Source: Oleisolibacter albus (lineage in GTDB: Bacteria > Pseudomonadota > Alphaproteobacteria > Azospirillales > Azospirillaceae). Taken from it: a stretch of 64,000 nt of DNA. Where the stretch lies: the NCBI RefSeq assembly GCF_003336875.1, contig NZ_QGNJ01000001.1, forward strand, positions 62,001-126,000, given 5' to 3'. The notes below the pieces were generated by a model. The model made no database searches and had not been told where the DNA came from. It saw only the letters and a program-made list of their open reading frames with translations. The translations under genes and the position numbers were made by a program. Positions 1 through 64,000 of the stretch are shown piece by piece (the stretch's first letter is position 1; the number at the start of each line of letters is the position of its first letter).

Positions 1-70
1 GGACCCCGGCGAAGTGGATAGGGAGGGTATAGAGACAAGCGGAACGTATCCGCGCCGCCGCTGCCCGACC

Positions 71-84
71 TTGATTTGGATCAA
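71..84. promoter_or_regulatory. Perfect FNR/Anr/FixK-type box
   Basis: TTGAT, four spacer bases, then ATCAA: an exact match to the FNR-family consensus. It lies downstream of hisI, so the likely target is a gene beyond the left edge, transcribed leftward. On the minus strand a GATACG hexamer at 51-46 would be a plausible -10 roughly 30 bases downstream of the box. The box is also the apex of an imperfect hairpin (61-95), so a role only as the hisI terminator cannot be excluded. No other feature is visible in bases 1-99. Confidence 0.5.
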
Positions 85-99
85 GTCTTGGGCAGGTGG

Positions 100-531
100 T
101 CAGAATGACGCGCCATAAAGGCTTTCCGGCGGGATGACGACATCGGCGATGGTCTGCAACGACCCGTCGCGGACGGCGCGGTAGAAACAGCTGCGCCGGC
201 CGGTGTGGCAGGCAACCCCCTGCTGGTCCACCAGCAGCAGCAGCGTGTCGCCGTCGCAATCCACCCGCAGCTCCTTCAGCATCTGGATCTGGCCGGAGCT
301 GTCGCCCTTGCGCCAGAGCGAGCGGCGCGAGCGCGACCAGTAGCAGACGCGGCGGGTGGTCAGGGTCTCCCGCAGGGAGTCGGCATTCATCCAGGCCATC
401 ATCAGCACCTCGCCGGTGTCGTGCTGCTGGGCGATGGCGGGAACCAGCCCGTCCGCGTCGAAGCGGACGGCGGACAGCAGGGCTTCCAGGCCGGCGGGAA
501 CGGTCGGGTTTTCAGGCATGATCGGAACCAA
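100..531 (-). CDS. hisI: Phosphoribosyl-AMP cyclohydrolase
   Basis: This is the third enzyme of histidine biosynthesis, opening the purine ring of phosphoribosyl-AMP in the cytoplasm. The 143-residue product is the usual size of the monofunctional form, with no HisE domain fused. The signature WRKGDSSG is at residues 73-80. The metal-binding cluster DCDGD (91-95) and the conserved cysteines C108 and C115 are present. It starts 3 bases after the end of the upstream metC-like gene, so it is probably co-transcribed. Start is either 531 or the internal ATG at 519. Its placement behind sulfur-amino-acid genes rather than in a his operon is unusual but common in scattered alphaproteobacterial his genes. 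Confidence 0.93.
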   Translation of the reverse strand: MVPIMPENPTVPAGLEALLSAVRFDADGLVPAIAQQHDTGEVLMMAWMNADSLRETLTTRRVCYWSRSRRSLWRKGDSSGQIQMLKELRVDCDGDTLLLLVDQQGVACHTGRRSCFYRAVRDGSLQTIADVVIPPESLYGASF

Positions 532-534
532 GGC

Positions 535-1722
535 TCACAAGGTCCTGCGCAGGCGGTCGAAACCGCCGGACAGGTCGTGGATGAGATCATCCGGACTTTC
601 CAGCCCGGCATGGAGGCGGAGAAGCGTGCCGCCCTGCCAGGGCACGGCGCTGCGGCTGCGCCGCGGATCACAGGGCAGGGCCAGACTCTCATAGCCGCCC
701 CAGCTGTAGCCCAGGCCGAACAGCGACAGATGGTCCAGCAGCGCCGACAGGGCCGGCGTCGGCAGGGTCTGGTGGAACTGCACCGCGAACAGGCCGCAGG
801 CGCCGGTGAAGTCCCGCCGCCAGAGCGCATGGCCGGGACAGTCCGGCCGGCCGGGGTGCAGCACCCGCGCGATCTCCGGCTGTGCCGCCAGCCAGTCGGC
901 CAGGGCCAAGCCGGTGTCCTGATGCCGGGCCAGACGCAGGGGCAGGGTGCGCAGGCCGCGCAGACCCAGGAACAGATCGTCGGCCGCGGCGGTGGCGCCC
1001 ACCTCCACCGCCGTCAGCTTCACGGCCATGGCCGTGGCCGCGGTGCAGACGGCAACACCGAGATTGGCGTCGGCATGGCCGGCCACATATTTGGTGCAGG
1101 CCTGGATCGAGATGTCGACGCCATGGGCCAAAGGCCGGAACCAGACACCGGCGGCCCAGGTGTTGTCGATCATGACCGTGCAGCCGCGGGCCTTGGCAAT
1201 GGCGGCGATGGCGGGGACGTCCTGCACCTCGAAGGTCTGGGACCCCGGCGATTCCAGGAAGACGACACGGGTCTGCGGCCGGATCAGATCGGCGATCCCG
1301 GCCCCGATCAGGGGATCGTAGAAGGTCGTTTCGATACCGAGCCGGCCCAGGCGCCGACAGAAGGCGCGGGTGGGGCCATAGCAGGTGTCGACCATCAGCA
1401 GATGGTCGCCGGCCTTCAGGAAGGCCAGCAGGCAGGTGGTGATGGCCTGCAGGCCGGACCCGAAGGAGATGGCGCGGTCCCCGCCCTCCAGCGCCGCCAT
1501 GGCCTCCTCGAAGGCATGGCTGCTGGGGGTGCCGGTGCGGCCGTAGCGCACGCTGCGGAACTCGGGATCAGCCGAGTCCAGTGCCTCGACACTGGGGAAC
1601 AGGATGGTCGAGGCCCGGTAGGGCGGCACATTGACGGCGCCGGCATGGCCGGCGGGGTCGCGCCCGTCATGGATCAGCCGGGTATCCAGGCGCCCGTCGC
1701 CCGGGCGATCGCCAGCACCCAT
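535..1722 (-). CDS. metC: Cystathionine beta-lyase-type PLP enzyme
   Basis: A Cys/Met-metabolism PLP-dependent enzyme of fold type I, 395 residues. The Schiff-base lysine is K211 in CTKY. The cofactor aspartate is D185 in DNTW, and the phosphate-binding Y60/R62 pair of the neighbouring subunit is in RYGRTGT. The extended SVRYGRTGTP segment resembles MetC-type cystathionine beta-lyases, which convert cystathionine to homocysteine, pyruvate and ammonia. Specificity against cystathionine gamma-synthase/lyase or methionine gamma-lyase cannot be settled by eye. It follows the GNAT gene closely (3-base gap) and precedes hisI, in one minus-strand run with sseA, alaX and cysK. Confidence 0.85.
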   Translation of the reverse strand: MGAGDRPGDGRLDTRLIHDGRDPAGHAGAVNVPPYRASTILFPSVEALDSADPEFRSVRYGRTGTPSSHAFEEAMAALEGGDRAISFGSGLQAITTCLLAFLKAGDHLLMVDTCYGPTRAFCRRLGRLGIETTFYDPLIGAGIADLIRPQTRVVFLESPGSQTFEVQDVPAIAAIAKARGCTVMIDNTWAAGVWFRPLAHGVDISIQACTKYVAGHADANLGVAVCTAATAMAVKLTAVEVGATAAADDLFLGLRGLRTLPLRLARHQDTGLALADWLAAQPEIARVLHPGRPDCPGHALWRRDFTGACGLFAVQFHQTLPTPALSALLDHLSLFGLGYSWGGYESLALPCDPRRSRSAVPWQGGTLLRLHAGLESPDDLIHDLSGGFDRLRRTL

Positions 1723-1725
1723 GGA

Positions 1726-2334
1726 TCAGCCCTCCACCAGCGGCACATGCGGTGCTGCGTGGCGCGGCAGCAGGCCGGTCAGGCGGGGATCGGGCTCCTC
1801 CTTCTCCACCTGCCGCACCGGCAGGAAGCCGGCCCGCTGGTACAGCATCAGCGCCTTGGGATGGTCGAGGGTGCAGGTGTTGACCGTCATCCGTGTGGTG
1901 CCGGCTCCCTTCCAGCCCGCTTCCACCGCCCAGCCCAGCAGCCAGGGTCCCAGGCGGCGGCCGATGAAGTCGGGCATCAGGCCGAAATAGGCGATCTCGC
2001 AGGTCCCGGGTCTGCGCCGGTCCAACTCGACGAAGCCGGCGGGGACGCCGGCCACATAGGGCACATAGATCTCCACCCGCTCGTCGGCAAGGAGGGCCTG
2101 CAACGCCGCATCCGGCATGGCCCGGCGGCTCCACCAGAGCCAGGGTTCCCCCACCGTGTTGTAGAGGAACCGGTAGAAGGACAGGGTGCAGTGTTCCGCC
2201 CGCAGCAGGGCCAGCCGTTCCAGCGGCGTCGGCGGATGCGGCCGGGCCGGCGGCGCCGTCATCTCCAGATAGGTCACCATGGTGCGCATCCGGCCGGGCG
2301 GCACCGGGGTGGCGTGTGTCCGCTCGTCGGTCAT
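1726..2334 (-). CDS. GNAT family N-acetyltransferase
   Basis: This is a 202-residue GCN5-related acetyltransferase. The start at 2334 was chosen because ATGA there overlaps the stop of the upstream sulfurtransferase gene, indicating translational coupling; the frame is open further upstream without support. The central part (IYVPYVAGVPAGFVEL, then EIAYFGL...GRRLGPWLL) matches beta4-beta5 and the acetyl-CoA loop of GNAT proteins. The YQRAGF motif near the C-terminus is the usual family ending. The substrate is unknown. Its position among cysteine/methionine genes suggests an amino-acid-related substrate, but that is inference only. Confidence 0.8.
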   Translation of the reverse strand: MTDERTHATPVPPGRMRTMVTYLEMTAPPARPHPPTPLERLALLRAEHCTLSFYRFLYNTVGEPWLWWSRRAMPDAALQALLADERVEIYVPYVAGVPAGFVELDRRRPGTCEIAYFGLMPDFIGRRLGPWLLGWAVEAGWKGAGTTRMTVNTCTLDHPKALMLYQRAGFLPVRQVEKEEPDPRLTGLLPRHAAPHVPLVEG

Positions 2335-3197
2335 CGCGCCGGCCCCGTTTCCACGGGGAGGTCGTCGCGGCCGCCCCATTCGGTCCAGGAGCCGTCATAG
2401 ACGGCGGCGGGCGGCGCGCCGATGCGGGCCAGCCCCAGCGCCAGCACACAGGCCGAGATGCCGCTGCCGCAGGAGGCGACCACCGGCCGCGTGGGGTCGA
2501 TCCCGGCTTCCTGGAACCGCTGGCGCAGCGTATCGGCCGGCAGCAATTGCCGCCCGGCCGGGTCCAGCAGCGCACCATGGGGCAGGTTGCGGGCGCCGGG
2601 AACATGGCCGCCGCGCAGACCGGCCCTCGGTTCCGGCACCGTGCCCTCGAAGCGGCCGGCGGGGCGGGCATCGAGAAGCTGCCCGGCCCCGGTCTGGCTG
2701 AGGGTCAGGACGTCCTCGGCGCTGCGCACCAGGTCCGGCCGCGGTCTGGCGCGGAAACCGCGCGGCTCCGGCACCGCCGCCGGTCCGGTTTCCGCGGGAT
2801 GGCCGCTGTCGATCCAGGCCGGCAGCCCGCCGTCCAGCACATACACGGCATCATGGCCGAAGGCGCGGAAGGTCCACCAGACGCGGGCGGCGCTGAACAG
2901 GCCGGTACTGTCATAGACCACGACGGTGTCGCCACTGCCGATGCCAAGATTGCCCACGGCCTCGGCGAAGTCCTGCGGGCTGGGCAGCATATGGGGCAGG
3001 GGGCTGCTGCGGTCGGCGATGCCGTCGATGTCGAAGAAGACCGCCGTGGGGATGCGGGCCTTCAGGAACTCCGCCGCGGGATCGCGGTTCGCGGCCGGCA
3101 TGTGCCAGGAGCCATCGACGACGCGCACCGACGGATCGGCCAGCCGCTCCGCCAGCCAGGTCACATCCACCACGGGATCGCTACGGTCGGCCATCAT
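2331..3197 (-). CDS. sseA: 3-mercaptopyruvate/thiosulfate sulfurtransferase
   Basis: A two-domain rhodanese-type enzyme of 288 residues. The N-terminal domain (about 10-130) contains the FFDIDGIAD region and a degenerate active site. The C-terminal domain has the catalytic C243 in CGSGIS, the loop form typical of 3-mercaptopyruvate sulfurtransferase rather than of thiosulfate rhodanese (CRxG). It moves sulfur from mercaptopyruvate to cyanide or thiol acceptors. The start is at 3197 or 3194 (two consecutive ATGs), a few bases after the alaX stop. The 3' end overlaps the GNAT start by four bases. Cysteine-linked metabolism agrees with the neighbouring cysK. Confidence 0.88.
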   Translation of the reverse strand: MMADRSDPVVDVTWLAERLADPSVRVVDGSWHMPAANRDPAAEFLKARIPTAVFFDIDGIADRSSPLPHMLPSPQDFAEAVGNLGIGSGDTVVVYDSTGLFSAARVWWTFRAFGHDAVYVLDGGLPAWIDSGHPAETGPAAVPEPRGFRARPRPDLVRSAEDVLTLSQTGAGQLLDARPAGRFEGTVPEPRAGLRGGHVPGARNLPHGALLDPAGRQLLPADTLRQRFQEAGIDPTRPVVASCGSGISACVLALGLARIGAPPAAVYDGSWTEWGGRDDLPVETGPAR

Positions 3198-3201
3198 TCC
3201 C

Positions 3202-3930
3202 TCATGCCTCCAGCGCCACGACGATGCGGCGGTTCTGTTTGCCCTTATTCTCGATCTTGGCCACCTGCACCCGGCCGATCTCGCCGGTGCGGGCCACATG
3301 GGTGCCGCCGCAGGGCTGAAGGTCGATGGGGGCGTCACTGGCACCGATGCAGAGCAGCCGCACCGTTCCCCCGCCCGTGGGCGGCTGGACCGACAGGGTG
3401 CGGACCAGCTCCGGCTGGGCGGCAAGGTCGGCATCGCTGATGAAACGGGGGATGACGGGATGGTCCCCCTCCACCAGCCGGTTCAGCTGCTCCTCGATCT
3501 CGTCCCGGTCCAGGCTGCTGCCGGGCACATCGAAGTCCAGCCGGCTGCGCTCGGCCCCGACCTGGCCGCCGGTGACCGCCCCCGGCACCACGGCGCAGAG
3601 CAGATGCAGGGCGGTGTGCATGCGCATGTGGCGGTAGCGGCGGTCCCAGTCGATCTCCGCCTCGACCACGGTGCCCGGCGGCGGCAGGGGCGTGTCCAGC
3701 GCCGGGATGTGCAGCACGTCCGGCCCCTCCTGCACCAGATCGGCGCCTTTGCGCGTGTCGGTGATGGAGACGGCGCCGCCGGACCAGCGCAGCACGCCCA
3801 CATCGCCGGGCTGGCCGCCGCCGGCGGGATAGAACGGTGTCCGGTCCAGGCGGATGCCATCGGGACCGCTGGCCACCACGGTGGCCTCGGTCTTGCGGGC
3901 ATAGGCGTCGTCGCGAAAGATCAGGCTCAT
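3202..3930 (-). CDS. AlaX-type alanyl-tRNA editing protein
   Basis: This is a free-standing trans-editing domain related to the editing and C-terminal region of AlaRS, 242 residues. Zinc ligands are visible: H105 and H109 in HTALH, C207 and H211 in CGGTH. The glycine-rich stretch FYPAGGGQPGD near residue 33 is family-typical. The protein hydrolyses mischarged Ser- or Gly-tRNA(Ala) in the cytoplasm. The ATG at 3930 was selected because the protein begins there with the conserved beta strand; the frame upstream runs antiparallel through cysK sequence. The gene lies 22 bases downstream of cysK and 4 bases upstream of sseA. Confidence 0.88.
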   Translation of the reverse strand: MSLIFRDDAYARKTEATVVASGPDGIRLDRTPFYPAGGGQPGDVGVLRWSGGAVSITDTRKGADLVQEGPDVLHIPALDTPLPPPGTVVEAEIDWDRRYRHMRMHTALHLLCAVVPGAVTGGQVGAERSRLDFDVPGSSLDRDEIEEQLNRLVEGDHPVIPRFISDADLAAQPELVRTLSVQPPTGGGTVRLLCIGASDAPIDLQPCGGTHVARTGEIGRVQVAKIENKGKQNRRIVVALEA

Positions 3931-3952
3931 GGCGGCGGAACCTCCGGGTCGG

Positions 3953-4954
3953 TCAGGCCAGCCAGTCCGGGACCGGCAGGTTCTTCTCACGCAGGAAGCT
4001 GGGATTGAACAGCTTGGACTGGTAGCGGGTGCCATGGTCGCAGAGGATGGTGACCACGGTGTGTCCCGGCCCCAGGCTGCGGGCCACCTGCATGGCCGCG
4101 GCCACATTGATGCCGCTGGAGCCGCCCAGCACCAGCCCCTCCTGTTTCAGCAGGCCGAAGATCACCGGCAGCGCCTCGGTATCCGGCACCTGCACGGCGT
4201 CGTCGATGGGCGCATCGGCCAGATTGGCGGTGACGCGGCCCTGGCCGATCCCCTCGGTGATGGAATTGCCTTCCGCCTTCAGCACGCCCGTCTTCTTCCA
4301 GGCATAGAGGGCGGAGCCCATCGGGTCGGCCAGCACGGTGCGGATCCGGGGATTGCGCGCCTTCAGCGCCAGGGCCACGCCGGCCAGGGTGCCGCCGGTT
4401 CCGGTGGCACAGGTGAAGGCGTCGATCCTGCCGCCGGTCTGCTCCCAGATTTCCGGGCCGGTGGTGCGGCGGTGCCCTTCGCGGTTGGCCGGATTGTCGA
4501 ACTGGTTGGCCCAGATGGCGCCGTCGGGCTCGGTCGCGGCCAGCTCCTCGGCGATGCGCCGCGACACATGCACGTAATTGCCGGGGTCCTTGTAGGGCAC
4601 GGCCGGCACCAGGCGCAGATCGGCACCGCAGAGCCGGAGCATGTCCTTCTTCTCCTGGCTCTGGGTCTCGGGCATGACGATGACGGTGCGGAAGCCCAGG
4701 GCATTGCCCACCAGGGCCAGCCCGATGCCGGTGTTGCCCGCTGTGCCCTCGACAATGGTGCCGCCGGGCTTCAGCTGCCCGCGCGCCATGGCGTCCTCGA
4801 CGATGGCCAGGGCCGCGCGGTCCTTGACCGATCCGCCGGGATTGAGGAACTCGGCCTTGCCCAGGATCTCGCATCCCGTCGCCTCCGACGGGCCTTTCAG
4901 GCGGATCAGGGGCGTGCGGCCGATGCTGTCCAGGAAACCGTTGCGCACGTCCAC
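3953..4954 (-). CDS. cysK: Cysteine synthase family protein
   Basis: A PLP-dependent O-acetylserine sulfhydrylase-type enzyme, 333 residues, forming cysteine from O-acetylserine and sulfide. The PLP lysine is K44 in GGSVKDRAA. The substrate loop TAGNTGIG follows near residue 70, and the phosphate-binding GTGGT and the SSGIN loop are present. Start is GTG at 4954, preceded by a purine-rich Shine-Dalgarno (GAGAGG) about 7 bases upstream. It heads the minus-strand run cysK-alaX-sseA-GNAT-metC-hisI. A related possibility is cystathionine beta-synthase, but no CBS or heme domain is present. A 14-bp tandem repeat precedes it. Confidence 0.87.
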   Translation of the reverse strand: MDVRNGFLDSIGRTPLIRLKGPSEATGCEILGKAEFLNPGGSVKDRAALAIVEDAMARGQLKPGGTIVEGTAGNTGIGLALVGNALGFRTVIVMPETQSQEKKDMLRLCGADLRLVPAVPYKDPGNYVHVSRRIAEELAATEPDGAIWANQFDNPANREGHRRTTGPEIWEQTGGRIDAFTCATGTGGTLAGVALALKARNPRIRTVLADPMGSALYAWKKTGVLKAEGNSITEGIGQGRVTANLADAPIDDAVQVPDTEALPVIFGLLKQEGLVLGGSSGINVAAAMQVARSLGPGHTVVTILCDHGTRYQSKLFNPSFLREKNLPVPDWLA

Positions 4955-4970
4955 GGCGCGACCTCTCTCT

Positions 4971-5040
4971 CAAAATGGTACGGGCAAAATGGTACGGGCC
5001 AAATGGTACGGGCAAGACGGAACGGCCAAACGGCACGCGA
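4971..5040. repeat. Five tandem 14-bp repeats upstream of cysK
   Basis: Five head-to-tail 14-bp units start at 4971, 4985, 4999, 5013 and 5027. The first two are identical (CAAAATGGTACGGG), the third differs by one base, and the last two are increasingly degenerate. The array ends 16 bases before the cysK GTG start and fills most of the cysK/NUDIX intergenic space, so it lies in the cysK promoter or leader. The 14-bp period does not match the DNA helical repeat. Confidence 0.9.
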
Positions 5041-5091
5041 TGAAGGCGAGGGGGCAGGGTAGACATGCCCGTCCGCCCGGCGCAACAGCCC

Positions 5092-5724
5092 TTACGCCCG
5101 GGCCGGCCAGCGGCGGCGCAGCGAGTCGCGGTGGCGCGCGAACCAGCCCAGCGCCACCAGGGCGATGGCGTTGGTGAAGCGGCCGGCATCGAGCCAGGCG
5201 ATGGCCTCCGCCGCCGGCACGGTCAGCACGCGGATATCCTCCTGCTCCTCCGCCAGCCCGTGCAGGCCGCCCACGCCGCGGCTGTCCACACGGCCGCAGT
5301 AAAGGCTGATGACCTCGCTGCAGGCGCCGGGGCTGGGCAGGAAGCGGCTGATGGGCACCAGATCCCCCAGCACGGTGCAGCCCGCCTCCTCCTGTGCCTC
5401 GCGCCGCACCACATCCTCGGCCGCCTCACCGGGATCGGTGATGCCGGCCACCACCTCCAGCAGCCAGGGCGATTCGCCGGCGGCCAGGGCGCCGACACGG
5501 AACTGTTCGATCAGCACCAGCGTATCCCGGTCGGGGTCGTAAAGGAGCACGCCCGCCGCCTCGCCGCGCCGGAACAGCTCGCGCGACATGGGCCGGCTCC
5601 AGCCCCCGGCGAACAGCCGGTGGCGCAGGCGGAGCACATCCACGCCGAAGAAACCGCGGTAGGCCGGCGTCTGCTCCAGCACCTCGGCGTCGTCGCGGGT
5701 GAAGGCTGCGGTCTGGTCTGGCAT
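5092..5724 (-). CDS. NUDIX hydrolase (ADP-ribose pyrophosphatase-like)
   Basis: This 210-residue protein has a complete NUDIX box spanning residues 94-116: G94, E100, then RREAQEEAG. The N-terminal part with [13 protein letters not shown] and LIEQFRVG is typical of ADP-ribose diphosphatases (NudF/TrgB type), which use Mg2+ to split ADP-ribose into AMP and ribose-5-phosphate. Start at 5724 is the only ATG consistent with the conserved N-terminus. It is divergent from the hydrolase-OsmC gene, with 84 bases between. A second NUDIX gene of the same general class lies at 8310. Confidence 0.85.
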
Positions 5725-5808
5725 GGCATTCCTCGTCTGGTCGGGCGGCGCCGGGCGGCGCAGTGTAGCCGTCCGCAGCGACGGGACAGAAACGGAAAGG
5801 ACGGCGGG

Positions 5809-7068
5809 ATGACGCGGCTGACGCGCGACTTCGAGTTCGAGGGAGCCCAGGGGCACCGCCTGTCCGGCCGGCTGGACCTGCCGGAGGGCCGGCCGCTGGC
5901 CACGGCCCTGTTCGCCCATTGCTTCACCTGCAACAAGGATTACCACGCCACCGCCCGCATCAGCCGGGGGCTGGCCGAGCGCGGCATCGCCGTGCTGCGT
6001 TTCGATTTCACCGGCCTGGGCGACAGTGCCGGCGACTTCGCCGAGACCAGCTTCAGCACCAATGTGGCCGACCTGCTGGCCGCCGCCGCGGCCCTGGGCG
6101 TGGAACTGGAACCGCCGCGGCTGCTGGTGGGCCACAGCCTGGGCGGGGCGGCGGTGATCCGGGCGGCGGCCAGCCTGCCCAGTGTCGGCGCCGTGGCCAC
6201 CATCGCCGCACCCTTCGGGCCGGCCTATGTCGCCGGGCGGGCCGGTGCGCCGGCGGCGGACGGGGCCGATGCCGTCACCATCCGGCTCGGCGGCCAGACC
6301 GTGCCGCTGACCCGGACCTTCCTGGACGATGTCGACCGCCACCCGATGCAGCAGGTGCTGGCGGATCTGGGCCGGCCGCTGCTGGTGCTGCACGATCCCG
6401 ACGACCCCGTGGTGCCGGTGGCCGAGGCCGAGCGTATCCTGGCCGCCGCCCGCCAGCCCAAGGCGTTCCTGCCGCTGCCGGGGGCCGGGCATCTGGTGGC
6501 CAACCGGGTGCAGGCCGCCTATGCCGCCGACATGGTGGCCGGCTGGGCGCTGCATGCGCTGGGGTTGGATGCGGAGCGCCCGGAGACAGCCGCGGAGACG
6601 GCCGCTGCGGCGGATGCGGGCGCCGCGCACGGCCATGTGCGGGTGGCGGAGACGGGGGAGGGCTTCCTGTCCAACCGTGTCGAGGCCGCCGGCATCGCCT
6701 TTCCGGCCGACGAGCCGGTGGCGGAGGGCGGCGGCGGCACCGGACCTAGCCCCTATGACCTGCTGCTGGCGGCGCTGGGCGCCTGCACCTCGATGACCCT
6801 GCGTCTCTATGCCAAGCACAAGGGCTGGCCGCTGGAGCGCGTTTCCGTGCGTCTGCGCCATGAGAAGGTGCCGGCGCCCGACGGCGTCACCACCCACAAT
6901 GCCGGCAACAGGCTGGACCGGTTCGAGCGCGTGGTGACACTGACCGGGGCGCTGGACGCGGCACAGCGGCAGCGGCTGCTGGAGATCGCCGAGAAATGCC
7001 CGGTTCATCGCACGCTGATGAGCAGGCCGGACATCGTGACCCGGCTGGAGCCGATGCCGGAGGGCTGA
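5809..7068 (+). CDS. Fused alpha/beta hydrolase - OsmC protein
   Basis: A two-domain protein of 419 residues. Residues 1-255 form an alpha/beta hydrolase with nucleophile S110 in GHSLGG, acid D198 in HDPDD and H228 in GAGH. After an alanine-rich linker (about 255-275), residues 275-419 form an OsmC/Ohr-type domain with both redox cysteines, C326 in GACTSM and C397 in EKCPVH. OsmC/Ohr proteins reduce organic peroxides using lipoyl or other thiols. The hydrolase may supply or release a related substrate; that is inference. The fusion is known in proteobacteria and both active sites appear intact. The start follows an AAGG-type ribosome-binding site. Confidence 0.88.
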
Positions 7069-7156
7069 CCGGAAGCCTGCCCCGGTGTGCGGATGCGCCG
7101 GGAACCTGCCGGTGCCGGATGGGGTTTCCCGCCTGTCACCAGCAGGGGAGAGGGCC

Positions 7157-7330
7157 ATGCCCATCGGATCGGACCAGGAGCTTGAGCGGGCGGTACAGGA
7201 ATTCCAGTCATTGCGCCACGCGCCGGACGATTCCGGTGAGGGCCGACGGCGCCAGGAACTGGATGCCGAGATCAAGGCCTATTACCAGACCCATGCCGAG
7301 GATCTGCGGCCGGCCAAGCCGCAGCGGTGA
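7157..7330 (+). CDS. Small hypothetical protein, 57 residues
   Basis: This is a short, soluble, charged protein (MPIGSDQELERAV at the N-terminus), predicted mostly helical. A purine-rich AGGGGAGAG sequence just upstream supports the ATG at 7157 rather than the in-frame start at 7085. It lies 88 bases after the hydrolase-OsmC gene on the same strand and may share its transcript. I do not recognise the family. Confidence 0.6.
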   Translation: MPIGSDQELERAVQEFQSLRHAPDDSGEGRRRQELDAEIKAYYQTHAEDLRPAKPQR

Positions 7331-7367
7331 GCGGGCCCTTACCGGGATCGCTTGACCGGGAGCGGCC

Positions 7368-7862
7368 TCACAGGGCGCGGAATGTGGGGCTGTCCGGTCC
7401 CGGCTCGTCCGTCAGCAGCGGATAGAGGCCCAGCATGATCATGTCGATCCGCTGGCCGTCGCCGGACAGGGGCAGCAGCAGACGCTGCAACGAGCGGAAA
7501 CTGCCATCGGCATAGCCGGCCGGCGTGTGGCAGTGGACGGGCCGCCCCTCGGCCAGGACCGCCAGATAGGGGGCCATCACCATCGCCCTGATCTCGGGCG
7601 GGACGGCATCCTCGAGATAGCGGCCGGTGTAGTCGCCGCCGTCGAACTCGGCGATGACGACGCCGGTCAGGCGGACGTGGAAACGTGGGCCGGGCTGCAC
7701 ATCCAGCAGGGCGATATGGCCCAGCCAGGGACGCAGGTCTTCCGGCTGGAAGTCGCGTCGGGCCGGCCAGGCGCGCGCGGCACACAGGCCGGTCCAGAAC
7801 CGCAGCAGGCTGTCGAGCTTGGGATGCATGGAGTCGCCCATCCGGTCGTGTCTGCATTCCAT
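7368..7862 (-). CDS. PAS-domain protein (PAS_5 type)
   Basis: A 164-residue single-domain protein resembling the alphaproteobacterial PAS_5 family. It has the LLRFWTGL helix, the RRDFQPEDLRPWLGHI segment, the FHVRLTGVVIAEFDGGDYTG core and a C-terminal beta sheet. These small stand-alone PAS proteins have no attached output domain; ligand and partner are unknown. ATGs at residues 8 and 12 are alternative starts, and none has a strong Shine-Dalgarno. The gene is convergent with the 57-residue protein and followed at its 5' side by the tRNA-Asn terminator. Confidence 0.75.
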   Translation of the reverse strand: MECRHDRMGDSMHPKLDSLLRFWTGLCAARAWPARRDFQPEDLRPWLGHIALLDVQPGPRFHVRLTGVVIAEFDGGDYTGRYLEDAVPPEIRAMVMAPYLAVLAEGRPVHCHTPAGYADGSFRSLQRLLLPLSGDGQRIDMIMLGLYPLLTDEPGPDSPTFRAL

Positions 7863-7954
7863 AGTATGCTAGAGCCTGGAGTATGTCAGGCCGTGCGGCG
7901 CCGGGCCTGGAACGACGCATGGCGCTGGCATTGCCGCGCCCCGGAACGCGAAGG

Positions 7955-7990
7955 CAAAAGAAAAGGGCCGGACGTGCGCCCGGCCCTTTC
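7955..7990 (-). terminator. Rho-independent terminator of tRNA-Asn
   Basis: On the minus strand a 9-bp GC-rich stem (AAGGGCCGG / CCGGCCCTT) with an 8-base loop is followed by TTCTTTT. It starts a few bases beyond the tRNA 3' end. Confidence 0.85.
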
Positions 7991-7994
7991 GAAT

Positions 7995-8070
<76 letters not shown>

Positions 8071-8121
8071 TCAGCGTCAGCAGCAGCGCCCGTTCAGGGC
8101 CGCCGCCGTGCGGTGGGCGGC

Positions 8122-8150
8122 TATATAGCCAATGGGGGTGGCGATTGCAA
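8122..8150 (-). promoter_or_regulatory. Sigma70 promoter of tRNA-Asn
   Basis: On the minus strand TTGCAA (8150-8145), a 17-base spacer and TATATA (8127-8122). The predicted transcription start lies about 45 bases upstream of the mature tRNA. The rest of 8151-8309 holds nothing else I can call. Confidence 0.7.
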
Positions 8151-8309
8151 ATGCCTTTTGACGCCATCTTTGAAGGCCGGGTTTACGGGGAGCGGACACC
8201 GGAAAGACGGGGGAGGGGCAGTACCGGGGCCATGGTGCGCAGCCGGGAATGCGTCTAGCCTTCGACGCGGCCGGCCGCATCGGATTTCCGGCCGATAAAG
8301 GACGCCGTG

Positions 8310-8918
8310 ATGAGCCAAGACGACAATCCCTGGACCACGCTGTCCCGGGAAATCCGCTATGAGAATCCCTGGATCCGTGTCGTGCATCACGAGGTGCTGA
8401 ACCCGCGGGGCCGGCCCGGCATCTATGGTGTCGTCGAATTCCGCAACCGTGCTGTCGGCGTGATTCCCGTGGATCAGGACGGCTGCACCTGGCTGGTGGG
8501 CCAGTACCGCTTCCCCCTGGGCCGCTACAGCTGGGAGATCCCCGAAGGCGGAGCGCCCGACGGGGCCAGCCCGGCCGAGTCCGCCCTGCGCGAACTGCGG
8601 GAGGAGACGGGGCTGGTCGCCGGCACCCTGATGGACCTGGTGCGCCTGGACCTGTCGAACAGTGTCACCGATGAAACCGGGGTGGTGTTCCTGGCCACTT
8701 CATTGACACCCGGGCCGTCGGCGCCGGAGGAGACGGAGCAGTTAGCCGTGCGCCGCGTGCCGCTGGGACAGGCCCTGGCCGAGGTCATGGACGGCCGCAT
8801 CACCGATTCCCTGTCGGTCACCGGCCTGATGAAGCTGAAACTGCTGGCCGATGCCGGGCATCTGCCGGCCGGGGTGCTGGAGTGTGTGCGCCGGGGGCTG
8901 GCGCGGACCGGCGAGTGA
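8310..8918 (+). CDS. NUDIX hydrolase
   Basis: A 202-residue NUDIX protein. The box reads EGGAPDGASPAE...RELREETGL, with the slightly longer loop before the first glutamate that is common in ADP-ribose pyrophosphatases. The preceding VGQYRFPLGRYSWEIPEGG is the typical ADPRase substrate-binding strand. ATG at 8310 is preceded by an in-frame GTG at 8307; the ATG is preferred. Probably acts on ADP-ribose or a related nucleoside diphosphate. It is monocistronic as far as seen. Confidence 0.85.
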   Translation: MSQDDNPWTTLSREIRYENPWIRVVHHEVLNPRGRPGIYGVVEFRNRAVGVIPVDQDGCTWLVGQYRFPLGRYSWEIPEGGAPDGASPAESALRELREETGLVAGTLMDLVRLDLSNSVTDETGVVFLATSLTPGPSAPEETEQLAVRRVPLGQALAEVMDGRITDSLSVTGLMKLKLLADAGHLPAGVLECVRRGLARTGE

Positions 8919-9417
8919 CCGACTGGAAAACAAAAGTCCGCTGATCGGCGGGCTTCTGACAGGCTGGCTGGACCAGTACGACTGGGTCATGGCGACCGCC
9001 GCCTAGCCGGACCGCGCCATTCAGGGGCGGTGACAGCATGCGCGCCTTGACTATGGCCTTGGCGAGACTATGGTCCGGGGATGCTGCAATCGTTCCGGAC
9101 GTTAGCTGAGGGGACGCCCGCGGTGGCGTAGCACGAGGCGTTGCAGCTCTTCCATTCGCCGAATCGTGGTCGGTTTGCTCGGGGCTGTTCCGCCGTCAGG
9201 AAACCCTATCTCTTCGGCGGCGCCCCCGACATCCGATCCGGGGGCGAACGCCTCCGGCAACCGGACCGTGATTCTCCGGCGTGACCGAAGGGCCATCTTT
9301 GGGGACACGTATGCAATGGTCCCGGGCAGGCCCATCTTAGGCCGGCCTTAGAAGGCTGGGGGCTGCCTGTGGCAGGGAAAGGGGCCGGATTCGGACCTGC
9401 GCGATGCGGCGGCCCTG
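8919..9417. other. Intergenic stretch without a supported gene
   Basis: About 500 bases lie between the NUDIX gene and the tRNA-Cys terminator. Open frames exist on both strands (9102-9335 minus, 77 codons; 9166-9351 plus, 61 codons), but neither has a Shine-Dalgarno or a recognisable motif. A short open stretch at about 8920-9006 (plus) reads like coding sequence (ending TGWLDQYDWVMATAA) but lacks a start, so it may be a gene remnant. Confidence 0.4.
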
Positions 9418-9446
9418 CAACACAAAGGGCCGCACAAGGCGGCCCT
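9418..9446 (-). terminator. Terminator of tRNA-Cys
   Basis: The 8-bp stem AGGGCCGC / GCGGCCCT (9426-9446) with a 5-base loop is followed on the minus strand by TTGTGTT. It lies downstream of tRNA-Cys. Confidence 0.75.
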
Positions 9447-9472
9447 AAGTCATTGATCGGATTTTAGAATTC

Positions 9473-9546
9473 TGGAGGCACGGCCGGGAATCGAACCCGG
9501 GTTCACGGATTTGCAGTCCGTTGCATCACCACTCTGCCACCGCGCC
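9473..9546 (-). tRNA. tRNA-Cys (anticodon GCA)
   Basis: The acceptor GGCGCGG pairs with CCGTGCC. The discriminator is U73, the strong cysteine identity base. CCA is encoded. The anticodon loop reads CTGCAAA with GCA. Length is 74 nucleotides. Confidence 0.97.
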
Positions 9547-9600
9547 AGATTGCACCGGGCTCCCGGTGCGCCGGGGCATGCTGTCCCGTCAGGCCGGCGG

Positions 9601-9630
9601 TTTATAGGCGGACGACGGGCGGCCGGTCAA
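9601..9630 (-). promoter_or_regulatory. Sigma70 promoter of tRNA-Cys
   Basis: On the minus strand TTGACC (9630-9625), an 18-base spacer and TATAAA (9606-9601). This is close to consensus and about 55 bases upstream of the mature tRNA. Confidence 0.75.
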
Positions 9631-9728
9631 GTGTTCCGCACAAGGAATGAATTCAGGGGGCGACAGGGGCGCAGCGCCGCGGCGCGCGCCCGGCCCGACA
9701 CCGGAACGCCATGCGCCGGTCCCAGGGG

Positions 9729-9788
9729 CGGGTGGTTGCCTGGGTGGTCGCCCGGGTGGTTGCCCGGGTGGTTGCCCGGGTGGTTGAT
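9729..9788. repeat. Five tandem 12-bp repeats
   Basis: Five 12-bp units of CGGGTGGTTGCC type start at 9729, 9741, 9753, 9765 and 9777. Three are identical and two carry one to three changes. As 12 is a multiple of three, all frames across it stay open, which produces long spurious reading frames. The array ends exactly where the pcm-like promoter begins. Confidence 0.9.
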
Positions 9789-9816
9789 TGTGTTCGTGCG
9801 GCGGGACGGATATATA
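9788..9816 (+). promoter_or_regulatory. Sigma70 promoter of pcm-like/rhodanese/tolC operon
   Basis: TTGTGT (9788-9793), a 17-base spacer and TATATA (9811-9816), about 70 bases before the start of the methyltransferase-like gene. The remaining bases of 9547-9887 hold only the tRNA-Cys promoter and the 12-bp repeats. Confidence 0.65.
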
Positions 9817-9887
9817 GAGCCGCAGGGGGAGGCTCGCCCGCCGGGTCTCCCGACCCATCCCTTTTCCTTCCCGGACCGCAGATTCCC

Positions 9888-10553
9888 ATGATGGCCCCCA
9901 CGGATTTCACCGCCGCCCGCACCAACATGGTCGAGGGGCAGATCCGCCCGAACCGCGTGACCGATGCGCGACTGATCGACGCCTTCCAGTCGGTGCCGCG
10001 CGAGCAGTTCGTCCCCAAGGCGCTGCGCGGCGTCGCCTATGTGGATGAGGACATCCACATCGGTCACGGCCGCTATCTGCTGGAGCCGCGGGTGCTGGCC
10101 CGCCTGCTGCAGGAAGCGCAGGTGACCGCCGACGATGTGGTCCTGGATGTGGGCAGCGGCATGGGCTATTCGGCCGCGGTCATCGGCCGTCTGGCCGCCA
10201 CCGTCGTCGCCCTGGAAAGCGAGCCGGATCTGGCCGCGCAGGCCACCGCCGCCTTCCAGGCCAATGGTGTGGACAACGCCCTGATCATGCAGGGACCGCT
10301 CGCCGCCGGCTGGGCCAAGCAGGCGCCCTACAACGTCATCGTGCTGGAAGGCGCCGTGACCGAGGTGCCGCAGGTGCTGCTGGACCAGCTGGCCGAGGGT
10401 GGCCGACTGGTCTGCGTGCTGGGGGGCGATGCCCAGGTCGGGACGGCCCGTCTGTTCCAGAAGCTGGACGGTGTGGTATCCGGCCGCACCCTGTTCGACG
10501 CCACCGTTCGTGCCCTGCCGGGCTTCGAGCGGGCGCCGGCCTTCCAGTTCTGA
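9888..10553 (+). CDS. Pcm-family methyltransferase-like protein, catalytic loop altered
   Basis: A 221-residue Rossmann-type SAM-binding protein of the L-isoaspartyl methyltransferase family; the motif I region DVGSGMGYSAAVIG is intact. The family's substrate loop after IGHG, normally TISQP with the catalytic serine, is replaced here by RYLLEP (62-67). The bona fide Pcm at 19737 keeps TISQP. The protein therefore probably does not repair isoaspartate. Two consecutive ATGs (9888, 9891) are possible starts. It is followed after 18 bases by the rhodanese gene and then tolC, a gene order I recognise as recurrent in alphaproteobacteria. Its actual substrate is unknown. Confidence 0.82.
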   Translation: MMAPTDFTAARTNMVEGQIRPNRVTDARLIDAFQSVPREQFVPKALRGVAYVDEDIHIGHGRYLLEPRVLARLLQEAQVTADDVVLDVGSGMGYSAAVIGRLAATVVALESEPDLAAQATAAFQANGVDNALIMQGPLAAGWAKQAPYNVIVLEGAVTEVPQVLLDQLAEGGRLVCVLGGDAQVGTARLFQKLDGVVSGRTLFDATVRALPGFERAPAFQF

Positions 10554-10571
10554 CGGCCTGAGGTCCCGGCT

Positions 10572-10904
10572 GTGCGGCCCGTCACTGACTCCGACATGGA
10601 AGTGGACACCCTTGCCGCACTCCGTGCATCGGGGTCTGCCCCGGTTGTGCTGGACGTGCGTGAGCCGTGGGAAGTGGAGCTTTGCAGCATCGACGGAAGC
10701 CTGCACATTCCGATGGGCGAGCTTCCGGAACGGATCGCCGAGATTCCGACCGATCAGCCCGTCGTGCTGGTCTGTCACCACGGCCTGCGCAGTGGACATG
10801 CAACCGCCTGGCTCCGGGCCCGGGGCTTCGACAAGGCCATCAATCTTGCGGGCGGGATCGACGCTTGGGCCCGGCGGATCGACCCCACCATGAAGGTGTA
10901 TTGA
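10572..10904 (+). CDS. Single-domain rhodanese
   Basis: A 110-residue rhodanese-like protein (GlpE/PspE size). The catalytic cysteine is C68 in the loop CHHGLRS, which is bordered by the usual VVLVC strand and the GGIDAW helix start. It transfers sulfane sulfur or acts as a sulfur-carrier domain. No signal peptide is visible, so it is cytoplasmic. Start is GTG at 10572, or ATG at 10596. It sits 18 bases after the pcm-like gene and 3 bases before tolC, so it is almost certainly co-transcribed with both. Confidence 0.88.
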   Translation: MRPVTDSDMEVDTLAALRASGSAPVVLDVREPWEVELCSIDGSLHIPMGELPERIAEIPTDQPVVLVCHHGLRSGHATAWLRARGFDKAINLAGGIDAWARRIDPTMKVY

Positions 10905-10907
10905 GAC

Positions 10908-12284
10908 ATGAACGCCATGTGCAAAAAGACGTTCCTGCGCCGTTTGGTGCGGTCCTCGCTGCCGGTCCTCGCCCTGGCGACCGGGTTGGGCCTGTCGCCC
11001 GCCCATGCCCAGTCGTTGCAGGAAGCCCTGTCCCAGGCCTATCAGAGCAATCCGACACTGGAGAGCCAGCGTGCCGCCCTGCGCGCCACCGACGAGCTGG
11101 TGCCGCAGGCCCGGTCCGGCTTTCTGCCGACCCTGAGCGCCGAGGGTGATATCGGTCGCAATCGCCAGGAGCAGGACGAGGCCATTTCCGCCTGGACCGA
11201 GAAGTCGGTCGGCGTGACCCTGACCCAGCCGGTCTACCGTGGCGGCCAGACCGTGGCCGCCGTGGACCGCGCCGAGGCCCTGGTGCAGGCCCAGCGCGCC
11301 TCGCTGGCGTCGACCGAACAGGATGTGCTGCTGTCGGCCGCCACGGCCTATCTCGACGTCGTGCGCGATCAGGCGGTGCGGCAGCTGAACATCAACAACG
11401 AGCAGGTGCTGCGCCGCCAGCTGGAGGCGTCGAACGACCGCTTCCGCGTCGGCGAGATCACCCGCACCGACGTCAGCCAGTCGGAAGCCCGCCTGTCCGG
11501 GGCCATTTCCTCCCGCATCCAGGCCGAGGGCCAGCTGAGTGCCAGCCGGGCCACCTTCACCCGGCTGATCGGCACCGTGCCGGGCCAGCTGGTGCAGCCC
11601 AAGACCAACTTCGTGCTGCCGGCGTCGCAGGACGAGGCCGTGTCGCTGGCCGAGCAGAACAATCCGTCTGTCATCGCCGCCCGCTTCAATGAGCGCGCCG
11701 CTTCGGCCGCCGTGGATCAGGTCACCGGCGAGCTGCTGCCCTCGGTGAATATCGTCGGCTCCTATCAGCGCATCTGGGACCGGCCGACGGCCAATGGCGC
11801 CATCGACAGCGGCTCGCTGACGGCGCGGCTGACGGTGCCGATCTACGAGGCCGGCGCCACCACCTCCCGCGTCCGCGAAGCCAAGCAGACCGTCGGCCAG
11901 CGCCGCAACCAGGTGGACGAGGCCGTGCGTCAGGCCCGCTCCACGGCCGTCAGCGCCTGGGAGGCGCTGGTCACCGCCCGCGCCACCATCGAGTCGAATC
12001 AGGCCCAGGTCCGCTCGTCCGAGATCGCCCTGGAAGGCGTGCGGCAGGAGGCGACCGTGGGGTCGCGCACCGTGCTGGACGTGCTGAACGCCGAGCAGGA
12101 GCTTCTGGACGCCCGCGTCAACCTCGTCACCGCCCAGCGCGACGAGGTCGTGGCCGTGTTCCAGCTGCTGTCGGCCACCGGCCAGCTGACGGCCGGCCGT
12201 CTGGATCTGGGCGTGACGACCTATAATTACGAAGACCACTACAACAAGGTGCGCGGAAAGATCTGGGGCGTTTCCGCCGACTGA
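10908..12284 (+). CDS. tolC: TolC-family outer membrane efflux/secretion protein
   Basis: This is a 458-residue outer-membrane channel protein. A signal peptide with arginine-rich N-region ends at AHA-QS (about residue 35). Two internally homologous OEP repeats follow, with conserved NPTL and NPSV asparagine-proline turns and long coiled-coil segments. The TVGSRTVLDVLNAEQELLDA segment in the second repeat is the typical TolC signature. It forms trimeric channel-tunnels for type I secretion and RND/MFS efflux. The inner-membrane partners are not encoded nearby. It is the last gene of the operon and is followed by a strong hairpin. Confidence 0.92.
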   Translation: MNAMCKKTFLRRLVRSSLPVLALATGLGLSPAHAQSLQEALSQAYQSNPTLESQRAALRATDELVPQARSGFLPTLSAEGDIGRNRQEQDEAISAWTEKSVGVTLTQPVYRGGQTVAAVDRAEALVQAQRASLASTEQDVLLSAATAYLDVVRDQAVRQLNINNEQVLRRQLEASNDRFRVGEITRTDVSQSEARLSGAISSRIQAEGQLSASRATFTRLIGTVPGQLVQPKTNFVLPASQDEAVSLAEQNNPSVIAARFNERAASAAVDQVTGELLPSVNIVGSYQRIWDRPTANGAIDSGSLTARLTVPIYEAGATTSRVREAKQTVGQRRNQVDEAVRQARSTAVSAWEALVTARATIESNQAQVRSSEIALEGVRQEATVGSRTVLDVLNAEQELLDARVNLVTAQRDEVVAVFQLLSATGQLTAGRLDLGVTTYNYEDHYNKVRGKIWGVSAD

Positions 12285-12308
12285 TCCTTTTGTTCGCCAG
12301 AGAACGGA

Positions 12309-12331
12309 TCGGGGGGCTTCGGCCCCCCGAG
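12309..12331 (+). terminator. Hairpin after tolC
   Basis: A very stable stem of GGGGGGC and GCCCCCC around a TTCG tetraloop lies 26 bases after the tolC stop. There is no U-run, so termination is probable but not certain. Confidence 0.6.
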
Positions 12332-12411
12332 CTGTATCAAGCAAGTGGTATTTTTGCAGGTTCTGCCCTAGGCTGCCCCGCGCAAGCACGGCAGGTCAGG
12401 TAGCGCGCGAG

Positions 12412-13005
12412 ATGGCCGACAAGACCCAACAAGAACCATCGATGGAAGAAATCCTCGCTTCCATCCGCAGGATCATTTCCGAGGACAATGACGTGCCGGC
12501 CGCATCCGAGCCGGAGCCGCCTCCACCTCCTGCACCACCACCACCTCCTCCTCCGCCCCCGCCGCCGCCACCGCCGCCGGTGGTCGAGCAGCCGGCCCCG
12601 CAGCCGGTGATGGAGGATGATGTGCTTGAGCTGACCCAGATGGTGCCGGATGAGCCGGAGCCGGTGTTCGAACTGGACGAACCGGAGCCGGCCCCGCCGC
12701 CACCGCCCCCTCCGCCGGCACCGGCCCCGCGGCCCATGCCGATGCCGGACGAGGACACGCTGCTGTCGGAAGCCAGCGCCGCCGCGGCCAGCCGCGCCTT
12801 TTCCGGCCTGGCCAGTTATCGCCGCTCCGGTCCCAGCCTGGTGGGCGAGGGGCCGATCGGCCGCTCCGACACCACGCTGGAGCAGATCGTCTATGATCTG
12901 GTCCGGCCGATGATCCGGGAGTGGCTGGACGAGAATCTGCCGCAGATGGTCGAGCGCATGGTGAAGCGCGAGATCGAGAAGGTGGTACGGCGCGGTCTGG
13001 ACTGA
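12412..13005 (+). CDS. popZ: Polar organizing protein PopZ (DUF2497)
   Basis: PopZ-type scaffold, 197 residues. The N-terminal helix contains EPSMEEILASIRRII (8-22), the hallmark binding region. A long acidic, proline-rich disordered middle follows, with P36-P40, an uninterrupted run of 15 prolines at 42-56 and another eight-proline stretch near 95-102. The C-terminal oligomerisation module (about 155-197) has LVRPMIREWLDENLP and an ERMVKREIEKVVRR helix. In Caulobacter PopZ condenses at the cell pole and tethers ParB-parS. The acidic PED-rich linker is the known condensate-tuning region. It is monocistronic, between tolC and valS, with its own terminator. Confidence 0.93.
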   Translation: MADKTQQEPSMEEILASIRRIISEDNDVPAASEPEPPPPPAPPPPPPPPPPPPPPPVVEQPAPQPVMEDDVLELTQMVPDEPEPVFELDEPEPAPPPPPPPPAPAPRPMPMPDEDTLLSEASAAAASRAFSGLASYRRSGPSLVGEGPIGRSDTTLEQIVYDLVRPMIREWLDENLPQMVERMVKREIEKVVRRGLD

Positions 13006-13034
13006 CGCGCCACCCCGGTGATGTATGGTTCCCG

Positions 13035-13066
13035 CGGGGCGGCGCCTTGATGGCGCCGCCCCGTTG
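13035..13066 (+). terminator. Terminator after popZ
   Basis: A perfect 12-bp GC stem (13035-13046 with 13052-13063) with TTGAT loop is followed by TTGCTCT. It lies 30 bases after the popZ stop. Confidence 0.75.
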
Positions 13067-13113
13067 CTCTATCAGAAGCCCTTTCTTCCGACCCTCGACC
13101 GTTAGGCCCGGAC

Positions 13114-15813
13114 ATGCTCGACAAGACCTTCAATCCCGCCGATGTGGAAGCCAAGCATTACCAGCGCTGGGAGGATGCCGGCGCCTTTGCCGCGCATGTC
13201 GAGTCGAACAAGCGGCCCTACACCATCATGATGCCGCCGCCCAACGTGACGGGCAGCCTGCATATGGGCCACGCGCTGACCTTCACGCTGCAGGACGCGC
13301 TGATCCGGTTCCAGCGCATGCGCGGTCAGGATGCGCTGTGGCAGCCGGGCACCGACCATGCCGGCATCGCCACGCAGATGGTGGTGGAGCGCAATCTGGC
13401 CAAGGAAGGCCTGACCCGGCAGCAGTTGGGCCGTGAAAAGTTCCTGGAGACGGTGTGGGCGTGGAAGGCCGAATCCGGCGGCACCATCACCCGCCAGCTG
13501 CGCCGCCTGGGGGCCAGCCCCGACTGGCCGCGCGAGCGCTTCACCATGGATGAGGGCCTGAACAAGGCCGTCCGCAAGGTCTTCGTCGAGCTGTACCGCC
13601 AGGGCCTGATCTACCGCGACAAGCGGCTGGTCAACTGGGACACCAAGCTGCACACCGCCATTTCCGATCTGGAGGTGGAGCAGAAGGAGCTGAACGGCAA
13701 TCTGTGGCACTTCCGCTATCCCATCGAGGGGGAGGAAGGGCGCCACATCATCGTCGCCACCACCCGTCCCGAGACCATGCTGGGCGACACGGCCGTGGCC
13801 GTGCATCCCGAGGACCCGCGCTACCAGGACCTGATCGGCAAGTTCGTGCGGCTGCCGCTGGTCGGCCGCCTGATCCCCATCGTCGGCGACGAATATGCCG
13901 ACCCGGAGACGGGCTCGGGCGCGGTCAAGATCACGCCCGCCCATGATTTCAACGATTTCGAGGTCGGGCGCCGGCACAATCTGCCGATGATCAACCTGCT
14001 GGACCGCGACGGCCGCATCCTCGACAGCTTCGAGGGCTATGCCGCCAAGGTCGGTGGCCGGCTGGAGCCGTTCAGCGAGCCGGTGCCGGAGGAGTTCCGC
14101 GGCCTGGACCGTTTCGAGGCCCGCAAGCGCGTGGTCGAGGAGATGGAGGCGCTGGAGCTGCTGGAGAAGATCGAGCCGCACAAGCACACCGTCCCCCATG
14201 GCGACCGCTCCGGTGTCATCATCGAGCCCTGGCTGACCGACCAGTGGTACTGCGATGCCAAGACCCTGGCCAAGCCGGCCATCGAGGCGGTGGAGCAGGG
14301 CCGCACCGTGTTCGTGCCGCGCCAGTGGGAGAACACCTATTTTGAGTGGATGCGCAACATCCAGCCCTGGTGCATCTCGCGCCAGCTCTGGTGGGGCCAT
14401 CAGATCCCGGCCTGGTACGGGCCGGACGGCAGCGTCTTCGTCGCCGAGACGGAGGAGGCCGTCCGCGCCGAGGCCGAGGCCCGCTTCGGTGCCGGTGTCG
14501 CCCTGACCCGCGATGCCGACGTGCTGGACACCTGGTTCAGCTCGGCCCTGTGGCCGTTCAGCACCCTGGGGTGGCCGGAGAAGACACCGGACCTGGCCCG
14601 CTACTATCCCGGCAATGTGCTGGTCACCGGCTTCGACATCATCTTCTTCTGGGTTGCCCGCATGATGATGATGGGCATCCACTTCATGGGCGATGTGCCG
14701 TTCCGCACGGTCTACATCCATGCGCTGGTCCGCGACGAGAAGGGCCAGAAGATGTCGAAGTCCAAGGGCAACGTCATCGATCCGCTGGCCGTGATCGACC
14801 AGTATGGCTGTGACGCGCTGCGCTTCACCCTGGCGGCCATGGCCGCCCAGGGCCGCGACATCAAGCTGGCGGTCAGCCGTGTCGAGGGCTACCGCAACTT
14901 CGCCACCAAGCTGTGGAACGCCGCCCGCTATGCCGAGATGAACCAGGTGGCGCCGCTGCCGGGCTTCGATCCGGCCGGAGTCAGGCTGACGGTCAACAAA
15001 TGGATCGTCGGCGCCGTGCAGCAGGCGGCCGCCCGCATCACCGAGGCCATGGAGGGCTACAAGTTCAACGAGGCCGCAGGCGCCATCTACCAGTTCGCCT
15101 GGAACAGCTTCTGCGACTGGTATCTGGAGTTCACCAAGCCGATCCTGAATGGCGAGGATGAGGCGGCCAAGGCGGAAACCCGCGCCACCACGGCCTGGGT
15201 GCTGGACCGCATCCTGCATCTGCTGCATCCGCTGATGCCGTTCCTGACCGAGGAACTGAATGAGAAGCTGGGTGGGGCCTCGGACAGGATGCTGATCACC
15301 GCCGCCTGGCCGGAGCCGCAGCCCGGTCTGGTCGATGCCGCCGCCAGCGGCGAGATGGAATGGGTGATCAAGCTGATCTCCACCATCCGCGCCATCCGGG
15401 CCGAGATGAATGTGCCGCCCTCGGCCCAGATCCCGCTGCTGCTGCGCGGTGCCGGCGCTGTGACCCAGGCCCGGCTGGAAACCCACCGCGACCTGATCCT
15501 GCGGCTGGCCCGCCTGTCCGGCGTGACCCTGACCACGGACGAGGCGCCGAAGGGTTCGGCCCAGGCCGTGGTGGAGGAGGCGACGCTGGTGCTGCCGCTG
15601 GCCGACTTCATCGATGTGGAGAAGGAGAAGGCGCGTCTGGCCAAGGAGATCGGCAAGCTGGAGCAGGAGATCGGCAAGATCGACGCCAAGCTGGCCAACC
15701 GCCAGTTCGTCGAGCGGGCGCCGGAAGAGGTCATCGAGGAGCAGCGCGAGCGCCGGGCCGAGGCCGACACGGTGCGCGGCAAGCTGGCCGATGCCCTGGC
15801 CTCGCTGGGGTAA
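13114..15813 (+). CDS. valS: Valyl-tRNA synthetase
   Basis: Class I aminoacyl-tRNA synthetase of 899 residues, full length for bacterial ValRS. The HIGH-type motif is HMGH at 50-53 after PPPNVTGSL. The KMSKS loop is at 546-550. An editing (CP1) domain occupies about 190-340. The C-terminal coiled-coil arm (about 830-890; [20 protein letters not shown]) is the tRNA-clamping helix pair specific to ValRS. It charges tRNA-Val in the cytoplasm. The gene stands alone between two terminators. Confidence 0.98.
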
Positions 15814-15818
15814 GACGG

Positions 15819-15851
15819 ATTGAGGGCGCCCACCGACCGGGCGCCCTCAAT
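15819..15851 (+). terminator. Terminator after valS
   Basis: A 13-bp perfect inverted repeat (ATTGAGGGCGCCC / GGGCGCCCTCAAT) with a 7-base loop begins 5 bases after the stop. There is no long U-tract. Confidence 0.75.
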
Positions 15852-15988
15852 CCGCAGGCCGGCCCCTTCGCCTTGGCCTGGGCGCGCCCCATATCGGAAC
15901 CAGTGCCGGCTGCGTTGCGGGGGCATGGCCTTTCTGCCATTATCCGCGGCCTCGGTCCGGCTTTCAGCGGGACAGCGGAGAAAGCTCA

Positions 15989-16240
15989 ATGTCCATCGGT
16001 ATTTGGCAGATTCTCATCATTCTGCTTATCGTGCTGATCCTGTTTGGCGCCGGCAAGCTGCCCAAGGTCATGGGCGATGTGGCCAAGGGCGTGAAGAACT
16101 TCAAGCAGGGGCTGAAGGACGACGACGAGGAGGCGGAGCCGAAGGTGCTTCGGTCCGATGCTTCGGTGCCGCCGCCCGCCGGACCGGTCACGCCGCCGGT
16201 GTCGGCACCATCCTCCAAGGACGAGGCGGCCAAGGGCTGA
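15989..16240 (+). CDS. tatA: Sec-independent translocase subunit TatA
   Basis: An 83-residue TatA/E protein. The N-terminal membrane helix is residues 7-21, followed by the FGAGKLP hinge (19-25) and an amphipathic helix ending in [11 protein letters not shown] short acidic and proline-containing tail completes it. It forms the size-variable protein-conducting oligomer for folded twin-arginine substrates. First gene of tatABC; tatB begins 50 bases later. Confidence 0.96.
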
Positions 16241-16290
16241 TGCGGCTCGCGGTTCCGGTCCCGTCTTTCTACTGCCTGGGCGCCTGATAA

Positions 16291-16764
16291 ATGCTGGATA
16301 TCGGCTGGTCCGAACTTGCCGTCATCGTGGTGGTGGCCCTGGTGGTCATCGGCCCCAAGGATCTGCCGCGGGCCTTGCACACCGCGGCCAAGTGGGTGCG
16401 CAAGGCGCGGCTGCTGGCCCGCGAATTCCAGAACAGCGTCGATGACATGGTGCGTCAGGCCGAGCTGGAGGATCTGCGCAATCAGCTGGAACAGGCCCGC
16501 AGCGGCAATCTCACCGCCCAGATCGAGAAGGCCGTCGACCCCGACGGTGCCGTGCGCGAGTCCCTGACCGTGCCGAATCCGCTGGCGGACACGCCGAAGC
16601 CCGCCGGGCCGGAAGCGTCCACCGGCACGCCGGCTGCGCCCGCCGCCGTGCCGGAAACGCCGGCTGTCCCGGCCCTGACGACGGAGCCGATGCCGCCGGG
16701 CACACCCTCGGCACCGGGAACCCCGGCGCCGGTCGATCTTTCCCAGCCCGAGACGAGGGGCTGA
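16291..16764 (+). CDS. tatB: Sec-independent translocase subunit TatB
   Basis: A 157-residue TatB. The membrane helix begins at the N-terminus (MLDIGWSELAVIVVVALVVIG-like region). GPKDLPRAL follows with the E8 position typical of TatB, then a long charged amphipathic helix. The C-terminal half is a proline/alanine-rich, probably disordered tail that varies in alphaproteobacteria. With TatC it forms the signal-peptide receptor. It ends 4 bases before tatC. Confidence 0.95.
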   Translation: MLDIGWSELAVIVVVALVVIGPKDLPRALHTAAKWVRKARLLAREFQNSVDDMVRQAELEDLRNQLEQARSGNLTAQIEKAVDPDGAVRESLTVPNPLADTPKPAGPEASTGTPAAPAAVPETPAVPALTTEPMPPGTPSAPGTPAPVDLSQPETRG

Positions 16765-16768
16765 GCCC

Positions 16769-17584
16769 ATGTCCGCACCCGACTTCCATGACGAGCCCGA
16801 CGAGCTGGACAGCAGCAAGATGCCGCTGCTGGAGCATCTGGTCGAGCTGCGCAACCGGCTGGTCTACAGCGTCATCGCCCTGTTCGCAGCGTTCCTGCTC
16901 TGCTTCTTCTTCGCCGAGCAGATCTATAAACTTCTGATGTATCCGCTTTATGTGGCCTACGGGGCGGATGCGGCCAACCGGCGCATGATCTATACGGCGC
17001 CGCAGGAAGCCTTCCTCACCTATGTGAAGGTGGCCTTCTGGGCTGGGGCGCTGATCGCCTTTCCGGTCATTGCCAACCAGATCTGGAAGTTTGTGGCTCC
17101 GGGTCTCTACAAGCACGAGAAGAGGGCGTTCCTGCCCTTCCTGGTGGCGACGCCGGTGCTGTTCGCGTTGGGCGGTGCCCTGGTCTATTTCTTCATCATG
17201 CCGATGGCATTGAAGTTCTTCCTCGGCTTCGAGTCCGCCGGGGGGGATGGCAGTCTGGCCATCGTGGCCGAGACACGGGTGGGCGAATACCTGTCGCTGG
17301 TGATGACGCTGATCTTCGCCTTTGGCATCGCCTTCCAGCTGCCGGTGCTGCTGACGTTGCTGGCCCGCGCCGGGTTGGTGACGGCCGCCGGTCTGGCCGA
17401 GAAGCGGCGCTATGCCATCGTCGGTATTTTCATCGTGGCCGCCATCCTGACCCCGCCCGATGTCATCAGCCAGGTGGGCCTGGCGACACCGTTGCTGCTG
17501 CTCTACGAGGTGTCGGTGTTCATGGCCCGGCGCATCGAGAAGCAGCGGGCCGCGGCCGAGGCGGCGGAAGAGGCGGAACTCTGA
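16769..17584 (+). CDS. tatC: Sec-independent translocase subunit TatC
   Basis: A 271-residue TatC with six predicted membrane segments. The N-terminal [14 protein letters not shown] is the conserved cytoplasmic motif that contacts the twin-arginine signal. The LTPPDVISQ region before the last membrane spans is also conserved, and the tail is short and charged. Core receptor of the Tat complex. It follows tatB directly and lies 112 bases before serS, with no obvious terminator between. Confidence 0.97.
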
Positions 17585-17696
17585 CCGCACGGTTCCGGCG
17601 GGGCCTGCGCGTGGCGACAGGGGTTGCCGCCGCTGGACCCTGCCGCCGGCTGGCTCTATAACTCGGGTCCCGTTCCCTTTTGTTCGACCCGGGATC

Positions 17697-18971
17697 ATGC
17701 ACGACCTCCGCGCTATCCGCGAAAACCCCGATCTGTTCGACCGTGGCCTGGCCCTGCGGGGCCTGGACCCCCGGTCCGCCGTCCTCCTGGATCTGGACCT
17801 GCGCCGACGCGCCGCCCAGACCGCCTTCCAGGAGATGCAGGCCCGCCGCAACGAGGCGTCCAAGCTGATCGGCCAGTACAAGCGCGAGGGCAAGGACGCG
17901 CAGGCCATCCTGGACGAGGTGGCGTCGCTGAAGGAGCGCATCCCCGCCACCGAGGAGGAGGAGAAGCGCCTCGGCGCCGAACTCGACGCCCTCCTGGCAG
18001 CCCTGCCGAACATCCCGGCCGCCGATGTGCCCGCCGGCAAGGATGAGCGCGACAATGTGGAGATCCGCCGCGTCGGCACGCCGCCGGTCATCGCCGCGCC
18101 GAAGCAGCATTTCGAGCTGGGTGAGGCGCTGGGCCTGATGCGCGCCGATCTGGGCGCCAAGCTGTCGGGTGCCCGCTTCACCGTGCTGCGCGGCCAGCTG
18201 GCCCGGCTGGAGCGTGCCATCGGCGACTTCATGCTGGACACGCATACCCGCGAGTTCGGCTATGAGGAGGTGTCGCCACCGCTGCTGGTGAAGGACGAGG
18301 CCGCTTTCGGTACGGCCCAGCTGCCGAAATTCGCCGAGGACCTGTTCCAGACCACCAACGGCTATTGGCTGATCCCCACCGCCGAGGTGCCGCTGACCAA
18401 TCTGGTGGCCGATTCGATCCTCGACGCCGAGGAACTGCCGCTGCGCCTGACCGCGCGCACGCCCTGCTTCCGCTCGGAGGCCGGGTCCGCCGGCCGCGAC
18501 ACCCGCGGCATGATCCGTCAGCACCAGTTCTACAAGGTGGAACTGGTCAGCATCACCACGCCCGACCAGTCGCTGGCCGAACATGAGCGCATGACCGAGG
18601 CGGCGGAGACCATCCTGAAGCGGCTGGGCCTGCCGTTCCGCACCGTGACCCTGTGCAGCGGCGACATGGGCTTCAGCGCCCGCAAGACCTATGACATCGA
18701 GGTCTGGCTGCCGGGACAGGACACCTACCGCGAGATCTCCAGCTGCTCCAACTGCGGCGATTTCCAGGCCCGCCGCATGAAGGCCCGCTTCCGCGCCAAG
18801 GGCGACAAGACCACCCAGTTCGTCCATACGCTGAACGGGTCGGGCGTGGCCGTCGGCCGCTGCCTGATCGCCGTCCTGGAAAATTACCAGCAGGCCGATG
18901 GCTCGATCCTGATTCCGGACGTTCTCAAGCCGTACATGAACGGTCTGGAGCGGATCGCGGCCCATGGCTGA
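17697..18971 (+). CDS. serS: Seryl-tRNA synthetase
   Basis: Class II aminoacyl-tRNA synthetase, 424 residues. The N-terminal long coiled-coil arm (about 30-100; [21 protein letters not shown]) binds the tRNA-Ser variable arm. Motif 2 is [14 protein letters not shown] and motif 3 contains NGSGVAVGR. The [15 protein letters not shown] segment is the conserved active-site strand. Start ATG at 17697 matches the universal short N-terminus; the open frame upstream runs through tatC. It overlaps surE by 8 bases. Confidence 0.97.
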
Positions 18972-19740
18972 GTTTGATTTCACCGGCACCCGCATTCTCG
19001 TCAGCAATGATGACGGCATCCATGCCACGGGATTGAAGGTGCTGGAGCGTATCGCCCGGTCGCTGACCGACGATGTCTGGGTGGTGGCGCCGGAACAGGA
19101 ACAGTCCGGCGCCAGCCACAGCCTGACCATGCACCGGCCGCTGCGGCTGAAGCAGGTGGGAGAGCAGCGCTATACCGTGGACGGCACGCCCACCGATTGC
19201 GTGTTGCTGGCCCTGAACCATCTTCTGGCCGACCGCAGGCCGGCCCTGGTGCTGTCCGGCGTCAATCACGGCAGCAATATCGGCGAGGACATCACCTACA
19301 GCGGCACCATCGCCTGTGCCATGGAGGCGACGCTGCTGGGCGTGCGCGCCATCGCCATGAGCCAGCGCATCCAGGGTGACGCCGCCCCTCACTGGGATAC
19401 GGCGGAACGCTTCGGGCCGGAGGTGGTGCGCAAGGCCATGGCCATCGACTGGCCGCGGCATGTGCTGATGAATGTCAACTTCCCGCACTGCCCGCCGGAG
19501 CAGGTGCGCGGCATCCAGGTGGTGCCGCACGGCAACCGCAAGATCGGCGATGAACTGGACGAGCGTGTCGACCCGCGCGGCCGCCGCTATTTCTGGATCG
19601 GTCCGGTGCGCGGCGAGGCGGAAGTGCCCGAGGACAGCGACATCCATGTGGTGTCCCATGGCGGCATTTCGATCACGCCCATCTATCTCGACCTGACGCA
19701 TTATGCCTGTCTGGACCGATTGCGGGAGGCGTTCTCGTGA
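18964..19740 (+). CDS. surE: 5'-nucleotidase SurE
   Basis: A 258-residue SurE-family survival protein, a metal-dependent nucleoside 5'-monophosphate phosphatase. The NDDG metal-binding motif lies near residue 15-18 (SNDDGIHA), and the [20 protein letters not shown] stretch holds the second conserved metal and phosphate site. Its start lies within the 3' end of serS (8-base overlap) and its stop overlaps the GTG of pcm. It belongs to the conserved surE-pcm-nlpD stationary-phase/repair cluster. Confidence 0.96.
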
Positions 19741-20405
19741 GCACGGCGGCGCGCAAGATCCGGCTGCTCATGCTGTTGCGGCGCAACGGCGTGACCGATG
19801 TCGGGGTCCTGCGCGCCATGGAGCTGGTCCCGCGCGAGATATTCGTCCCCGCCACCTTCCACGATCAGGCCTATGAGGACACGGCCCTGCCCATCGGCCA
19901 TGGCCAGACCATCAGCCAGCCGCTGGTGGTGGGGCTGATGTCCCAGGCGCTGGAGCTGAACGACCGGCTGAAGGTGCTGGAGGTCGGCACCGGCTCCGGC
20001 TATCAGGCCGCCGTGCTGTCGAAGATCGTCCGCCGTGTCTATACGGTGGAGCGGCACCGTCCGCTGCTGGCCGAGGCGGAGCACCGGTTCCGCACCCTGC
20101 GCCTGCACAACATCACCGCCCGGCTGGCCGACGGCATGAAGGGCTGGCCGGAAGCGGCCCCGTTCGAGCGGATCCTGGTCACCGCCGGCGGCGGGAGCGA
20201 ACCGCCGCCCGATCTGGTCGGGCAGCTTGCCCTGGGCGGGATCATGGTCATACCTTTGGGGCCGGACCGGCGGGAGCAGAAGGTGGTGCGCTTCCGCAAG
20301 ACCGAGGACGGGCTGGAGCGCGAGGCGCTGTGGCCCGTGCGCTTCGTCCCCTTGTTGCCGGATATTGCTGGAGAACCGGCCCGGACGACCGTGCCTGAGG
20401 AATGA
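19737..20405 (+). CDS. pcm: Protein-L-isoaspartate O-methyltransferase
   Basis: A 222-residue PIMT. The SAM motif VGTGSGYQAAVL is at about 85-97. The substrate loop GQTISQP contains the catalytic S60. It methylates isoaspartyl residues in damaged proteins and so starts their repair. GTG start overlaps the surE stop by four bases (GTGA), and the 3' end overlaps the nlpD-like start, so the three genes are translationally coupled. Contrast with the family member at 9888, which lacks this loop. Confidence 0.96.
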   Translation: MSTAARKIRLLMLLRRNGVTDVGVLRAMELVPREIFVPATFHDQAYEDTALPIGHGQTISQPLVVGLMSQALELNDRLKVLEVGTGSGYQAAVLSKIVRRVYTVERHRPLLAEAEHRFRTLRLHNITARLADGMKGWPEAAPFERILVTAGGGSEPPPDLVGQLALGGIMVIPLGPDRREQKVVRFRKTEDGLEREALWPVRFVPLLPDIAGEPARTTVPEE

Positions 20406-21664
20406 GACCGGTGAAAGCTGCGCTGCCCTGGATGTTCGCTGCCCTGTTGCTGGCCGGTTGCGCCAGCGACCCGCCGCCGCGCCCGCAGGCGCCGGTCAAT
20501 GCCATCTTCGTCTCCCGCGGCGACACGGTCTATGGCATCTCCCGCGTCTATCGCATTCCGCTGCGTGACCTGATCGAGGCCAACGGGCTGCAGCCGCCCT
20601 ATGCTCTGAGCCCCGGTCAGCGCCTGGTCCTGCCGACGGTGCAGGACTATACGGTGCAGGCGGGCGATACGCTTTATGCCGTCGCCCGTGCCCACCAGGT
20701 GGACATGAGCACGCTGGTGCGCTTCAACAATCTCCAGCCCCCCTACGCCCTTTCTCCGGGCCAGGTCCTGCGGCTGCCGGGCCGCAGCCCGGCAGCGTCC
20801 GCCGTGGCCCAGGCCGGCGGCACCCGCCGCCCGGACGCCACCACCACCCCGCCCAGCCGGGCGACCCGGCCGAGCGTGGAGACGGCGGAACTGCCGCCGC
20901 CATCCAGCCCATCCGCGCCCGCAGCGGCCTCGCCGGCCACCCCGCCGACCTCCAGCCGGCAGTCGCCGCCGGCCGCGACGACGACCGTGACGACAGCCCC
21001 GGCGGCGGGATCGGCCGTGGTCGGCAAGAAGGGGGTGGAGACGGAGGCGCTGCCGCCGCCGGGGACAGCGCCGGCCGCATCCGCCAGCACGGCAACGGGC
21101 GGCACCGGCACGGCCGGCAGTGGCACGGCCAGCAGTGGTACGGCCAGCAGTGGTACGGTGGTGACGCCGCCCAGCCGGCCGGCCCCGGCCGATTCGCCGC
21201 AAGCCGAGCCGCCGCCGCAGGTGGCGGCGGCTCCCTCCACGACACCGCCCGCCGCTCCGGTCCAGGCCGCCCCGAAACCGCCGCCGGGCAAGGGGTTCAT
21301 CTGGCCGGTGCAGGGTCCGATCCTGTCGGATTACGGGCCGAAGCCGGGCGGGTTGCGCAATGACGGCATCAATATCGGTGCCGCCCTGGGCACGCCGGTC
21401 ATGGCGGCGGAGAGCGGCACCGTCGTCTTTGCCGGCAACCAGGTGAAGTCCTTCGGCAATCTGATCCTGATCCGCCATGCCGATGGCTGGGTCACCGTCT
21501 ATGGCTATCTCGATCAGATGAGTGTGACCGAGGGGCAGAAGGTGACGCGCGGCCAGACCATCGGCACCGTCGGCCAGACCGGCAATGTCGTCGCCCCGCA
21601 GCTGCATTTCAGCATCCGCAAGGGCGAACAGCCGGTCGATCCCAAGCAGAAGCTGGGGAGCTGA
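20402..21664 (+). CDS. NlpD-like LysM lipoprotein with degenerate M23 domain
   Basis: This is a 420-residue lipoprotein. The lipobox LLAGC places the lipidated cysteine at C20. Two LysM domains (about 35-79 and 83-126) bind peptidoglycan. A long Pro/Ala/Thr linker (about 130-290) leads to a C-terminal M23/LytM fold. The zinc-site residues are altered: the first HxxxD site reads NDGIN, and the catalytic HxH region reads YGYLD; only the last histidine (LHF) remains. This is the pattern of E. coli NlpD/EnvC, which activate amidases rather than cut peptidoglycan. The context surE-pcm-nlpD matches. The name NlpD is by analogy. Confidence 0.88.
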   Translation: MRPVKAALPWMFAALLLAGCASDPPPRPQAPVNAIFVSRGDTVYGISRVYRIPLRDLIEANGLQPPYALSPGQRLVLPTVQDYTVQAGDTLYAVARAHQVDMSTLVRFNNLQPPYALSPGQVLRLPGRSPAASAVAQAGGTRRPDATTTPPSRATRPSVETAELPPPSSPSAPAAASPATPPTSSRQSPPAATTTVTTAPAAGSAVVGKKGVETEALPPPGTAPAASASTATGGTGTAGSGTASSGTASSGTVVTPPSRPAPADSPQAEPPPQVAAAPSTTPPAAPVQAAPKPPPGKGFIWPVQGPILSDYGPKPGGLRNDGINIGAALGTPVMAAESGTVVFAGNQVKSFGNLILIRHADGWVTVYGYLDQMSVTEGQKVTRGQTIGTVGQTGNVVAPQLHFSIRKGEQPVDPKQKLGS

Positions 21665-21673
21665 GGGCCGGGA

Positions 21674-21862
21674 TCAGGGCTCGAAGATCTCCTCGATCCT
21701 GCGTCCGAACAGGCGGGCGATGGCGAAGGCCAGCGGCAGGCTGGGATCGTATCGCCCGGTTTCGATCGAGTTGACGGTCTGACGGGAGACCTGCAGCCTT
21801 TCGGCCAGATCGCCCTGGCTCCAGCCCTGTTCCTGGCGCAGGTCGCGGAGACTGTTCTTCAT
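21674..21862 (-). CDS. Small XRE-family transcriptional regulator
   Basis: A 62-residue protein that is nearly all helix-turn-helix: LRDLRQEQGWSQGDLAERLQ, then SRQTVNSIETGRYDPSL, ending in RRIEEIFEP. This is the YgzD/Xre minimal type. Start ATG overlaps the stop of the upstream membrane-protein gene by four bases (ATGA), so both are made together. Such pairs usually control their own small operon; the promoter at 22276-22303 is the likely operator location. Confidence 0.88.
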   Translation of the reverse strand: MKNSLRDLRQEQGWSQGDLAERLQVSRQTVNSIETGRYDPSLPLAFAIARLFGRRIEEIFEP

Positions 21863-22239
21863 TGATAGCGTCTGTTGGCGATGAACAGGCCGGCCGCCCA
21901 CAGGCTGGCCATGATGGGCCAGACGGCGAAGGCCCGCAGTGTCGGCGCCCCGGCGCTCTCGGCAAAGCCCCAGCCGAAGGTGATCAGGGCGGTGCCGGCG
22001 AAAGCCAGGGCAATGGCCTCGAACTGCACCCGGCGCTGCAACTCGTCCATGCGCCGAACCCCGCGCAGGATCGTCCAGGCCGCGGCCACGGCGCCGACCA
22101 TCGGCGTCACGGCCAGAATGAGCTTGGCCGCCCCGGTGGGCAGGAAAACGCGGTCGGCCAGATTGGAGGCCAGCAGCAGACCGGCATAGAGCAGGAGCGC
22201 CGCGCCCAGTTCCAGGACATGACGCGAGGGCTTGAACAT
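21859..22239 (-). CDS. Four-helix integral membrane protein
   Basis: 126 residues with four predicted membrane helices (about 9-27, 37-57, 76-92 and 103-120) separated by a cytoplasmic basic loop (RGVRRMDELQRRVQFEA). The MDELQRRV segment is shared by small membrane proteins that pair with minimal XRE regulators. No enzymatic motif. Translation is coupled to the regulator gene. Function unknown; membrane-stress sensing is only a guess from the gene pair. Confidence 0.75.
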   Translation of the reverse strand: MFKPSRHVLELGAALLLYAGLLLASNLADRVFLPTGAAKLILAVTPMVGAVAAAWTILRGVRRMDELQRRVQFEAIALAFAGTALITFGWGFAESAGAPTLRAFAVWPIMASLWAAGLFIANRRYQ

Positions 22240-22275
22240 CGGGATCTCCTTGCCGGGTCGTGGCCTGGCAGGGGG

Positions 22276-22303
22276 ACTGTAGGATCCCGCAAGGGGATGT
22301 CAA
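22276..22303 (-). promoter_or_regulatory. Strong sigma70 promoter of the membrane protein/XRE pair
   Basis: On the minus strand a perfect TTGACA (22303-22298), a 16-base spacer and TACAGT (22281-22276). This is the best -35 match in the window. Confidence 0.75.
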
Positions 22304-22398
22304 GCACCCTTTACAGATGACTGTGCGGCGGATCCGGCCCTGGCGGCGGCCGGGCCGGCAGCCGCCCGGCGCTGAGTCGCGATCCGATCGCGGCGCGG

Positions 22399-23256
22399 TC
22401 AGGCGATCGGCTTGCCCAGCCGCCCGGCCAGGTCCTGCACCAGTTGCCAGGCCACGCGGCCGGAACGGTTGCCGCGGGTGACCGACCATTCCACCGCCTC
22501 GGCCCGCAGCTGGTCGGGAGGGATGTCCAGGCCATAGGCCGCGGCATAGCCCTCGAGCATGGCGAAATAGGTGTCCTGGTCGCAGCTGTGGAAGCCGAGC
22601 CAGAGGCCGAAACGGTCGGACAGGCTGACCTTCTCCTCCACCGCCTCCGACGGGTTGATGGCGGTGGAGCGCTCATTGTCGATCATGTCCCGCGGCATCA
22701 GGTGCCGGCGGTTGGAGGTGGCGTAGAAGACCACGTTGTCGGGCCGACCCTCGACTCCCCCCTCCAGCACCGCCTTCAGCGACTTGTAGTGCCCATCATC
22801 GCTGCCGAAGGAGAGATCGTCGCAGAACAGGACGCAGCGGCGGCCCGCCCCCTGCAACAGGTCCAGCAGGCGGGGCAGGGTGGGGATATCCTCCCGGTGG
22901 ATCTCCACCAGGGCCAGGGCACCGGGACGGGCCCTGTTGACGGCGGCATGCACGGCCTTGACCAGCGAGCTTTTGCCCATGCCGCGGGCACCCCAGAGCA
23001 GGGCGTTGTTGGCCGGCAGGCCGCGGGCGAAGCGCTCGGTGTTGGCCAGAAGCGTGTCGCGCTGGCGGTCGATGCCCCGCAGCAGGGCCAGATCCACGGC
23101 ATTGACCCGCCGGACCGGGATCAGGTGCAGGTCGGTGGCGCGCCAGACGAAGGCGTCGGCGGCCGTGAGGTCCACGGCTTTCGGCGTCGGCGGGGCCAGC
23201 CGGTCCAGGGCATCGGCGATACGGGTCAGCAGCGGCAGCAGCTCGGATGACGACAT
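22399..23256 (-). CDS. DUF815-family ATPase
   Basis: A 285-residue AAA+-type P-loop protein of the DUF815 family. Walker A is GARGMGKSSLVKA and Walker B is CVLFCDDLSF. The sensor/arginine-finger region contains TSNRRHLMPRDM and the motif RFGLWLGFHSCDQ. Start at 23256 fits the conserved MSSSELLPLL N-terminus. The family has no established function. It lies next to yajC in many alphaproteobacteria, as here (divergently). Confidence 0.87.
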   Translation of the reverse strand: MSSSELLPLLTRIADALDRLAPPTPKAVDLTAADAFVWRATDLHLIPVRRVNAVDLALLRGIDRQRDTLLANTERFARGLPANNALLWGARGMGKSSLVKAVHAAVNRARPGALALVEIHREDIPTLPRLLDLLQGAGRRCVLFCDDLSFGSDDGHYKSLKAVLEGGVEGRPDNVVFYATSNRRHLMPRDMIDNERSTAINPSEAVEEKVSLSDRFGLWLGFHSCDQDTYFAMLEGYAAAYGLDIPPDQLRAEAVEWSVTRGNRSGRVAWQLVQDLAGRLGKPIA

Positions 23257-23489
23257 GATATGTCCCGGGAAAGGCCATGAACTGCCATAGTCTGCCTGCA
23301 TCCACCGGCTTCGATAAACAACAGAACCCCTGCGGCCCGGGAGGGACAGGTTTGAGAGACCGCCAGGGGACGATCAAACACCCCTTGCGCGCGGAAACCG
23401 ACGGGGCCATGTCAGCGGCGGCGTTGATGCGCTTCTGGCGCCCTCCGGGTCGCGGGTGGGGGCCAAGGGTCGCGGAAACGGCTAAACCG

Positions 23490-23517
23490 TTGCAAGCCGT
23501 CGTGCGGCAGGTATAGT
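23490..23517 (+). promoter_or_regulatory. Sigma70 promoter of yajC
   Basis: TTGCAA (23490-23495), a 16-base spacer and TATAGT (23512-23517), 42 bases before the yajC ATG. The rest of the 303-base gap 23257-23559 shows no gene or RNA I can support. Confidence 0.75.
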
Positions 23518-23559
23518 CCCGGCGACCGCGAAAGACCGACTTTTCTTCAAGGAGTGCCC

Positions 23560-23916
23560 ATGTTCATCTCCACGGCCTATGCCCAGACGGCTGCCGGTGC
23601 CCCGCCCGATGCCGCTGCCGGGCTGATCCAGTTCCTGCCGCTGGTGCTGATCTTCGTCGTCTTCTACTTCCTGCTGATCCGTCCGCAGCAGAAGAAGCTG
23701 AAGGAGCACAAGACGATGCTCGAGGCCCTGCGCCGTGGTGACCGCGTCGTCACCGGCGGCGGCATCGTCGGCACCGTGATCAAGGTCGGTACCGAGGACG
23801 ACGTCACCGTGGAAATCGCCGAGAATGTGCGCGTGCGCGTCGTGCGCAGCACCATCCAGAGCGTTCTGGCCAGGACGGAGCCGGCCAAGGCTTCCGAGCC
23901 GGCCGAGAAGAAGTAA
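23560..23916 (+). CDS. yajC: Preprotein translocase accessory subunit YajC
   Basis: A 118-residue single-span membrane protein. A membrane helix at about 24-42 is followed by the conserved FLLIRPQQKKLKEHK and GDRVVTGGGIVGTV. YajC associates with SecDF-YidC. Start is ATG at 23560: the AAGGAG Shine-Dalgarno overlaps an in-frame GTG at 23554, which is therefore unlikely to be used. secD and secF, which normally follow yajC, are absent; the gene is closed by a terminator. Confidence 0.95.
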   Translation: MFISTAYAQTAAGAPPDAAAGLIQFLPLVLIFVVFYFLLIRPQQKKLKEHKTMLEALRRGDRVVTGGGIVGTVIKVGTEDDVTVEIAENVRVRVVRSTIQSVLARTEPAKASEPAEKK

Positions 23917-23938
23917 GCACCGGCCCTGCCGGCGCGCG

Positions 23939-23970
23939 AAGGGCGGCCCCGGGGCCGCCCTTTCTGTTTG
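23939..23970 (+). terminator. Rho-independent terminator of yajC
   Basis: AAGGGCGGCC and GGCCGCCCTT form a perfect 10-bp stem, followed by TCTGTTTG. Confidence 0.85.
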
Positions 23971-24054
23971 TGCCCTGGCCGTCCCATGCCGGCTGGACCT
24001 GACATCCGCTGGCGACCACCTGACCGGATCACCCGCCGAAGGGAGCCTTCCGCC

Positions 24055-24432
24055 ATGATCGACGTCACCCCCATCATCCCGGCCGACCGTCAGGTCATCG
24101 ACACCTATGCACCCGGCCATTTCCGGGTCAGCAACACGCTGTACCAGGGGCCGATCATCGTCTTCCCCGACCATACAGAAGCCTGGGCGGTGGACGGCTT
24201 CGCCCAGGTCACGGCGGACAGTTTCGCCGCCGTCGCCGCGGCCGAGCCGAAGGTGGAGGTGCTGCTGTTCGGGACCGGAGCCAGCATGGAACTGCTGCCC
24301 GGCGCCATCCGCCGTGCCCTGAAGGAAAAGGGCGTGGTGGTGGATGTCATGGACAGCCGTGCCGCCTGCCGCACCTACAATGTGCTGCTGGCCGAGGGGC
24401 GGCGGGTGGCGGCGGCCCTGCTGCCGATCTGA
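24055..24432 (+). CDS. Mth938-like protein (NDUFAF3 family)
   Basis: A 125-residue Mth938/DUF498-type protein. The conserved features are FRVSNTLYQGPIIVFPD, a central VEVLLFGTGASMELLP strand-loop and DSRAACRTYNVLLAEGRRVAAALL. The mitochondrial homologue NDUFAF3 is a complex I assembly factor. In alphaproteobacteria it typically follows secDF. Here it follows yajC directly, after a terminator, and is convergent with hpnE. Confidence 0.88.
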   Translation: MIDVTPIIPADRQVIDTYAPGHFRVSNTLYQGPIIVFPDHTEAWAVDGFAQVTADSFAAVAAAEPKVEVLLFGTGASMELLPGAIRRALKEKGVVVDVMDSRAACRTYNVLLAEGRRVAAALLPI

Positions 24433-24453
24433 CCGCGGCCGCCGTCCGGTGGA

Positions 24454-25761
24454 TCAGCCCGGCGCGCCGGCGGTAAGCAGCAGGTCGGCGGCATGATGGC
24501 CGGACTGCACCGCCCCCTCGATGGTGGCGGGCAGGCCGGTATCGGTCCAGTCTCCGGCCAGCAGCAGATTGGCCAGGGCGGTGCGCGCGCCGGGCCGCCG
24601 GGCCAGTTGCGCCGGTGTGGCGGCGAAGGTGGCCCGCTTCTCCTTGATCAGGCGCACGGGCGGGCAGGGGCCGGACAGACCCAGGGCACGGCCCAGGTCG
24701 GCCCAGAGACATTGGGTCAGCACCTCCGCCGGCCGGTCGAGCAGCGCGTCCGCCGCGCTGACCGTGACGGAGGCCACGTCGCCGCGCAGGAACAGCCATT
24801 CGGCCGTGCCGCCCACCAGCCCCAGCAGCGGGCTGCCGCCGGGCAGCGGCACCGGCGCCGGCAGGCGGAAATGGGCGTTGAGGATGGCATGGTGCCGGTC
24901 GGGCACGGTCAGCCCGGGCACCAGCGCGGCGGCGGCCTCCGGCGGCACCGCCAGCACCACCCGATCGCGCGGGGACAGGGCGATGGCATCCCCCGCCCGG
25001 TGCAGGGTGGTGACGCGGCCGTCATTGATCTCCAGGGCGCGGATGCGGCTGTGACGATGCAGCGGCATGCCGCGGGCCGCCAGCAGGGCCAGGGCCGGCT
25101 CGACCAGCGCCGCCGACAGGCCGTGGCGGGCCAGATGCGGGCGGCAGGCGGCCTCTCCGCGCAAGAGCGTGCGGTGGACCACGGTCCAGAGCAGCCGGGC
25201 CGAGCCTGTCTCCGCCGGGGTATTGAGGACGGAAACCGCCAGCGGCCGCCACAGCCGGCGCCAGAGCAGCCGGGACGAAGGGGGCGCCCGCTCCAGCCTG
25301 TCGGCCACGCTGGCGGCGGGCGGTGCCAGGGCCAGACGCAGCAGATCGAGATGGGCCGCGGCCCCGACTCCGGCCACCCGGCGGGCCGGGTCCAGCAGCC
25401 AGAGCGGCAGCGGCGTCCGCCCGGGGCGCAGGGTCCAGCCGGTGCCGTCGGCCAGATCGAGGAAGGGCAGGGCCGCAGGAGCCACGGCGGTCAGGCCGCA
25501 GCGGCCGCCGATGCGGTCGAGATAGCGGAAAATATGCGGATTGGCGCCCAGGATCAGGTGGTTGCCGTTGTCCAGGGTGCGGTCCAGGGTGCGGTCGTGA
25601 TAGGAGCGGCAGCGGCCGCCCGGCTGTTCTCCCGCCTCGTGCAGGATGACGGGCTGCCCGGCTTCCGCCAGCCGGGTGGCGCAGGCCAGCCCGGCCAGGC
25701 CGGCCCCGATGACATGCACCGATCCGGAGATCGACCGGTCAAACTCCGGGACAGCGCGCAT
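24454..25761 (-). CDS. hpnE: Hydroxysqualene dehydroxylase / squalene-associated FAD desaturase
   Basis: A 435-residue FAD-dependent amine-oxidase/phytoene-desaturase-fold protein. The dinucleotide motif VIGAGLAGLACATRL is at about 14-28, followed by the acidic residue in HEAGEQPGGR. The C-terminal second FAD signature (LLLAGDWTDTGLPATIEGA) is intact. HpnE reduces hydroxysqualene to squalene for hopanoid synthesis. ATG at 25761 overlaps the stop of the fused hpnC-hpnD gene by one base (TGATG), so translation is coupled. The frame open further upstream is antisense within hpnD coding sequence. No shc gene is present in the window. Confidence 0.93.
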   Translation of the reverse strand: MRAVPEFDRSISGSVHVIGAGLAGLACATRLAEAGQPVILHEAGEQPGGRCRSYHDRTLDRTLDNGNHLILGANPHIFRYLDRIGGRCGLTAVAPAALPFLDLADGTGWTLRPGRTPLPLWLLDPARRVAGVGAAAHLDLLRLALAPPAASVADRLERAPPSSRLLWRRLWRPLAVSVLNTPAETGSARLLWTVVHRTLLRGEAACRPHLARHGLSAALVEPALALLAARGMPLHRHSRIRALEINDGRVTTLHRAGDAIALSPRDRVVLAVPPEAAAALVPGLTVPDRHHAILNAHFRLPAPVPLPGGSPLLGLVGGTAEWLFLRGDVASVTVSAADALLDRPAEVLTQCLWADLGRALGLSGPCPPVRLIKEKRATFAATPAQLARRPGARTALANLLLAGDWTDTGLPATIEGAVQSGHHAADLLLTAGAPG

Positions 25762-27503
25762 CAGGGGCCGGGCAGTCGTCCGGCGGCGCTGCGCAGCGCG
25801 ATGCCCAGCTTCTCCAGCCGGCTGAGCTGGGGGCGGGTGCCCAGCGCCTGCCAGCCCCGGATCTGCAACCGGCGCAGCAGCCGCTGATACATCTGCATCA
25901 TGGCCACGGCCGGCCACAGGCAGCGTGTATCCCCCGACAGCAGCAGGCGGGCCTGGGTGAACCGCTCCTCCGCCAGGGCCGCCATGGCTTCGCAGACCTG
26001 GGGCAGACGGGGATGGGCCAGCACCAGATCCGGGTCGCGCTGCCCCAGCGCCGGGTCGATGTCCGCCGCCTGCAGCAGTTCGGCGGGAAGATAGAGCCGG
26101 CCCAGCCGGGCATCCTCGGCCAGATCGCGCAGGATGTTGGTGAGTTGCAGCGCCTCGCCCAGGGCGAGGGCGAAACGGTCGGCCTCGTCATCGTCACGGC
26201 CGAACACCCGGACGGCCAGGACACCGACGGCGCCGGCCACCCGGCGGCAATAGAGCGTCAGCGTCGCCTGATCGGGGGCGCGGACCGGCCCCTCCACATC
26301 CATCAGCATGCCGTCTAGGATGGCCTCGAACTCGGCCTTGGGCAGGCGGTAGTGATGGATGGCGGCGCCCAGCGCGGCCAGGGTGCCGCCGGGCAGCCGC
26401 TCCGGTGCCGTGTACAGCGTGTCGATGCGGCGGCGCCACTCGCCCAGGGCCGAACGTTTGGCCTCGGGCGGGGCGGGTCCGTCGGCCACATCATCGACAG
26501 CGCGGCAGAAGGCATAGACGGCGAACATGGCCCGGCGGCGCTCGGCCGGCAGGAAGCGCAGGGGCCAGTAGAAGGTGCTGGCGCGTTCACCGCCCACGGC
26601 GGCGGTCTGTCGTGCCGACGGGCGTCCCGGCGGGCGGCGGCGCAGGCCATCCAGCAGGCCGCGCAGGGTGGCCCCGACGCGGCCCGCAAGGCCCAGCTCC
26701 ACCCGGCCGGCCAACGGGTCCTGGCGGCGCAGGCGACGGCCCAGCGCACGGGCCAGATGCAGGATCACCGCTGCCTCCAGGCGCAGTCCGGGATGGCGGA
26801 TCAGGCGGGGCAGAGGGCTGGCCCGCTCCAGCAGCAGATCGACCTGGTCCAGGGTGCGGTCGAGCACGGCCCGCACGGCCGGTGTCGCGGCATATTCGAC
26901 CAGCTGTTCGGGATGGCCCCCGGCCTCGTCGAACCAGACCAGCGGCAGGTAGCAGCGCCCCAGCTCGACCCAGTCGCCCCGGCAATCCTGGAGATGGTTG
27001 AGGATCTGCAGGGCCGTGCACAGGGCATCGGCGGCCGGGGCCGGCGCCATGCCCTCCCCGTGCAGCTCCAGCAGGAAGCGGCCGACGGGATTGGCGGAAT
27101 AACGGCAATAGAGCATCAGGTCGCCCCACTGCCGGCAGTGGCCGCCCTGGGCGTCGCGGCGGAAGGCCTGGAGCATCTGCCGCGCATGCAGACCGGACAC
27201 ACCCGTGGCCGTCAGGCTGGCCTTCAGCTGCAATGCCGGTGCCAGCCAGGGTTGGCTGCCGACGCCGCTGACCAGGGCCCGCTCCAGCGCATCCAGCTGG
27301 GCGATCTTCACCTCGGCCTCCAGCAGCGGCGCGTCGGCAATGTCGTCGGCCAGACGGACGAAGGCATAGAAGGCCATGACATGCGGGCGCAGCCGGGCGG
27401 GCACCAGCCGCGACGCCACCGGGAAATTCTCCTCGGCAGCGGTCTTGCGTGCCGCAGGCTCGCCCCTGTCGGCCGCATTGGGCAGGGTGCGGAAATCGGC
27501 CAT
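25761..27503 (-). CDS. hpnCD: Fused hydroxysqualene synthase (HpnC) - presqualene diphosphate synthase (HpnD)
   Basis: One uninterrupted frame of 580 residues holds two complete squalene/phytoene-synthase domains. The N-terminal HpnC-like domain (about 20-270) has aspartate motif 1 DDIAD (53-57) and motif 2 NHLQD (169-173). The C-terminal HpnD-like domain (about 305-570) has DDVAD (337-341) and NILRDLAED (456-463). A basic linker of about 35 residues (270-305; RRRPPGRPSARQ) joins them. In the known pathway HpnD condenses two farnesyl diphosphates to presqualene diphosphate and HpnC converts it to hydroxysqualene. These are normally separate proteins. No internal ATG with a ribosome-binding site precedes the HpnD domain. 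Start 27503 follows a GGGGA sequence. Coupled to hpnE. Confidence 0.9.
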   Translation of the reverse strand: MADFRTLPNAADRGEPAARKTAAEENFPVASRLVPARLRPHVMAFYAFVRLADDIADAPLLEAEVKIAQLDALERALVSGVGSQPWLAPALQLKASLTATGVSGLHARQMLQAFRRDAQGGHCRQWGDLMLYCRYSANPVGRFLLELHGEGMAPAPAADALCTALQILNHLQDCRGDWVELGRCYLPLVWFDEAGGHPEQLVEYAATPAVRAVLDRTLDQVDLLLERASPLPRLIRHPGLRLEAAVILHLARALGRRLRRQDPLAGRVELGLAGRVGATLRGLLDGLRRRPPGRPSARQTAAVGGERASTFYWPLRFLPAERRRAMFAVYAFCRAVDDVADGPAPPEAKRSALGEWRRRIDTLYTAPERLPGGTLAALGAAIHHYRLPKAEFEAILDGMLMDVEGPVRAPDQATLTLYCRRVAGAVGVLAVRVFGRDDDEADRFALALGEALQLTNILRDLAEDARLGRLYLPAELLQAADIDPALGQRDPDLVLAHPRLPQVCEAMAALAEERFTQARLLLSGDTRCLWPAVAMMQMYQRLLRRLQIRGWQALGTRPQLSRLEKLGIALRSAAGRLPGP

Positions 27504-27633
27504 CGTGGTCCCCGGTTTCCAGGCGTGGCCCGCCACTGTGCCAGAACAGCCCCACCTTGGTGAAGGTGCGCGTGGGCCTAGAACGCATGGACGAGCCATG
27601 CACGGCACGGCCATAGAACCGGCGGAAATGCAC

Positions 27634-27707
27634 ATGCCCCGATGGAGGGGCTCCATCGGGGCATGGCAACAGCGGATCCGCCGTGACCGGTCAGGATCAC
27701 GGCGGAT
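27634..27707. repeat. Two adjacent perfect hairpins between sod and hpnCD
   Basis: The first has 13-bp arms (27634-27646 with 27652-27664) around a 5-base loop. The second has 11-bp arms (27676-27686 with 27697-27707) around a 10-base loop. They lie just after the superoxide dismutase stop and could terminate or stabilise its mRNA 3' end. Neither has a U-run. Confidence 0.85.
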
Positions 27708-27712
27708 GGGGA

Positions 27713-28339
27713 TCAGATGAACTCGCCGGTCTTGATGGCGGCGAAGCGGGCGTTGACGGCGTCCCAGTTCACCACGTTCCACCAGGCGTTCAGATAGTCG
27801 GCGCGGCGGTTCTGGTACTTCAGGTAATAGGCGTGCTCCCACACGTCATTGCCCATCAGCACCGACTTGCCTTCCATCAGCGGCGTGTCCTGATTCGGAC
27901 GGGCCACGATCTCCAGCTTGCCGGCCTGATCGGCGGTGACGAACACCCAGCCGGAGCCGAACTGCTTGGTGCCGGCTTCGTTGAACTTCTTCTTGAAGTC
28001 CTCGAAAGTGCCGAAATCGCGGGCGATGGCCGCGCCGACCTCGCCGGTGGCGTCGCCGCCGCCGTTCGGACCCATGATGGTCCAGAACATGGAATGGTTG
28101 ACGTGGCCGCCGCCATTGTTGCGGACCGCGGTGCGGATGTTCTCCGGCAGCTCACCGACCTTCTTCATCAGCTCCTGGAGCGACAGGCCATGCAGCTGGG
28201 TGTGCTCGGACAGGGCGTTGTTCAGGTTGGTGATGTAAGTCTGGTGGTGCTTGCCATGGTGCAGGCCCATGGTCTGCGCATCGATGTGCGGCTCCAGCGC
28301 CGCCGTGTCATAGGTCAGCTCGGGCAGGGTGAAGGCCAT
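27713..28339 (-). CDS. Superoxide dismutase, Fe/Mn family with Mn-type signature
   Basis: A 208-residue dismutase converting superoxide to oxygen and hydrogen peroxide. Metal ligands are H27, H82, D165 and H169 (DVWEHAYY). Residues that separate Mn from Fe forms read G77 (NNGGGHVNH) and Q150 (NQDTPL), the Mn-type combination. Fe enzymes carry the glutamine at the first position instead. The Mn or cambialistic use is inference. No signal peptide, so cytoplasmic. A good AAGGAG ribosome-binding site precedes the ATG at 28339. Confidence 0.95.
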   Translation of the reverse strand: MAFTLPELTYDTAALEPHIDAQTMGLHHGKHHQTYITNLNNALSEHTQLHGLSLQELMKKVGELPENIRTAVRNNGGGHVNHSMFWTIMGPNGGGDATGEVGAAIARDFGTFEDFKKKFNEAGTKQFGSGWVFVTADQAGKLEIVARPNQDTPLMEGKSVLMGNDVWEHAYYLKYQNRRADYLNAWWNVVNWDAVNARFAAIKTGEFI

Positions 28340-28407
28340 GAATAGGCTCCTTGTTTTCCTGTGGTTGCACGTCCCGTCGATGGGCGGGGCGGCCTGGTGC
28401 TGGTGCA

Positions 28408-28436
28408 GAGATACGGCGCCACCCGCCGGGGGTCAA
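28408..28436 (-). promoter_or_regulatory. Sigma70 promoter of superoxide dismutase gene
   Basis: On the minus strand TTGACC (28436-28431), a 17-base spacer and TATCTC (28413-28408), giving a 5' leader of about 60 bases. Confidence 0.65.
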
Positions 28437-28522
28437 CCCGTGCGGCAGGGGCAATCATGCATGCAACGCTATCATTTGCCCGCCATCGCATCCTATAACG
28501 CCCGCCTCCGCTCCCCGGCGCC

Positions 28523-29374
28523 ATGACCATGCCAGACCCCTCCCTCTCCGCCAGCGCAGAGCAGCTGCGCCGTTTCGACAATGACCGTTTCCTCACGGCC
28601 CTGTTCGCCCCGGCCGACCGGCGCGAGGACCTGTTCGCGCTCTATGCCTTCAATCTGGAAATCGCCAAGACCCGCGAGGTGGTGACCGAGCCGATGCTGG
28701 GCCAGATCCGCCTGCAATGGTGGCGGGACAGCATCGAGGCCCTCTATGCCGGCCAGAGCCGCCGGCACGAGGTGCTGCAGCCCCTGGCGGCGGCCGTCCG
28801 GCGGCACGGGCTGGACCGCGCCCTGTTCGACCGGCTGATCGACGGGCGCGAGGCCGACCTGGAGGACGAGGCGCCCAGCAGCCTGGAATGTCTGGTCAAC
28901 TATGCCGAGATCACCTCGGTTCCGCTGATGCAGCTGGCCTTGCAGGTGCTGGGCGTGCGGACCGGCGCGGCCCTGGAGGCCGCCCGGCATGTGGGCATCG
29001 CCTGGGCCCTGGCCGGCCAGCTGCGCGCCGTGCCCTTCCTGGCCGCGGCGCGGCGGTCGCGGCTGCCGGCGGCCCTGATGCAGCAGCACGGGCTGGATGA
29101 GGCGGCCCTGTTCACCGGAGCGCCGGGACCCGCCGTCCGGCCGGTGGTGGCGGCGGTGGCGGCGGTGGCGGGACAGCATCTGGATCAGGCGCGGACCCTG
29201 CGCCGGCAGGTGCCGCGGGCGGCCCTGCCGGCACTGCTGCCGGCCACGCTGGCCGATCTCTATCTGCGCACCCTGGCCCGCGCCGACCATGACCCCTGGG
29301 CGCCCCGGGTGCGGATGCCGCATCCGGCCCGCCAGCTGCGCCTGGGCTGGGCCGCCCTCAGCGGGCGCTGGTAA
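28523..29374 (+). CDS. NDUFAF6-like squalene/phytoene synthase family protein
   Basis: A 283-residue protein of the prenyl-synthase fold with the family marker EPMLGQIRLQWWRDSIEA. The aspartate-rich catalytic motifs are not present: NLEIAKTREV stands where DDxxD is expected, and no second DxxxD motif is seen. That matches NDUFAF6, a complex I assembly factor, rather than an active synthase. Compare the intact motifs of the hpnCD product. It lies 4 kb from the NDUFAF3-like gene. Start is ATG at 28523; an in-frame ATG two codons later is possible. Confidence 0.82.
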   Translation: MTMPDPSLSASAEQLRRFDNDRFLTALFAPADRREDLFALYAFNLEIAKTREVVTEPMLGQIRLQWWRDSIEALYAGQSRRHEVLQPLAAAVRRHGLDRALFDRLIDGREADLEDEAPSSLECLVNYAEITSVPLMQLALQVLGVRTGAALEAARHVGIAWALAGQLRAVPFLAAARRSRLPAALMQQHGLDEAALFTGAPGPAVRPVVAAVAAVAGQHLDQARTLRRQVPRAALPALLPATLADLYLRTLARADHDPWAPRVRMPHPARQLRLGWAALSGRW

Positions 29375-29551
29375 CGTTCGAGCAGACGCAGGCTGCGACC
29401 GCCGTCACAGTCCCGCCCGTGCTTCTGCGTTAACCATGCGCCCGGATTCCGGCAGGGCTGCGCTGCCGCGGGACGCGGCAGCAGGCGCCCGGCCTGTGCT
29501 GTTTCAGCAGCCTGTGCCAGGGCGGCATTTCGTTCAGAAAGGAGACGGGAC

Positions 29552-30424
29552 ATGGATATCGGCTTCATCGGTCTGGGGGCCATGGGCAGTGCCATGGTGG
29601 CCAATCTGCTGAAGGCGGGCCACCGCGTGCGCGTCTGGAACCGGTCGCCGGGGGCCGCCCAGACCCTGGCGGAGCAGGGGGCCACCGTGGTCGGGCGGGT
29701 GCAGGACGCCTTCGCCGGCGATGCCGTGCTCTCTATGCTGGCCGATGACCGGGCCGTGCGCGCGGTGCTGCTGGACAATGGCGTGTTGGACGGGGCGCCG
29801 GTGGGGCTGGTGCATGCCAACATGGCCACCATCTCCGTGGCCCTGGCGCAGGAGCTGGCCGAGCGCCACGCCGCCCTGGGCCTGGGCTATGTGGCGGCGC
29901 CGGTGTTCGGCCGGCCCGATGCCGCCGCCGCGGCCAGGCTGAACATCCTTGCGGCCGGCGCCCCCGCCGCCCGCGGCCGTGTCCAGCCGCTGTTCGAGGT
30001 GCTGGGGCAGAAGACCTGGCCGCTGGGCGATGATCCCGTGCGGGCCAATGTGGTGAAGATCGCCGGCAACTTCATGATCGCCTCGGCCATCGAGAGCATG
30101 GGCGAGGCGGCGGCCCTGACCGCGTCCTATGGTGTGGCGGCCGGGGACCTGCTGGAGATCCTGACCAACACGCTGTTCGCCGCCCCGGTCTACAAGGGGT
30201 ATGGCGGCCAGATTGCCGAGTCCCGCTACGAGCCGGCCGGCTTCAAACTGACGCTGGGGCTGAAGGATGTGCGGCTGGCGCTGGAGGCGGGCGAGGGGCG
30301 GGCCGTGCCGCTGCCGCTGGCCAGCCTGCTGCGGGATGGCTTCCTGGACGCCATCGCCCATGGCGACGGGGCCAAGGACTGGGCCGCCCTGGCCCGGGTG
30401 GCCCAGCGCCGCGCGGGGAACTGA
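29552..30424 (+). CDS. NAD(P)-dependent 3-hydroxyisobutyrate dehydrogenase-family oxidoreductase
   Basis: A 290-residue beta-hydroxyacid dehydrogenase. The Rossmann motif is FIGLGAMGSAM (5-15), with NRS after beta2 (30-32) favouring NADP. The catalytic K169 lies in VVKIAGNF. The C-terminal helical domain has the family GLKDVRLAL segment. Substrates in this family include 3-hydroxyisobutyrate, tartronate semialdehyde and succinic semialdehyde; the specific one cannot be told here. It stands alone, convergent with trmFO. The 177-base upstream gap has a TTAACCAT octamer at 29430 but no clear promoter. Confidence 0.87.
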   Translation: MDIGFIGLGAMGSAMVANLLKAGHRVRVWNRSPGAAQTLAEQGATVVGRVQDAFAGDAVLSMLADDRAVRAVLLDNGVLDGAPVGLVHANMATISVALAQELAERHAALGLGYVAAPVFGRPDAAAAARLNILAAGAPAARGRVQPLFEVLGQKTWPLGDDPVRANVVKIAGNFMIASAIESMGEAAALTASYGVAAGDLLEILTNTLFAAPVYKGYGGQIAESRYEPAGFKLTLGLKDVRLALEAGEGRAVPLPLASLLRDGFLDAIAHGDGAKDWAALARVAQRRAGN

Positions 30425-30439
30425 TCCGGATCAAGGGAA

Positions 30440-30465
30440 CGGCAGCCCGGTCCGGGGCTGCCGTT
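30440..30465. terminator. Bidirectional terminator between convergent genes
   Basis: A 9-bp perfect stem, CGGCAGCCC / GGGCTGCCG, lies between the oxidoreductase and trmFO stops. Confidence 0.7.
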
Positions 30466-30488
30466 CGCCGTCCGCTTCCCGGGGCGGA

Positions 30489-31859
30489 CTATTCGGCCGC
30501 CGCCGGCCGGCCCAGCCAGGCGTCCAGGTCGGCCAGGGCGCGGCGGCTGTAGACGGCCTTGCGGTCCTTGCCGTGCAACTCCTTGCCGTTGGGGCCGCGG
30601 GCCTCCACCGGCGGGAACAGGCCGAAATTGACGTTCATGGGCTGGAAGGTCTCGGCGCTGGCGCCGCCGGTGATATGCGCCAGCAGGGCCCCCATGGCCG
30701 TGGTGCGCGGCGGCATCGACGGCTGGCTCCCCAGCCGCTCGGCGGCAGCGAAACGGCCGGCCAGCAGGCCGACGGCGGCGCTTTCCACATAGCCTTCGCA
30801 GCCCGTGATCTGGCCGGCGAAGCGCAGGCGCGGCATGGCCTTGAGGCGCAGGCTGGCATCCAGCAGGCGCGGGCTGTTGAGGAAGGTGTTGCGGTGCATG
30901 CCGCCCAGCCGGGCGAACTCGGCCGTCTCCAGACCCGGGATCATGCGGAACACCCGCACCTGTTCGGCATATTTCAGCTTGGTCTGGAAGCCGACGAGAT
31001 TGTAGAGCGTGCCCAGGGCATTGTCCTGACGCAGCTGGACCACGGCATAGGGGCGGCGGCCCGTATGCGGGTCGGTCAGCCCCACCGGCTTCATCGGCCC
31101 GTAGCGCAGGGTATCAAGGCCGCGCTCGGCCATGACCTCGATCGGCAGGCAGCCCTCGAAATAGGGGGTGTTCTTCTCCCATTCCTTGAACTCGCCCTTC
31201 TCCCCGTCCAGCAGCGCCTGGATGAAGGCCTGGTACTGCTCCTTGTCCATGGCGCAGTTGATGTAGTCCTTGCCCGTGCCGCCGGGGCCGACCTTGTCAT
31301 AGCGCGACTGGAACCAGGCCTTGGACAGGTCGATGCTGTCCAGATGCACGATGGGGGCGATGGCGTCGAAGAAGCTGAGCTGCGCCTCGCCGGTCAGCAT
31401 CAGCACGGCTTCGGCCAGGGCGGGGGAGGTCAGCGGGCCGGTGGCGATCACGACGCTATCCCAGTCCGCCGGCGGCAGGCCGGCGACCTCGCCCACCTCC
31501 ACCGTCACCAGCGGATGCGCGCGTAAGGCCTCCGTCACGGCGGCGGAGAAGCCGTCGCGGTCCACGGCCAGGGCCCCGCCCGCCGGCACCTTGTGCCGGT
31601 CGCCGGCCGCCAGGATCAGCGAGCCGCAGCGGCGCATCTCCTCATGCAGCAGGCCGACGGCATTGTATTCCGCATCGTCGGAGCGGAAGGAGTTCGAACA
31701 GACCAGTTCGGCGAACTTGTCGGTCTGATGGGCCTCGGTACTCCGCACCGGCCGCATCTCATGCAGCACGACGGGGATACCGGATTGGACGATCTGCCAG
31801 GCGGCTTCGCTGCCGGCGAGGCCGCCGCCGATGACATGGATGGGGGCTTGCTGGGTCAT
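30489..31859 (-). CDS. trmFO: Methylene-THF--tRNA-(uracil-5-)-methyltransferase
   Basis: FAD- and folate-dependent tRNA methyltransferase (former Gid), 456 residues, forming T54 in tRNA. The FAD motif [13 protein letters not shown] is at 9-21. The two cysteines known to be important in the family are C54 in [10 protein letters not shown] and C237 in YFEGCLPIE. The C-terminal [11 protein letters not shown] and [10 protein letters not shown] segments are diagnostic. Start ATG at 31859 fits the conserved N-terminus. It is divergent from the DUF1499 gene. Confidence 0.96.
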
Positions 31860-31993
31860 GGGCAGAGGAGTGGCGCGTCCGCGGGTCCCCGTCAAGGGGC
31901 TGGGCTGCTCGCGCAGCTGTGATGGGGCCGCCTCTGGCCCCGGCGCGGCGATGTTCCTAGACTGCACCGCAACTTCGGGGATCGGGGGAGCCG

Positions 31994-32494
31994 ATGGGCT
32001 GGATGTTTTGGGGTCTTGGCGCGCTGGCGCTGCTCTATCTGCTGTGGCGTCTGGTCCTGCTGGGACGGATGCCCGGCCTGTGCCGGCGGCACGGCCAGCT
32101 GGTCGATTTCGCCACCCTGGTGCCGAGCTGGAAGCCCAACCAGTATCTGCTGGCACCGCCGGGCACCACCACGGCGCAGCCCCAGGCCGAGGCCCCCCGC
32201 TACGCGGTGCCACCGGAACGGCTGCGCGATGCGCTGGTCCGCATCATCGAGGCGGAGCCGCGCAGCCGTATCCTGGAGCGCAGCGGCGACGGGTTGCGCT
32301 TCACCCTGGTGCAGACCACGGCCTTGATGGCCTATCCCGATTTCGCCGCCGTCGAGGTGCGCCCGGCACCGGGGGGCAGCACGCTGCTGATCTACAGCCG
32401 CGCCGTCTTCGGCATCCGCGATTTCGGCGTCAATGGCAAGCGGGTCCAGGGCTGGCTGGGCAAGCTGGCCGACGCGGCGGGCAAGCCGGTCTGA
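31994..32494 (+). CDS. DUF1499 membrane-anchored protein
   Basis: A 166-residue protein with an N-terminal membrane helix (about 5-24) and a DUF1499 domain. The recognisable end reads [24 protein letters not shown], which matches the SRSRxGxxDxGVNxxRV core. The family is widespread in alphaproteobacteria and has no known function. The domain should face the periplasm if the helix is an uncleaved anchor. The inverted repeat at 32531-32577 probably ends its transcript. Confidence 0.82.
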
Positions 32495-32530
32495 ACAGGA
32501 ACCGGGGTCAAAGATCCGCGGTCTGATACA

Positions 32531-32577
32531 ACCCCGCCTAAAGCTTGCCCGCCTAAAGCTTGACCTTTAGTCGGGGT
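32531..32577. repeat. Inverted repeat with a duplicated internal arm
   Basis: Arms 32531-32543 and 32565-32577 are complementary over 13 bases with one mismatch. The direct repeat CGCCTAAAGCTTG occurs twice (32535 and 32550), so the right arm can pair with either copy and two alternative hairpins are possible. It lies 37 bases after the DUF1499 stop. Confidence 0.8.
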
Positions 32578-32662
32578 GGAGGCCGGCGACCGCCGGCCCG
32601 CGCCCCCATGTGCGCGTAAGCCAGGCTGCCGGAGGCAGCGCCCGGCGACGGAGGGGACCTGC

Positions 32663-32696
32663 ACTCTCCCTTGATCGGTCACGATCAAGGGAGAGT
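32663..32696. terminator. Perfect 15-bp hairpin over the end of the coiled-coil gene
   Basis: Arms 32663-32677 and 32682-32696 are fully complementary, with a 4-base loop. The TGA stop of the minus-strand coiled-coil gene (32687-32685) lies inside the stem. No U-run follows on the minus strand. Confidence 0.85.
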
Positions 32697-33092
32697 GGTC
32701 TGCCCCTTCTGGCGCCGCCACCAGGGTCGGCGGCGCCAGGACAGTTCCCGCTTGGCCAGATCCAGCTTCTCTTCCAGATAGTCCACGCGGAATTGCAGGC
32801 CGGCACTGCGCCGCTGGCTCTCCGCCACGGCCCGCGCATCCTCGATCCGCTGGGTCTGCACCGCGTCCAGTTGCCGGCGCAGATCGTCGATCTGGCTGCG
32901 GGCCTCGGACAGCTCGCGGATGGTCCGGGTCAGCACCTCTGCCAGGGCGGCGTCGGGAGAACGGGCGGAACCGGACGCCAGGGCGTCCCGCGGCGGAGCC
33001 TGGGCCAGGCGGCCTTCCGTCCGTGGTCCCTCGGACCACGGCCCCTCCGTCCTGCTCTCCGATCCGCGCGGGTTCATCCGGTCCGTGGCCAT
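32685..33092 (-). CDS. Hypothetical coiled-coil protein
   Basis: A 135-residue soluble protein of unknown function. Residues 1-45 are low-complexity with repeated S/T-E-G-P units. Residues 48-115 form a continuous predicted coiled coil (EVLTRTIRELSEARSQIDDL and QFRVDYLEEKLDLAKREL), and the tail is rich in arginine and tryptophan (WRRRPWWRRQKG), which could bind nucleic acid or membrane. A 9-bp perfect palindrome (33021-33041) sits in the N-terminal coding part. It stands alone between DUF1499 and the binding-protein genes. Confidence 0.65.
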   Translation of the reverse strand: MATDRMNPRGSESRTEGPWSEGPRTEGRLAQAPPRDALASGSARSPDAALAEVLTRTIRELSEARSQIDDLRRQLDAVQTQRIEDARAVAESQRRSAGLQFRVDYLEEKLDLAKRELSWRRRPWWRRQKGQTTLP

Positions 33093-33206
33093 GCCTGTCT
33101 CCCTGGGGTGGAAACAGACAGGTACAGGCCGGTGCCCGGCCGGGCTGCTGCAAAGACGGGGCAGCCCACCCCATGCGGGACAGTGGGCCGCCCCCTTGGG
33201 ACGGGT

Positions 33207-34298
33207 TCAGCGGATCGGGGCGTAGCTGCCCTTGCTCCAGCGGTACATGACATAATCCGTGCTGGTGCGGTCGCCCTTGGCATCGAAGCCTAGCGGGCCG
33301 ATGGCCGTCGGCACCTGGCCCTGGCGCAGGGCCTTGGCCACCTTCAGCCCGTCGCTGCTGCCGGCCTTTTCCGCCGCACCGGCCCAGACCTGGACCGCGG
33401 CATAGGCGTAGAGCGTGTAGGCCCCCGGCTCCGGTCCGTTGGCGCGCAGGCTGGCCAGCGCGGCCTGGGCCGCGGGCAGGGTGCGGGCGTCGGCGCTGAA
33501 GGTCATGGCCATGCCTTCGCCCTTGTCGCCGGCGATGGACCAGAATTCGCCGCTGGCCAGGGTGTCGCCGGAGACGAACTGCGCCTTCAGCCCCTGGTCC
33601 CGGGCCTGACGCACCAGCAATGCCGCTTCCGGGTAATAGCCGCCGTAATAGACGGCCTCGACCTCGGCCGCCTTCAGGGCGGTGACCAGGGCGGTGAAGT
33701 CCTTTTCCCCGGCGGTCAGCGTGCCTTCATAGACCGGTGTCAGGTCACGGGCCTTCATGGCGGCCGTGGTGGCGTCGGCCAGGCCCTTGCCGTAGGTGGT
33801 CTGGTCGTTGATGACGGCCACGCGCTTGCCCTTGAAGTTGCCGGCCAGCCAGGGACCGGCCACGGCCCCCTGCTGATCGTCGCGGCCGCAGGTGCGGAAC
33901 ACCATCTCCTGTCCGCCCTCGGTCACGTCCGGCGCCGTGGCCGTGGGCGTAATGACGACGATTCCCTCCTCCTCATAGACCTTGGCGGCGGGGATGGTGG
34001 TGCCGGACTGCAGATGGCCCACCACCAGCACCACGCCGTCCGTGGCCAGACGGTTGGCGACCGAGACGGCCTGGGTCGGCACGCCGCCATCATCGGCCAC
34101 CACCAGCACCAGCTTTTCCCCCAGGACGCCGCCCTTGGCGTTGAGGTCGGCCACAGCCTGTTCGGTGCCGCGGCGCAGCTGGTCGCCGACGGCGGCGAAC
34201 TGGCCGCTCAAGGGCACGGCCAGCCCGATCCTGATCTCGGCCAGGGCCGGCGTGGACAGAAGGGGGAACAACGCCAGGACGGCGGTCAGGATACGCAT
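33207..34298 (-). CDS. Branched-chain amino acid-type ABC substrate-binding protein
   Basis: A 363-residue periplasmic binding protein of the LivJ/LivK (peripla_BP_6) family. The signal peptide ends at ALA-E (about residue 20). Mature features are IGLAVPLSGQFAAVGDQLRRG, the INDQTTYGKGLAD hinge and the YTLYAYAAVQVW segment near the C-terminus. The paralogue at 34497 is closely similar throughout. No permease or ATPase genes (livHMGF) lie nearby. The start at 34298 was chosen for the signal peptide. Confidence 0.92.
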   Translation of the reverse strand: MRILTAVLALFPLLSTPALAEIRIGLAVPLSGQFAAVGDQLRRGTEQAVADLNAKGGVLGEKLVLVVADDGGVPTQAVSVANRLATDGVVLVVGHLQSGTTIPAAKVYEEEGIVVITPTATAPDVTEGGQEMVFRTCGRDDQQGAVAGPWLAGNFKGKRVAVINDQTTYGKGLADATTAAMKARDLTPVYEGTLTAGEKDFTALVTALKAAEVEAVYYGGYYPEAALLVRQARDQGLKAQFVSGDTLASGEFWSIAGDKGEGMAMTFSADARTLPAAQAALASLRANGPEPGAYTLYAYAAVQVWAGAAEKAGSSDGLKVAKALRQGQVPTAIGPLGFDAKGDRTSTDYVMYRWSKGSYAPIR

Positions 34299-34455
34299 GG
34301 GCGGGACGACTCCGGGTCGTTCAGTGGATCGGTAGGATACAAGGAGTGACGGGGGATGCGGGCCGGCTCGGCCCCCCTCCGGGAGCATGACAGGCCGGAA
34401 CGACTGCGGGGGAGAACGCCGGCCGTGGTGACCCGACCGCCCGCATGCCGGGACG

Positions 34456-34477
34456 GGGCGGGCCGGCGGACCCGCCC
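34456..34477 (-). terminator. GC hairpin between the two binding-protein genes
   Basis: A 7-bp stem GGGCGGG / CCCGCCC with an 8-base loop lies 20 bases after the upstream binding-protein stop. The larger inverted pair 34353-34363 / 34474-34484 encloses the region. No U-run; it may attenuate rather than end transcription. Confidence 0.45.
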
Positions 34478-34496
34478 GCATCCCTGACCGGCTGGC

Positions 34497-35618
34497 CTAC
34501 TGGCCGGCAAGCTGGGTATAGCTGCCCTTGGACCAGCGGTAGACCACATAGTCCGTGACCTTGCGGTCGCCCTTCTCGTCAAAGGACAGGTCGCCGATCA
34601 CGGTCTTGTAGCTGCCATCGCGCATGGCCTTGGCCACCTTGGCGGTATCGGTGCTCTTGGCCTTGGCCGCGGCCTGGGCCCAGGCCTGGACCGCGGCATA
34701 GGTGTAGAGGGTATAGGCTTCCGGCTCGAATCCCTGGCCGCGGAAGCGCTTGACCACGTCCGCCGCCTCCGGCCGGGTGCGGCTTTCGGCGCCGAAGGTC
34801 ACCAGCGCGCCTTCGGCCGTGTCCTTGGCGATGTTCCAGTATTCGCTGTCCACCACGCCGTCGCCGGACATGAACTGCACGGTCAGGCCGCCATCGGCGA
34901 TCTGCCGGGTCAGCAGCCCGGCCTCGGTGTAGAGGCCGCCGAAATAGACGACCTGGATTCCGGCATTCTTCATCTTGGTGACCAGGGCCGCCATGTCGCG
35001 GTCGCCCACGGTGACGGCGTCATACATGGCCTCCTTGACCCCGGCCTTGTTCAGGGCAGCCTTGGTGGCATCGGCCAGGCCTTTGCCATAGGTGGTCTGG
35101 TCATGGATGATGGCGATGCGGTCGGCCTTGTGGTTCTTCACGATCCAGGCCGCGGCCACGTCGCCCTGCTGGTCGTCGCGGCCGCAGGTGCGGAACACGG
35201 TGTCGAAGCCCTGTTCGGTCAGCTGCGGGTTGGTGGAGGCCGGGCTGATCTGCAGGATGCCCTCGTCGGCATAGACCTTCGAGGCCGGAATGGAGACGGC
35301 CGAATTGAAATGGCCGAACACGGCCACGGCCCCCTCGGTCGCCAGCTTGTTGGCGACGGCCACGCCCTGGCTGGGGTTGGAGGCATCGTCCACATTGATC
35401 AGCCGCAGCGTCTCGCCCAGCAGACCGCCCTTGGCGTTGATGTCGGCCACGGCCATTTCGGCTCCGCGCCGCATCTGCTCACCGAAGGAGGCGCTGGACC
35501 CGGTGATGGGGCCGGCCATGCCGACCACCGTCTCTGCCAGGGCCGGGCCGGCGGCCAGCGCGGGAAGCAGCAGGCTGGCCGCTGTCAGGGCGGTGAAAAG
35601 AGGCTTCTTGAAGCTCAT
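34497..35618 (-). CDS. Branched-chain amino acid-type ABC substrate-binding protein
   Basis: Second LivJ/LivK-type binding protein, 373 residues, with a signal peptide ending at ALA-E (about 28). It shares with the downstream paralogue the stretches MRRGAEMAVADINAKGGLLG, VFRTCGRDDQQGDVA and HDQTTYGKGLADAT, indicating tandem duplication. Ligand likely a branched-chain or other hydrophobic amino acid, but short-chain amides and urea are alternatives in this family. ATG at 35618 is preferred to 35630 because it gives a standard signal peptide. No transporter membrane genes are in the window. Confidence 0.92.
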   Translation of the reverse strand: MSFKKPLFTALTAASLLLPALAAGPALAETVVGMAGPITGSSASFGEQMRRGAEMAVADINAKGGLLGETLRLINVDDASNPSQGVAVANKLATEGAVAVFGHFNSAVSIPASKVYADEGILQISPASTNPQLTEQGFDTVFRTCGRDDQQGDVAAAWIVKNHKADRIAIIHDQTTYGKGLADATKAALNKAGVKEAMYDAVTVGDRDMAALVTKMKNAGIQVVYFGGLYTEAGLLTRQIADGGLTVQFMSGDGVVDSEYWNIAKDTAEGALVTFGAESRTRPEAADVVKRFRGQGFEPEAYTLYTYAAVQAWAQAAAKAKSTDTAKVAKAMRDGSYKTVIGDLSFDEKGDRKVTDYVVYRWSKGSYTQLAGQ

Positions 35619-35786
35619 TGTCGTGCGCACTCCCTGTTCGCTTGTTGCGCGTTGGAGCGGAGGCTAACACGGGAGCGGGAGGGGTAAAACAACCCTGATG
35701 TTGCCGGCCGGCAGGGGCTCGGGCGGCTTCCTTGCGCGGCGGGGCGGCCTTGCGCCATTCTGTTGCCGGGGCAGACGAATGTGTGG

Positions 35787-36478
35787 CTATGCCCGCTCCA
35801 GCGTGCGCCAGAGGCTGAGGCCGGTGAACCAGAGGGAGGCCAGCCCCCAGGGCAGCAGGGCCCAGAGCGGGCGCGCCGGCAGGGCCACCACCAGGGCCAG
35901 CGTCGCCAGCAGCCAGAGCACGGCCATCAGCACCGTGACCCGGCGCAGACGCTCCACGCGGAACGGGTGCAGGAACTTGGCCGGGGCGAAGGTCAGCAGC
36001 CCCAGGGCCAGCACCAGGCCGGCATTGAGCCAGGGGCCGGTGTCCAGGATGACCACATAGAGCACCACCACGTTCCAGATGCCGGGAAAGCCGACGAAAT
36101 GATTGTCGGCGCTCTTCATGTCCAGCTTGGCGAACAGGTGCAGCGAGGTCAGCAGGATGAAGGCGCAGCCCGGCAGCAGCAGCGGCGCCGGCAATAAGGC
36201 GAACTTCCAGAGGAATACAACGGGGACAAAGACATAGGTGAGGTAGTCGACAATCAGGTCAAGCGCCGCGCCATCGAACAGCGGCACCCGGTCCCGCACC
36301 CGCATCCGGCGGGCCAGGGGGCCGTCGATGCCGTCCACCAGCAGGGCCAGGCCGAGCCAGAGCAGGCAGGCGCGGGCATCACCGGCCAGGACCGCCAGCA
36401 GCGCCAGGAAGGCCCAGACGGCGCCGCTGGCCGTCAGCAGATGCACAGCCCAGGCGGACCAGGGGAAGCGGGCGCCAG

Positions 36479-36482
<4 letters not shown>
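35787..36482 (-). CDS. pcs: Phosphatidylcholine synthase
   Basis: A 231-residue CDP-alcohol phosphatidyltransferase with about seven or eight membrane helices. The catalytic motif is D50-G-I-D53-GPLAR, then G71 and D75, D79. The DGIDGPLAR variant and the DY.TYV.VPVVFL stretch are typical of the bacterial Pcs, which condenses choline directly with CDP-diacylglycerol. It is an inner-membrane enzyme common in host-associated alphaproteobacteria. GTG start overlaps the uvrA stop by four bases (GTGA), so it is translationally coupled to uvrA. Confidence 0.88.
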
Positions 36483-39337
<2,855 letters not shown>

Positions 39338-39508
39338 GCTGTGTTCTGTATCGCAAGTCCTGGCGCGGGGGAAGCAGCCATTTGAGGGCGACAGGCTTGC
39401 GAATATGGCGCGAAAGGCGCTGCGGTCAAAGCCGGCGTGCCATTCGCGTGCGGCATGGACAGCCGCGCCGCCGCCCGGCGCCCGGGCGGCGGTGGGTGGT
39501 CGCGGTGA

Positions 39509-40168
39509 TCAGGCGCCGAAGGTGAAGCTGTTGGGGGGCGCCCCCGTCAGGGCCAGGATCATTCCCAGCAGCTCGCGGCTGATGCCGAGGGGCAGATTGT
39601 CGGCGGCGACATGGAAGCTGTAGGCCCGACCGTCGCTGAACAGGAAATTGTCCAGGTTGCTGACCCCCAGTTCGGCCATGCGGCCCCGCGCCTGGATCTC
39701 ATTGAGGCTGCTGTTGTAGAGCAGGTCCTGACGGAAGAAGACGAAGCGGGACTGGTTCTCCGGCACGCTTTGCACCAGGGCGATGATCTCCAGCCAGCGA
39801 TAGATCTCCTCGCCGGCATTTTGGGGCGTGATGACCAGGGCCGGGATGTCCTTGACCGTCACCGTGACCGGACCGGGGCCGGACTCCTGCTGCGCCACCA
39901 CCCAGGGGCGGAACGTGTTGGCCGTGGGGCGCAGGGTGAACATGTCCACGAAATAGTCGGGACTCTGCTCGTCGATGATGGGCAGATTGGTCCGCTCCAG
40001 CCAGTAGAGGCGGCAGTCCTTGATCTTCGTAACCTGGATCTGCACGGGAAAGGTATGGCCAAAGGCGTAGCTGGGCGGTGTGGGGCTGCCGCCAGGAATG
40101 GGCTGGCCGCCGACCGTGAACATGCCGGGCAGGATGAAATCACCGACCTTGACACTCTGGACTGCCAT
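39509..40168 (-). CDS. Unknown protein between uvrA and ssb
   Basis: A 219-residue soluble protein that I do not recognise. It has no signal peptide or membrane helix, begins [15 protein letters not shown] and reads as a mixed beta/alpha domain with several aromatic residues ([33 protein letters not shown]). A good ribosome-binding site (GAAGGGAGAAC) precedes the ATG at 40168. A second strong Shine-Dalgarno (AGGAGG) upstream heads an out-of-frame ATGATG at 40203. The sequence looks less GC-rich than its neighbours, which may indicate transfer. Its promoter region is shared with ssb, including the SOS box. Confidence 0.75.
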
Positions 40169-40294
40169 GTCGTTCTCCCTTCGCGCGATCTGAGAGGCAT
40201 CATTTTCCCTCCTAAGACGCGGGAGAACGCCGGCTGTGACGTGGTGGCTGCGCGGTCAGGCCGTTCCGGGCAGGGGATGGCTCTATCGGAGCGC

Positions 40295-40322
40295 TTGCAT
40301 TGTTCCTAAAATGTTCTATATA
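40295..40322 (+). promoter_or_regulatory. ssb promoter with embedded LexA/SOS box
   Basis: TTGCAT (40295-40300), a 16-base spacer and TATATA (40317-40322). The spacer contains GTTC-N7-GTTC at 40302-40316, an exact alphaproteobacterial LexA box placed to block RNA polymerase. The ssb ATG is about 240 bases downstream, leaving a long untranslated leader. The rest of 40169-40565 contains no supported gene. Confidence 0.75.
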
Positions 40323-40565
40323 TCGGTCAGATCGACTCGACCGACCGTCAGAACGGATTTGTTCGCTTTAAATTCCTTCAACGTTCCTGCTGCTGTTCAC
40401 TTGGCGGAACCGGTCGAGAACGTTAGGCTGGCGCCGCAGCGGTCCGCTGGCCGGACCGGTTGTGCGCCGGACGGGGCGGGCAGCAACGCTGGACGGCCGG
40501 ACCTGCACCGGATTGGGCACCGGACTTTTGGCGAAAGAATTCCGAACCGAGCGAAAGAGCGAAGC

Positions 40566-41132
40566 ATGGCTGGCAGCGTCAACAAGGTCATCCTCATCGG
40601 CAATCTGGGCAAGGACCCGGAGGTCCGGTCCCTGCAGAACGGTGGCAAGGTCTGCACCCTGCGCATCGCCACCTCGGAGAACTGGAAGGACCGCAACACC
40701 GGGGAGCGCCAGGAGCGCACCCAGTGGCACAGCGTGGTCATCTTCAACGAGAATCTGGTGGGCGTGGCCGAGCGCTTCCTGAAGAAGGGCAGCAAGGTCT
40801 ATATCGAGGGCCAGCTGGAAACCCGCAAATGGACAGACCAGCAGGGTCAGGAGCGCTATACGACCGAGGTCGTGCTGCGCCAGTACCGCGGCGAGCTGAC
40901 GCTGCTGGACGGGCGTGAGGGCGGTGCCGGCGGTGGCTACGATGATCGCGGTGGCGATTACGGCGGGGGCAGCGGCGGCGGCTATGGCGGCGGCGGCTAT
41001 AGCGGTGGCGGTTACGAGGACCGCTCCGCCGCCCGTGGCGGTCCGCAGCGCGGCGGGGCCGGCGGGGGTGCCGGTGGTGGCGCCGGTCGCCCGGCGCCTG
41101 CGGCGGATCTGGATGACGAAATCCCGTTCTGA
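40566..41132 (+). CDS. ssb: Single-stranded DNA-binding protein
   Basis: A 188-residue SSB. The OB fold (about 1-110) begins MAGSVNKVILIGNLGKDPEV and contains RTQWHSVVIFN and GSKVYIEGQLETRKW. A glycine/tyrosine-rich flexible linker (about 118-175) follows. The acidic tip DLDDEIPF recruits repair and replication partners. It binds single-stranded DNA as a tetramer. Start ATG at 40566 matches the universal N-terminus. SOS regulation is likely from the LexA box in its promoter. Confidence 0.97.
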   Translation: MAGSVNKVILIGNLGKDPEVRSLQNGGKVCTLRIATSENWKDRNTGERQERTQWHSVVIFNENLVGVAERFLKKGSKVYIEGQLETRKWTDQQGQERYTTEVVLRQYRGELTLLDGREGGAGGGYDDRGGDYGGGSGGGYGGGGYSGGGYEDRSAARGGPQRGGAGGGAGGGAGRPAPAADLDDEIPF

Positions 41133-41165
41133 GATCGGCCCTGCAGGGGCCGGCTCGTCAACGGC

Positions 41166-41210
41166 ACGCCCCGGCCTGCGCCGGGGCGTATCGCTGTTCG
41201 GGTCTTTTTT
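41166..41210 (+). terminator. Terminator after ssb
   Basis: A perfect 10-bp stem ACGCCCCGGC / GCCGGGGCGT is followed 12 bases later by a run of six T. It lies 33 bases after the ssb stop. Confidence 0.7.
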
Positions 41211-41275
41211 CCTGTCTTCGGAACAGCCGGATGGTCTGGCGACGGTCCGTCCGTTGCCACCGGCACAGTCTGTTC

Positions 41276-41443
41276 CTATCCGCGGCCGGGCTGGTCCGGA
41301 TAGGTGGGCTGCTGCCGTTCCGGCCCGGTGTCGGGGGGCAACTCGCCGGGGTTGGACGGTGGCGGGACCGGCTGTTCGGCCGGTGGCGGGATTTCGGTAT
41401 TGCCGGGGGACGGCATGCCCGGCGGTGTCGGTGCGATGCCCAT
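41276..41443 (-). CDS. Small proline-rich protein, 55 residues
   Basis: A short acidic protein composed largely of proline (MGIAPTPPGMPSPGNTEIPP at the start, then PPP and PGE repeats). The ATG at 41443 is preceded by a full AGGAGG Shine-Dalgarno at ideal spacing, which argues strongly for translation. I recall similar short proline-rich hypothetical proteins in related genera, but no function. It has no signal peptide. Convergent with ssb. Confidence 0.7.
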   Translation of the reverse strand: MGIAPTPPGMPSPGNTEIPPPAEQPVPPPSNPGELPPDTGPERQQPTYPDQPGRG

Positions 41444-41610
41444 GCGACAGCCTCCTTCAGCGTCATGGTCCTTTACGTCCCTGAGCAACCCTGCCGCCTC
41501 TGCAAAGGTTCCGGTGTCCGCCGTCACTGCGCCGGCGCAGCCGATGCTTTCAACTCGCCGGTCCTTCGGGCTGGTGCCCCGATCCTCTCCCCTCTGTCCG
41601 GCTATCTCCC

Positions 41611-42975
41611 ATGACCTCCCTGGACCTTACCGTCGAGCCCTTCGCCCCGCGGCTGCGCCGGCACCTGCGCGAGCTGGTGCGGCTGGCCCTGCCGGTCATG
41701 GTGGCGCGCGCCGGGCAGATGACCATGGTCACCGCCGACACCATCGTTGTCGGCCGCTACGGGGCCGAGGATCTGGCGCATCTGGGCCTGGCCGGTGCCA
41801 TCCAGGGCACGCTGCTGGCCATCATGGCCGGGCTGCTGCTGGGCACGGTGGTCAAGACGGCCCAGGCCATGGGGGCGGGGCAGGCGCAGGAAGCGGGCGC
41901 CGTCTGGCGCCGCTCCATTCCCTATGCCCTGCTGATCGGGCTGCTGGCCGGGCTGTTCTGCCTGGCGGGGGAGCCGTTCTTCCGCCTGACCGGCCAGTCC
42001 GAGCCATTGGCCGTGGGCGGTGGCCGGGTCATGACCATCTATGGATTCGGCATGGCCGGAGCGGCCCTGCTGTTCACCTCCACCTTCTTCCTGGAGGGCA
42101 TCAAGCGTCCCCTGCCGGGCATGGTGGCCATCCTGCTGGCCAATCTGGCCAATCTGGGCCTGAACTGGGGGCTGGTGTTCGGCCGCTTCGGCCTGCCCGA
42201 ACTGGGGGCGGAGGGATCGGCCCTGGCCACGACGCTGGTGCGCTGGGCCATGGCGCTGGGGCTGATGGCCTATGTCTGGCGCCTGCGCGACCATGAGCGC
42301 TTCGGCATCCGCCGTCCGGCCGGGGGCTGGGCGGCGGGGGGCGAACAGCGGCGGCTGGGGTATGCCGCCGGCCTCAGCAGCGGGCTGGAGGCGTCCGCCT
42401 TCTCGGCCCTGGCGCTGTTCGCCGGCTGGCTGGGGGCACTGGGCGTGGGCGCCTTCACCGTCGGGCTGAACCTCATCGCCCTGCCGTTCATGGCGGCGCT
42501 GGGGCTGGCCTCGGCCACGGCGGTGCGGGTGGGTACGGCCCATGGCGCCGGCAACCGGGCCGACACGGTGCTGGCCGGCTGGAGCGGGCTGGGCCTGACC
42601 AGCCTGCTGCTGAGCGGCGTGGCGCTGCTGTTCTGGTTTCTGCCGGACGGAATCGCCCGCCTGTTCGCCAGCGACCCGGCGCTGGTGGCGGTGGCGGTCC
42701 CGGTGGTGGCCTTCAGCGCCCTGATCCTGGTGGCCGATGGCGGGCAGGTGGTGATGGCCCAGGCCCTGCGCGGCCGCAACGACGCCTGGATGCCGACGGC
42801 CCTGCATTTCATCAGCTATTACGCCATCATGATGCCGCTGGGCTGGGTCCTGGCCTTTCCGCTGCAACGCGGGGTGATGGGCCTGTTCGAGGGCATCTTC
42901 ATTGCCAGCATCGTCTCCGTTTCCATCCTGTCCGTCCGCTTCTGGTGGCTGTCGCGCGGCGAGGCGGGACGGTGA
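41611..42975 (+). CDS. MATE family efflux transporter
   Basis: A 454-residue multidrug and toxic compound extrusion protein with 12 predicted membrane helices in two homologous halves. The N-terminal LVRLALPVMVARAGQMTMVTADTIVVG and later FLEGIKRPLPGM segments are family-typical of the NorM type, which exchanges cationic drugs for Na+ or H+. The substrate is not predictable. It lies alone before gyrA; a weak 7-bp inverted repeat follows at 42980-43009. Confidence 0.92.
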   Translation: MTSLDLTVEPFAPRLRRHLRELVRLALPVMVARAGQMTMVTADTIVVGRYGAEDLAHLGLAGAIQGTLLAIMAGLLLGTVVKTAQAMGAGQAQEAGAVWRRSIPYALLIGLLAGLFCLAGEPFFRLTGQSEPLAVGGGRVMTIYGFGMAGAALLFTSTFFLEGIKRPLPGMVAILLANLANLGLNWGLVFGRFGLPELGAEGSALATTLVRWAMALGLMAYVWRLRDHERFGIRRPAGGWAAGGEQRRLGYAAGLSSGLEASAFSALALFAGWLGALGVGAFTVGLNLIALPFMAALGLASATAVRVGTAHGAGNRADTVLAGWSGLGLTSLLLSGVALLFWFLPDGIARLFASDPALVAVAVPVVAFSALILVADGGQVVMAQALRGRNDAWMPTALHFISYYAIMMPLGWVLAFPLQRGVMGLFEGIFIASIVSVSILSVRFWWLSRGEAGR

Positions 42976-43014
42976 CGGCCGGGCCGGTTTCCCGACAGGC
43001 GACGGCCCGTTTCA

Positions 43015-43043
43015 TTGTTCGCCCCGGTGATTGATGTTACAAG
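43015..43043 (+). promoter_or_regulatory. Possible gyrA promoter
   Basis: TTGTTC (43015-43020), 17-base spacer, TACAAG (43038-43043), about 80 bases before the GTG start. Both hexamers are moderate matches only. Confidence 0.4.
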
Positions 43044-43121
43044 GGCGCGACCGTTTTCCGCCGCCGGCGGGGCTCCGTTCCCGGCCGGCCTGGCACCCCC
43101 TCAGGCAATGAGTACGTCTCG

Positions 43122-45905
43122 GTGACTCCTTCGACTCCGCTTCCGTCCGACATCTCGCCGATCACCATCGAAGAGGAGATGCGGCGCTCCTATCTCGATT
43201 ACGCCATGAGCGTGATCGTCAGCCGGGCCCTGCCGGACGTGCGCGACGGTCTGAAACCGGTGCATCGCCGCATCCTCTACGCCATGAAGGATGGCGGCTA
43301 CGACAGCACCAAGCCTTATAAGAAGTCGGCGCGCATCGTCGGCGACGTCATGGGTAAGTACCATCCCCATGGCGACAGCGCGATCTACGACGCCATGGTG
43401 CGCATGGCGCAGGATTTCTCCATGCGCCTGCCCCTGGTGGACGGCCAGGGCAATTACGGCTCCATGGACGGCGACCCTGCGGCGGCCATGCGCTATACCG
43501 AGGCGCGGCTGGCCAAGGCGGCCGAGTTCCTGCTGGACGACATCGACAAGGACACGGTCGATTTCCAGCCGACCTACGACGAATCGTCGGAAGAGCCGAC
43601 GGTCCTGCCGGCCAAGTTCCCCAATCTGCTGGTCAATGGCGCCGGCGGCATCGCCGTCGGCATGGCCACCAACATCCCGACCCATAATCTGGGCGAGGTG
43701 ATCGACGCCTGCTGCGCCTACATCGCCAATCCGGACATCACGGTCGAGGAACTGATCGATATCATCCCCGGCCCGGATTTCCCGACCGGCGGCCTGATTC
43801 TCGGCAAGTCCGGCATCCGCTCGGCCTTCATGACCGGCCGCGGCAGCATCATCATGCGGGCCAAGACCGACGTCGAGGAGATCCGCAAGGACCGCTGGGC
43901 CATCGTCGTCACCGAGATCCCGTACCAGGTCAACAAGGCCAAGCTGCAGGAGCGCATCGCCGAGGTCGTGCATGAGAAGCTGGTGGAAGGCATCAGCGAT
44001 GTGCGCGACGAATCCGACCGCGATGGCGTGCGCGTGGTCATCGAGCTGAAGCGCGATGCCGTGGCCGATGTGGTGCTGAACCAGTTGTTCCGCCACACCC
44101 CGCTGCAGACCAGCTTCGGCGTCAATATGCTGGCGCTGAACGGCGGCCGGCCGGAGCTGATGGACCTGCGGGCCATCATCAGCGCCTTCGTCCGCTTCCG
44201 CGAGCAGGTCATCACCCGCCGCACCGAGTTCGAGCTGGGCAAGGCCCGCGAGCGTGCCCACACCCTGGTGGGTCTGGCCGTGGCCGTGGCCAACCTGGAC
44301 GAGATGATCGCCCTGATCCGCAACGCGCCCGACCCGGCGGTGGCGCGCGAGCGCATGATGGAGCGCGACTGGCCGGCCGCCGACGTGGCGCCGCTGATCG
44401 CCCTGATCGACGAGCCGGGCCGCGGCCTGTCGGCGGAGAACACCTACCGCCTGTCGGAGGCCCAGGCCCGCGCCATCCTGGAACTGCGCCTGCACCGCCT
44501 GACCGGGCTGGAGCGCGACAAGATCGGCGAAGAGCTGAACAGCGTCGTCAGCCAGATCCGTCATTTCCTGGCCATCCTGTCCGACCGCGCCCTGCTGCTG
44601 GACATCCTGCGCAACGAGCTGGTCGAGATGAAGGAGCGCTTCGGCACGCCGCGGCGCACGACCATCGAGGAGCTGGAATTCGAGTCCGACATCGAGGACC
44701 TGATCCAGCGCGAGGACATGGTGGTCATCACCACCCAGGGCGGCTACATCAAGCGCGTGCCGGTGGCGCAGTACCGGGCCCAGGCCCGCGGCGGCAAGGG
44801 ACGCAGCGGCATGTCGCTGAAGGCCGAGGACCAGGTCAGCGACCTGTTCGTGGCCAATACCCACACGCCGGTCCTGTTCTTCACCAGCCGCGGCATCGTC
44901 TACAAGCTGAAGGTCTGGCGCCTGCCGTTGGGCACGCCGCAGACCCGCGGCAAGGCGCTGGTCAATCTGCTGCCGCTGGAGGAGGGGGAGACCATCTCCA
45001 CGGTCATGCCCATGCCCGAGGACGAATCGACCTGGGGCGACCTGCATGTGATGTTCGCCACCAGCCGCGGCAATATCCGCCGCAACCGCCTGTCCGACTT
45101 CCAGAACATCCGGGCCAACGGCCTGATCGCCATGAAGCTGGAGGAAGAAGGCGAGACGCTGATCGCCGTGCGCACCTGCTCCGAGCAGGATGACGTGCTG
45201 CTGGCCACGCATCTGGGCCGCTGCATCCGCTTCGCCGTGGAGGAGGTGCGCGTGTTCAGCGGCCGCACTTCCACCGGCGTGCGCGGCATCAAGCTGGTGG
45301 AGGAGGGCGACGCCGTCATCGGCATGTCGATCCTGCACCACACCGACTATACGGTGGAGCAGCGCGCCGCCTACCTGAAGCAGGCGCGCGAACTGCGCCG
45401 GGCCCTGGGTGAGGCGGTGGACACCGACGAGCAGCCCGATGTCGAGGCCGAGCCGGTGGAAACCAGTCTGGTGCTGCCGCCGGAGCAGTTCACCGAGATG
45501 CAGGCGCGGGAGGAAATGATCCTGACCGTGTCCGAGCAGGGTTTCGGCAAGCGTACCTCGTCCTACGAGTACCGGGTGACCGGCCGCGGCGGCCAGGGCT
45601 TCTGGAACATGGACATGTCGAAGCGGAACAAGGCCATCGCCGCCGTCTTCCCCATCGCCGAGTCCGACCATCTGATGATGGTCAGCGACGGTGGACAAGT
45701 CATCCGCATGCCGGTACACGACATCCGCCTGACGGCCAGGAAAAGCCTGGGTGTGACGTTGTTCCGCATGGCGGACGGCGAGCGGGTGGTGTCCGTTGCG
45801 CGCCTTGCCGATGACGGCAACGGTGAAAACGGCACCGGCGAAAACGGTGCCGCGGAGAACGGTGCCGACAACAAGGAAGACGGAACGGCCTCGGACGAGA
45901 CCTGA
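43122..45905 (+). CDS. gyrA: DNA gyrase subunit A
   Basis: A 927-residue type II topoisomerase subunit. The catalytic tyrosine is Y125 in [10 protein letters not shown]. The quinolone-resistance region [16 protein letters not shown] has wild-type S86 and D90 (Ser83/Asp87 in E. coli). Six GyrA-box-type beta-pinwheel repeats follow, the canonical box being [11 protein letters not shown] (about 555). An insert near 760-790 and an Asn/Gly/Glu-rich acidic tail end the protein. Start is GTG at 43122 without a clear Shine-Dalgarno. A five-codon ATG mini-frame (43108-43125) ends across it, a possible coupling device. coaD follows after 33 bases. Confidence 0.98.
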
Positions 45906-45938
45906 GGCCGGGTCCCGCACTGGGAAAGGGAATGTGGT

Positions 45939-46445
45939 ATGGGTGCGCCTCGGCGGGTTGGTGTCTATCCCGGGACCTTCGATCCCATCACCAACGGCCA
46001 TTTCGACATCATCCAGCGGGCCGCACGGCTGGTCGACCACCTCATCATCGGTGTCGCCCGCAATGATGGCAAAGGACCCCTTTTCACCACGGCGGAGCGG
46101 GTCGAGCTGGTGGCCGGAGAGCTGGCGGCCCTGACCAAGCAGGGTATCAGCGTCGAGGTGCGCCCTTTCGACAATCTGCTGATGAAATTCGCCGAGGAAT
46201 GCGGGGCCCAGGTCATCGTCCGGGGCCTGCGCGCCGTGTCGGATTTCGAGTACGAGTTCCAGATGGCGGGCATGAACGCCCGCCTGAACCCGCAGATCGA
46301 CACCATCTTCCTGATGGCGTCCGACCGTCACCAGTTCATCTCCTCGCGCTTCGTCAAGGAGATCGGCCGTCTGGGCGGGGACATCAGCCAGTTCGTCAGC
46401 CGCCGCGTCGCCGGCGAACTGGCGACGCGCTTCGCCGCCGCATAG
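45939..46445 (+). CDS. coaD: Phosphopantetheine adenylyltransferase
   Basis: A 168-residue CoaD, the fourth step of coenzyme A synthesis, joining 4'-phosphopantetheine and ATP to dephospho-CoA. The nucleotidyltransferase motif YPGTFDPITNGH is at 10-21 (T/HxGH). The RGLRAVSDFEYEFQMA and ISSRFVKEI segments are conserved. A ribosome-binding AAGGGA lies upstream. It follows gyrA in the same direction and is probably co-transcribed, as in many alphaproteobacteria. Confidence 0.97.
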   Translation: MGAPRRVGVYPGTFDPITNGHFDIIQRAARLVDHLIIGVARNDGKGPLFTTAERVELVAGELAALTKQGISVEVRPFDNLLMKFAEECGAQVIVRGLRAVSDFEYEFQMAGMNARLNPQIDTIFLMASDRHQFISSRFVKEIGRLGGDISQFVSRRVAGELATRFAAA

Positions 46446-46485
46446 GCCGCCCGACGCCGATGCAGGCCGGGGGCGCACATCCGCG

Positions 46486-46514
46486 TTGACCTTGGCGCCG
46501 CACCTCCCTATGGT
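46486..46514 (+). promoter_or_regulatory. Sigma70 promoter of tRNA-Lys
   Basis: TTGACC (46486-46491), 17-base spacer, TATGGT (46509-46514), about 22 bases upstream of the expected start. Confidence 0.7.
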
Positions 46515-46543
46515 GCGCGCCACCCCGGCGCGGCAGCGCCTGT

Positions 46544-46619
46544 GATCCCGTAGCTCAGTCGGTAGAGCACGTGACTTTTAATCATGGGGCCGTGGGTTCG
46601 AATCCCACCGGGATCACCA
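46544..46619 (+). tRNA. tRNA-Lys (anticodon TTT)
   Basis: Acceptor GATCCCG pairs with CGGGATC, discriminator A, CCA encoded. The anticodon loop is CTTTTAA, with TTT. Length 76 nucleotides. No recognisable U-rich terminator follows directly. Confidence 0.97.
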
Positions 46620-46840
46620 AATTTCTCAAGGGGTTAGCAAACATCTGGCGACAGCCGCGCACCCGCGGGGTAACATCCGGGGTAACAGGATGCATGCCAA
46701 ATATGCATGAGGCCGGTGGTGTGTTTGCTCCTGGGACACAGGCCGTGTGTTGGCGCCCATGTTGTTGCTTTTCTTGCGTCGGCGCCTCGGCCAAGATGCG
46801 GCGGCAGCCGGCGCGGCCGGACCAGGCGGGATAAGGCAGC

Positions 46841-47110
46841 ATGGATTTCCACGGATTCGTCAGCGGTGCCGTCGATGTCATCGGCGCCATGAGCGACCGG
46901 GCCGCCGCCATGGACGGACGGGCGGCCTTCGTGCTGGGCATGCTGACCTGGTTCGGTGTCGAGCAGGCCGTGCGCAAATTGGCCGGTCTGCTGCGCTGGG
47001 CGATTCTGGTGACCGCCATTGGTGCCGGCGGGGTCGCCGTCGTCGCCATGGTCGCTGCCGCGGTCGGCGGGGGGCATGAACCCTCTATCATGGCGGAGCC
47101 GGGCCGCTGA
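46841..47110 (+). CDS. Small membrane protein of unknown function
   Basis: An 89-residue protein. Residues 1-45 form a soluble, alanine-rich helix (AMSDRAAAMDGRAAFVLGML), followed by a basic turn and one membrane helix at about 52-75 (AILVTAIGAGGVAVVAMVAAAV). I do not recognise the family. A moderate purine-rich sequence (GGGATAAGG) precedes the ATG. It lies between tRNA-Lys and the chemoreceptor. Roughly even chance of being real; the clear single membrane segment favours it. Confidence 0.5.
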   Translation: MDFHGFVSGAVDVIGAMSDRAAAMDGRAAFVLGMLTWFGVEQAVRKLAGLLRWAILVTAIGAGGVAVVAMVAAAVGGGHEPSIMAEPGR

Positions 47111-47323
47111 CACGGCCATGGGCACCGCAGCCCGTCCAAGCCGGGTGCGGGCAGACAGCCGAAGACAGCCGAAGACAGGGGAGAGACAGGCCGGCTTCGT
47201 TCGCACCGCCGCCTATGGACCCGACACCTATGGAAGAGCCTAGCCAAAGGGTTAGATCACCCATTGGATAAATGAACCTGTGGTTGACCGTACTATTGTG
47301 CGGGAAACCGTGGGGGCCTTGCG

Positions 47324-49006
47324 ATGGCGCACCTTTCCGATCTCCCGATTCGTATCCGCATCTTTCTGGCTTTCGGCCTGGTCATGCTGGTGACCCTGGG
47401 GCTGGGGGCGTTCGCGCTGTGGCAACTGCGTACCATCAACGATGCCGCCGACAGGGTCGTGCTGCGGAGTCTGCCCTCGGTCATCACCAGCAATCTGATG
47501 CTGGAGGATGTGCTGGATTTCCGCCGGAATCAGGCGGCGACGCTGCTGGCCACCGATCCGGCGACCAGAGCGGAACGCCATGCCGCCATGGCGGCGCTGG
47601 TGCCCCATATCGCCGAGCAGCGCCGCGCCTACGAGGCGCTGATCACCACGGAACGGCCCCTGATCGAGCAGTTCGACCAGGCCTGGGCTCAGGTTCTGGC
47701 CACGGCGACGGTGATCGACGACCGGCTGGGCGCCGGCGATCAGGCGGGCGCCATGGCCCTTTACAACGGTGCCAGCCGCAGTGCCACCGACGCCGCTGTG
47801 GGCGCACTGAAGCAGGTGGTCCATGCCAGTGACGAAAGCGGGCAGGCGGCCGGTGTGGTCATCGAGGAGACGACCCACCATGCGCGCATCGGCACGCTAC
47901 TGGCGCTGGTGATTGCCGCGGGCCTGTCGATCGGAGCTGGCGCCATCCTGGTCATCACCATCGCCGTGCCGACCCGGCACCTGACCGAGATCATGCGGCG
48001 CCTGTCGCGTCGGGAACTGACGACCGTGGTCGAGGGGACGGCGCGCCGCGACGAGATCGGTGCCATGGCACGCGCCGTCGAGCAGTTCAAACTCGGTTTG
48101 ATCGAGGTCGAGCGCTTGAGCGCCATCCAGGCGGCAGCGGAACAGGCCAAGGCCGAACGGGCCGCGCGGATCGACCAGCTGATCGCGGTCTTCGACGGGG
48201 CGGTGAGCGGAACCCTGCACAGTTTCGCCAATGCCGCGGCAGAGCTGGATGCCACGGCCCGGAGCCTGAGCGCCATTGCCGAGGAAACCAGCCGTCAGGC
48301 CACCGCGGCGTCCGGCGCGGCCGAACAGACCACGGCCAATGTGCAGACCATTGCCGGCGCCACCGAAGAACTGGCCGTCAGCGTCGGCGAAATCAGCCGC
48401 GAGGTTGCCCGTGCCAAGGATACGGCTCGGCGCGCCTCCGACAATGGGCGCCAGACCAACATCATCGTGGGAGGGCTGACCGAAGCCGTGGGCCGCATCG
48501 GCGAGATCATGGATCTGATCCAGGCCATCGCCAGCCAGACCAATCTGCTGGCCCTGAACGCCACCATCGAGGCGGCGCGGGCGGGCGAGGCCGGAAAGGG
48601 GTTCGCCGTTGTGGCCTCGGAGGTCAAGACATTGGCCACGCAGACGGCCAGGGCCACGGACGAGATCGGCACCCATGTGGCCACGGTGCAGAAGGTCTCG
48701 GCCGACACATCCGAGTCCATCGGCATCGTCATCGGCACCATTGCCGAGGTCGACCAGATCTCCGCCAGTATCGCTGCCTCCATCGAGCAGCAGGGCGCAG
48801 CGACCGGCGAGATCAGCCGCAACATCGCCCAGGTGGCCACGGGCATCGGGGAAATGTCGGGCAATGTGGACCAGGTGAAGGACGCCACGGCCCACGCCGG
48901 TGTCGCTGCCGGGCAGGTGCTGTCGGCCGCCAATGAACTGTCTCAGCAGTCCGAAGTTTTAAAACGTGATGTCGAGCGTTTCTTGCTTGCCATCCGTGCC
49001 GCCTGA
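47324..49006 (+). CDS. Methyl-accepting chemotaxis protein
   Basis: A 560-residue chemoreceptor with the classical topology. Membrane helices are at about 12-34 and 190-214, enclosing a periplasmic four-helix bundle (about 40-185). A HAMP domain (about 215-267) follows, then a long coiled-coil signalling domain whose hairpin tip contains [21 protein letters not shown] and VASEVKTLA. No C-terminal CheR/CheB-tethering pentapeptide is present (ends LLAIRAA). The ligand is unknown; the four-helix-bundle class usually senses small molecules. It precedes the CheZ-like/partner-switch genes. Confidence 0.94.
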
Positions 49007-49282
49007 CGGCGGCAAACGGTCTGCCCGGCGTGACGGGGCTGACCTTACGGATAGTCCAGCGCGGGGCACGGACTGGCGCCCCCGCGCTCCATATTGTCCT
49101 GTTAACAAAAAATCAATTTCAGGATCAATAGTTTGGAGGGGGATTCCGTTTGGATGACTTCATGGCGTCCGTCTCTGCCGCCCTCTTGTCTTCTCCTCTC
49201 CGGGACACTTAACCCTTTTGCGTAGTTCAAGGGGCTATACCCCAAATTATAGACTGCCGGCAGGTATTCAGGGGCGGTGGAC

Positions 49283-49468
49283 ATGACGAATAGACGAAGC
49301 CAGGCGCCAGCGCGGGAGGAGGCACAGCCCGGCGGCCTTCTCACCGGGTTCCGGCAGACCCATGTCTATAACCAGGCCTCGCCGGAAGAGCAGATCCAGT
49401 TGGAATCCTTCCTGCGCGACCTGAACAACGTGTCGCTGGATATCCGGTTGAAGTTGCTTGGCCACTGA
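49283..49468 (+). CDS. Small hypothetical protein, 61 residues
   Basis: A short soluble protein with a disordered polar N-terminus and a predicted amphipathic helix at the end (PEEQIQLESFLRDLNNVSLDIRLKLLG). An in-frame GTG lies two codons upstream at 49277. It is followed by a perfect 12-bp hairpin, which supports an independent short transcript. I do not recognise the family; its place between a chemoreceptor and CheZ-like gene suggests a motility or signalling link. Confidence 0.6.
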   Translation: MTNRRSQAPAREEAQPGGLLTGFRQTHVYNQASPEEQIQLESFLRDLNNVSLDIRLKLLGH

Positions 49469-49498
49469 CGGGCCTGCTGGCCGCACGTGTCGGGGTGG

Positions 49499-49530
49499 GC
49501 ATCGCCCGGCAGGGTAAAGCCGGGCGATGC
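49499..49530 (+). terminator. Perfect 12-bp hairpin after the 61-residue gene
   Basis: Arms GCATCGCCCGGC (49499-49510) and GCCGGGCGATGC (49519-49530) with an 8-base loop. No U-run. Confidence 0.65.
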
Positions 49531-49897
49531 GGATGGCCGGTAATGCCGATACAGTGGCCGATACAGTGAAGACCGGGCTGGTTCGATACGGAGTCAGGTT
49601 GTCTGGGGTGCTTCCAATTGCATTGTGCGCGCTGCTGACCCGCTGAAGCATCGGTAAGGGCTAGAACCAGGCGAACCGGAACTGTTGTGCGGTGTCAGCG
49701 AATGCGCGTTTTTTACGCATCCTTAAAAACACGGGTAAGACAGATATGGTTTAACTCGTGATCGCTGGTTTTCGCGGCCGGATACTGCGTAAGCGTAGAG
49801 CGGACAGTGTTTGGCAGGCCTAAGCCATTGGTGGTAGGTATGGAGAAATGACCGGGCACAGGCGGCCGCAGGGGCCGGTGAGCCGTCCGGTGATGCG
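49531..49897. other. Long leader region of the CheZ/partner-switch operon
   Basis: No gene is supported. Visible elements are a 12-bp direct repeat GCCGATACAGTG twice in tandem (49545-49568), a small inverted pair ATGCG / CGCAT around a T-run (49702-49720), and a possible promoter TTAAAA (49723-49728), 16 bases, TATGGT (49745-49750). The stretch 49690-49790 is clearly AT-richer than the surroundings, as expected for the control region. Confidence 0.5.
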
Positions 49898-50725
49898 ATG
49901 GGGTTCCAGTCCGTGCACGAAATGGGTAAGACCAGCGGCCTCACTGAAGCCGATTACAGCAGGATCTACGACAAGATCGCCCTGTCGCCCGAAGGCTTGG
50001 CGTTCCTGCGGGAGCATGCCCGGCGCGCGGCCCAGGTCGGACAGTCGCAGATGCGGACCATCACCGCGGATCTGCGCAAGCTGCTGCGTCAGCACACCGA
50101 AACGATCCAGGCCGCCGGCCGGGTCGAAGCCCTGCGCCGTGAACTGCTGGAAATGGCAGCCTCCATCGAGCAGGCCCGGCGCGAGATCGCGGCGCTTCAG
50201 CCCAAGGAAGCCGGATCGAACCGTCTGCTGATCGCTTCCAGCGAATTGGACGCCATTGTCAGCACCACCGAGCGGGCCTCCTTCGATATCCTCCAGGCCG
50301 CGGAAAGACTGTTGGACGTGGCCGGGAAGCTGCGGCGCCAGGGGGCGGATGCCACGCTCTGCGATGTCATCGACAATGAGGTCACCAACATCTTCACCGC
50401 CTGTTCCTTCCAGGATCTGACGGGACAGCGCACCAGCAAGGTCATCAATGCCCTGCGCTATGTGGAGCAGCGGGTCAATGCCATGCTGACCATCTGGAGC
50501 ATGGAGGGCGTGCGGGCGGCCGACGATGGGGAGGAGGCCGACCAGCGGCCCGATGCCCATCTGCTGAGCGGGCCGCGCAATGACGGCGTGAACCAGGATG
50601 ATGTCGACGCGCTGCTGTCGGGCACGGCCCCGGCCCGCGCCGAGGCGGAGATACCGGTGCAGGAGACGGCGCAACAACCGCGCACCCCGCTGGACCAGTC
50701 CGCCATCGACAACCTGTTCGACTGA
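49898..50725 (+). CDS. cheZ: CheZ-like protein phosphatase
   Basis: A 275-residue mostly helical protein. The CheZ catalytic motif is intact: FQDLTGQ at 171-177, with D173 and Q177 matching D143/Q147 of E. coli CheZ, followed by TSKVINALRYVEQRV. A coiled-coil hairpin covers about 50-200. The C-terminal part (205-275) is disordered and carries two short CheY-binding-type helices, QDDVDALLSG (233-242) and DQSAIDNLFD at the very end. E. coli CheZ ends similarly (DDLLDSLGF) and FliM starts similarly. Starts at 49898 or 49922. It should dephosphorylate a CheY-type regulator. First gene of the four-gene run. Confidence 0.87.
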   Translation: MGFQSVHEMGKTSGLTEADYSRIYDKIALSPEGLAFLREHARRAAQVGQSQMRTITADLRKLLRQHTETIQAAGRVEALRRELLEMAASIEQARREIAALQPKEAGSNRLLIASSELDAIVSTTERASFDILQAAERLLDVAGKLRRQGADATLCDVIDNEVTNIFTACSFQDLTGQRTSKVINALRYVEQRVNAMLTIWSMEGVRAADDGEEADQRPDAHLLSGPRNDGVNQDDVDALLSGTAPARAEAEIPVQETAQQPRTPLDQSAIDNLFD

Positions 50726-50739
50726 CAGTCACGGAGACC

Positions 50740-51048
50740 ATGATGGACTACGCGGTCCAGTCCACCGATCAGGGGCTCAACATATCCCTGACCGGACGCA
50801 TGACCCTGATCGATCACGACAAGTTCCGGGCGGTGGTGGACAGTATCGAGCGGCTGAATGGCGGCATCTGCATCTTCGACCTGCGCGGGCTGGAGTTCAT
50901 CGACAGTTCCGGACTGGGCATGTTCCTGATCGCCCGCGATGTGGCCCAGCCCAAAGGCGTCGATATCCAGTTGCTTGGTGCCCAGGACGCCGTTCGCCGC
51001 ATTCTGCAGATCGCCAAGTTCCACACCCTGTTCAAGATCGCCCCCTGA
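50740..51048 (+). CDS. STAS-domain anti-sigma-factor antagonist
   Basis: A 102-residue single STAS domain of the SpoIIAA/RsbV type. The phosphorylation loop is FIDSSGLG (53-60), with S56 at the position phosphorylated in RsbV. The fold runs from the N-terminal strand YAVQSTDQGLNISLTG to the C-terminal helix HTLFKIAP. It should switch between a kinase-bound and a free state. It starts 14 bases after the cheZ stop, with an ATGATG start, and stands 5 bases before the kinase gene. Confidence 0.92.
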   Translation: MMDYAVQSTDQGLNISLTGRMTLIDHDKFRAVVDSIERLNGGICIFDLRGLEFIDSSGLGMFLIARDVAQPKGVDIQLLGAQDAVRRILQIAKFHTLFKIAP

Positions 51049-51053
51049 CCATC

Positions 51054-51761
51054 GTGCCGGCCCCAGGTGACAACAGGCCCCGGATCGGGGCGCCAGATCT
51101 CGACCCTGCCGTGGTGCGGACCTTGGCTGACCGGCTGGGCTGCGCGATCGGTAGTGACGAGGGGGCTGCGATCGTCCTGCTGCATCCGGCTTCGGATACG
51201 GGGGTCAGCCGCGCCGTCGCCGCCGGAGCGCGGCTGCTGATGGATGTGCCGGTCCTGGAGGAGGTGCAGGCGCTGCTCGGCGGTGCGGAGCCGGAGCCGG
51301 GGAGCCTGCGCCTGTCGCTGGCCAGCGGATCGGCCTTTCGCATCAACGTGGCCATGTCGCTCTGTTCCGGCCTGGTGGAGCGTGGCTGGCTGCACCCCGG
51401 CCGTCAGGTCGATGTGGAACTCTGCCTGCATGAGGCCGTGGTCAATGCCGTCACCCATGGCAATCTGGAGCTGCAACGCTGCGCCGATGGTGACAGCGGC
51501 TTCGCCGACCGGCTGGACTCCGTCTATTACCAGTTGACCCTGATGCCCTTCGCGGCGCGCCGCGTCGTCATCGATGTCGGGCGGCGGGCGGATGGCGGCC
51601 TGACCATCGACATCCAGGACCAGGGCAAAGGCTTCGATCCAACCGCACCGACCGGCGGCACCACCTATTCCGGCCGGGGCATGACCATCATGCGCGAACT
51701 GGCGGAGCGGGTCAGCCACCGGGATGGCGGTCGCCGCCTCTGTCTGGAGTTCCGGCCATGA
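51054..51761 (+). CDS. HATPase anti-sigma factor / serine kinase (RsbW-like)
   Basis: A 235-residue protein. The GHKL ATPase half (about 90-235) has N-box ELCLHEAVVNAVTHGN (122-137), G1 box DQGKGFD (189-195) and G2 box GRGM (207-210). The N-terminal about 85 residues are an extra domain with no match that I know. As in RsbW/SpoIIAB it should bind and phosphorylate the neighbouring STAS protein. Start is taken as GTG at 51054, five bases after the STAS stop, with no Shine-Dalgarno, so reinitiation is likely. Its stop overlaps the next gene by four bases. Confidence 0.85.
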   Translation: MPAPGDNRPRIGAPDLDPAVVRTLADRLGCAIGSDEGAAIVLLHPASDTGVSRAVAAGARLLMDVPVLEEVQALLGGAEPEPGSLRLSLASGSAFRINVAMSLCSGLVERGWLHPGRQVDVELCLHEAVVNAVTHGNLELQRCADGDSGFADRLDSVYYQLTLMPFAARRVVIDVGRRADGGLTIDIQDQGKGFDPTAPTGGTTYSGRGMTIMRELAERVSHRDGGRRLCLEFRP

Positions 51762-52957
51762 GCGCCGGCCTGCCGCCGGACGCCCGACCGGAGACGGTCG
51801 AGAACGTGCCGCTGGCGGATTGCCGGGTGCTGGTGGTGGATGACAGCCGGTTCAGCCGGGCCATGCTGCGCCGGCTGCTGGAATGGGTCGGCATCCGCAC
51901 GGTGCTGGAGGCCGGGGACGGCGAGCAGGGGTTGGCCCTGCTGGGTGAAACCAATGCCGATCTCGTCATCGCCGATGTGGACATGCCGCGGATGGACGGG
52001 CTGGAATTCTGCCGGCGCATCCGTGAGGTGCCGGCCTGGTCGGGCCTGCCGGTGCTGATGCAGATCTCGGCGGCCAGCGATCCGGCCGGCATGCGCTCGT
52101 TCGAGGCCGGGGCCAACGACATCATCTCCAAGCCGTTGAATGCCGGCGAATGCATGGCGCGTATCCGTCTGCATTTGGAAAAGCAGTTCTATGTCCGCCG
52201 CTTGAGCCAGTTTCACCGGCGCCTGGCCAGCGATCTGCGCCTGGCCCGCGGCATGCAGATGTCGCTGATCCCGGACGCAGCGGCACAGCAGGCCCTGGCG
52301 GCCCGGCACGGACTGGCCCTCAGCGGGCATTTCGAATCCTCCGAGGAACTGGGGGGCGATTTCTGGACGCTGTTCGATCTGTCGCCGCACCAGCTGGGCG
52401 TGCTGATCGCCGATTTCTCCGGCCACGGTGTGTCCGCCGCCATCAACACCTTCCGCTTCCATACGCTGATCGAGCGGATGCCGCCGCAGGGCCATGAGCC
52501 GGGGGTGTGGCTGGCCCAGCTCAACCAGCCCCTGAAGGATCTGTTGCCGATCGGGCAGTTCGCCACCTGCTTCTATGGCGTCATCGACACCGCCGCCAAC
52601 ACGCTGAGCTATGCGGCCGCCGGTGCGCCGAGTCCGCTGCTGCTCGACAGCGATGGCCGGGTCACGCCGCTGGACGCCAGCGGCCTGATGCTGGGCATCT
52701 CCTCGGCACCGCTGCTGACGGTGGACCAACTGCCCTTCGGGCCGGGCGCATCCCTGCTGCTGTACAGCGATGCCCTGACCGAAGCCATCGATCAGCGCAG
52801 CGGCGGCATGATCGGGGAAGAGGGGCTGATGCCCCTGGCCATCCACGCCTTCACGGGCGGGGCGGAGCCGTTGCCGCGGCTCCTGGCGGCCTTTGACGGC
52901 GTGGCCCGGCGCCCGCTGAGCGACGATCTGACAATCATCTGCATCCACCGCCCCTGA
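51758..52957 (+). CDS. Response regulator - PP2C-type (RsbU/SpoIIE) phosphatase
   Basis: A 399-residue two-domain regulator. The receiver domain (about 20-140) has D28/D29 acidic pair, phospho-acceptor D73 (ADVDMPRMDG) and K125 (SKPLN). A helical linker (about 140-170) leads to a PPM/SpoIIE phosphatase (about 180-399). This has metal-binding residues in GGDFW (D201), DFSGHG (D219) and SDDLT (D389/D390). Phosphorylation of the receiver should control dephosphorylation of the STAS protein. Coupled to the kinase gene by ATGA overlap. No histidine kinase is encoded here. Confidence 0.93.
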   Translation: MSAGLPPDARPETVENVPLADCRVLVVDDSRFSRAMLRRLLEWVGIRTVLEAGDGEQGLALLGETNADLVIADVDMPRMDGLEFCRRIREVPAWSGLPVLMQISAASDPAGMRSFEAGANDIISKPLNAGECMARIRLHLEKQFYVRRLSQFHRRLASDLRLARGMQMSLIPDAAAQQALAARHGLALSGHFESSEELGGDFWTLFDLSPHQLGVLIADFSGHGVSAAINTFRFHTLIERMPPQGHEPGVWLAQLNQPLKDLLPIGQFATCFYGVIDTAANTLSYAAAGAPSPLLLDSDGRVTPLDASGLMLGISSAPLLTVDQLPFGPGASLLLYSDALTEAIDQRSGGMIGEEGLMPLAIHAFTGGAEPLPRLLAAFDGVARRPLSDDLTIICIHRP

Positions 52958-52958
52958 G

Positions 52959-53432
52959 TCAGCCGATCAGATGCCAGCGCCCGTCGGACTGGCGGCAGGC
53001 GGTGCCGCTGGCCTGCTCGGGCTTGCCCTCGATATAGACGGTATGGGTATAGGCGCGGCACAGATTGCCGTCGGCGTCGGTATAGGTCCGCACCGGCTCG
53101 ACATTGCCGCTGTTGCCGCTGTCGGGATTGTTCCAGCGGATGGTCTCGTTGCGGCTGACGGCCGCTTCCTCGGCCCGGCTGGCCCGCTCCTGGTCGGCAT
53201 CGCTCATGCTGCTGGCCACGGCCCGGCCGGCCAGACCGCCCAGCACGGCACCCAGGGCGGTGGTGGCGAACTTGCCCGAGCCGCCGCCGAACTGTGATCC
53301 CAGCAGCGCACCGCCGGCGGCCCCACCCAGGGTGCCGATGGTCTCGTTCGACGGCCCCTGGCCCTGCGCACAGGCGCCGAGAACCAGTGTGGCCGCGATG
53401 GCCGCGGCCATGCCGCCACGACGATGATCCAT
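52959..53432 (-). CDS. Glycine-zipper surface lipoprotein (17 kDa antigen / RT0821 type)
   Basis: A 157-residue outer-membrane lipoprotein. The lipobox is VLGAC with C21 as lipidation site. A glycine zipper (about 33-70; GTLGGAAGGALLGSQFGGG and GAVLGGLAGRA) inserts into the membrane. A C-terminal domain follows with two cysteines and CRAYTHTVYIEGKPEQASGTACR-type pattern seen in rickettsial 17 kDa antigens. Starts at 53450 and 53411 are alternatives. It is convergent with the response-regulator gene (one base between stops) and divergent from the ABC exporter. Confidence 0.85.
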   Translation of the reverse strand: MDHRRGGMAAAIAATLVLGACAQGQGPSNETIGTLGGAAGGALLGSQFGGGSGKFATTALGAVLGGLAGRAVASSMSDADQERASRAEEAAVSRNETIRWNNPDSGNSGNVEPVRTYTDADGNLCRAYTHTVYIEGKPEQASGTACRQSDGRWHLIG

Positions 53433-53615
53433 GATCCGGCCCCGGTTCATGCTCCGCGCTCCTGTCCTGCTTCCCGTCCACCGGCAACCGGTCCCGGAGG
53501 GCAAGGTTCCTGTGGTCGTGGTTTCTTCCCTGCTGTCGGGCGGCCATCTGTGGTAAGCAGCCTGCCTGCTTCCCCCGTGTTCTCCAGACCGTCCTGCCAC
53601 GAGCCTGTCGCCGCC

Positions 53616-55439
53616 ATGTCCGTTTCGCCGTCCCTCCCGCCGTCCCTGCGCCGCGGCACCGACACCGCCGGCGTCCATTCCCCGCAGGAGATGGGCAGCT
53701 GGACGTTGCTGCGCCGGCTGGTGACGGCCTATCTGGGACCGTACCGCTGGCGTCTCGGCCTGGCCCTGTTGCTGATGGCGACGGAGGCCGCTGCCAATGG
53801 CAGCATCGCCAAAGCCTTCGAGCGGTTGCTGGACGATATCTTCCAGCCCGGCAACCTGTCGCAGCTGGCCCCCTTCGCCACCTTCGTCTTCCTGGCTTTT
53901 CTCCTGCGCGGCGCCAGCGCCTATCTGCATCAGATCATCGTCAACACCGTGGGCCAGAAGGTGGTGGCCGGCATCCAGAAGCAGGTGTTCAGCCATATCC
54001 TGCGCTCCGACATGGCCTATCTGCAGAGCCATGCCTCCGGCACGCTGATCTCGCGTCTCATCAACGACGTGAACCAGATGCGGATCGCCGTGTCCGACTG
54101 CATGACCGGCTTCATCCGCTATGCCCTGACGCTGGTGGCACTGGTGACGGTGATGTTCATCCAGGATTGGGTCCTGGCCTGCGTCGCCTTCGTCGTCTTC
54201 CCCATCGCTGGCTGGGTTCTGAGCTCGTTGGGTGGGCGCCTGCGCCGTGTGGCCAAGCGCACCCAGGCGGAAATGGGGCTGCTGTCGGCCCTGCTGACCC
54301 AGACCTTCCAGGGGGCCCGCCACGTCAAGGCCTATGGCATGGAGGCGCATGAGGAGCAGCGGGTCAACGGCACCATCACCCGCCTGCGCGAGCTGACGGT
54401 GAAGAGCTTCCGTATCTCCGCCTCGCTGCTGCCGATGAACGAGCTGTTCAGCGGCATGGCCGTGGTCGGTGTCATCGTCTATGGCGCCTACCGTATCTCC
54501 GCCGGGGAAAGCACGGCCGGCGAGCTGGTCAGCTTCATCGGCGCCTTCATGCTAGCCTACCAGCCGGTCAATGCGTTGAGCAAGCTCAATGCCCAGTTGC
54601 AGACGGGGCTGGCTGCCGCCGAGCGCGTGCTGGAGGTGCTGGATACCAAGCCGACCATCGTCGATGCGCCCGGCGCCACGGTGCTGCCGCGCCGCCATCA
54701 TGGCGTGCGTTTCGAGCAGGTCCGCTTCAGCTATGACGGCGGCAAGGGCGCCCTCAACGGCATCGATCTGGAAATCGCGCCGGGCCGCACGGTGGCACTG
54801 GTCGGGTCGTCCGGCGCCGGCAAGTCCACGGTCCTGAACCTGATTCCACGCTTCTACGATGTCACCGGCGGCCGCGTGCTGATCGACGGCATCGACGTGC
54901 GCGACATCACCCTGGCGTCGCTGCGCGACAACATGGCCCTGGTCAGCCAGGAGACGGCCCTGTTCGACGAGAGCATCCGCGCCAACATCGCCTATGGCCG
55001 GCCGGGCGCCAGTGAGGCGGAGATCATCCAGGCCGCCCGTGATGCCGCGGCGCACGACTTCATCATCGGCCTGCCCGACGGCTATGACACCAAGGTGGGC
55101 GAGAACGGGCTGCGCCTGTCGGGTGGCCAGCGCCAGCGCGTCGCCATCGCCCGGGCCATGCTGAAGAACGCCCCCATCCTGCTGCTGGACGAGGCGACCT
55201 CGGCTCTGGACAGCGAGAGCGAGCGGGCCATCCAGGAGGCGCTGCGGCGGTTGCAGAAGGGACGAACCACCTTGGTCATCGCCCACCGTTTGTCTACCAT
55301 CATCGATGCCGACTGCATCCATGTGCTGGAGCAGGGCCGGGTGGTGGAAAGCGGCAGCCATGCCGATCTGCTGGCCAGGGGTGGGGCCTATGCCCGCTTT
55401 TATGCCTTGCAGGCGGGGCTGGAGGCCGTCGCCCCGTAG
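53616..55439 (+). CDS. MsbA-like ABC exporter
   Basis: A 607-residue half-transporter: a six-helix membrane domain (about 40-340) fused to a nucleotide-binding domain. Walker A is GSSGAGKST (397-405), ABC signature LSGGQRQRVAIARA, Walker B ILLLDEATSALD, and H-loop in IAHRLSTI. The family exports lipid A core, lipids or drugs. The closest reading is MsbA (lipid flippase), but an unspecific multidrug exporter is possible. Start at 53616 avoids the antisense overlap with the lipoprotein gene. The downstream hydrolase follows after 66 bases. Confidence 0.93.
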   Translation: MSVSPSLPPSLRRGTDTAGVHSPQEMGSWTLLRRLVTAYLGPYRWRLGLALLLMATEAAANGSIAKAFERLLDDIFQPGNLSQLAPFATFVFLAFLLRGASAYLHQIIVNTVGQKVVAGIQKQVFSHILRSDMAYLQSHASGTLISRLINDVNQMRIAVSDCMTGFIRYALTLVALVTVMFIQDWVLACVAFVVFPIAGWVLSSLGGRLRRVAKRTQAEMGLLSALLTQTFQGARHVKAYGMEAHEEQRVNGTITRLRELTVKSFRISASLLPMNELFSGMAVVGVIVYGAYRISAGESTAGELVSFIGAFMLAYQPVNALSKLNAQLQTGLAAAERVLEVLDTKPTIVDAPGATVLPRRHHGVRFEQVRFSYDGGKGALNGIDLEIAPGRTVALVGSSGAGKSTVLNLIPRFYDVTGGRVLIDGIDVRDITLASLRDNMALVSQETALFDESIRANIAYGRPGASEAEIIQAARDAAAHDFIIGLPDGYDTKVGENGLRLSGGQRQRVAIARAMLKNAPILLLDEATSALDSESERAIQEALRRLQKGRTTLVIAHRLSTIIDADCIHVLEQGRVVESGSHADLLARGGAYARFYALQAGLEAVAP

Positions 55440-55505
55440 TCCGCACCGGGTCCAGTCGATGGGCAGCGGCGCAGTGGCGGTACGCTGGAACCGGAGGAGG
55501 GGCCG

Positions 55506-56372
55506 ATGCTGGGAGTCCTGCTGTTCGCGGTGGTGGCCTACCTTGTGGCGGGCTTCGGTCTGTTCGTGTTCCAGCGCCACATGGTGTTCCAGCCCGACCG
55601 CACCATCCAGGTTCCCGGCGACTGGCGGCTGCCGCAGTTCCGGGTGGTGACCGTCACCACGGCGGACGGGTTGGGCATCGATGGCTGGTACGCACCGGCA
55701 GCCGCCGACCGGCCGACCGTGGTGCTGTTCCATGGCAGTGGCGGGCATCTGGGCCTGCGTGAGGGCAGGGCGCGGGTGCTGCAGCAGGCCGGATTCGGTG
55801 TGCTGCTGGCGGGATATCGCGGCTATGCCGGCAATCCCGGCTGGCCCAGCGAAAAGGGGCTTTATGCCGACGCGCGGGCGGCCCTGGACTTCCTGGTGGG
55901 GCAGGGTGTGTCGGGGCGCCGGCTGGTGCTGTACGGGGAAAGTCTGGGCTGTGCCGTGGCTGTGCAGATGGCATCGGAACGGCGTGTGGGCGCCGTGATC
56001 CTGGAAACACCCTTCACCCGGTTGGCCGAGGTGGTGCGCCGCCTGCTGCCCCTGTTCCCCGTGGCCCTGTTGCTGCGCGACCGCTTCGACCTGTTGTCCG
56101 CCGTGGGCGGCATCCAGGTTCCGCTGCTGCTGCTGCATGGGGAGAGGGACCGGATGGTGCCGGTGCGGTTGGGACGCGCCGTCTTCGCCGCCGCCAGCCA
56201 GCCCAAGCAGGCCGTCTGGCTGGCCCAGGCCGGCCACACCGACATGGTGGCCCATGGCGCGCTGGAGGCGGTCCTGGGCTTCCTCAACCGGCTGGGCAAG
56301 CCGGTGCCGGTGCCGCCGCCGACGCTGGAGCAGCCGCGGACCGGCCGGGGGCGGGCGCTGGTGCCGCGCTGA
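55506..56372 (+). CDS. Membrane-anchored alpha/beta hydrolase
   Basis: A 288-residue hydrolase of the Bem46/ABHD13-like group. An N-terminal membrane helix (about 3-22) precedes the fold, which has the oxyanion motif FHGSGG, nucleophile S146 in GESLG, acid D in GERDRMVP and H in AGHTD. The N-terminal ...VFQRHMVFQPDR... is the family marker. The catalytic side probably faces the cytoplasm. The substrate is unknown. The last 30 codons are proline/arginine rich and overlap, antisense, the end of the molybdopterin gene by 89 bases. Confidence 0.88.
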   Translation: MLGVLLFAVVAYLVAGFGLFVFQRHMVFQPDRTIQVPGDWRLPQFRVVTVTTADGLGIDGWYAPAAADRPTVVLFHGSGGHLGLREGRARVLQQAGFGVLLAGYRGYAGNPGWPSEKGLYADARAALDFLVGQGVSGRRLVLYGESLGCAVAVQMASERRVGAVILETPFTRLAEVVRRLLPLFPVALLLRDRFDLLSAVGGIQVPLLLLHGERDRMVPVRLGRAVFAAASQPKQAVWLAQAGHTDMVAHGALEAVLGFLNRLGKPVPVPPPTLEQPRTGRGRALVPR

Positions 56373-57963
56373 CGCGGTGGGCCAGCAGGGCCAGCGCCGC
56401 CGGCGTATCGGCGTCCAACAGGATGCCATCCTCTGCCATCGCAACCTCGCAGACGGCGTCCGCATGGGCGTGCAGCAGGGCGCGCGCGCCGGCATCGCCC
56501 TCCAGCGCCAGCATCTCCGCGACATAGCGGCGGTCCCACAGCACCGGATTGCCGCGGTGCCCGTCATGGGTGGGCACGCAGATGGAGCGCCCTTCGGCCG
56601 GCGACCAGGCGGCGATCAGCCGGTCCAGCACCGGCGCCCCGACCAGGGGCATGTCGCCCAGAAGCACCAGGACGCCGTCCATGTCCGGCGGCAGTGCGGC
56701 CAGACCGGCTTTCAGCGAGGCGCTCATCCCGGCGGCATGATCCTCGGCCTGCACCAGCCGCACCGGCCGCGATCCCAGGGCGGCGCGCACATCGGCGGCC
56801 TCATGGCCGGTGACCACCAGGACCGCGGCCGCCTGCGACGTCAGGGCCGCATCGACGGCATGGGTCAGCAAGGGCCGTCCGTCCAGCGGTTCCAGCAGCT
56901 TGTTGCGGCCCAGCCGGCGGGAGTGGCCGGCGGCCAGGACCAGCGCGGCGATCCGGGGGAAGCGGGCTGCGACCTCCGCCCGCGGCTGCGGCCGGTCCGG
57001 GATTTCGGCCAGAAGCCCGCCGACGCCCATGGCCGTCAGTTCGGCCCGGCCGACCGGCAGGCCGGCGGCCAGCCTTTGCAGGACCCAGTCCACCCCGTTG
57101 AGCGTCGGCGAGCGGGCGCAGCCGGGCAGGCCCAGTACCGGCAGTTCACCTAATCGGCCCAGCAGCAGCAGATTGCCGGGGTCCACCGGCATGCCGAAGT
57201 GCAGGATGTCGCCGCCGGCCGCGGCCAGCCCCGCCGGCAGCACGTCGCGCCGGTCGGTGATGGCCGAGGCGCCGATGACCAGCAGCAGATCGCATCCCGC
57301 GTCGCGCAACGCCGCCAGTGCCGCTGCGACGGCGTCGGCGCTGTGGGGCACCCGCCGCTCCGCCACTAGGCTGGCGCCGACGGCGGCGAGGCGCCGCGCC
57401 GTGACGCTGACCGCCTTCTCCTGCACGCTGCTCTTCAGGCCGGGCAACAGCGTCTGCACCAGCCCGGCGCGGCAGCCACGCCAGCCGGCCACGCGCAGCG
57501 GTGGCGCCCCGATCATTAGTTCCGCCGCCGAAATGATCTCGACAGGAACTGAGAAGGGGATGATCTTGACCGTGGCCGCCATCTGGCCCGCCTTGACCGG
57601 GGCAAAGGGGGGCAGGGTGGCGACGGTGACGGACTCGTCCAGCCGGTTCAGGGCATCGATCCGCTCCCGGTCCAGATCCAGCAGGCCGTCCCGCGCCGCG
57701 TAGAAATTGACGCGCCCGGTGAAGGCGGCCGCCGCAGTCAGGCCGGGACCGGCCAGCAGGGCGGCGATGCGGCGGGCGGCCTCGTCCTCGCCCACATCCC
57801 CCGGTTCCAGCCGCGCCACGGTGACTGTGGTGACGCCGGCGGCCCGCAGCGCCGCCACATCGGCCGGCGACAGCACCCGGCCCTTGCGCAAGGCGGGCCG
57901 GTCCAGCGAATGCACAAGGATGGCGCCCATTGCTTCCGCCACGGGCACGGGGCCGAATCGCAT
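56284..57963 (-). CDS. Fused molybdopterin-binding (MoeA-like) - nucleotidyltransferase (MocA-like) protein
   Basis: A 559-residue two-part protein. Residues 1-340 resemble the MoaB/MogA/MoeA molybdopterin-binding fold (LLLVIGASAITDRRDVLPAGL and GMPVDPGNLLLLGRLG). Residues 345-540 are a MobA-like nucleotidyltransferase with LAAGHSRRLGRNKLLEPL and GDMPLVGAPVLDRLIAAW. This couples cofactor handling with CMP attachment (MocA), as required for xanthine-dehydrogenase-family enzymes. The C-terminal 25 residues are low-complexity Ala/Pro and overlap the hydrolase gene. It is preceded by XdhC-type genes in the same direction. Confidence 0.87.
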   Translation of the reverse strand: MRFGPVPVAEAMGAILVHSLDRPALRKGRVLSPADVAALRAAGVTTVTVARLEPGDVGEDEAARRIAALLAGPGLTAAAAFTGRVNFYAARDGLLDLDRERIDALNRLDESVTVATLPPFAPVKAGQMAATVKIIPFSVPVEIISAAELMIGAPPLRVAGWRGCRAGLVQTLLPGLKSSVQEKAVSVTARRLAAVGASLVAERRVPHSADAVAAALAALRDAGCDLLLVIGASAITDRRDVLPAGLAAAGGDILHFGMPVDPGNLLLLGRLGELPVLGLPGCARSPTLNGVDWVLQRLAAGLPVGRAELTAMGVGGLLAEIPDRPQPRAEVAARFPRIAALVLAAGHSRRLGRNKLLEPLDGRPLLTHAVDAALTSQAAAVLVVTGHEAADVRAALGSRPVRLVQAEDHAAGMSASLKAGLAALPPDMDGVLVLLGDMPLVGAPVLDRLIAAWSPAEGRSICVPTHDGHRGNPVLWDRRYVAEMLALEGDAGARALLHAHADAVCEVAMAEDGILLDADTPAALALLAHRVSAAPAPAPGRSAAAPASAAAPAPACPAG

Positions 57964-57964
57964 C

Positions 57965-58672
57965 TCAGGTCCCCACCTTGGGGCCGCCGCGCAGCACCTG
58001 AACCATCTGCGCCAGGATCGACAGGGCGATCTCGGCCGGGGTGACGGCCCCCAGATCCAGCCCGACCGGCCCATGGATGCGGGCGAAGGCGCTGTCGTCG
58101 ATACCGGCGGCGGCCAATCGCTCCCGCCGCTGGGCATGGGTCCTGCGGCTGCCCAGGGCCCCAACATAGAAGGACGGGCCGGCCAGGGCGGCGACCAGGG
58201 CCGGATCGTCCAGCTTGGGATCATGGGTCAGGGCCACCACGGCCGTGCGCGCGTCGGGCTTCAGGGCCGCCAGCGCTTCGTCCGGCCAGTCATGGTTCAG
58301 GGCGATGTCGGGAAAGCGCGCATCGCTGGCAAAGGCCCGGCGCGGATCGACCACGGTGACATCATAGCCGGCCAGCACCGCCATGGGCGCCAGCGATTGG
58401 GCGATGTGGACAGCGCCCACCAGGATCAGCCGCAGCGGCGGGTTCAGCACGGTGATGAAGAAACGCCCGTCATAGAATTCGACGATGCCGCTGCGGTCCA
58501 GCCGCATGGCCTCGCGCACCTGCGGCAGGAATTCCTCCTCCAGGGCGACGTCGCCCTCCTGGGCATCGGCATGGACCAGGGTCTGCAGGCCGGTCCCCAG
58601 ATCGGTGACCAGGGCCACCGGGCGCTTGTCCGCCTGTGCCCGGCGCACGGCCTCGAACAGGCGCCGTTTCAT
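57965..58672 (-). CDS. XdhC family protein, C-terminal Rossmann part
   Basis: A 235-residue XdhC/CoxI-type chaperone part. The second half contains the XdhC Rossmann segment LILVGAVHIAQSLAPMAVLAG and VVALTHDPKLDDPAL, then VGALGSRRTHAQRRERL and the GLDLGAVTPAEIALSI ending that is diagnostic. XdhC binds sulfurated molybdenum cofactor and inserts it into the apo-enzyme. The N-terminal XdhC/CoxI segment is encoded by a separate overlapping gene (ATGA, 4 bases). Confidence 0.9.
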   Translation of the reverse strand: MKRRLFEAVRRAQADKRPVALVTDLGTGLQTLVHADAQEGDVALEEEFLPQVREAMRLDRSGIVEFYDGRFFITVLNPPLRLILVGAVHIAQSLAPMAVLAGYDVTVVDPRRAFASDARFPDIALNHDWPDEALAALKPDARTAVVALTHDPKLDDPALVAALAGPSFYVGALGSRRTHAQRRERLAAAGIDDSAFARIHGPVGLDLGAVTPAEIALSILAQMVQVLRGGPKVGT

Positions 58673-59001
58673 CGCACCGGCTCCACATAGATCTCCACCT
58701 GTCCGCCGCAGGCCAGCCCCACCTCCCACGCCCGGTCGTTGCTGATGCCGAAGCGCAGCAGGCGCGGCTCGCCATCCGCCAGCACCGCCTGCGCCTCGTA
58801 CACGACGGCGCCCTCGATGCAGCCGCCCGACACGGACCCCGCCATGGCCCCGTCGGCGGCGATGGCCATCAGGCTGCCGACAGGGCGGGGCGACGAGCCC
58901 CAGGTGGCGATGACGCTGGCCAGGGCCACCGGCCGGCCTTCGGCCAGCCAGATTGCGGCTTGCTCAAGAACTGTGGCGCTGTCGGCCGATAAAAGGCTCA
59001 T
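58669..59001 (-). CDS. XdhC/CoxI N-terminal domain protein
   Basis: A 110-residue protein that matches only the N-terminal XdhC_CoxI domain (WLAEGRPVALASVIATWGSSPRPVGS and GSVSGGCIEGAVVYEA). The conserved GGCIE cysteine is present. Together with the overlapping downstream gene it makes a split XdhC, a form also seen elsewhere. ATG at 59001 is supported by a GGAG Shine-Dalgarno; 59028 is an alternative. Role: maturation of molybdenum hydroxylases. Confidence 0.88.
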   Translation of the reverse strand: MSLLSADSATVLEQAAIWLAEGRPVALASVIATWGSSPRPVGSLMAIAADGAMAGSVSGGCIEGAVVYEAQAVLADGEPRLLRFGISNDRAWEVGLACGGQVEIYVEPVR

Positions 59002-59122
59002 GCCGTCTCCAGGAGGCGGGAGAATCATGGTGCGGGGCGGACCGTGGGGCGGTCGCAGGCTGCCGTCGCCCGGATCGAACCTGCGAAGATGTAGGCGATC
59101 CGCCCGCCGCCACAAGGGAGCA

Positions 59123-59863
59123 TCAGCCCAGCGTGGTCAGCAGCACCATGACCAGCAGCACCACGACGATCAGGCTGACCCAGCCGAGCGGACCCAGGCC
59201 GCCGCCTTCGGGCGCAGCCACCGGTGCTTCGTCCTCCTCCAGCCGGTGATGCGGTTCGGCCAGCCGAGCCATGTCCGCAGCCCTGGTCCCGGCCAGATCG
59301 GGGCGTCCGGCCAGCGGCACCGAGGCGAAATCCGGCATGGCGGAGGAGGGAACCTCCGGCCGCGCCTCCATCTCCTCCGCCGTCTTCACCAGCAGTTCGG
59401 TTGCCGCCCCGTCCACATCGTCGTCGGCTGCCCCGGCCCCCGCGCCCGGCGCCAGAAGGGCGCCGAGATTGGCGCCGACGGTATCCGCCAGCCCATGGCA
59501 GAGGCCGGGGACATCGTCCAGGATGGCGGCCGGATCGGCCTGGTAGGACAGACGGGTGGAGTCCGCGCCATCGGCCGCCAACTGGATGGCGATGCGGGCC
59601 AGCATGGCCGCGGCCCCATCGGTATCATTCAACAGCGTGATCGTGCAGCGGCTGAGCGGCACCGGGTCGGACAGCACCAGCCGTCCGCGGAACGGGTGCT
59701 CCCCCTGGTCAGGCGGCAGCACGGTCAGGGCCAGTTCGACCGATGACAGGCGGCGAACGGAGAGGCAGCCGGGAATGGCGTGGCGCAGGATCTCGGGGTC
59801 GTGCAGCGCTGCCCAGACACGCTCCTGCGGGGCGGCGATGCGATAGGCGCCGGACATGGTCAT
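59123..59863 (-). CDS. coxG: CoxG-family (SRPBCC) protein
   Basis: A 246-residue protein with an N-terminal CoxG/SRPBCC lipid- or ligand-binding fold (about 1-150; MSGAYRIAAPQERVWAALHD and ILRHAIPGC). A charged, alanine-rich linker (150-215) and a C-terminal membrane helix (about 220-244; WVSLIVVVLLVMVLLTTLG) follow. In the CO dehydrogenase gene cluster CoxG anchors or recruits the enzyme to the membrane. A strong GGAGGA ribosome-binding site precedes the ATG at 59863. No CO dehydrogenase structural gene is in the window. Confidence 0.9.
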   Translation of the reverse strand: MTMSGAYRIAAPQERVWAALHDPEILRHAIPGCLSVRRLSSVELALTVLPPDQGEHPFRGRLVLSDPVPLSRCTITLLNDTDGAAAMLARIAIQLAADGADSTRLSYQADPAAILDDVPGLCHGLADTVGANLGALLAPGAGAGAADDDVDGAATELLVKTAEEMEARPEVPSSAMPDFASVPLAGRPDLAGTRAADMARLAEPHHRLEEDEAPVAAPEGGGLGPLGWVSLIVVVLLVMVLLTTLG

Positions 59864-60083
59864 AGCTGTTCCTCCAGTCTTTTCGTTGGCCGCGGGCAGC
59901 CTCCGCACCGCGGCGACGCCAGACAACGAAACAGCGCCACCACCGTTTCGGATGTCGGGACACCGGATAACAGTTTGGACGGGAACGGATGCACGCGCTT
60001 TGATCTGGATTGGCCGGGGCAGGGCGCTTCAACCCTGCCGTGCCATGTCCGGTGCAGCGACAGCGCCGTTGTCAGGACCGGCT

Positions 60084-60103
60084 GCGCTCCCCGCGGGGAG
60101 CGC
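60084..60103 (-). terminator. Perfect 20-bp palindrome after trpE
   Basis: Complementary halves 60084-60093 and 60094-60103, with no loop bases. It begins 4 bases beyond the trpE stop; termination or mRNA stabilisation is likely, but no U-run follows. Confidence 0.6.
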
Positions 60104-60107
60104 TCCG

Positions 60108-61622
60108 TTAGGGACTGCTCCGCTCCTGGGCGAAGCGCACGGCCTCTTCGGCGGCTTTGAACAGGGCCTTGGCCTTGTTCACCGTCTCCTGATACTCGGC
60201 CTCCGGGTCGCTGTCGGCGACCACGCCGCCACCGGCCTGGACATGCATGGTGCCGTCCTTCACCACGGCGGTGCGCAGGGCGATACAGGTATCCATGGTG
60301 CCGTTTGCGGCGAAATAGCCGATACAGCCGCCATAGATGCCGCGCCGGGTCTTTTCCAGCTCGTCGATGATCTCCAAGGCGCGGATCTTCGGCGCACCCG
60401 AGACGGTCCCGGCCGGGAAACCCGCCACCAGCGCGTCGATGGCGGTGAAGCTCGGATCGACCCGCCCCTCCACGTTGGAGACGATGTGCATGACGTGGCT
60501 GTAATACTCGATGGTGAATTTCTCCGTCACCGTGACGGTGCCGGTCTGGGCCACGCGCCCCACATCGTTGCGGCCCAGGTCCAGCAGCATGAGATGCTCG
60601 GCCAGTTCCTTGGGATCAGACAGCAGGTCTGTGGCCAGTTCCTTGTCCTCGGCCGCATCCTTGCCGCGCTTGCGGGTGCCGGCGATGGGCCGGATGGTGA
60701 CCGTGTTGTCGCGCAGACGCACCAGGATCTCGGGGCTGGAGCCGACCACGGCCAGATGTCCGAAATCCAGGAAGAACAGGAAAGGCGAAGGATTCAGCCG
60801 CCGCAGCGCCCGGTACAGCGCGAAGGGCGGCAGCGTGAAGGGCACGGAGAAACGCTGGCTCGGCACCACCTGGAAGATGTCGCCGGCACGGATGTACTCC
60901 TTGGCCCGCTCCACCAGGCGGTGATACTCGGCGCGGCTGGTGTTCGATTCCGGTGGCGGCAGTGGCGCCACATCCAGGGTCGTCTGCATGGCGGCCGGCA
61001 CCGGCGCCTCCAGATCGGCCAGGGTCTCGGCCAGGCGCTGTCTGGCGGCGGCCAGAGCCGTTTCGGCGGACAGGTCCGGCGACGGGCGCACCGGGGTGAC
61101 GATGGTCACCACATTCTCGATCCCGTCGAAGATCGCCATGATCGTCGGCCGGATCAGGATGGCGTCGTCCAGATTGAGCTGGTCTGGATTGCTGTCCGGC
61201 AGTGCTTCCATCAGCCGGACCATGTCATAGCCGAGATAGCCGAACAGGCCTGCCGACATGGGCGGCAGCCCGTCGGGCAGATCGATCCGCGATTCGTCCA
61301 GCAACGCCCCGAGCACCTGGAGCGGATGGCCCGGCTGCTGCTGGAAGCTGTCCGGGTCCGTGGCGGCGCTGCGGTTGATCTCGGCCTGGGACCCGCGGCA
61401 GCGCCAGATTAGATCCGGCTTCAGCCCGATCAGCGAATAGCGACCACGTACCGATCCGCCGGTCACCGACTCCAGAAGAAAGCTGTTCGGCCGTCCGCTC
61501 CCCAGCTTCAGCATGGCCGAAACGGGGGTGTCCAGGTCGCTGACCAGCCGCGTCCACACCACCTGCGGCTGCCCCGCCTGATAGCGTGCGGTGAAGGCGG
61601 CGTCGTCCGGGAAGCTGCGCAC
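60108..61622 (-). CDS. trpE: Anthranilate synthase component I
   Basis: A 504-residue chorismate-utilising enzyme that makes anthranilate with a TrpG glutaminase subunit. The tryptophan feedback site LLES is present in FLLESVTGG. The catalytic chorismate-binding domain has GRNDVGRVA, FPAGTVSGAPK and GCIGYF. Start is GTG at 61622, six bases after the ppiD stop, so the two are almost certainly co-transcribed. trpG, trpD and trpC are not in the window. No trp leader peptide or attenuator is visible because the gene is not at the start of its transcript. Confidence 0.97.
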   Translation of the reverse strand: MRSFPDDAAFTARYQAGQPQVVWTRLVSDLDTPVSAMLKLGSGRPNSFLLESVTGGSVRGRYSLIGLKPDLIWRCRGSQAEINRSAATDPDSFQQQPGHPLQVLGALLDESRIDLPDGLPPMSAGLFGYLGYDMVRLMEALPDSNPDQLNLDDAILIRPTIMAIFDGIENVVTIVTPVRPSPDLSAETALAAARQRLAETLADLEAPVPAAMQTTLDVAPLPPPESNTSRAEYHRLVERAKEYIRAGDIFQVVPSQRFSVPFTLPPFALYRALRRLNPSPFLFFLDFGHLAVVGSSPEILVRLRDNTVTIRPIAGTRKRGKDAAEDKELATDLLSDPKELAEHLMLLDLGRNDVGRVAQTGTVTVTEKFTIEYYSHVMHIVSNVEGRVDPSFTAIDALVAGFPAGTVSGAPKIRALEIIDELEKTRRGIYGGCIGYFAANGTMDTCIALRTAVVKDGTMHVQAGGGVVADSDPEAEYQETVNKAKALFKAAEEAVRFAQERSSP

Positions 61623-61627
61623 GGAAC

Positions 61628-63508
61628 TTACTCCTGCGTGCGATACATGCTGTCGATCAGGGTGCGGTTGATCTTCACGCCATAGCGCGCCCGCAGCCCG
61701 TCCACATATTCGGCCAGCAGGTCGCCGGCGATGGTCTCGCTGGTGGTAGTGCGGATCTGCTCGACGCCGGCGGCATCGGCGGCGGGATCGGCGGCCACGA
61801 CCTCGATCAGACGGGCGACGATCTGACCTGTGGGCATGTCACCCACGGCCACGGCGCCGGGGGCGGCGGCGAACAGTTCCTCCAGCGTGGCGGGCGGCAG
61901 CACGGCATTGTTGCGGCCGGCGCTGCGCAGCAGCGGTTCGGTCCGCGACAGGGTGGCGCCGGGCACGGCCTTGGCCGCGTCCGCGGGGGTCGTGCCGCCA
62001 CGGATGGCGGCGGCGATCTCCTCCGCCTTGGCCTTGGCCGCCTGCTGGCGCTGTTCGGCGGTCCAGTCGGCCAGCACCTTGGCGCGCACGCTGTCCAGCG
62101 GGCTCAGCGCCGCCGGCTGCACCTCGTCCACATGCACGACGTAATAGCCCTGGCCACTGGCCGATTCGGTCATGGGGCTGGTCTGGCCTTCCTGGAGCGA
62201 GAAGGCCGTCTCGATCACCGGCTGGTCCACGCCCTGGACCGGGGTTCCAGCGGCAGTGCGGCCCTGGGCATCCACCTTCTCCAGCCGCAGCGACTTGGCG
62301 CCGAACTCCTTGGACACATCGGCCAGCGGGGTGCCGGCGGCAATGGCCTCGTCCATCTTGTTGGCCACATCGAACAGCTGGTCGGTGGCCTTCTCGCGGC
62401 GCAGCTGCTGGGCCAGCATGTCCTTGACCTGCTCGAAGCTCTGCTCCCCGCCGGGGCTGATGCCGGTCACGGTCACCACATGCCAGCCGAAATCAGTCTT
62501 GACCGGGCCGACCAGCCCGCCCTGGGCCGCGGCGAACACCGGCTCCTGCAACTCCGCGGGCAGATCCTCACGGGTCACGCCCTCCAGCGGGGCGGCGTCG
62601 ATCTTGGCGGCCTTGGCCGCGGCATCGATGGTCTTGCCGCCCTTGACCGCATCGGCGGCCTTGGTGGCGGCGGCCTCGTCCGGGAATACGGCCTGGACCA
62701 GGGTGCGGTGTTCCTTGGTCACGAACTCGCTGCTGCGGGCGTCATAGGCCTGGTGCAGTTCCTCGTCCGTCACCGACACACCCGGCAGCAGATCGTCCGC
62801 CGTCAGTGTGGCCACCTGCACGGTGCGGTATTCCGGCAGGGTGTAGCGCACGGCCTTGTCCTGATGGAACTGGATCAGCGCCGCCTCATCCGGGGCGGCC
62901 GGCGCCGGCATGGACGCGGCCGGAACCGCGACGATGTCGAACACCCGCTTTTCGTTGCGGTAGCGGTACAGGGCCTGGGCCAGCGGCAGCGGCGTCGCCG
63001 TGCCGTTGGTGACGGCGCCGGCAATGAGATTGCGGGACAGGTCCTCGCGCATCTGCTCGACGAAGGTCTGCTCGGTCAGCCCGTTCTGGGCCAGAACCGC
63101 GCGCATGACATTGACGTCGAACTGGCCGAGCCCGTTCTGGAACGCCGGGAAGGTCCGGGCCTCGGCCACGACCTGCGCATCGGGGATGCGCACGCCCAGA
63201 TCCTTGGCGGCCAGCGAGATCAGCGTACGCTGGATCATCTGCTCCAGCGCACGGTCGACCAGACCGAGCTGCCGGGCCTGGGCCTCGGTGAAGTCCGGCC
63301 CGAGCATGCGGCGCAGCCGGTTCATTTCGGACCGGAACTCGCGGTCGAGATCCTGGGGCGTCAGTTTGACGCTGCCGACTTCCGCTACGCCCCCTTGGAC
63401 GCCGCGGGTAATGTCACCGATGCCCCAGATCGCGAAGCTGACGATCAGGACGAGGAACAGGATCTTGACGACCCAGGAGCCGGCGGTGCTGCGGAGGGAC
63501 TGGAGCAT
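61628..63508 (-). CDS. ppiD: Periplasmic peptidyl-prolyl isomerase PpiD
   Basis: A 626-residue parvulin-fold folding factor. It has a single N-terminal membrane anchor (about 15-33; VVKILFLVLIVSFAIWGIG), then SurA-N-like chaperone helices (about 50-180), a parvulin domain (about 265-360; GGLVGPVKTDFGWHVVTVTGI) and a long C-terminal helical chaperone region. It faces the periplasm and helps folding of secreted proteins near SecYEG. Order ppiD-trpE is conserved in alphaproteobacteria. The start at 63508 is supported by the conserved MLQSLR N-terminus. Confidence 0.95.
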   Translation of the reverse strand: MLQSLRSTAGSWVVKILFLVLIVSFAIWGIGDITRGVQGGVAEVGSVKLTPQDLDREFRSEMNRLRRMLGPDFTEAQARQLGLVDRALEQMIQRTLISLAAKDLGVRIPDAQVVAEARTFPAFQNGLGQFDVNVMRAVLAQNGLTEQTFVEQMREDLSRNLIAGAVTNGTATPLPLAQALYRYRNEKRVFDIVAVPAASMPAPAAPDEAALIQFHQDKAVRYTLPEYRTVQVATLTADDLLPGVSVTDEELHQAYDARSSEFVTKEHRTLVQAVFPDEAAATKAADAVKGGKTIDAAAKAAKIDAAPLEGVTREDLPAELQEPVFAAAQGGLVGPVKTDFGWHVVTVTGISPGGEQSFEQVKDMLAQQLRREKATDQLFDVANKMDEAIAAGTPLADVSKEFGAKSLRLEKVDAQGRTAAGTPVQGVDQPVIETAFSLQEGQTSPMTESASGQGYYVVHVDEVQPAALSPLDSVRAKVLADWTAEQRQQAAKAKAEEIAAAIRGGTTPADAAKAVPGATLSRTEPLLRSAGRNNAVLPPATLEELFAAAPGAVAVGDMPTGQIVARLIEVVAADPAADAAGVEQIRTTTSETIAGDLLAEYVDGLRARYGVKINRTLIDSMYRTQE

Positions 63509-63582
63509 GGAATCGGCAACGCACTTTTCAGAAAAGGCGCAGGAGCGCGCGGGCCTTTCCGGCGGTTTCCGGAAAGCGCGGC

Positions 63583-63611
63583 ATCATAGTGACCGCATCC
63601 CCAGGGAGCAA
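63583..63611 (-). promoter_or_regulatory. Sigma70 promoter of ppiD-trpE
   Basis: On the minus strand TTGCTC (63611-63606), a 17-base spacer and TATGAT (63588-63583), about 75 bases before the ppiD start. Confidence 0.7.
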
Positions 63612-63707
63612 GCCTGGGTGCCCCATGGAAATTGCGGTGGTGGGCTGCTACAGGGGGCATGGGGGCGGCAGCGCCGCCCGCGGTTCTGATCCCGGTTCTC
63701 AATACCC

Positions 63708-63724
63708 GGATCCGCAACGGATCC
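63708..63724 (+). other. Hairpin in the tpiA upstream region
   Basis: GGATCCG / CGGATCC arms around CAA, 32 bases before the tpiA start and followed by TTTG. A second GC-rich hairpin (63663-63679) lies just upstream. Their role is unknown. Confidence 0.4.
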
Positions 63725-63756
63725 TTTGACCATCCATCTGAGAGGAGAGATCAACC

Positions 63757-64000
63757 ATGGCCGGCCGTCGTTACCTGATCGCAGGCAACTGGAAAATGAA
63801 TGGGCACCGCAGCGATGGCGTCGCCCTGGCGGCGGATCTGGCCCAGCGGCTGGCCGCGGCCGGAACGGTGCCGTTCGACATGCTGGTCTGCCCGCCGGCC
63901 ACCCTGATCGCGCCGGTGGCCGACGTGGTGAAGGGGTCGCCGCTGGCCGTCGGCGGCCAGGACTGCCACACCGCCGTCAAGGGGGCCCACACCGGCGACA
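63757..64000 (+). CDS. tpiA: Triosephosphate isomerase (5' part)
   Basis: The first 81 residues of TIM, cut by the window edge. MAGRRYLIAGNWKMNG contains the catalytic lysine of the NWKMN motif (K13). FDMLVCPPATLI and VGGQDCHTAVKGAHTGD match the beta2-beta3 region with the next conserved residues. It interconverts dihydroxyacetone phosphate and glyceraldehyde-3-phosphate. A good Shine-Dalgarno (AGAGGAGAG) precedes the ATG. The gene is divergent from ppiD. Confidence 0.97.
   Translation, partial: MAGRRYLIAGNWKMNGHRSDGVALAADLAQRLAAAGTVPFDMLVCPPATLIAPVADVVKGSPLAVGGQDCHTAVKGAHTGD

Follow-up and report, generated by a model that had tools for sequence, protein, structure and literature searches.

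A LexA operator at the ssb promoter is an arrangement of long-known kind. In the excerpt of PMC9505508, E. coli ssb has three promoters, and a LexA site at −170 acts on the distal one only. Excerpted text of PMC3323433 describes a split of the uvrA–ssb pair in some Vibrionaceae, where each gene has retained a LexA site of its own. The regulation of the divergent uvrA–ssb promoters of Sinorhizobium meliloti has also been studied (Tapias and Barbe 1999); the present locus shares with it the gene pair and the bacterial class, as far as the title of that paper tells. The LexA motif of Alphaproteobacteria is GTTC-N7-GTTC, as reported for Caulobacter in PMC12700426 and for the class in PMC3323433 and PMC2248561 (all three in excerpt).

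In the window (the whole 64-kb stretch of DNA that was analysed), uvrA and ssb are divergent, and an additional gene, X, lies between them. The region upstream of ssb contains the following features:

40295–40300, plus strand: TTGCAT, candidate −35 hexamer of a distal ssb promoter, P1 (read directly; no conservation among relatives)
40302–40316, plus strand: GTTCCTAAAATGTTC, predicted LexA box of P1 (GTTC-N7-GTTC match, relatives, matrix score)
40317–40322, plus strand: TATATA, candidate −10 hexamer of P1 (read directly; TAT-rich sequence follows the box in five genomes)
40566–41132, plus strand: ssb, 188 aa (Pfam SSB, E 9.7e-36; TIGR00621)

We propose that 40302–40316 is very probably the operator through which LexA controls a distal ssb promoter inducible by DNA damage, because lexA is present in the genome, the motif occurs at repair genes, the box ranks second in the window by matrix score, family members carry boxes at the same gene, and the contact between box and −10 hexamer is shared. 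The letters themselves are as originally described, and the predicted overlap of operator and promoter is supported at the level of sequence. The exact fit of the box between the two hexamers, which was part of the same prediction, holds base for base: TTGCAT and TATATA are separated by 16 bases, made up of a single T at 40301 and the box. TTGCAT is the weak part of this fit, being poorly matched and not conserved, whereas contact between box and −10 is the conserved part. A standard sigma-70 consensus scan picks up neither hexamer (TTGCAT 3/6; TATATA 4/6, without the last T). A TAT-rich, −10-like sequence directly follows the box in this genome and in G066, G076, G054, and G055, while the −35 hexamer varies.

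The ssb leader and a probable second promoter

The ATG of ssb is at 40566, and a P1 transcript would start near 40329, which gives a leader of ~237 bases and agrees with the ~240 bases originally predicted. The accompanying suggestion that so long a leader is unusual did not hold up, since the LexA-controlled ssb promoter of E. coli is also distal and a conserved TAGGST element probably marks a second promoter within the leader:

40401–40429, plus strand: TTGGCG-N17-TAGGCT, candidate proximal ssb promoter, P2 (TAGGST in 20 of 30 loci; promoter role predicted)
40361–40386, plus strand: GTTC-N7-ATTC-N7-GTTC, two overlapping putative one-mismatch boxes (10.57 bits, rank 11 in the window, and 10.69 bits, rank 9)
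40407–40421, minus strand: exact GTTC-N7-GTTC, inverted, within the P2 spacer (9.0 bits, rank 55 of 96 genome sites; not conserved)

TAGG[CG]T is found between −180 and −30 of ssb in 20 of the 30 family loci (shuffles: mean 2.1, at most 7) and is absent between −480 and −330 of the same 30 loci. In G066 both hexamers, TTGGCG and TAGGCT, recur with identical spacing. The element thus probably marks a second, constitutive ssb promoter, judging from its sequence and conservation, and the long leader needs no special explanation because this probable promoter lies nearer ssb. A structured leader RNA was considered and rejected: compared with shuffled sequence, no better folding was obtained for the 272 bases that follow the presumed P1 start (z +1.08) or for the 145 bases from P2 (z −0.06), and an Rfam search returned a single chance microRNA match far below the gathering threshold.

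A regulatory scheme is proposed where LexA, bound to 40302–40316 and touching the −10 hexamer, would keep RNA polymerase off P1 in undamaged cells, and ssb would be fed from P2 as long as P1 is shut. DNA damage would activate RecA and lead to self-cleavage of LexA, so that P1 opens and yields extra ssb transcript; uvrA, with its own LexA box over the start codon, would rise together with ssb from a separate operator. This two-promoter reading, with its predicted LexA binding, start sites, constitutive P2, and induction by damage, builds on the sequence elements and how far they are conserved, on the presence of lexA, and on the genes that the motif accompanies in the genome.

The segment from P1 to P2 also contains a cluster of LexA-like half-sites, the most unusual trait of the locus. 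Eight GTTC or GAAC tetramers fall within 120 bases from 40302, which is the densest such cluster in the window and the only one of seven or more; as it was noticed after the fact, this rarity is not a fair probability. The degenerate boxes at 40361–40386 show 11-base phasing, and G066 carries some half-sites at a like place between P1 and P2. The P1 box, the degenerate boxes, and the inverted box at 40407–40421 could be read as an extended LexA array that acts on both promoters. Four more leader sites are among the top 18 of the window, one of them overlapping the P1 box, and arrays of this kind do exist, as in E. coli, where uvrB has three promoters and four sites for LexA (PMC6015884, in excerpt). 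We nevertheless regard an array as unlikely, as the added sites score low (10.6, 10.7, and 9.0 bits), the cluster was spotted post hoc, and the full box within P2 is not conserved among family loci; the latter was accordingly rejected as a conserved operator. An array, if real, would place both ssb promoters under damage control, and with them the basal supply of an essential protein, whereas only the distal promoter is so controlled in E. coli. The main reading, with LexA acting at P1 and a probably constitutive P2, is retained below.

uvrA, its own box, and the intervening gene

On the other side of the intergenic region, the following features were assigned:

36479–39337, minus strand: uvrA (NCBIfam TIGR00630 and PRK00349, over cut-off)
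39332–39346, plus strand: GTTCATGCTGTGTTC, predicted uvrA LexA box, over the uvrA start codon at 39335–39337 (highest-scoring site in the window by matrix, 19.92 bits)
39402–39429, minus strand: TTGACC-N16-CATATT, candidate uvrA promoter (consensus scan; function predicted)
39509–40168, minus strand: X, an ORFan of 219 aa in the uvrA–ssb interval (present in 1 of 82 genomes, its own; no Pfam or NCBIfam family)

A uvrA match was obtained in 81 of 82 family genomes, and a box lies over the start codon in 20 of the 30 uvrA loci examined. In these 20 loci, as at 39332–39346 of the window, the box spans the first two codons, start codon included, so the sequence there is constrained both as an operator and as coding DNA.

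The uvrA and ssb boxes are the two best matrix sites of the window, and the prediction of a uvrA/ssb SOS pair is supported. The locus resembles its E. coli counterpart, as excerpted in PMC9505508, in having divergent genes and a LexA site that lies at a distance from ssb, on what is probably the outermost of more than one promoter. It differs in that E. coli uses one shared site of the form CTGT-N8-ACAG, a pattern with 0 matches in the 64-kb window, whereas here two separate GTTC-N7-GTTC sites, at 39332 and 40302, stand in place of a single shared one and flank an ORFan. The original prediction had linked two separate operators with an inserted gene. Both boxes are indeed present, but having two operators is not something that came with the insertion: in G066, G076, and G055, uvrA and ssb are near neighbors (453 bases from start codon to start codon in G066, 484 in G076) and both boxes are present, therefore the two operators are older than X. 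X would have arrived once both existed. The split pair of some Vibrionaceae, in the excerpt of PMC3323433, is similar in that DNA was inserted between the genes and both LexA sites were kept; there, however, the insertion was of phage and the ancestral site was shared, whereas at the present locus the insertion is a single ORFan and both sites are older than it.

The gene between the operators had been called unknown, and X remained an ORFan in all searches made. No homologue was found in the 81 other family genomes, which also constitute, together with its own, the order-level search set. Phage and plasmid sequences gave no match and PHROG a single one at E 0.068, and an origin of X as a phage or plasmid gene was rejected on these results. 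A single-sequence AlphaFold2 model reached a pLDDT of 33.7, too poor for a fold search. X is on the same strand as uvrA and its start is 134 bases from the ssb box; it may be co-controlled by that box.

An alternative is that the box at 40302–40316 is an operator mainly for the divergent side, for X and through X for uvrA, with ssb transcribed mostly from P2 and little induced. In nine genomes of the genus, a YjbR-like gene (Pfam YjbR for L033; read from the sequence in the other cases) lies between uvrA and ssb. The start-codon box of uvrA is absent in all nine, and the one box, between ssb and the YjbR-like gene that precedes uvrA, may serve that side. Moreover, E. coli ssb is induced to a moderate degree, owing to the additional promoters that it has (PMC9505508 and PMC3323433, both in excerpt). 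Here, however, uvrA keeps its own box, and the TATATA that follows the ssb box points towards ssb and is conserved in G066, G076, and G055, which have no intervening gene. We thus consider control of mainly the divergent side distinctly unlikely, and favor an operator of ssb P1. In this reading the locus would be an SOS pair that kept its control after a gene insertion, the uvrA box being retained here and absent in the nine sisters with a YjbR-like gene.

The motif in the genome and in relatives

A genome-wide scan for GTTC-N7-GTTC, which had been suggested as a check, returned 96 matches, all of which were taken with their surroundings and placed against reading frames. The reversed pattern gives 32, and about one third of the 96 are therefore at composition level. 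Boxes with AT-rich spacers precede lexA (two boxes), recA, an imuB-like gene (IMS domain), a methyladenine glycosylase gene, two radical-SAM genes, and an S24 peptidase gene; LexA and RecA are thus both encoded in this genome with the motif before their genes, as expected of an alphaproteobacterial LexA (SOS) regulon; a GTTC-N7-GTTC box at the promoter, also expected, is present at ssb. One boxed gene without a Pfam match we take to be imuA, from its sequence, and two further boxes are in a stretch whose frames are, on the same footing, presumably mug-like and recD2-like. The excerpt of PMC12700426 prints, for two Caulobacter genes, a box identical to that of the imuA-like gene, GTTCTTGTTATGTTC, and the motif and the AT-rich spacers are shared with the LexA regulon described there. 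ssb is named 0 times in the available text of PMC12700426, and no paper on the ssb operator of this family was found in the open-licence literature; the present site would make ssb a member of the LexA regulon in a further family of Alphaproteobacteria.

A LexA matrix was trained on 11 other boxes of the same genome, with the uvrA and ssb boxes excluded. On both strands of the window, the uvrA box scored first, as listed above, the ssb box second (16.95 bits), and the third site 12.95 bits. The training boxes score 16.3–26.4 bits when left out one at a time, which places the ssb box among the weakest of the SOS boxes; it ranks 19 among the 96 genome sites. The exact motif occurs four times in the window against 0.74 expected, with a maximum of three among 100 shuffles. 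Three of these sites fall between the uvrA start and ssb (39332–39346, 40302–40316, and, inverted, 40407–40421), and the fourth, at 50895–50909, is within a scored frame. Separately, the third-best LexA-like box of the genome (L084, 1001–1015; 25.6 bits) is at the start of a glutathione-S-transferase-like gene (1010–1690), which is not a usual SOS gene.

Among the 82 family genomes, 36 had an ssb match, and the loci of 30 were examined. Of these 30 loci, 18 have a box no more than 300 bp from ssb (shuffles: mean 0.24, at most 2), so the operator is conserved before orthologous ssb in part of the family. These 18 include L059, whose box is the uvrA start-codon box of a short intergenic region, and L056, whose box is doubtful owing to a GC-rich spacer. 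All 11 genomes of the genus have the box before ssb. The 12 loci that lack it include all six of genus g11, which keep the uvrA box. Class-wide, the best 80 of 589 ssb loci were taken, a choice that biases the set to similar SSBs, and 79 remained once L144, which lacked upstream sequence, had been left out; a box lies within 600 bp in 25 of these 79, against five for a reversed control, and in 21 of the 25 its orientation is opposite to that of the box at 40302–40316. That this box is a chance match to a short and frequent pattern is highly improbable, for even with a third of the genome matches attributable to composition and many inside coding frames, an independent matrix gives it second rank, the genus carries it throughout, and only 1.6% of dinucleotide shuffles of the 300 bp upstream of ssb produce such a box.

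The search for SSBs also revealed differences at the locus in other genomes. In G063, of genus g11, no SSB was found and the uvrA search returned only a distant paralogue, which probably reflects an assembly gap at the uvrA–ssb locus. None of the 45 g3 genomes matches the SSB of the window at E ≤ 1e-20, and the six that were probed carry only divergent SSBs (loci L064–L069 and L072; for example L068, 1318–1794). A divergent SSB adjoins uvrA in G002, G005, G010, and G015, as if the housekeeping ssb of g3 had been replaced in place, and in G002 a gene of the phage-integrase family lies beside it. In six g3 uvrA loci (L237–L240, L242, and L243), the start-codon box GAACACTCCATGAAC is repeated exactly 230–250 bases upstream (6/6), and part of the uvrA start is copied as well, forming a duplication scar that perhaps stems from the replacement of ssb.
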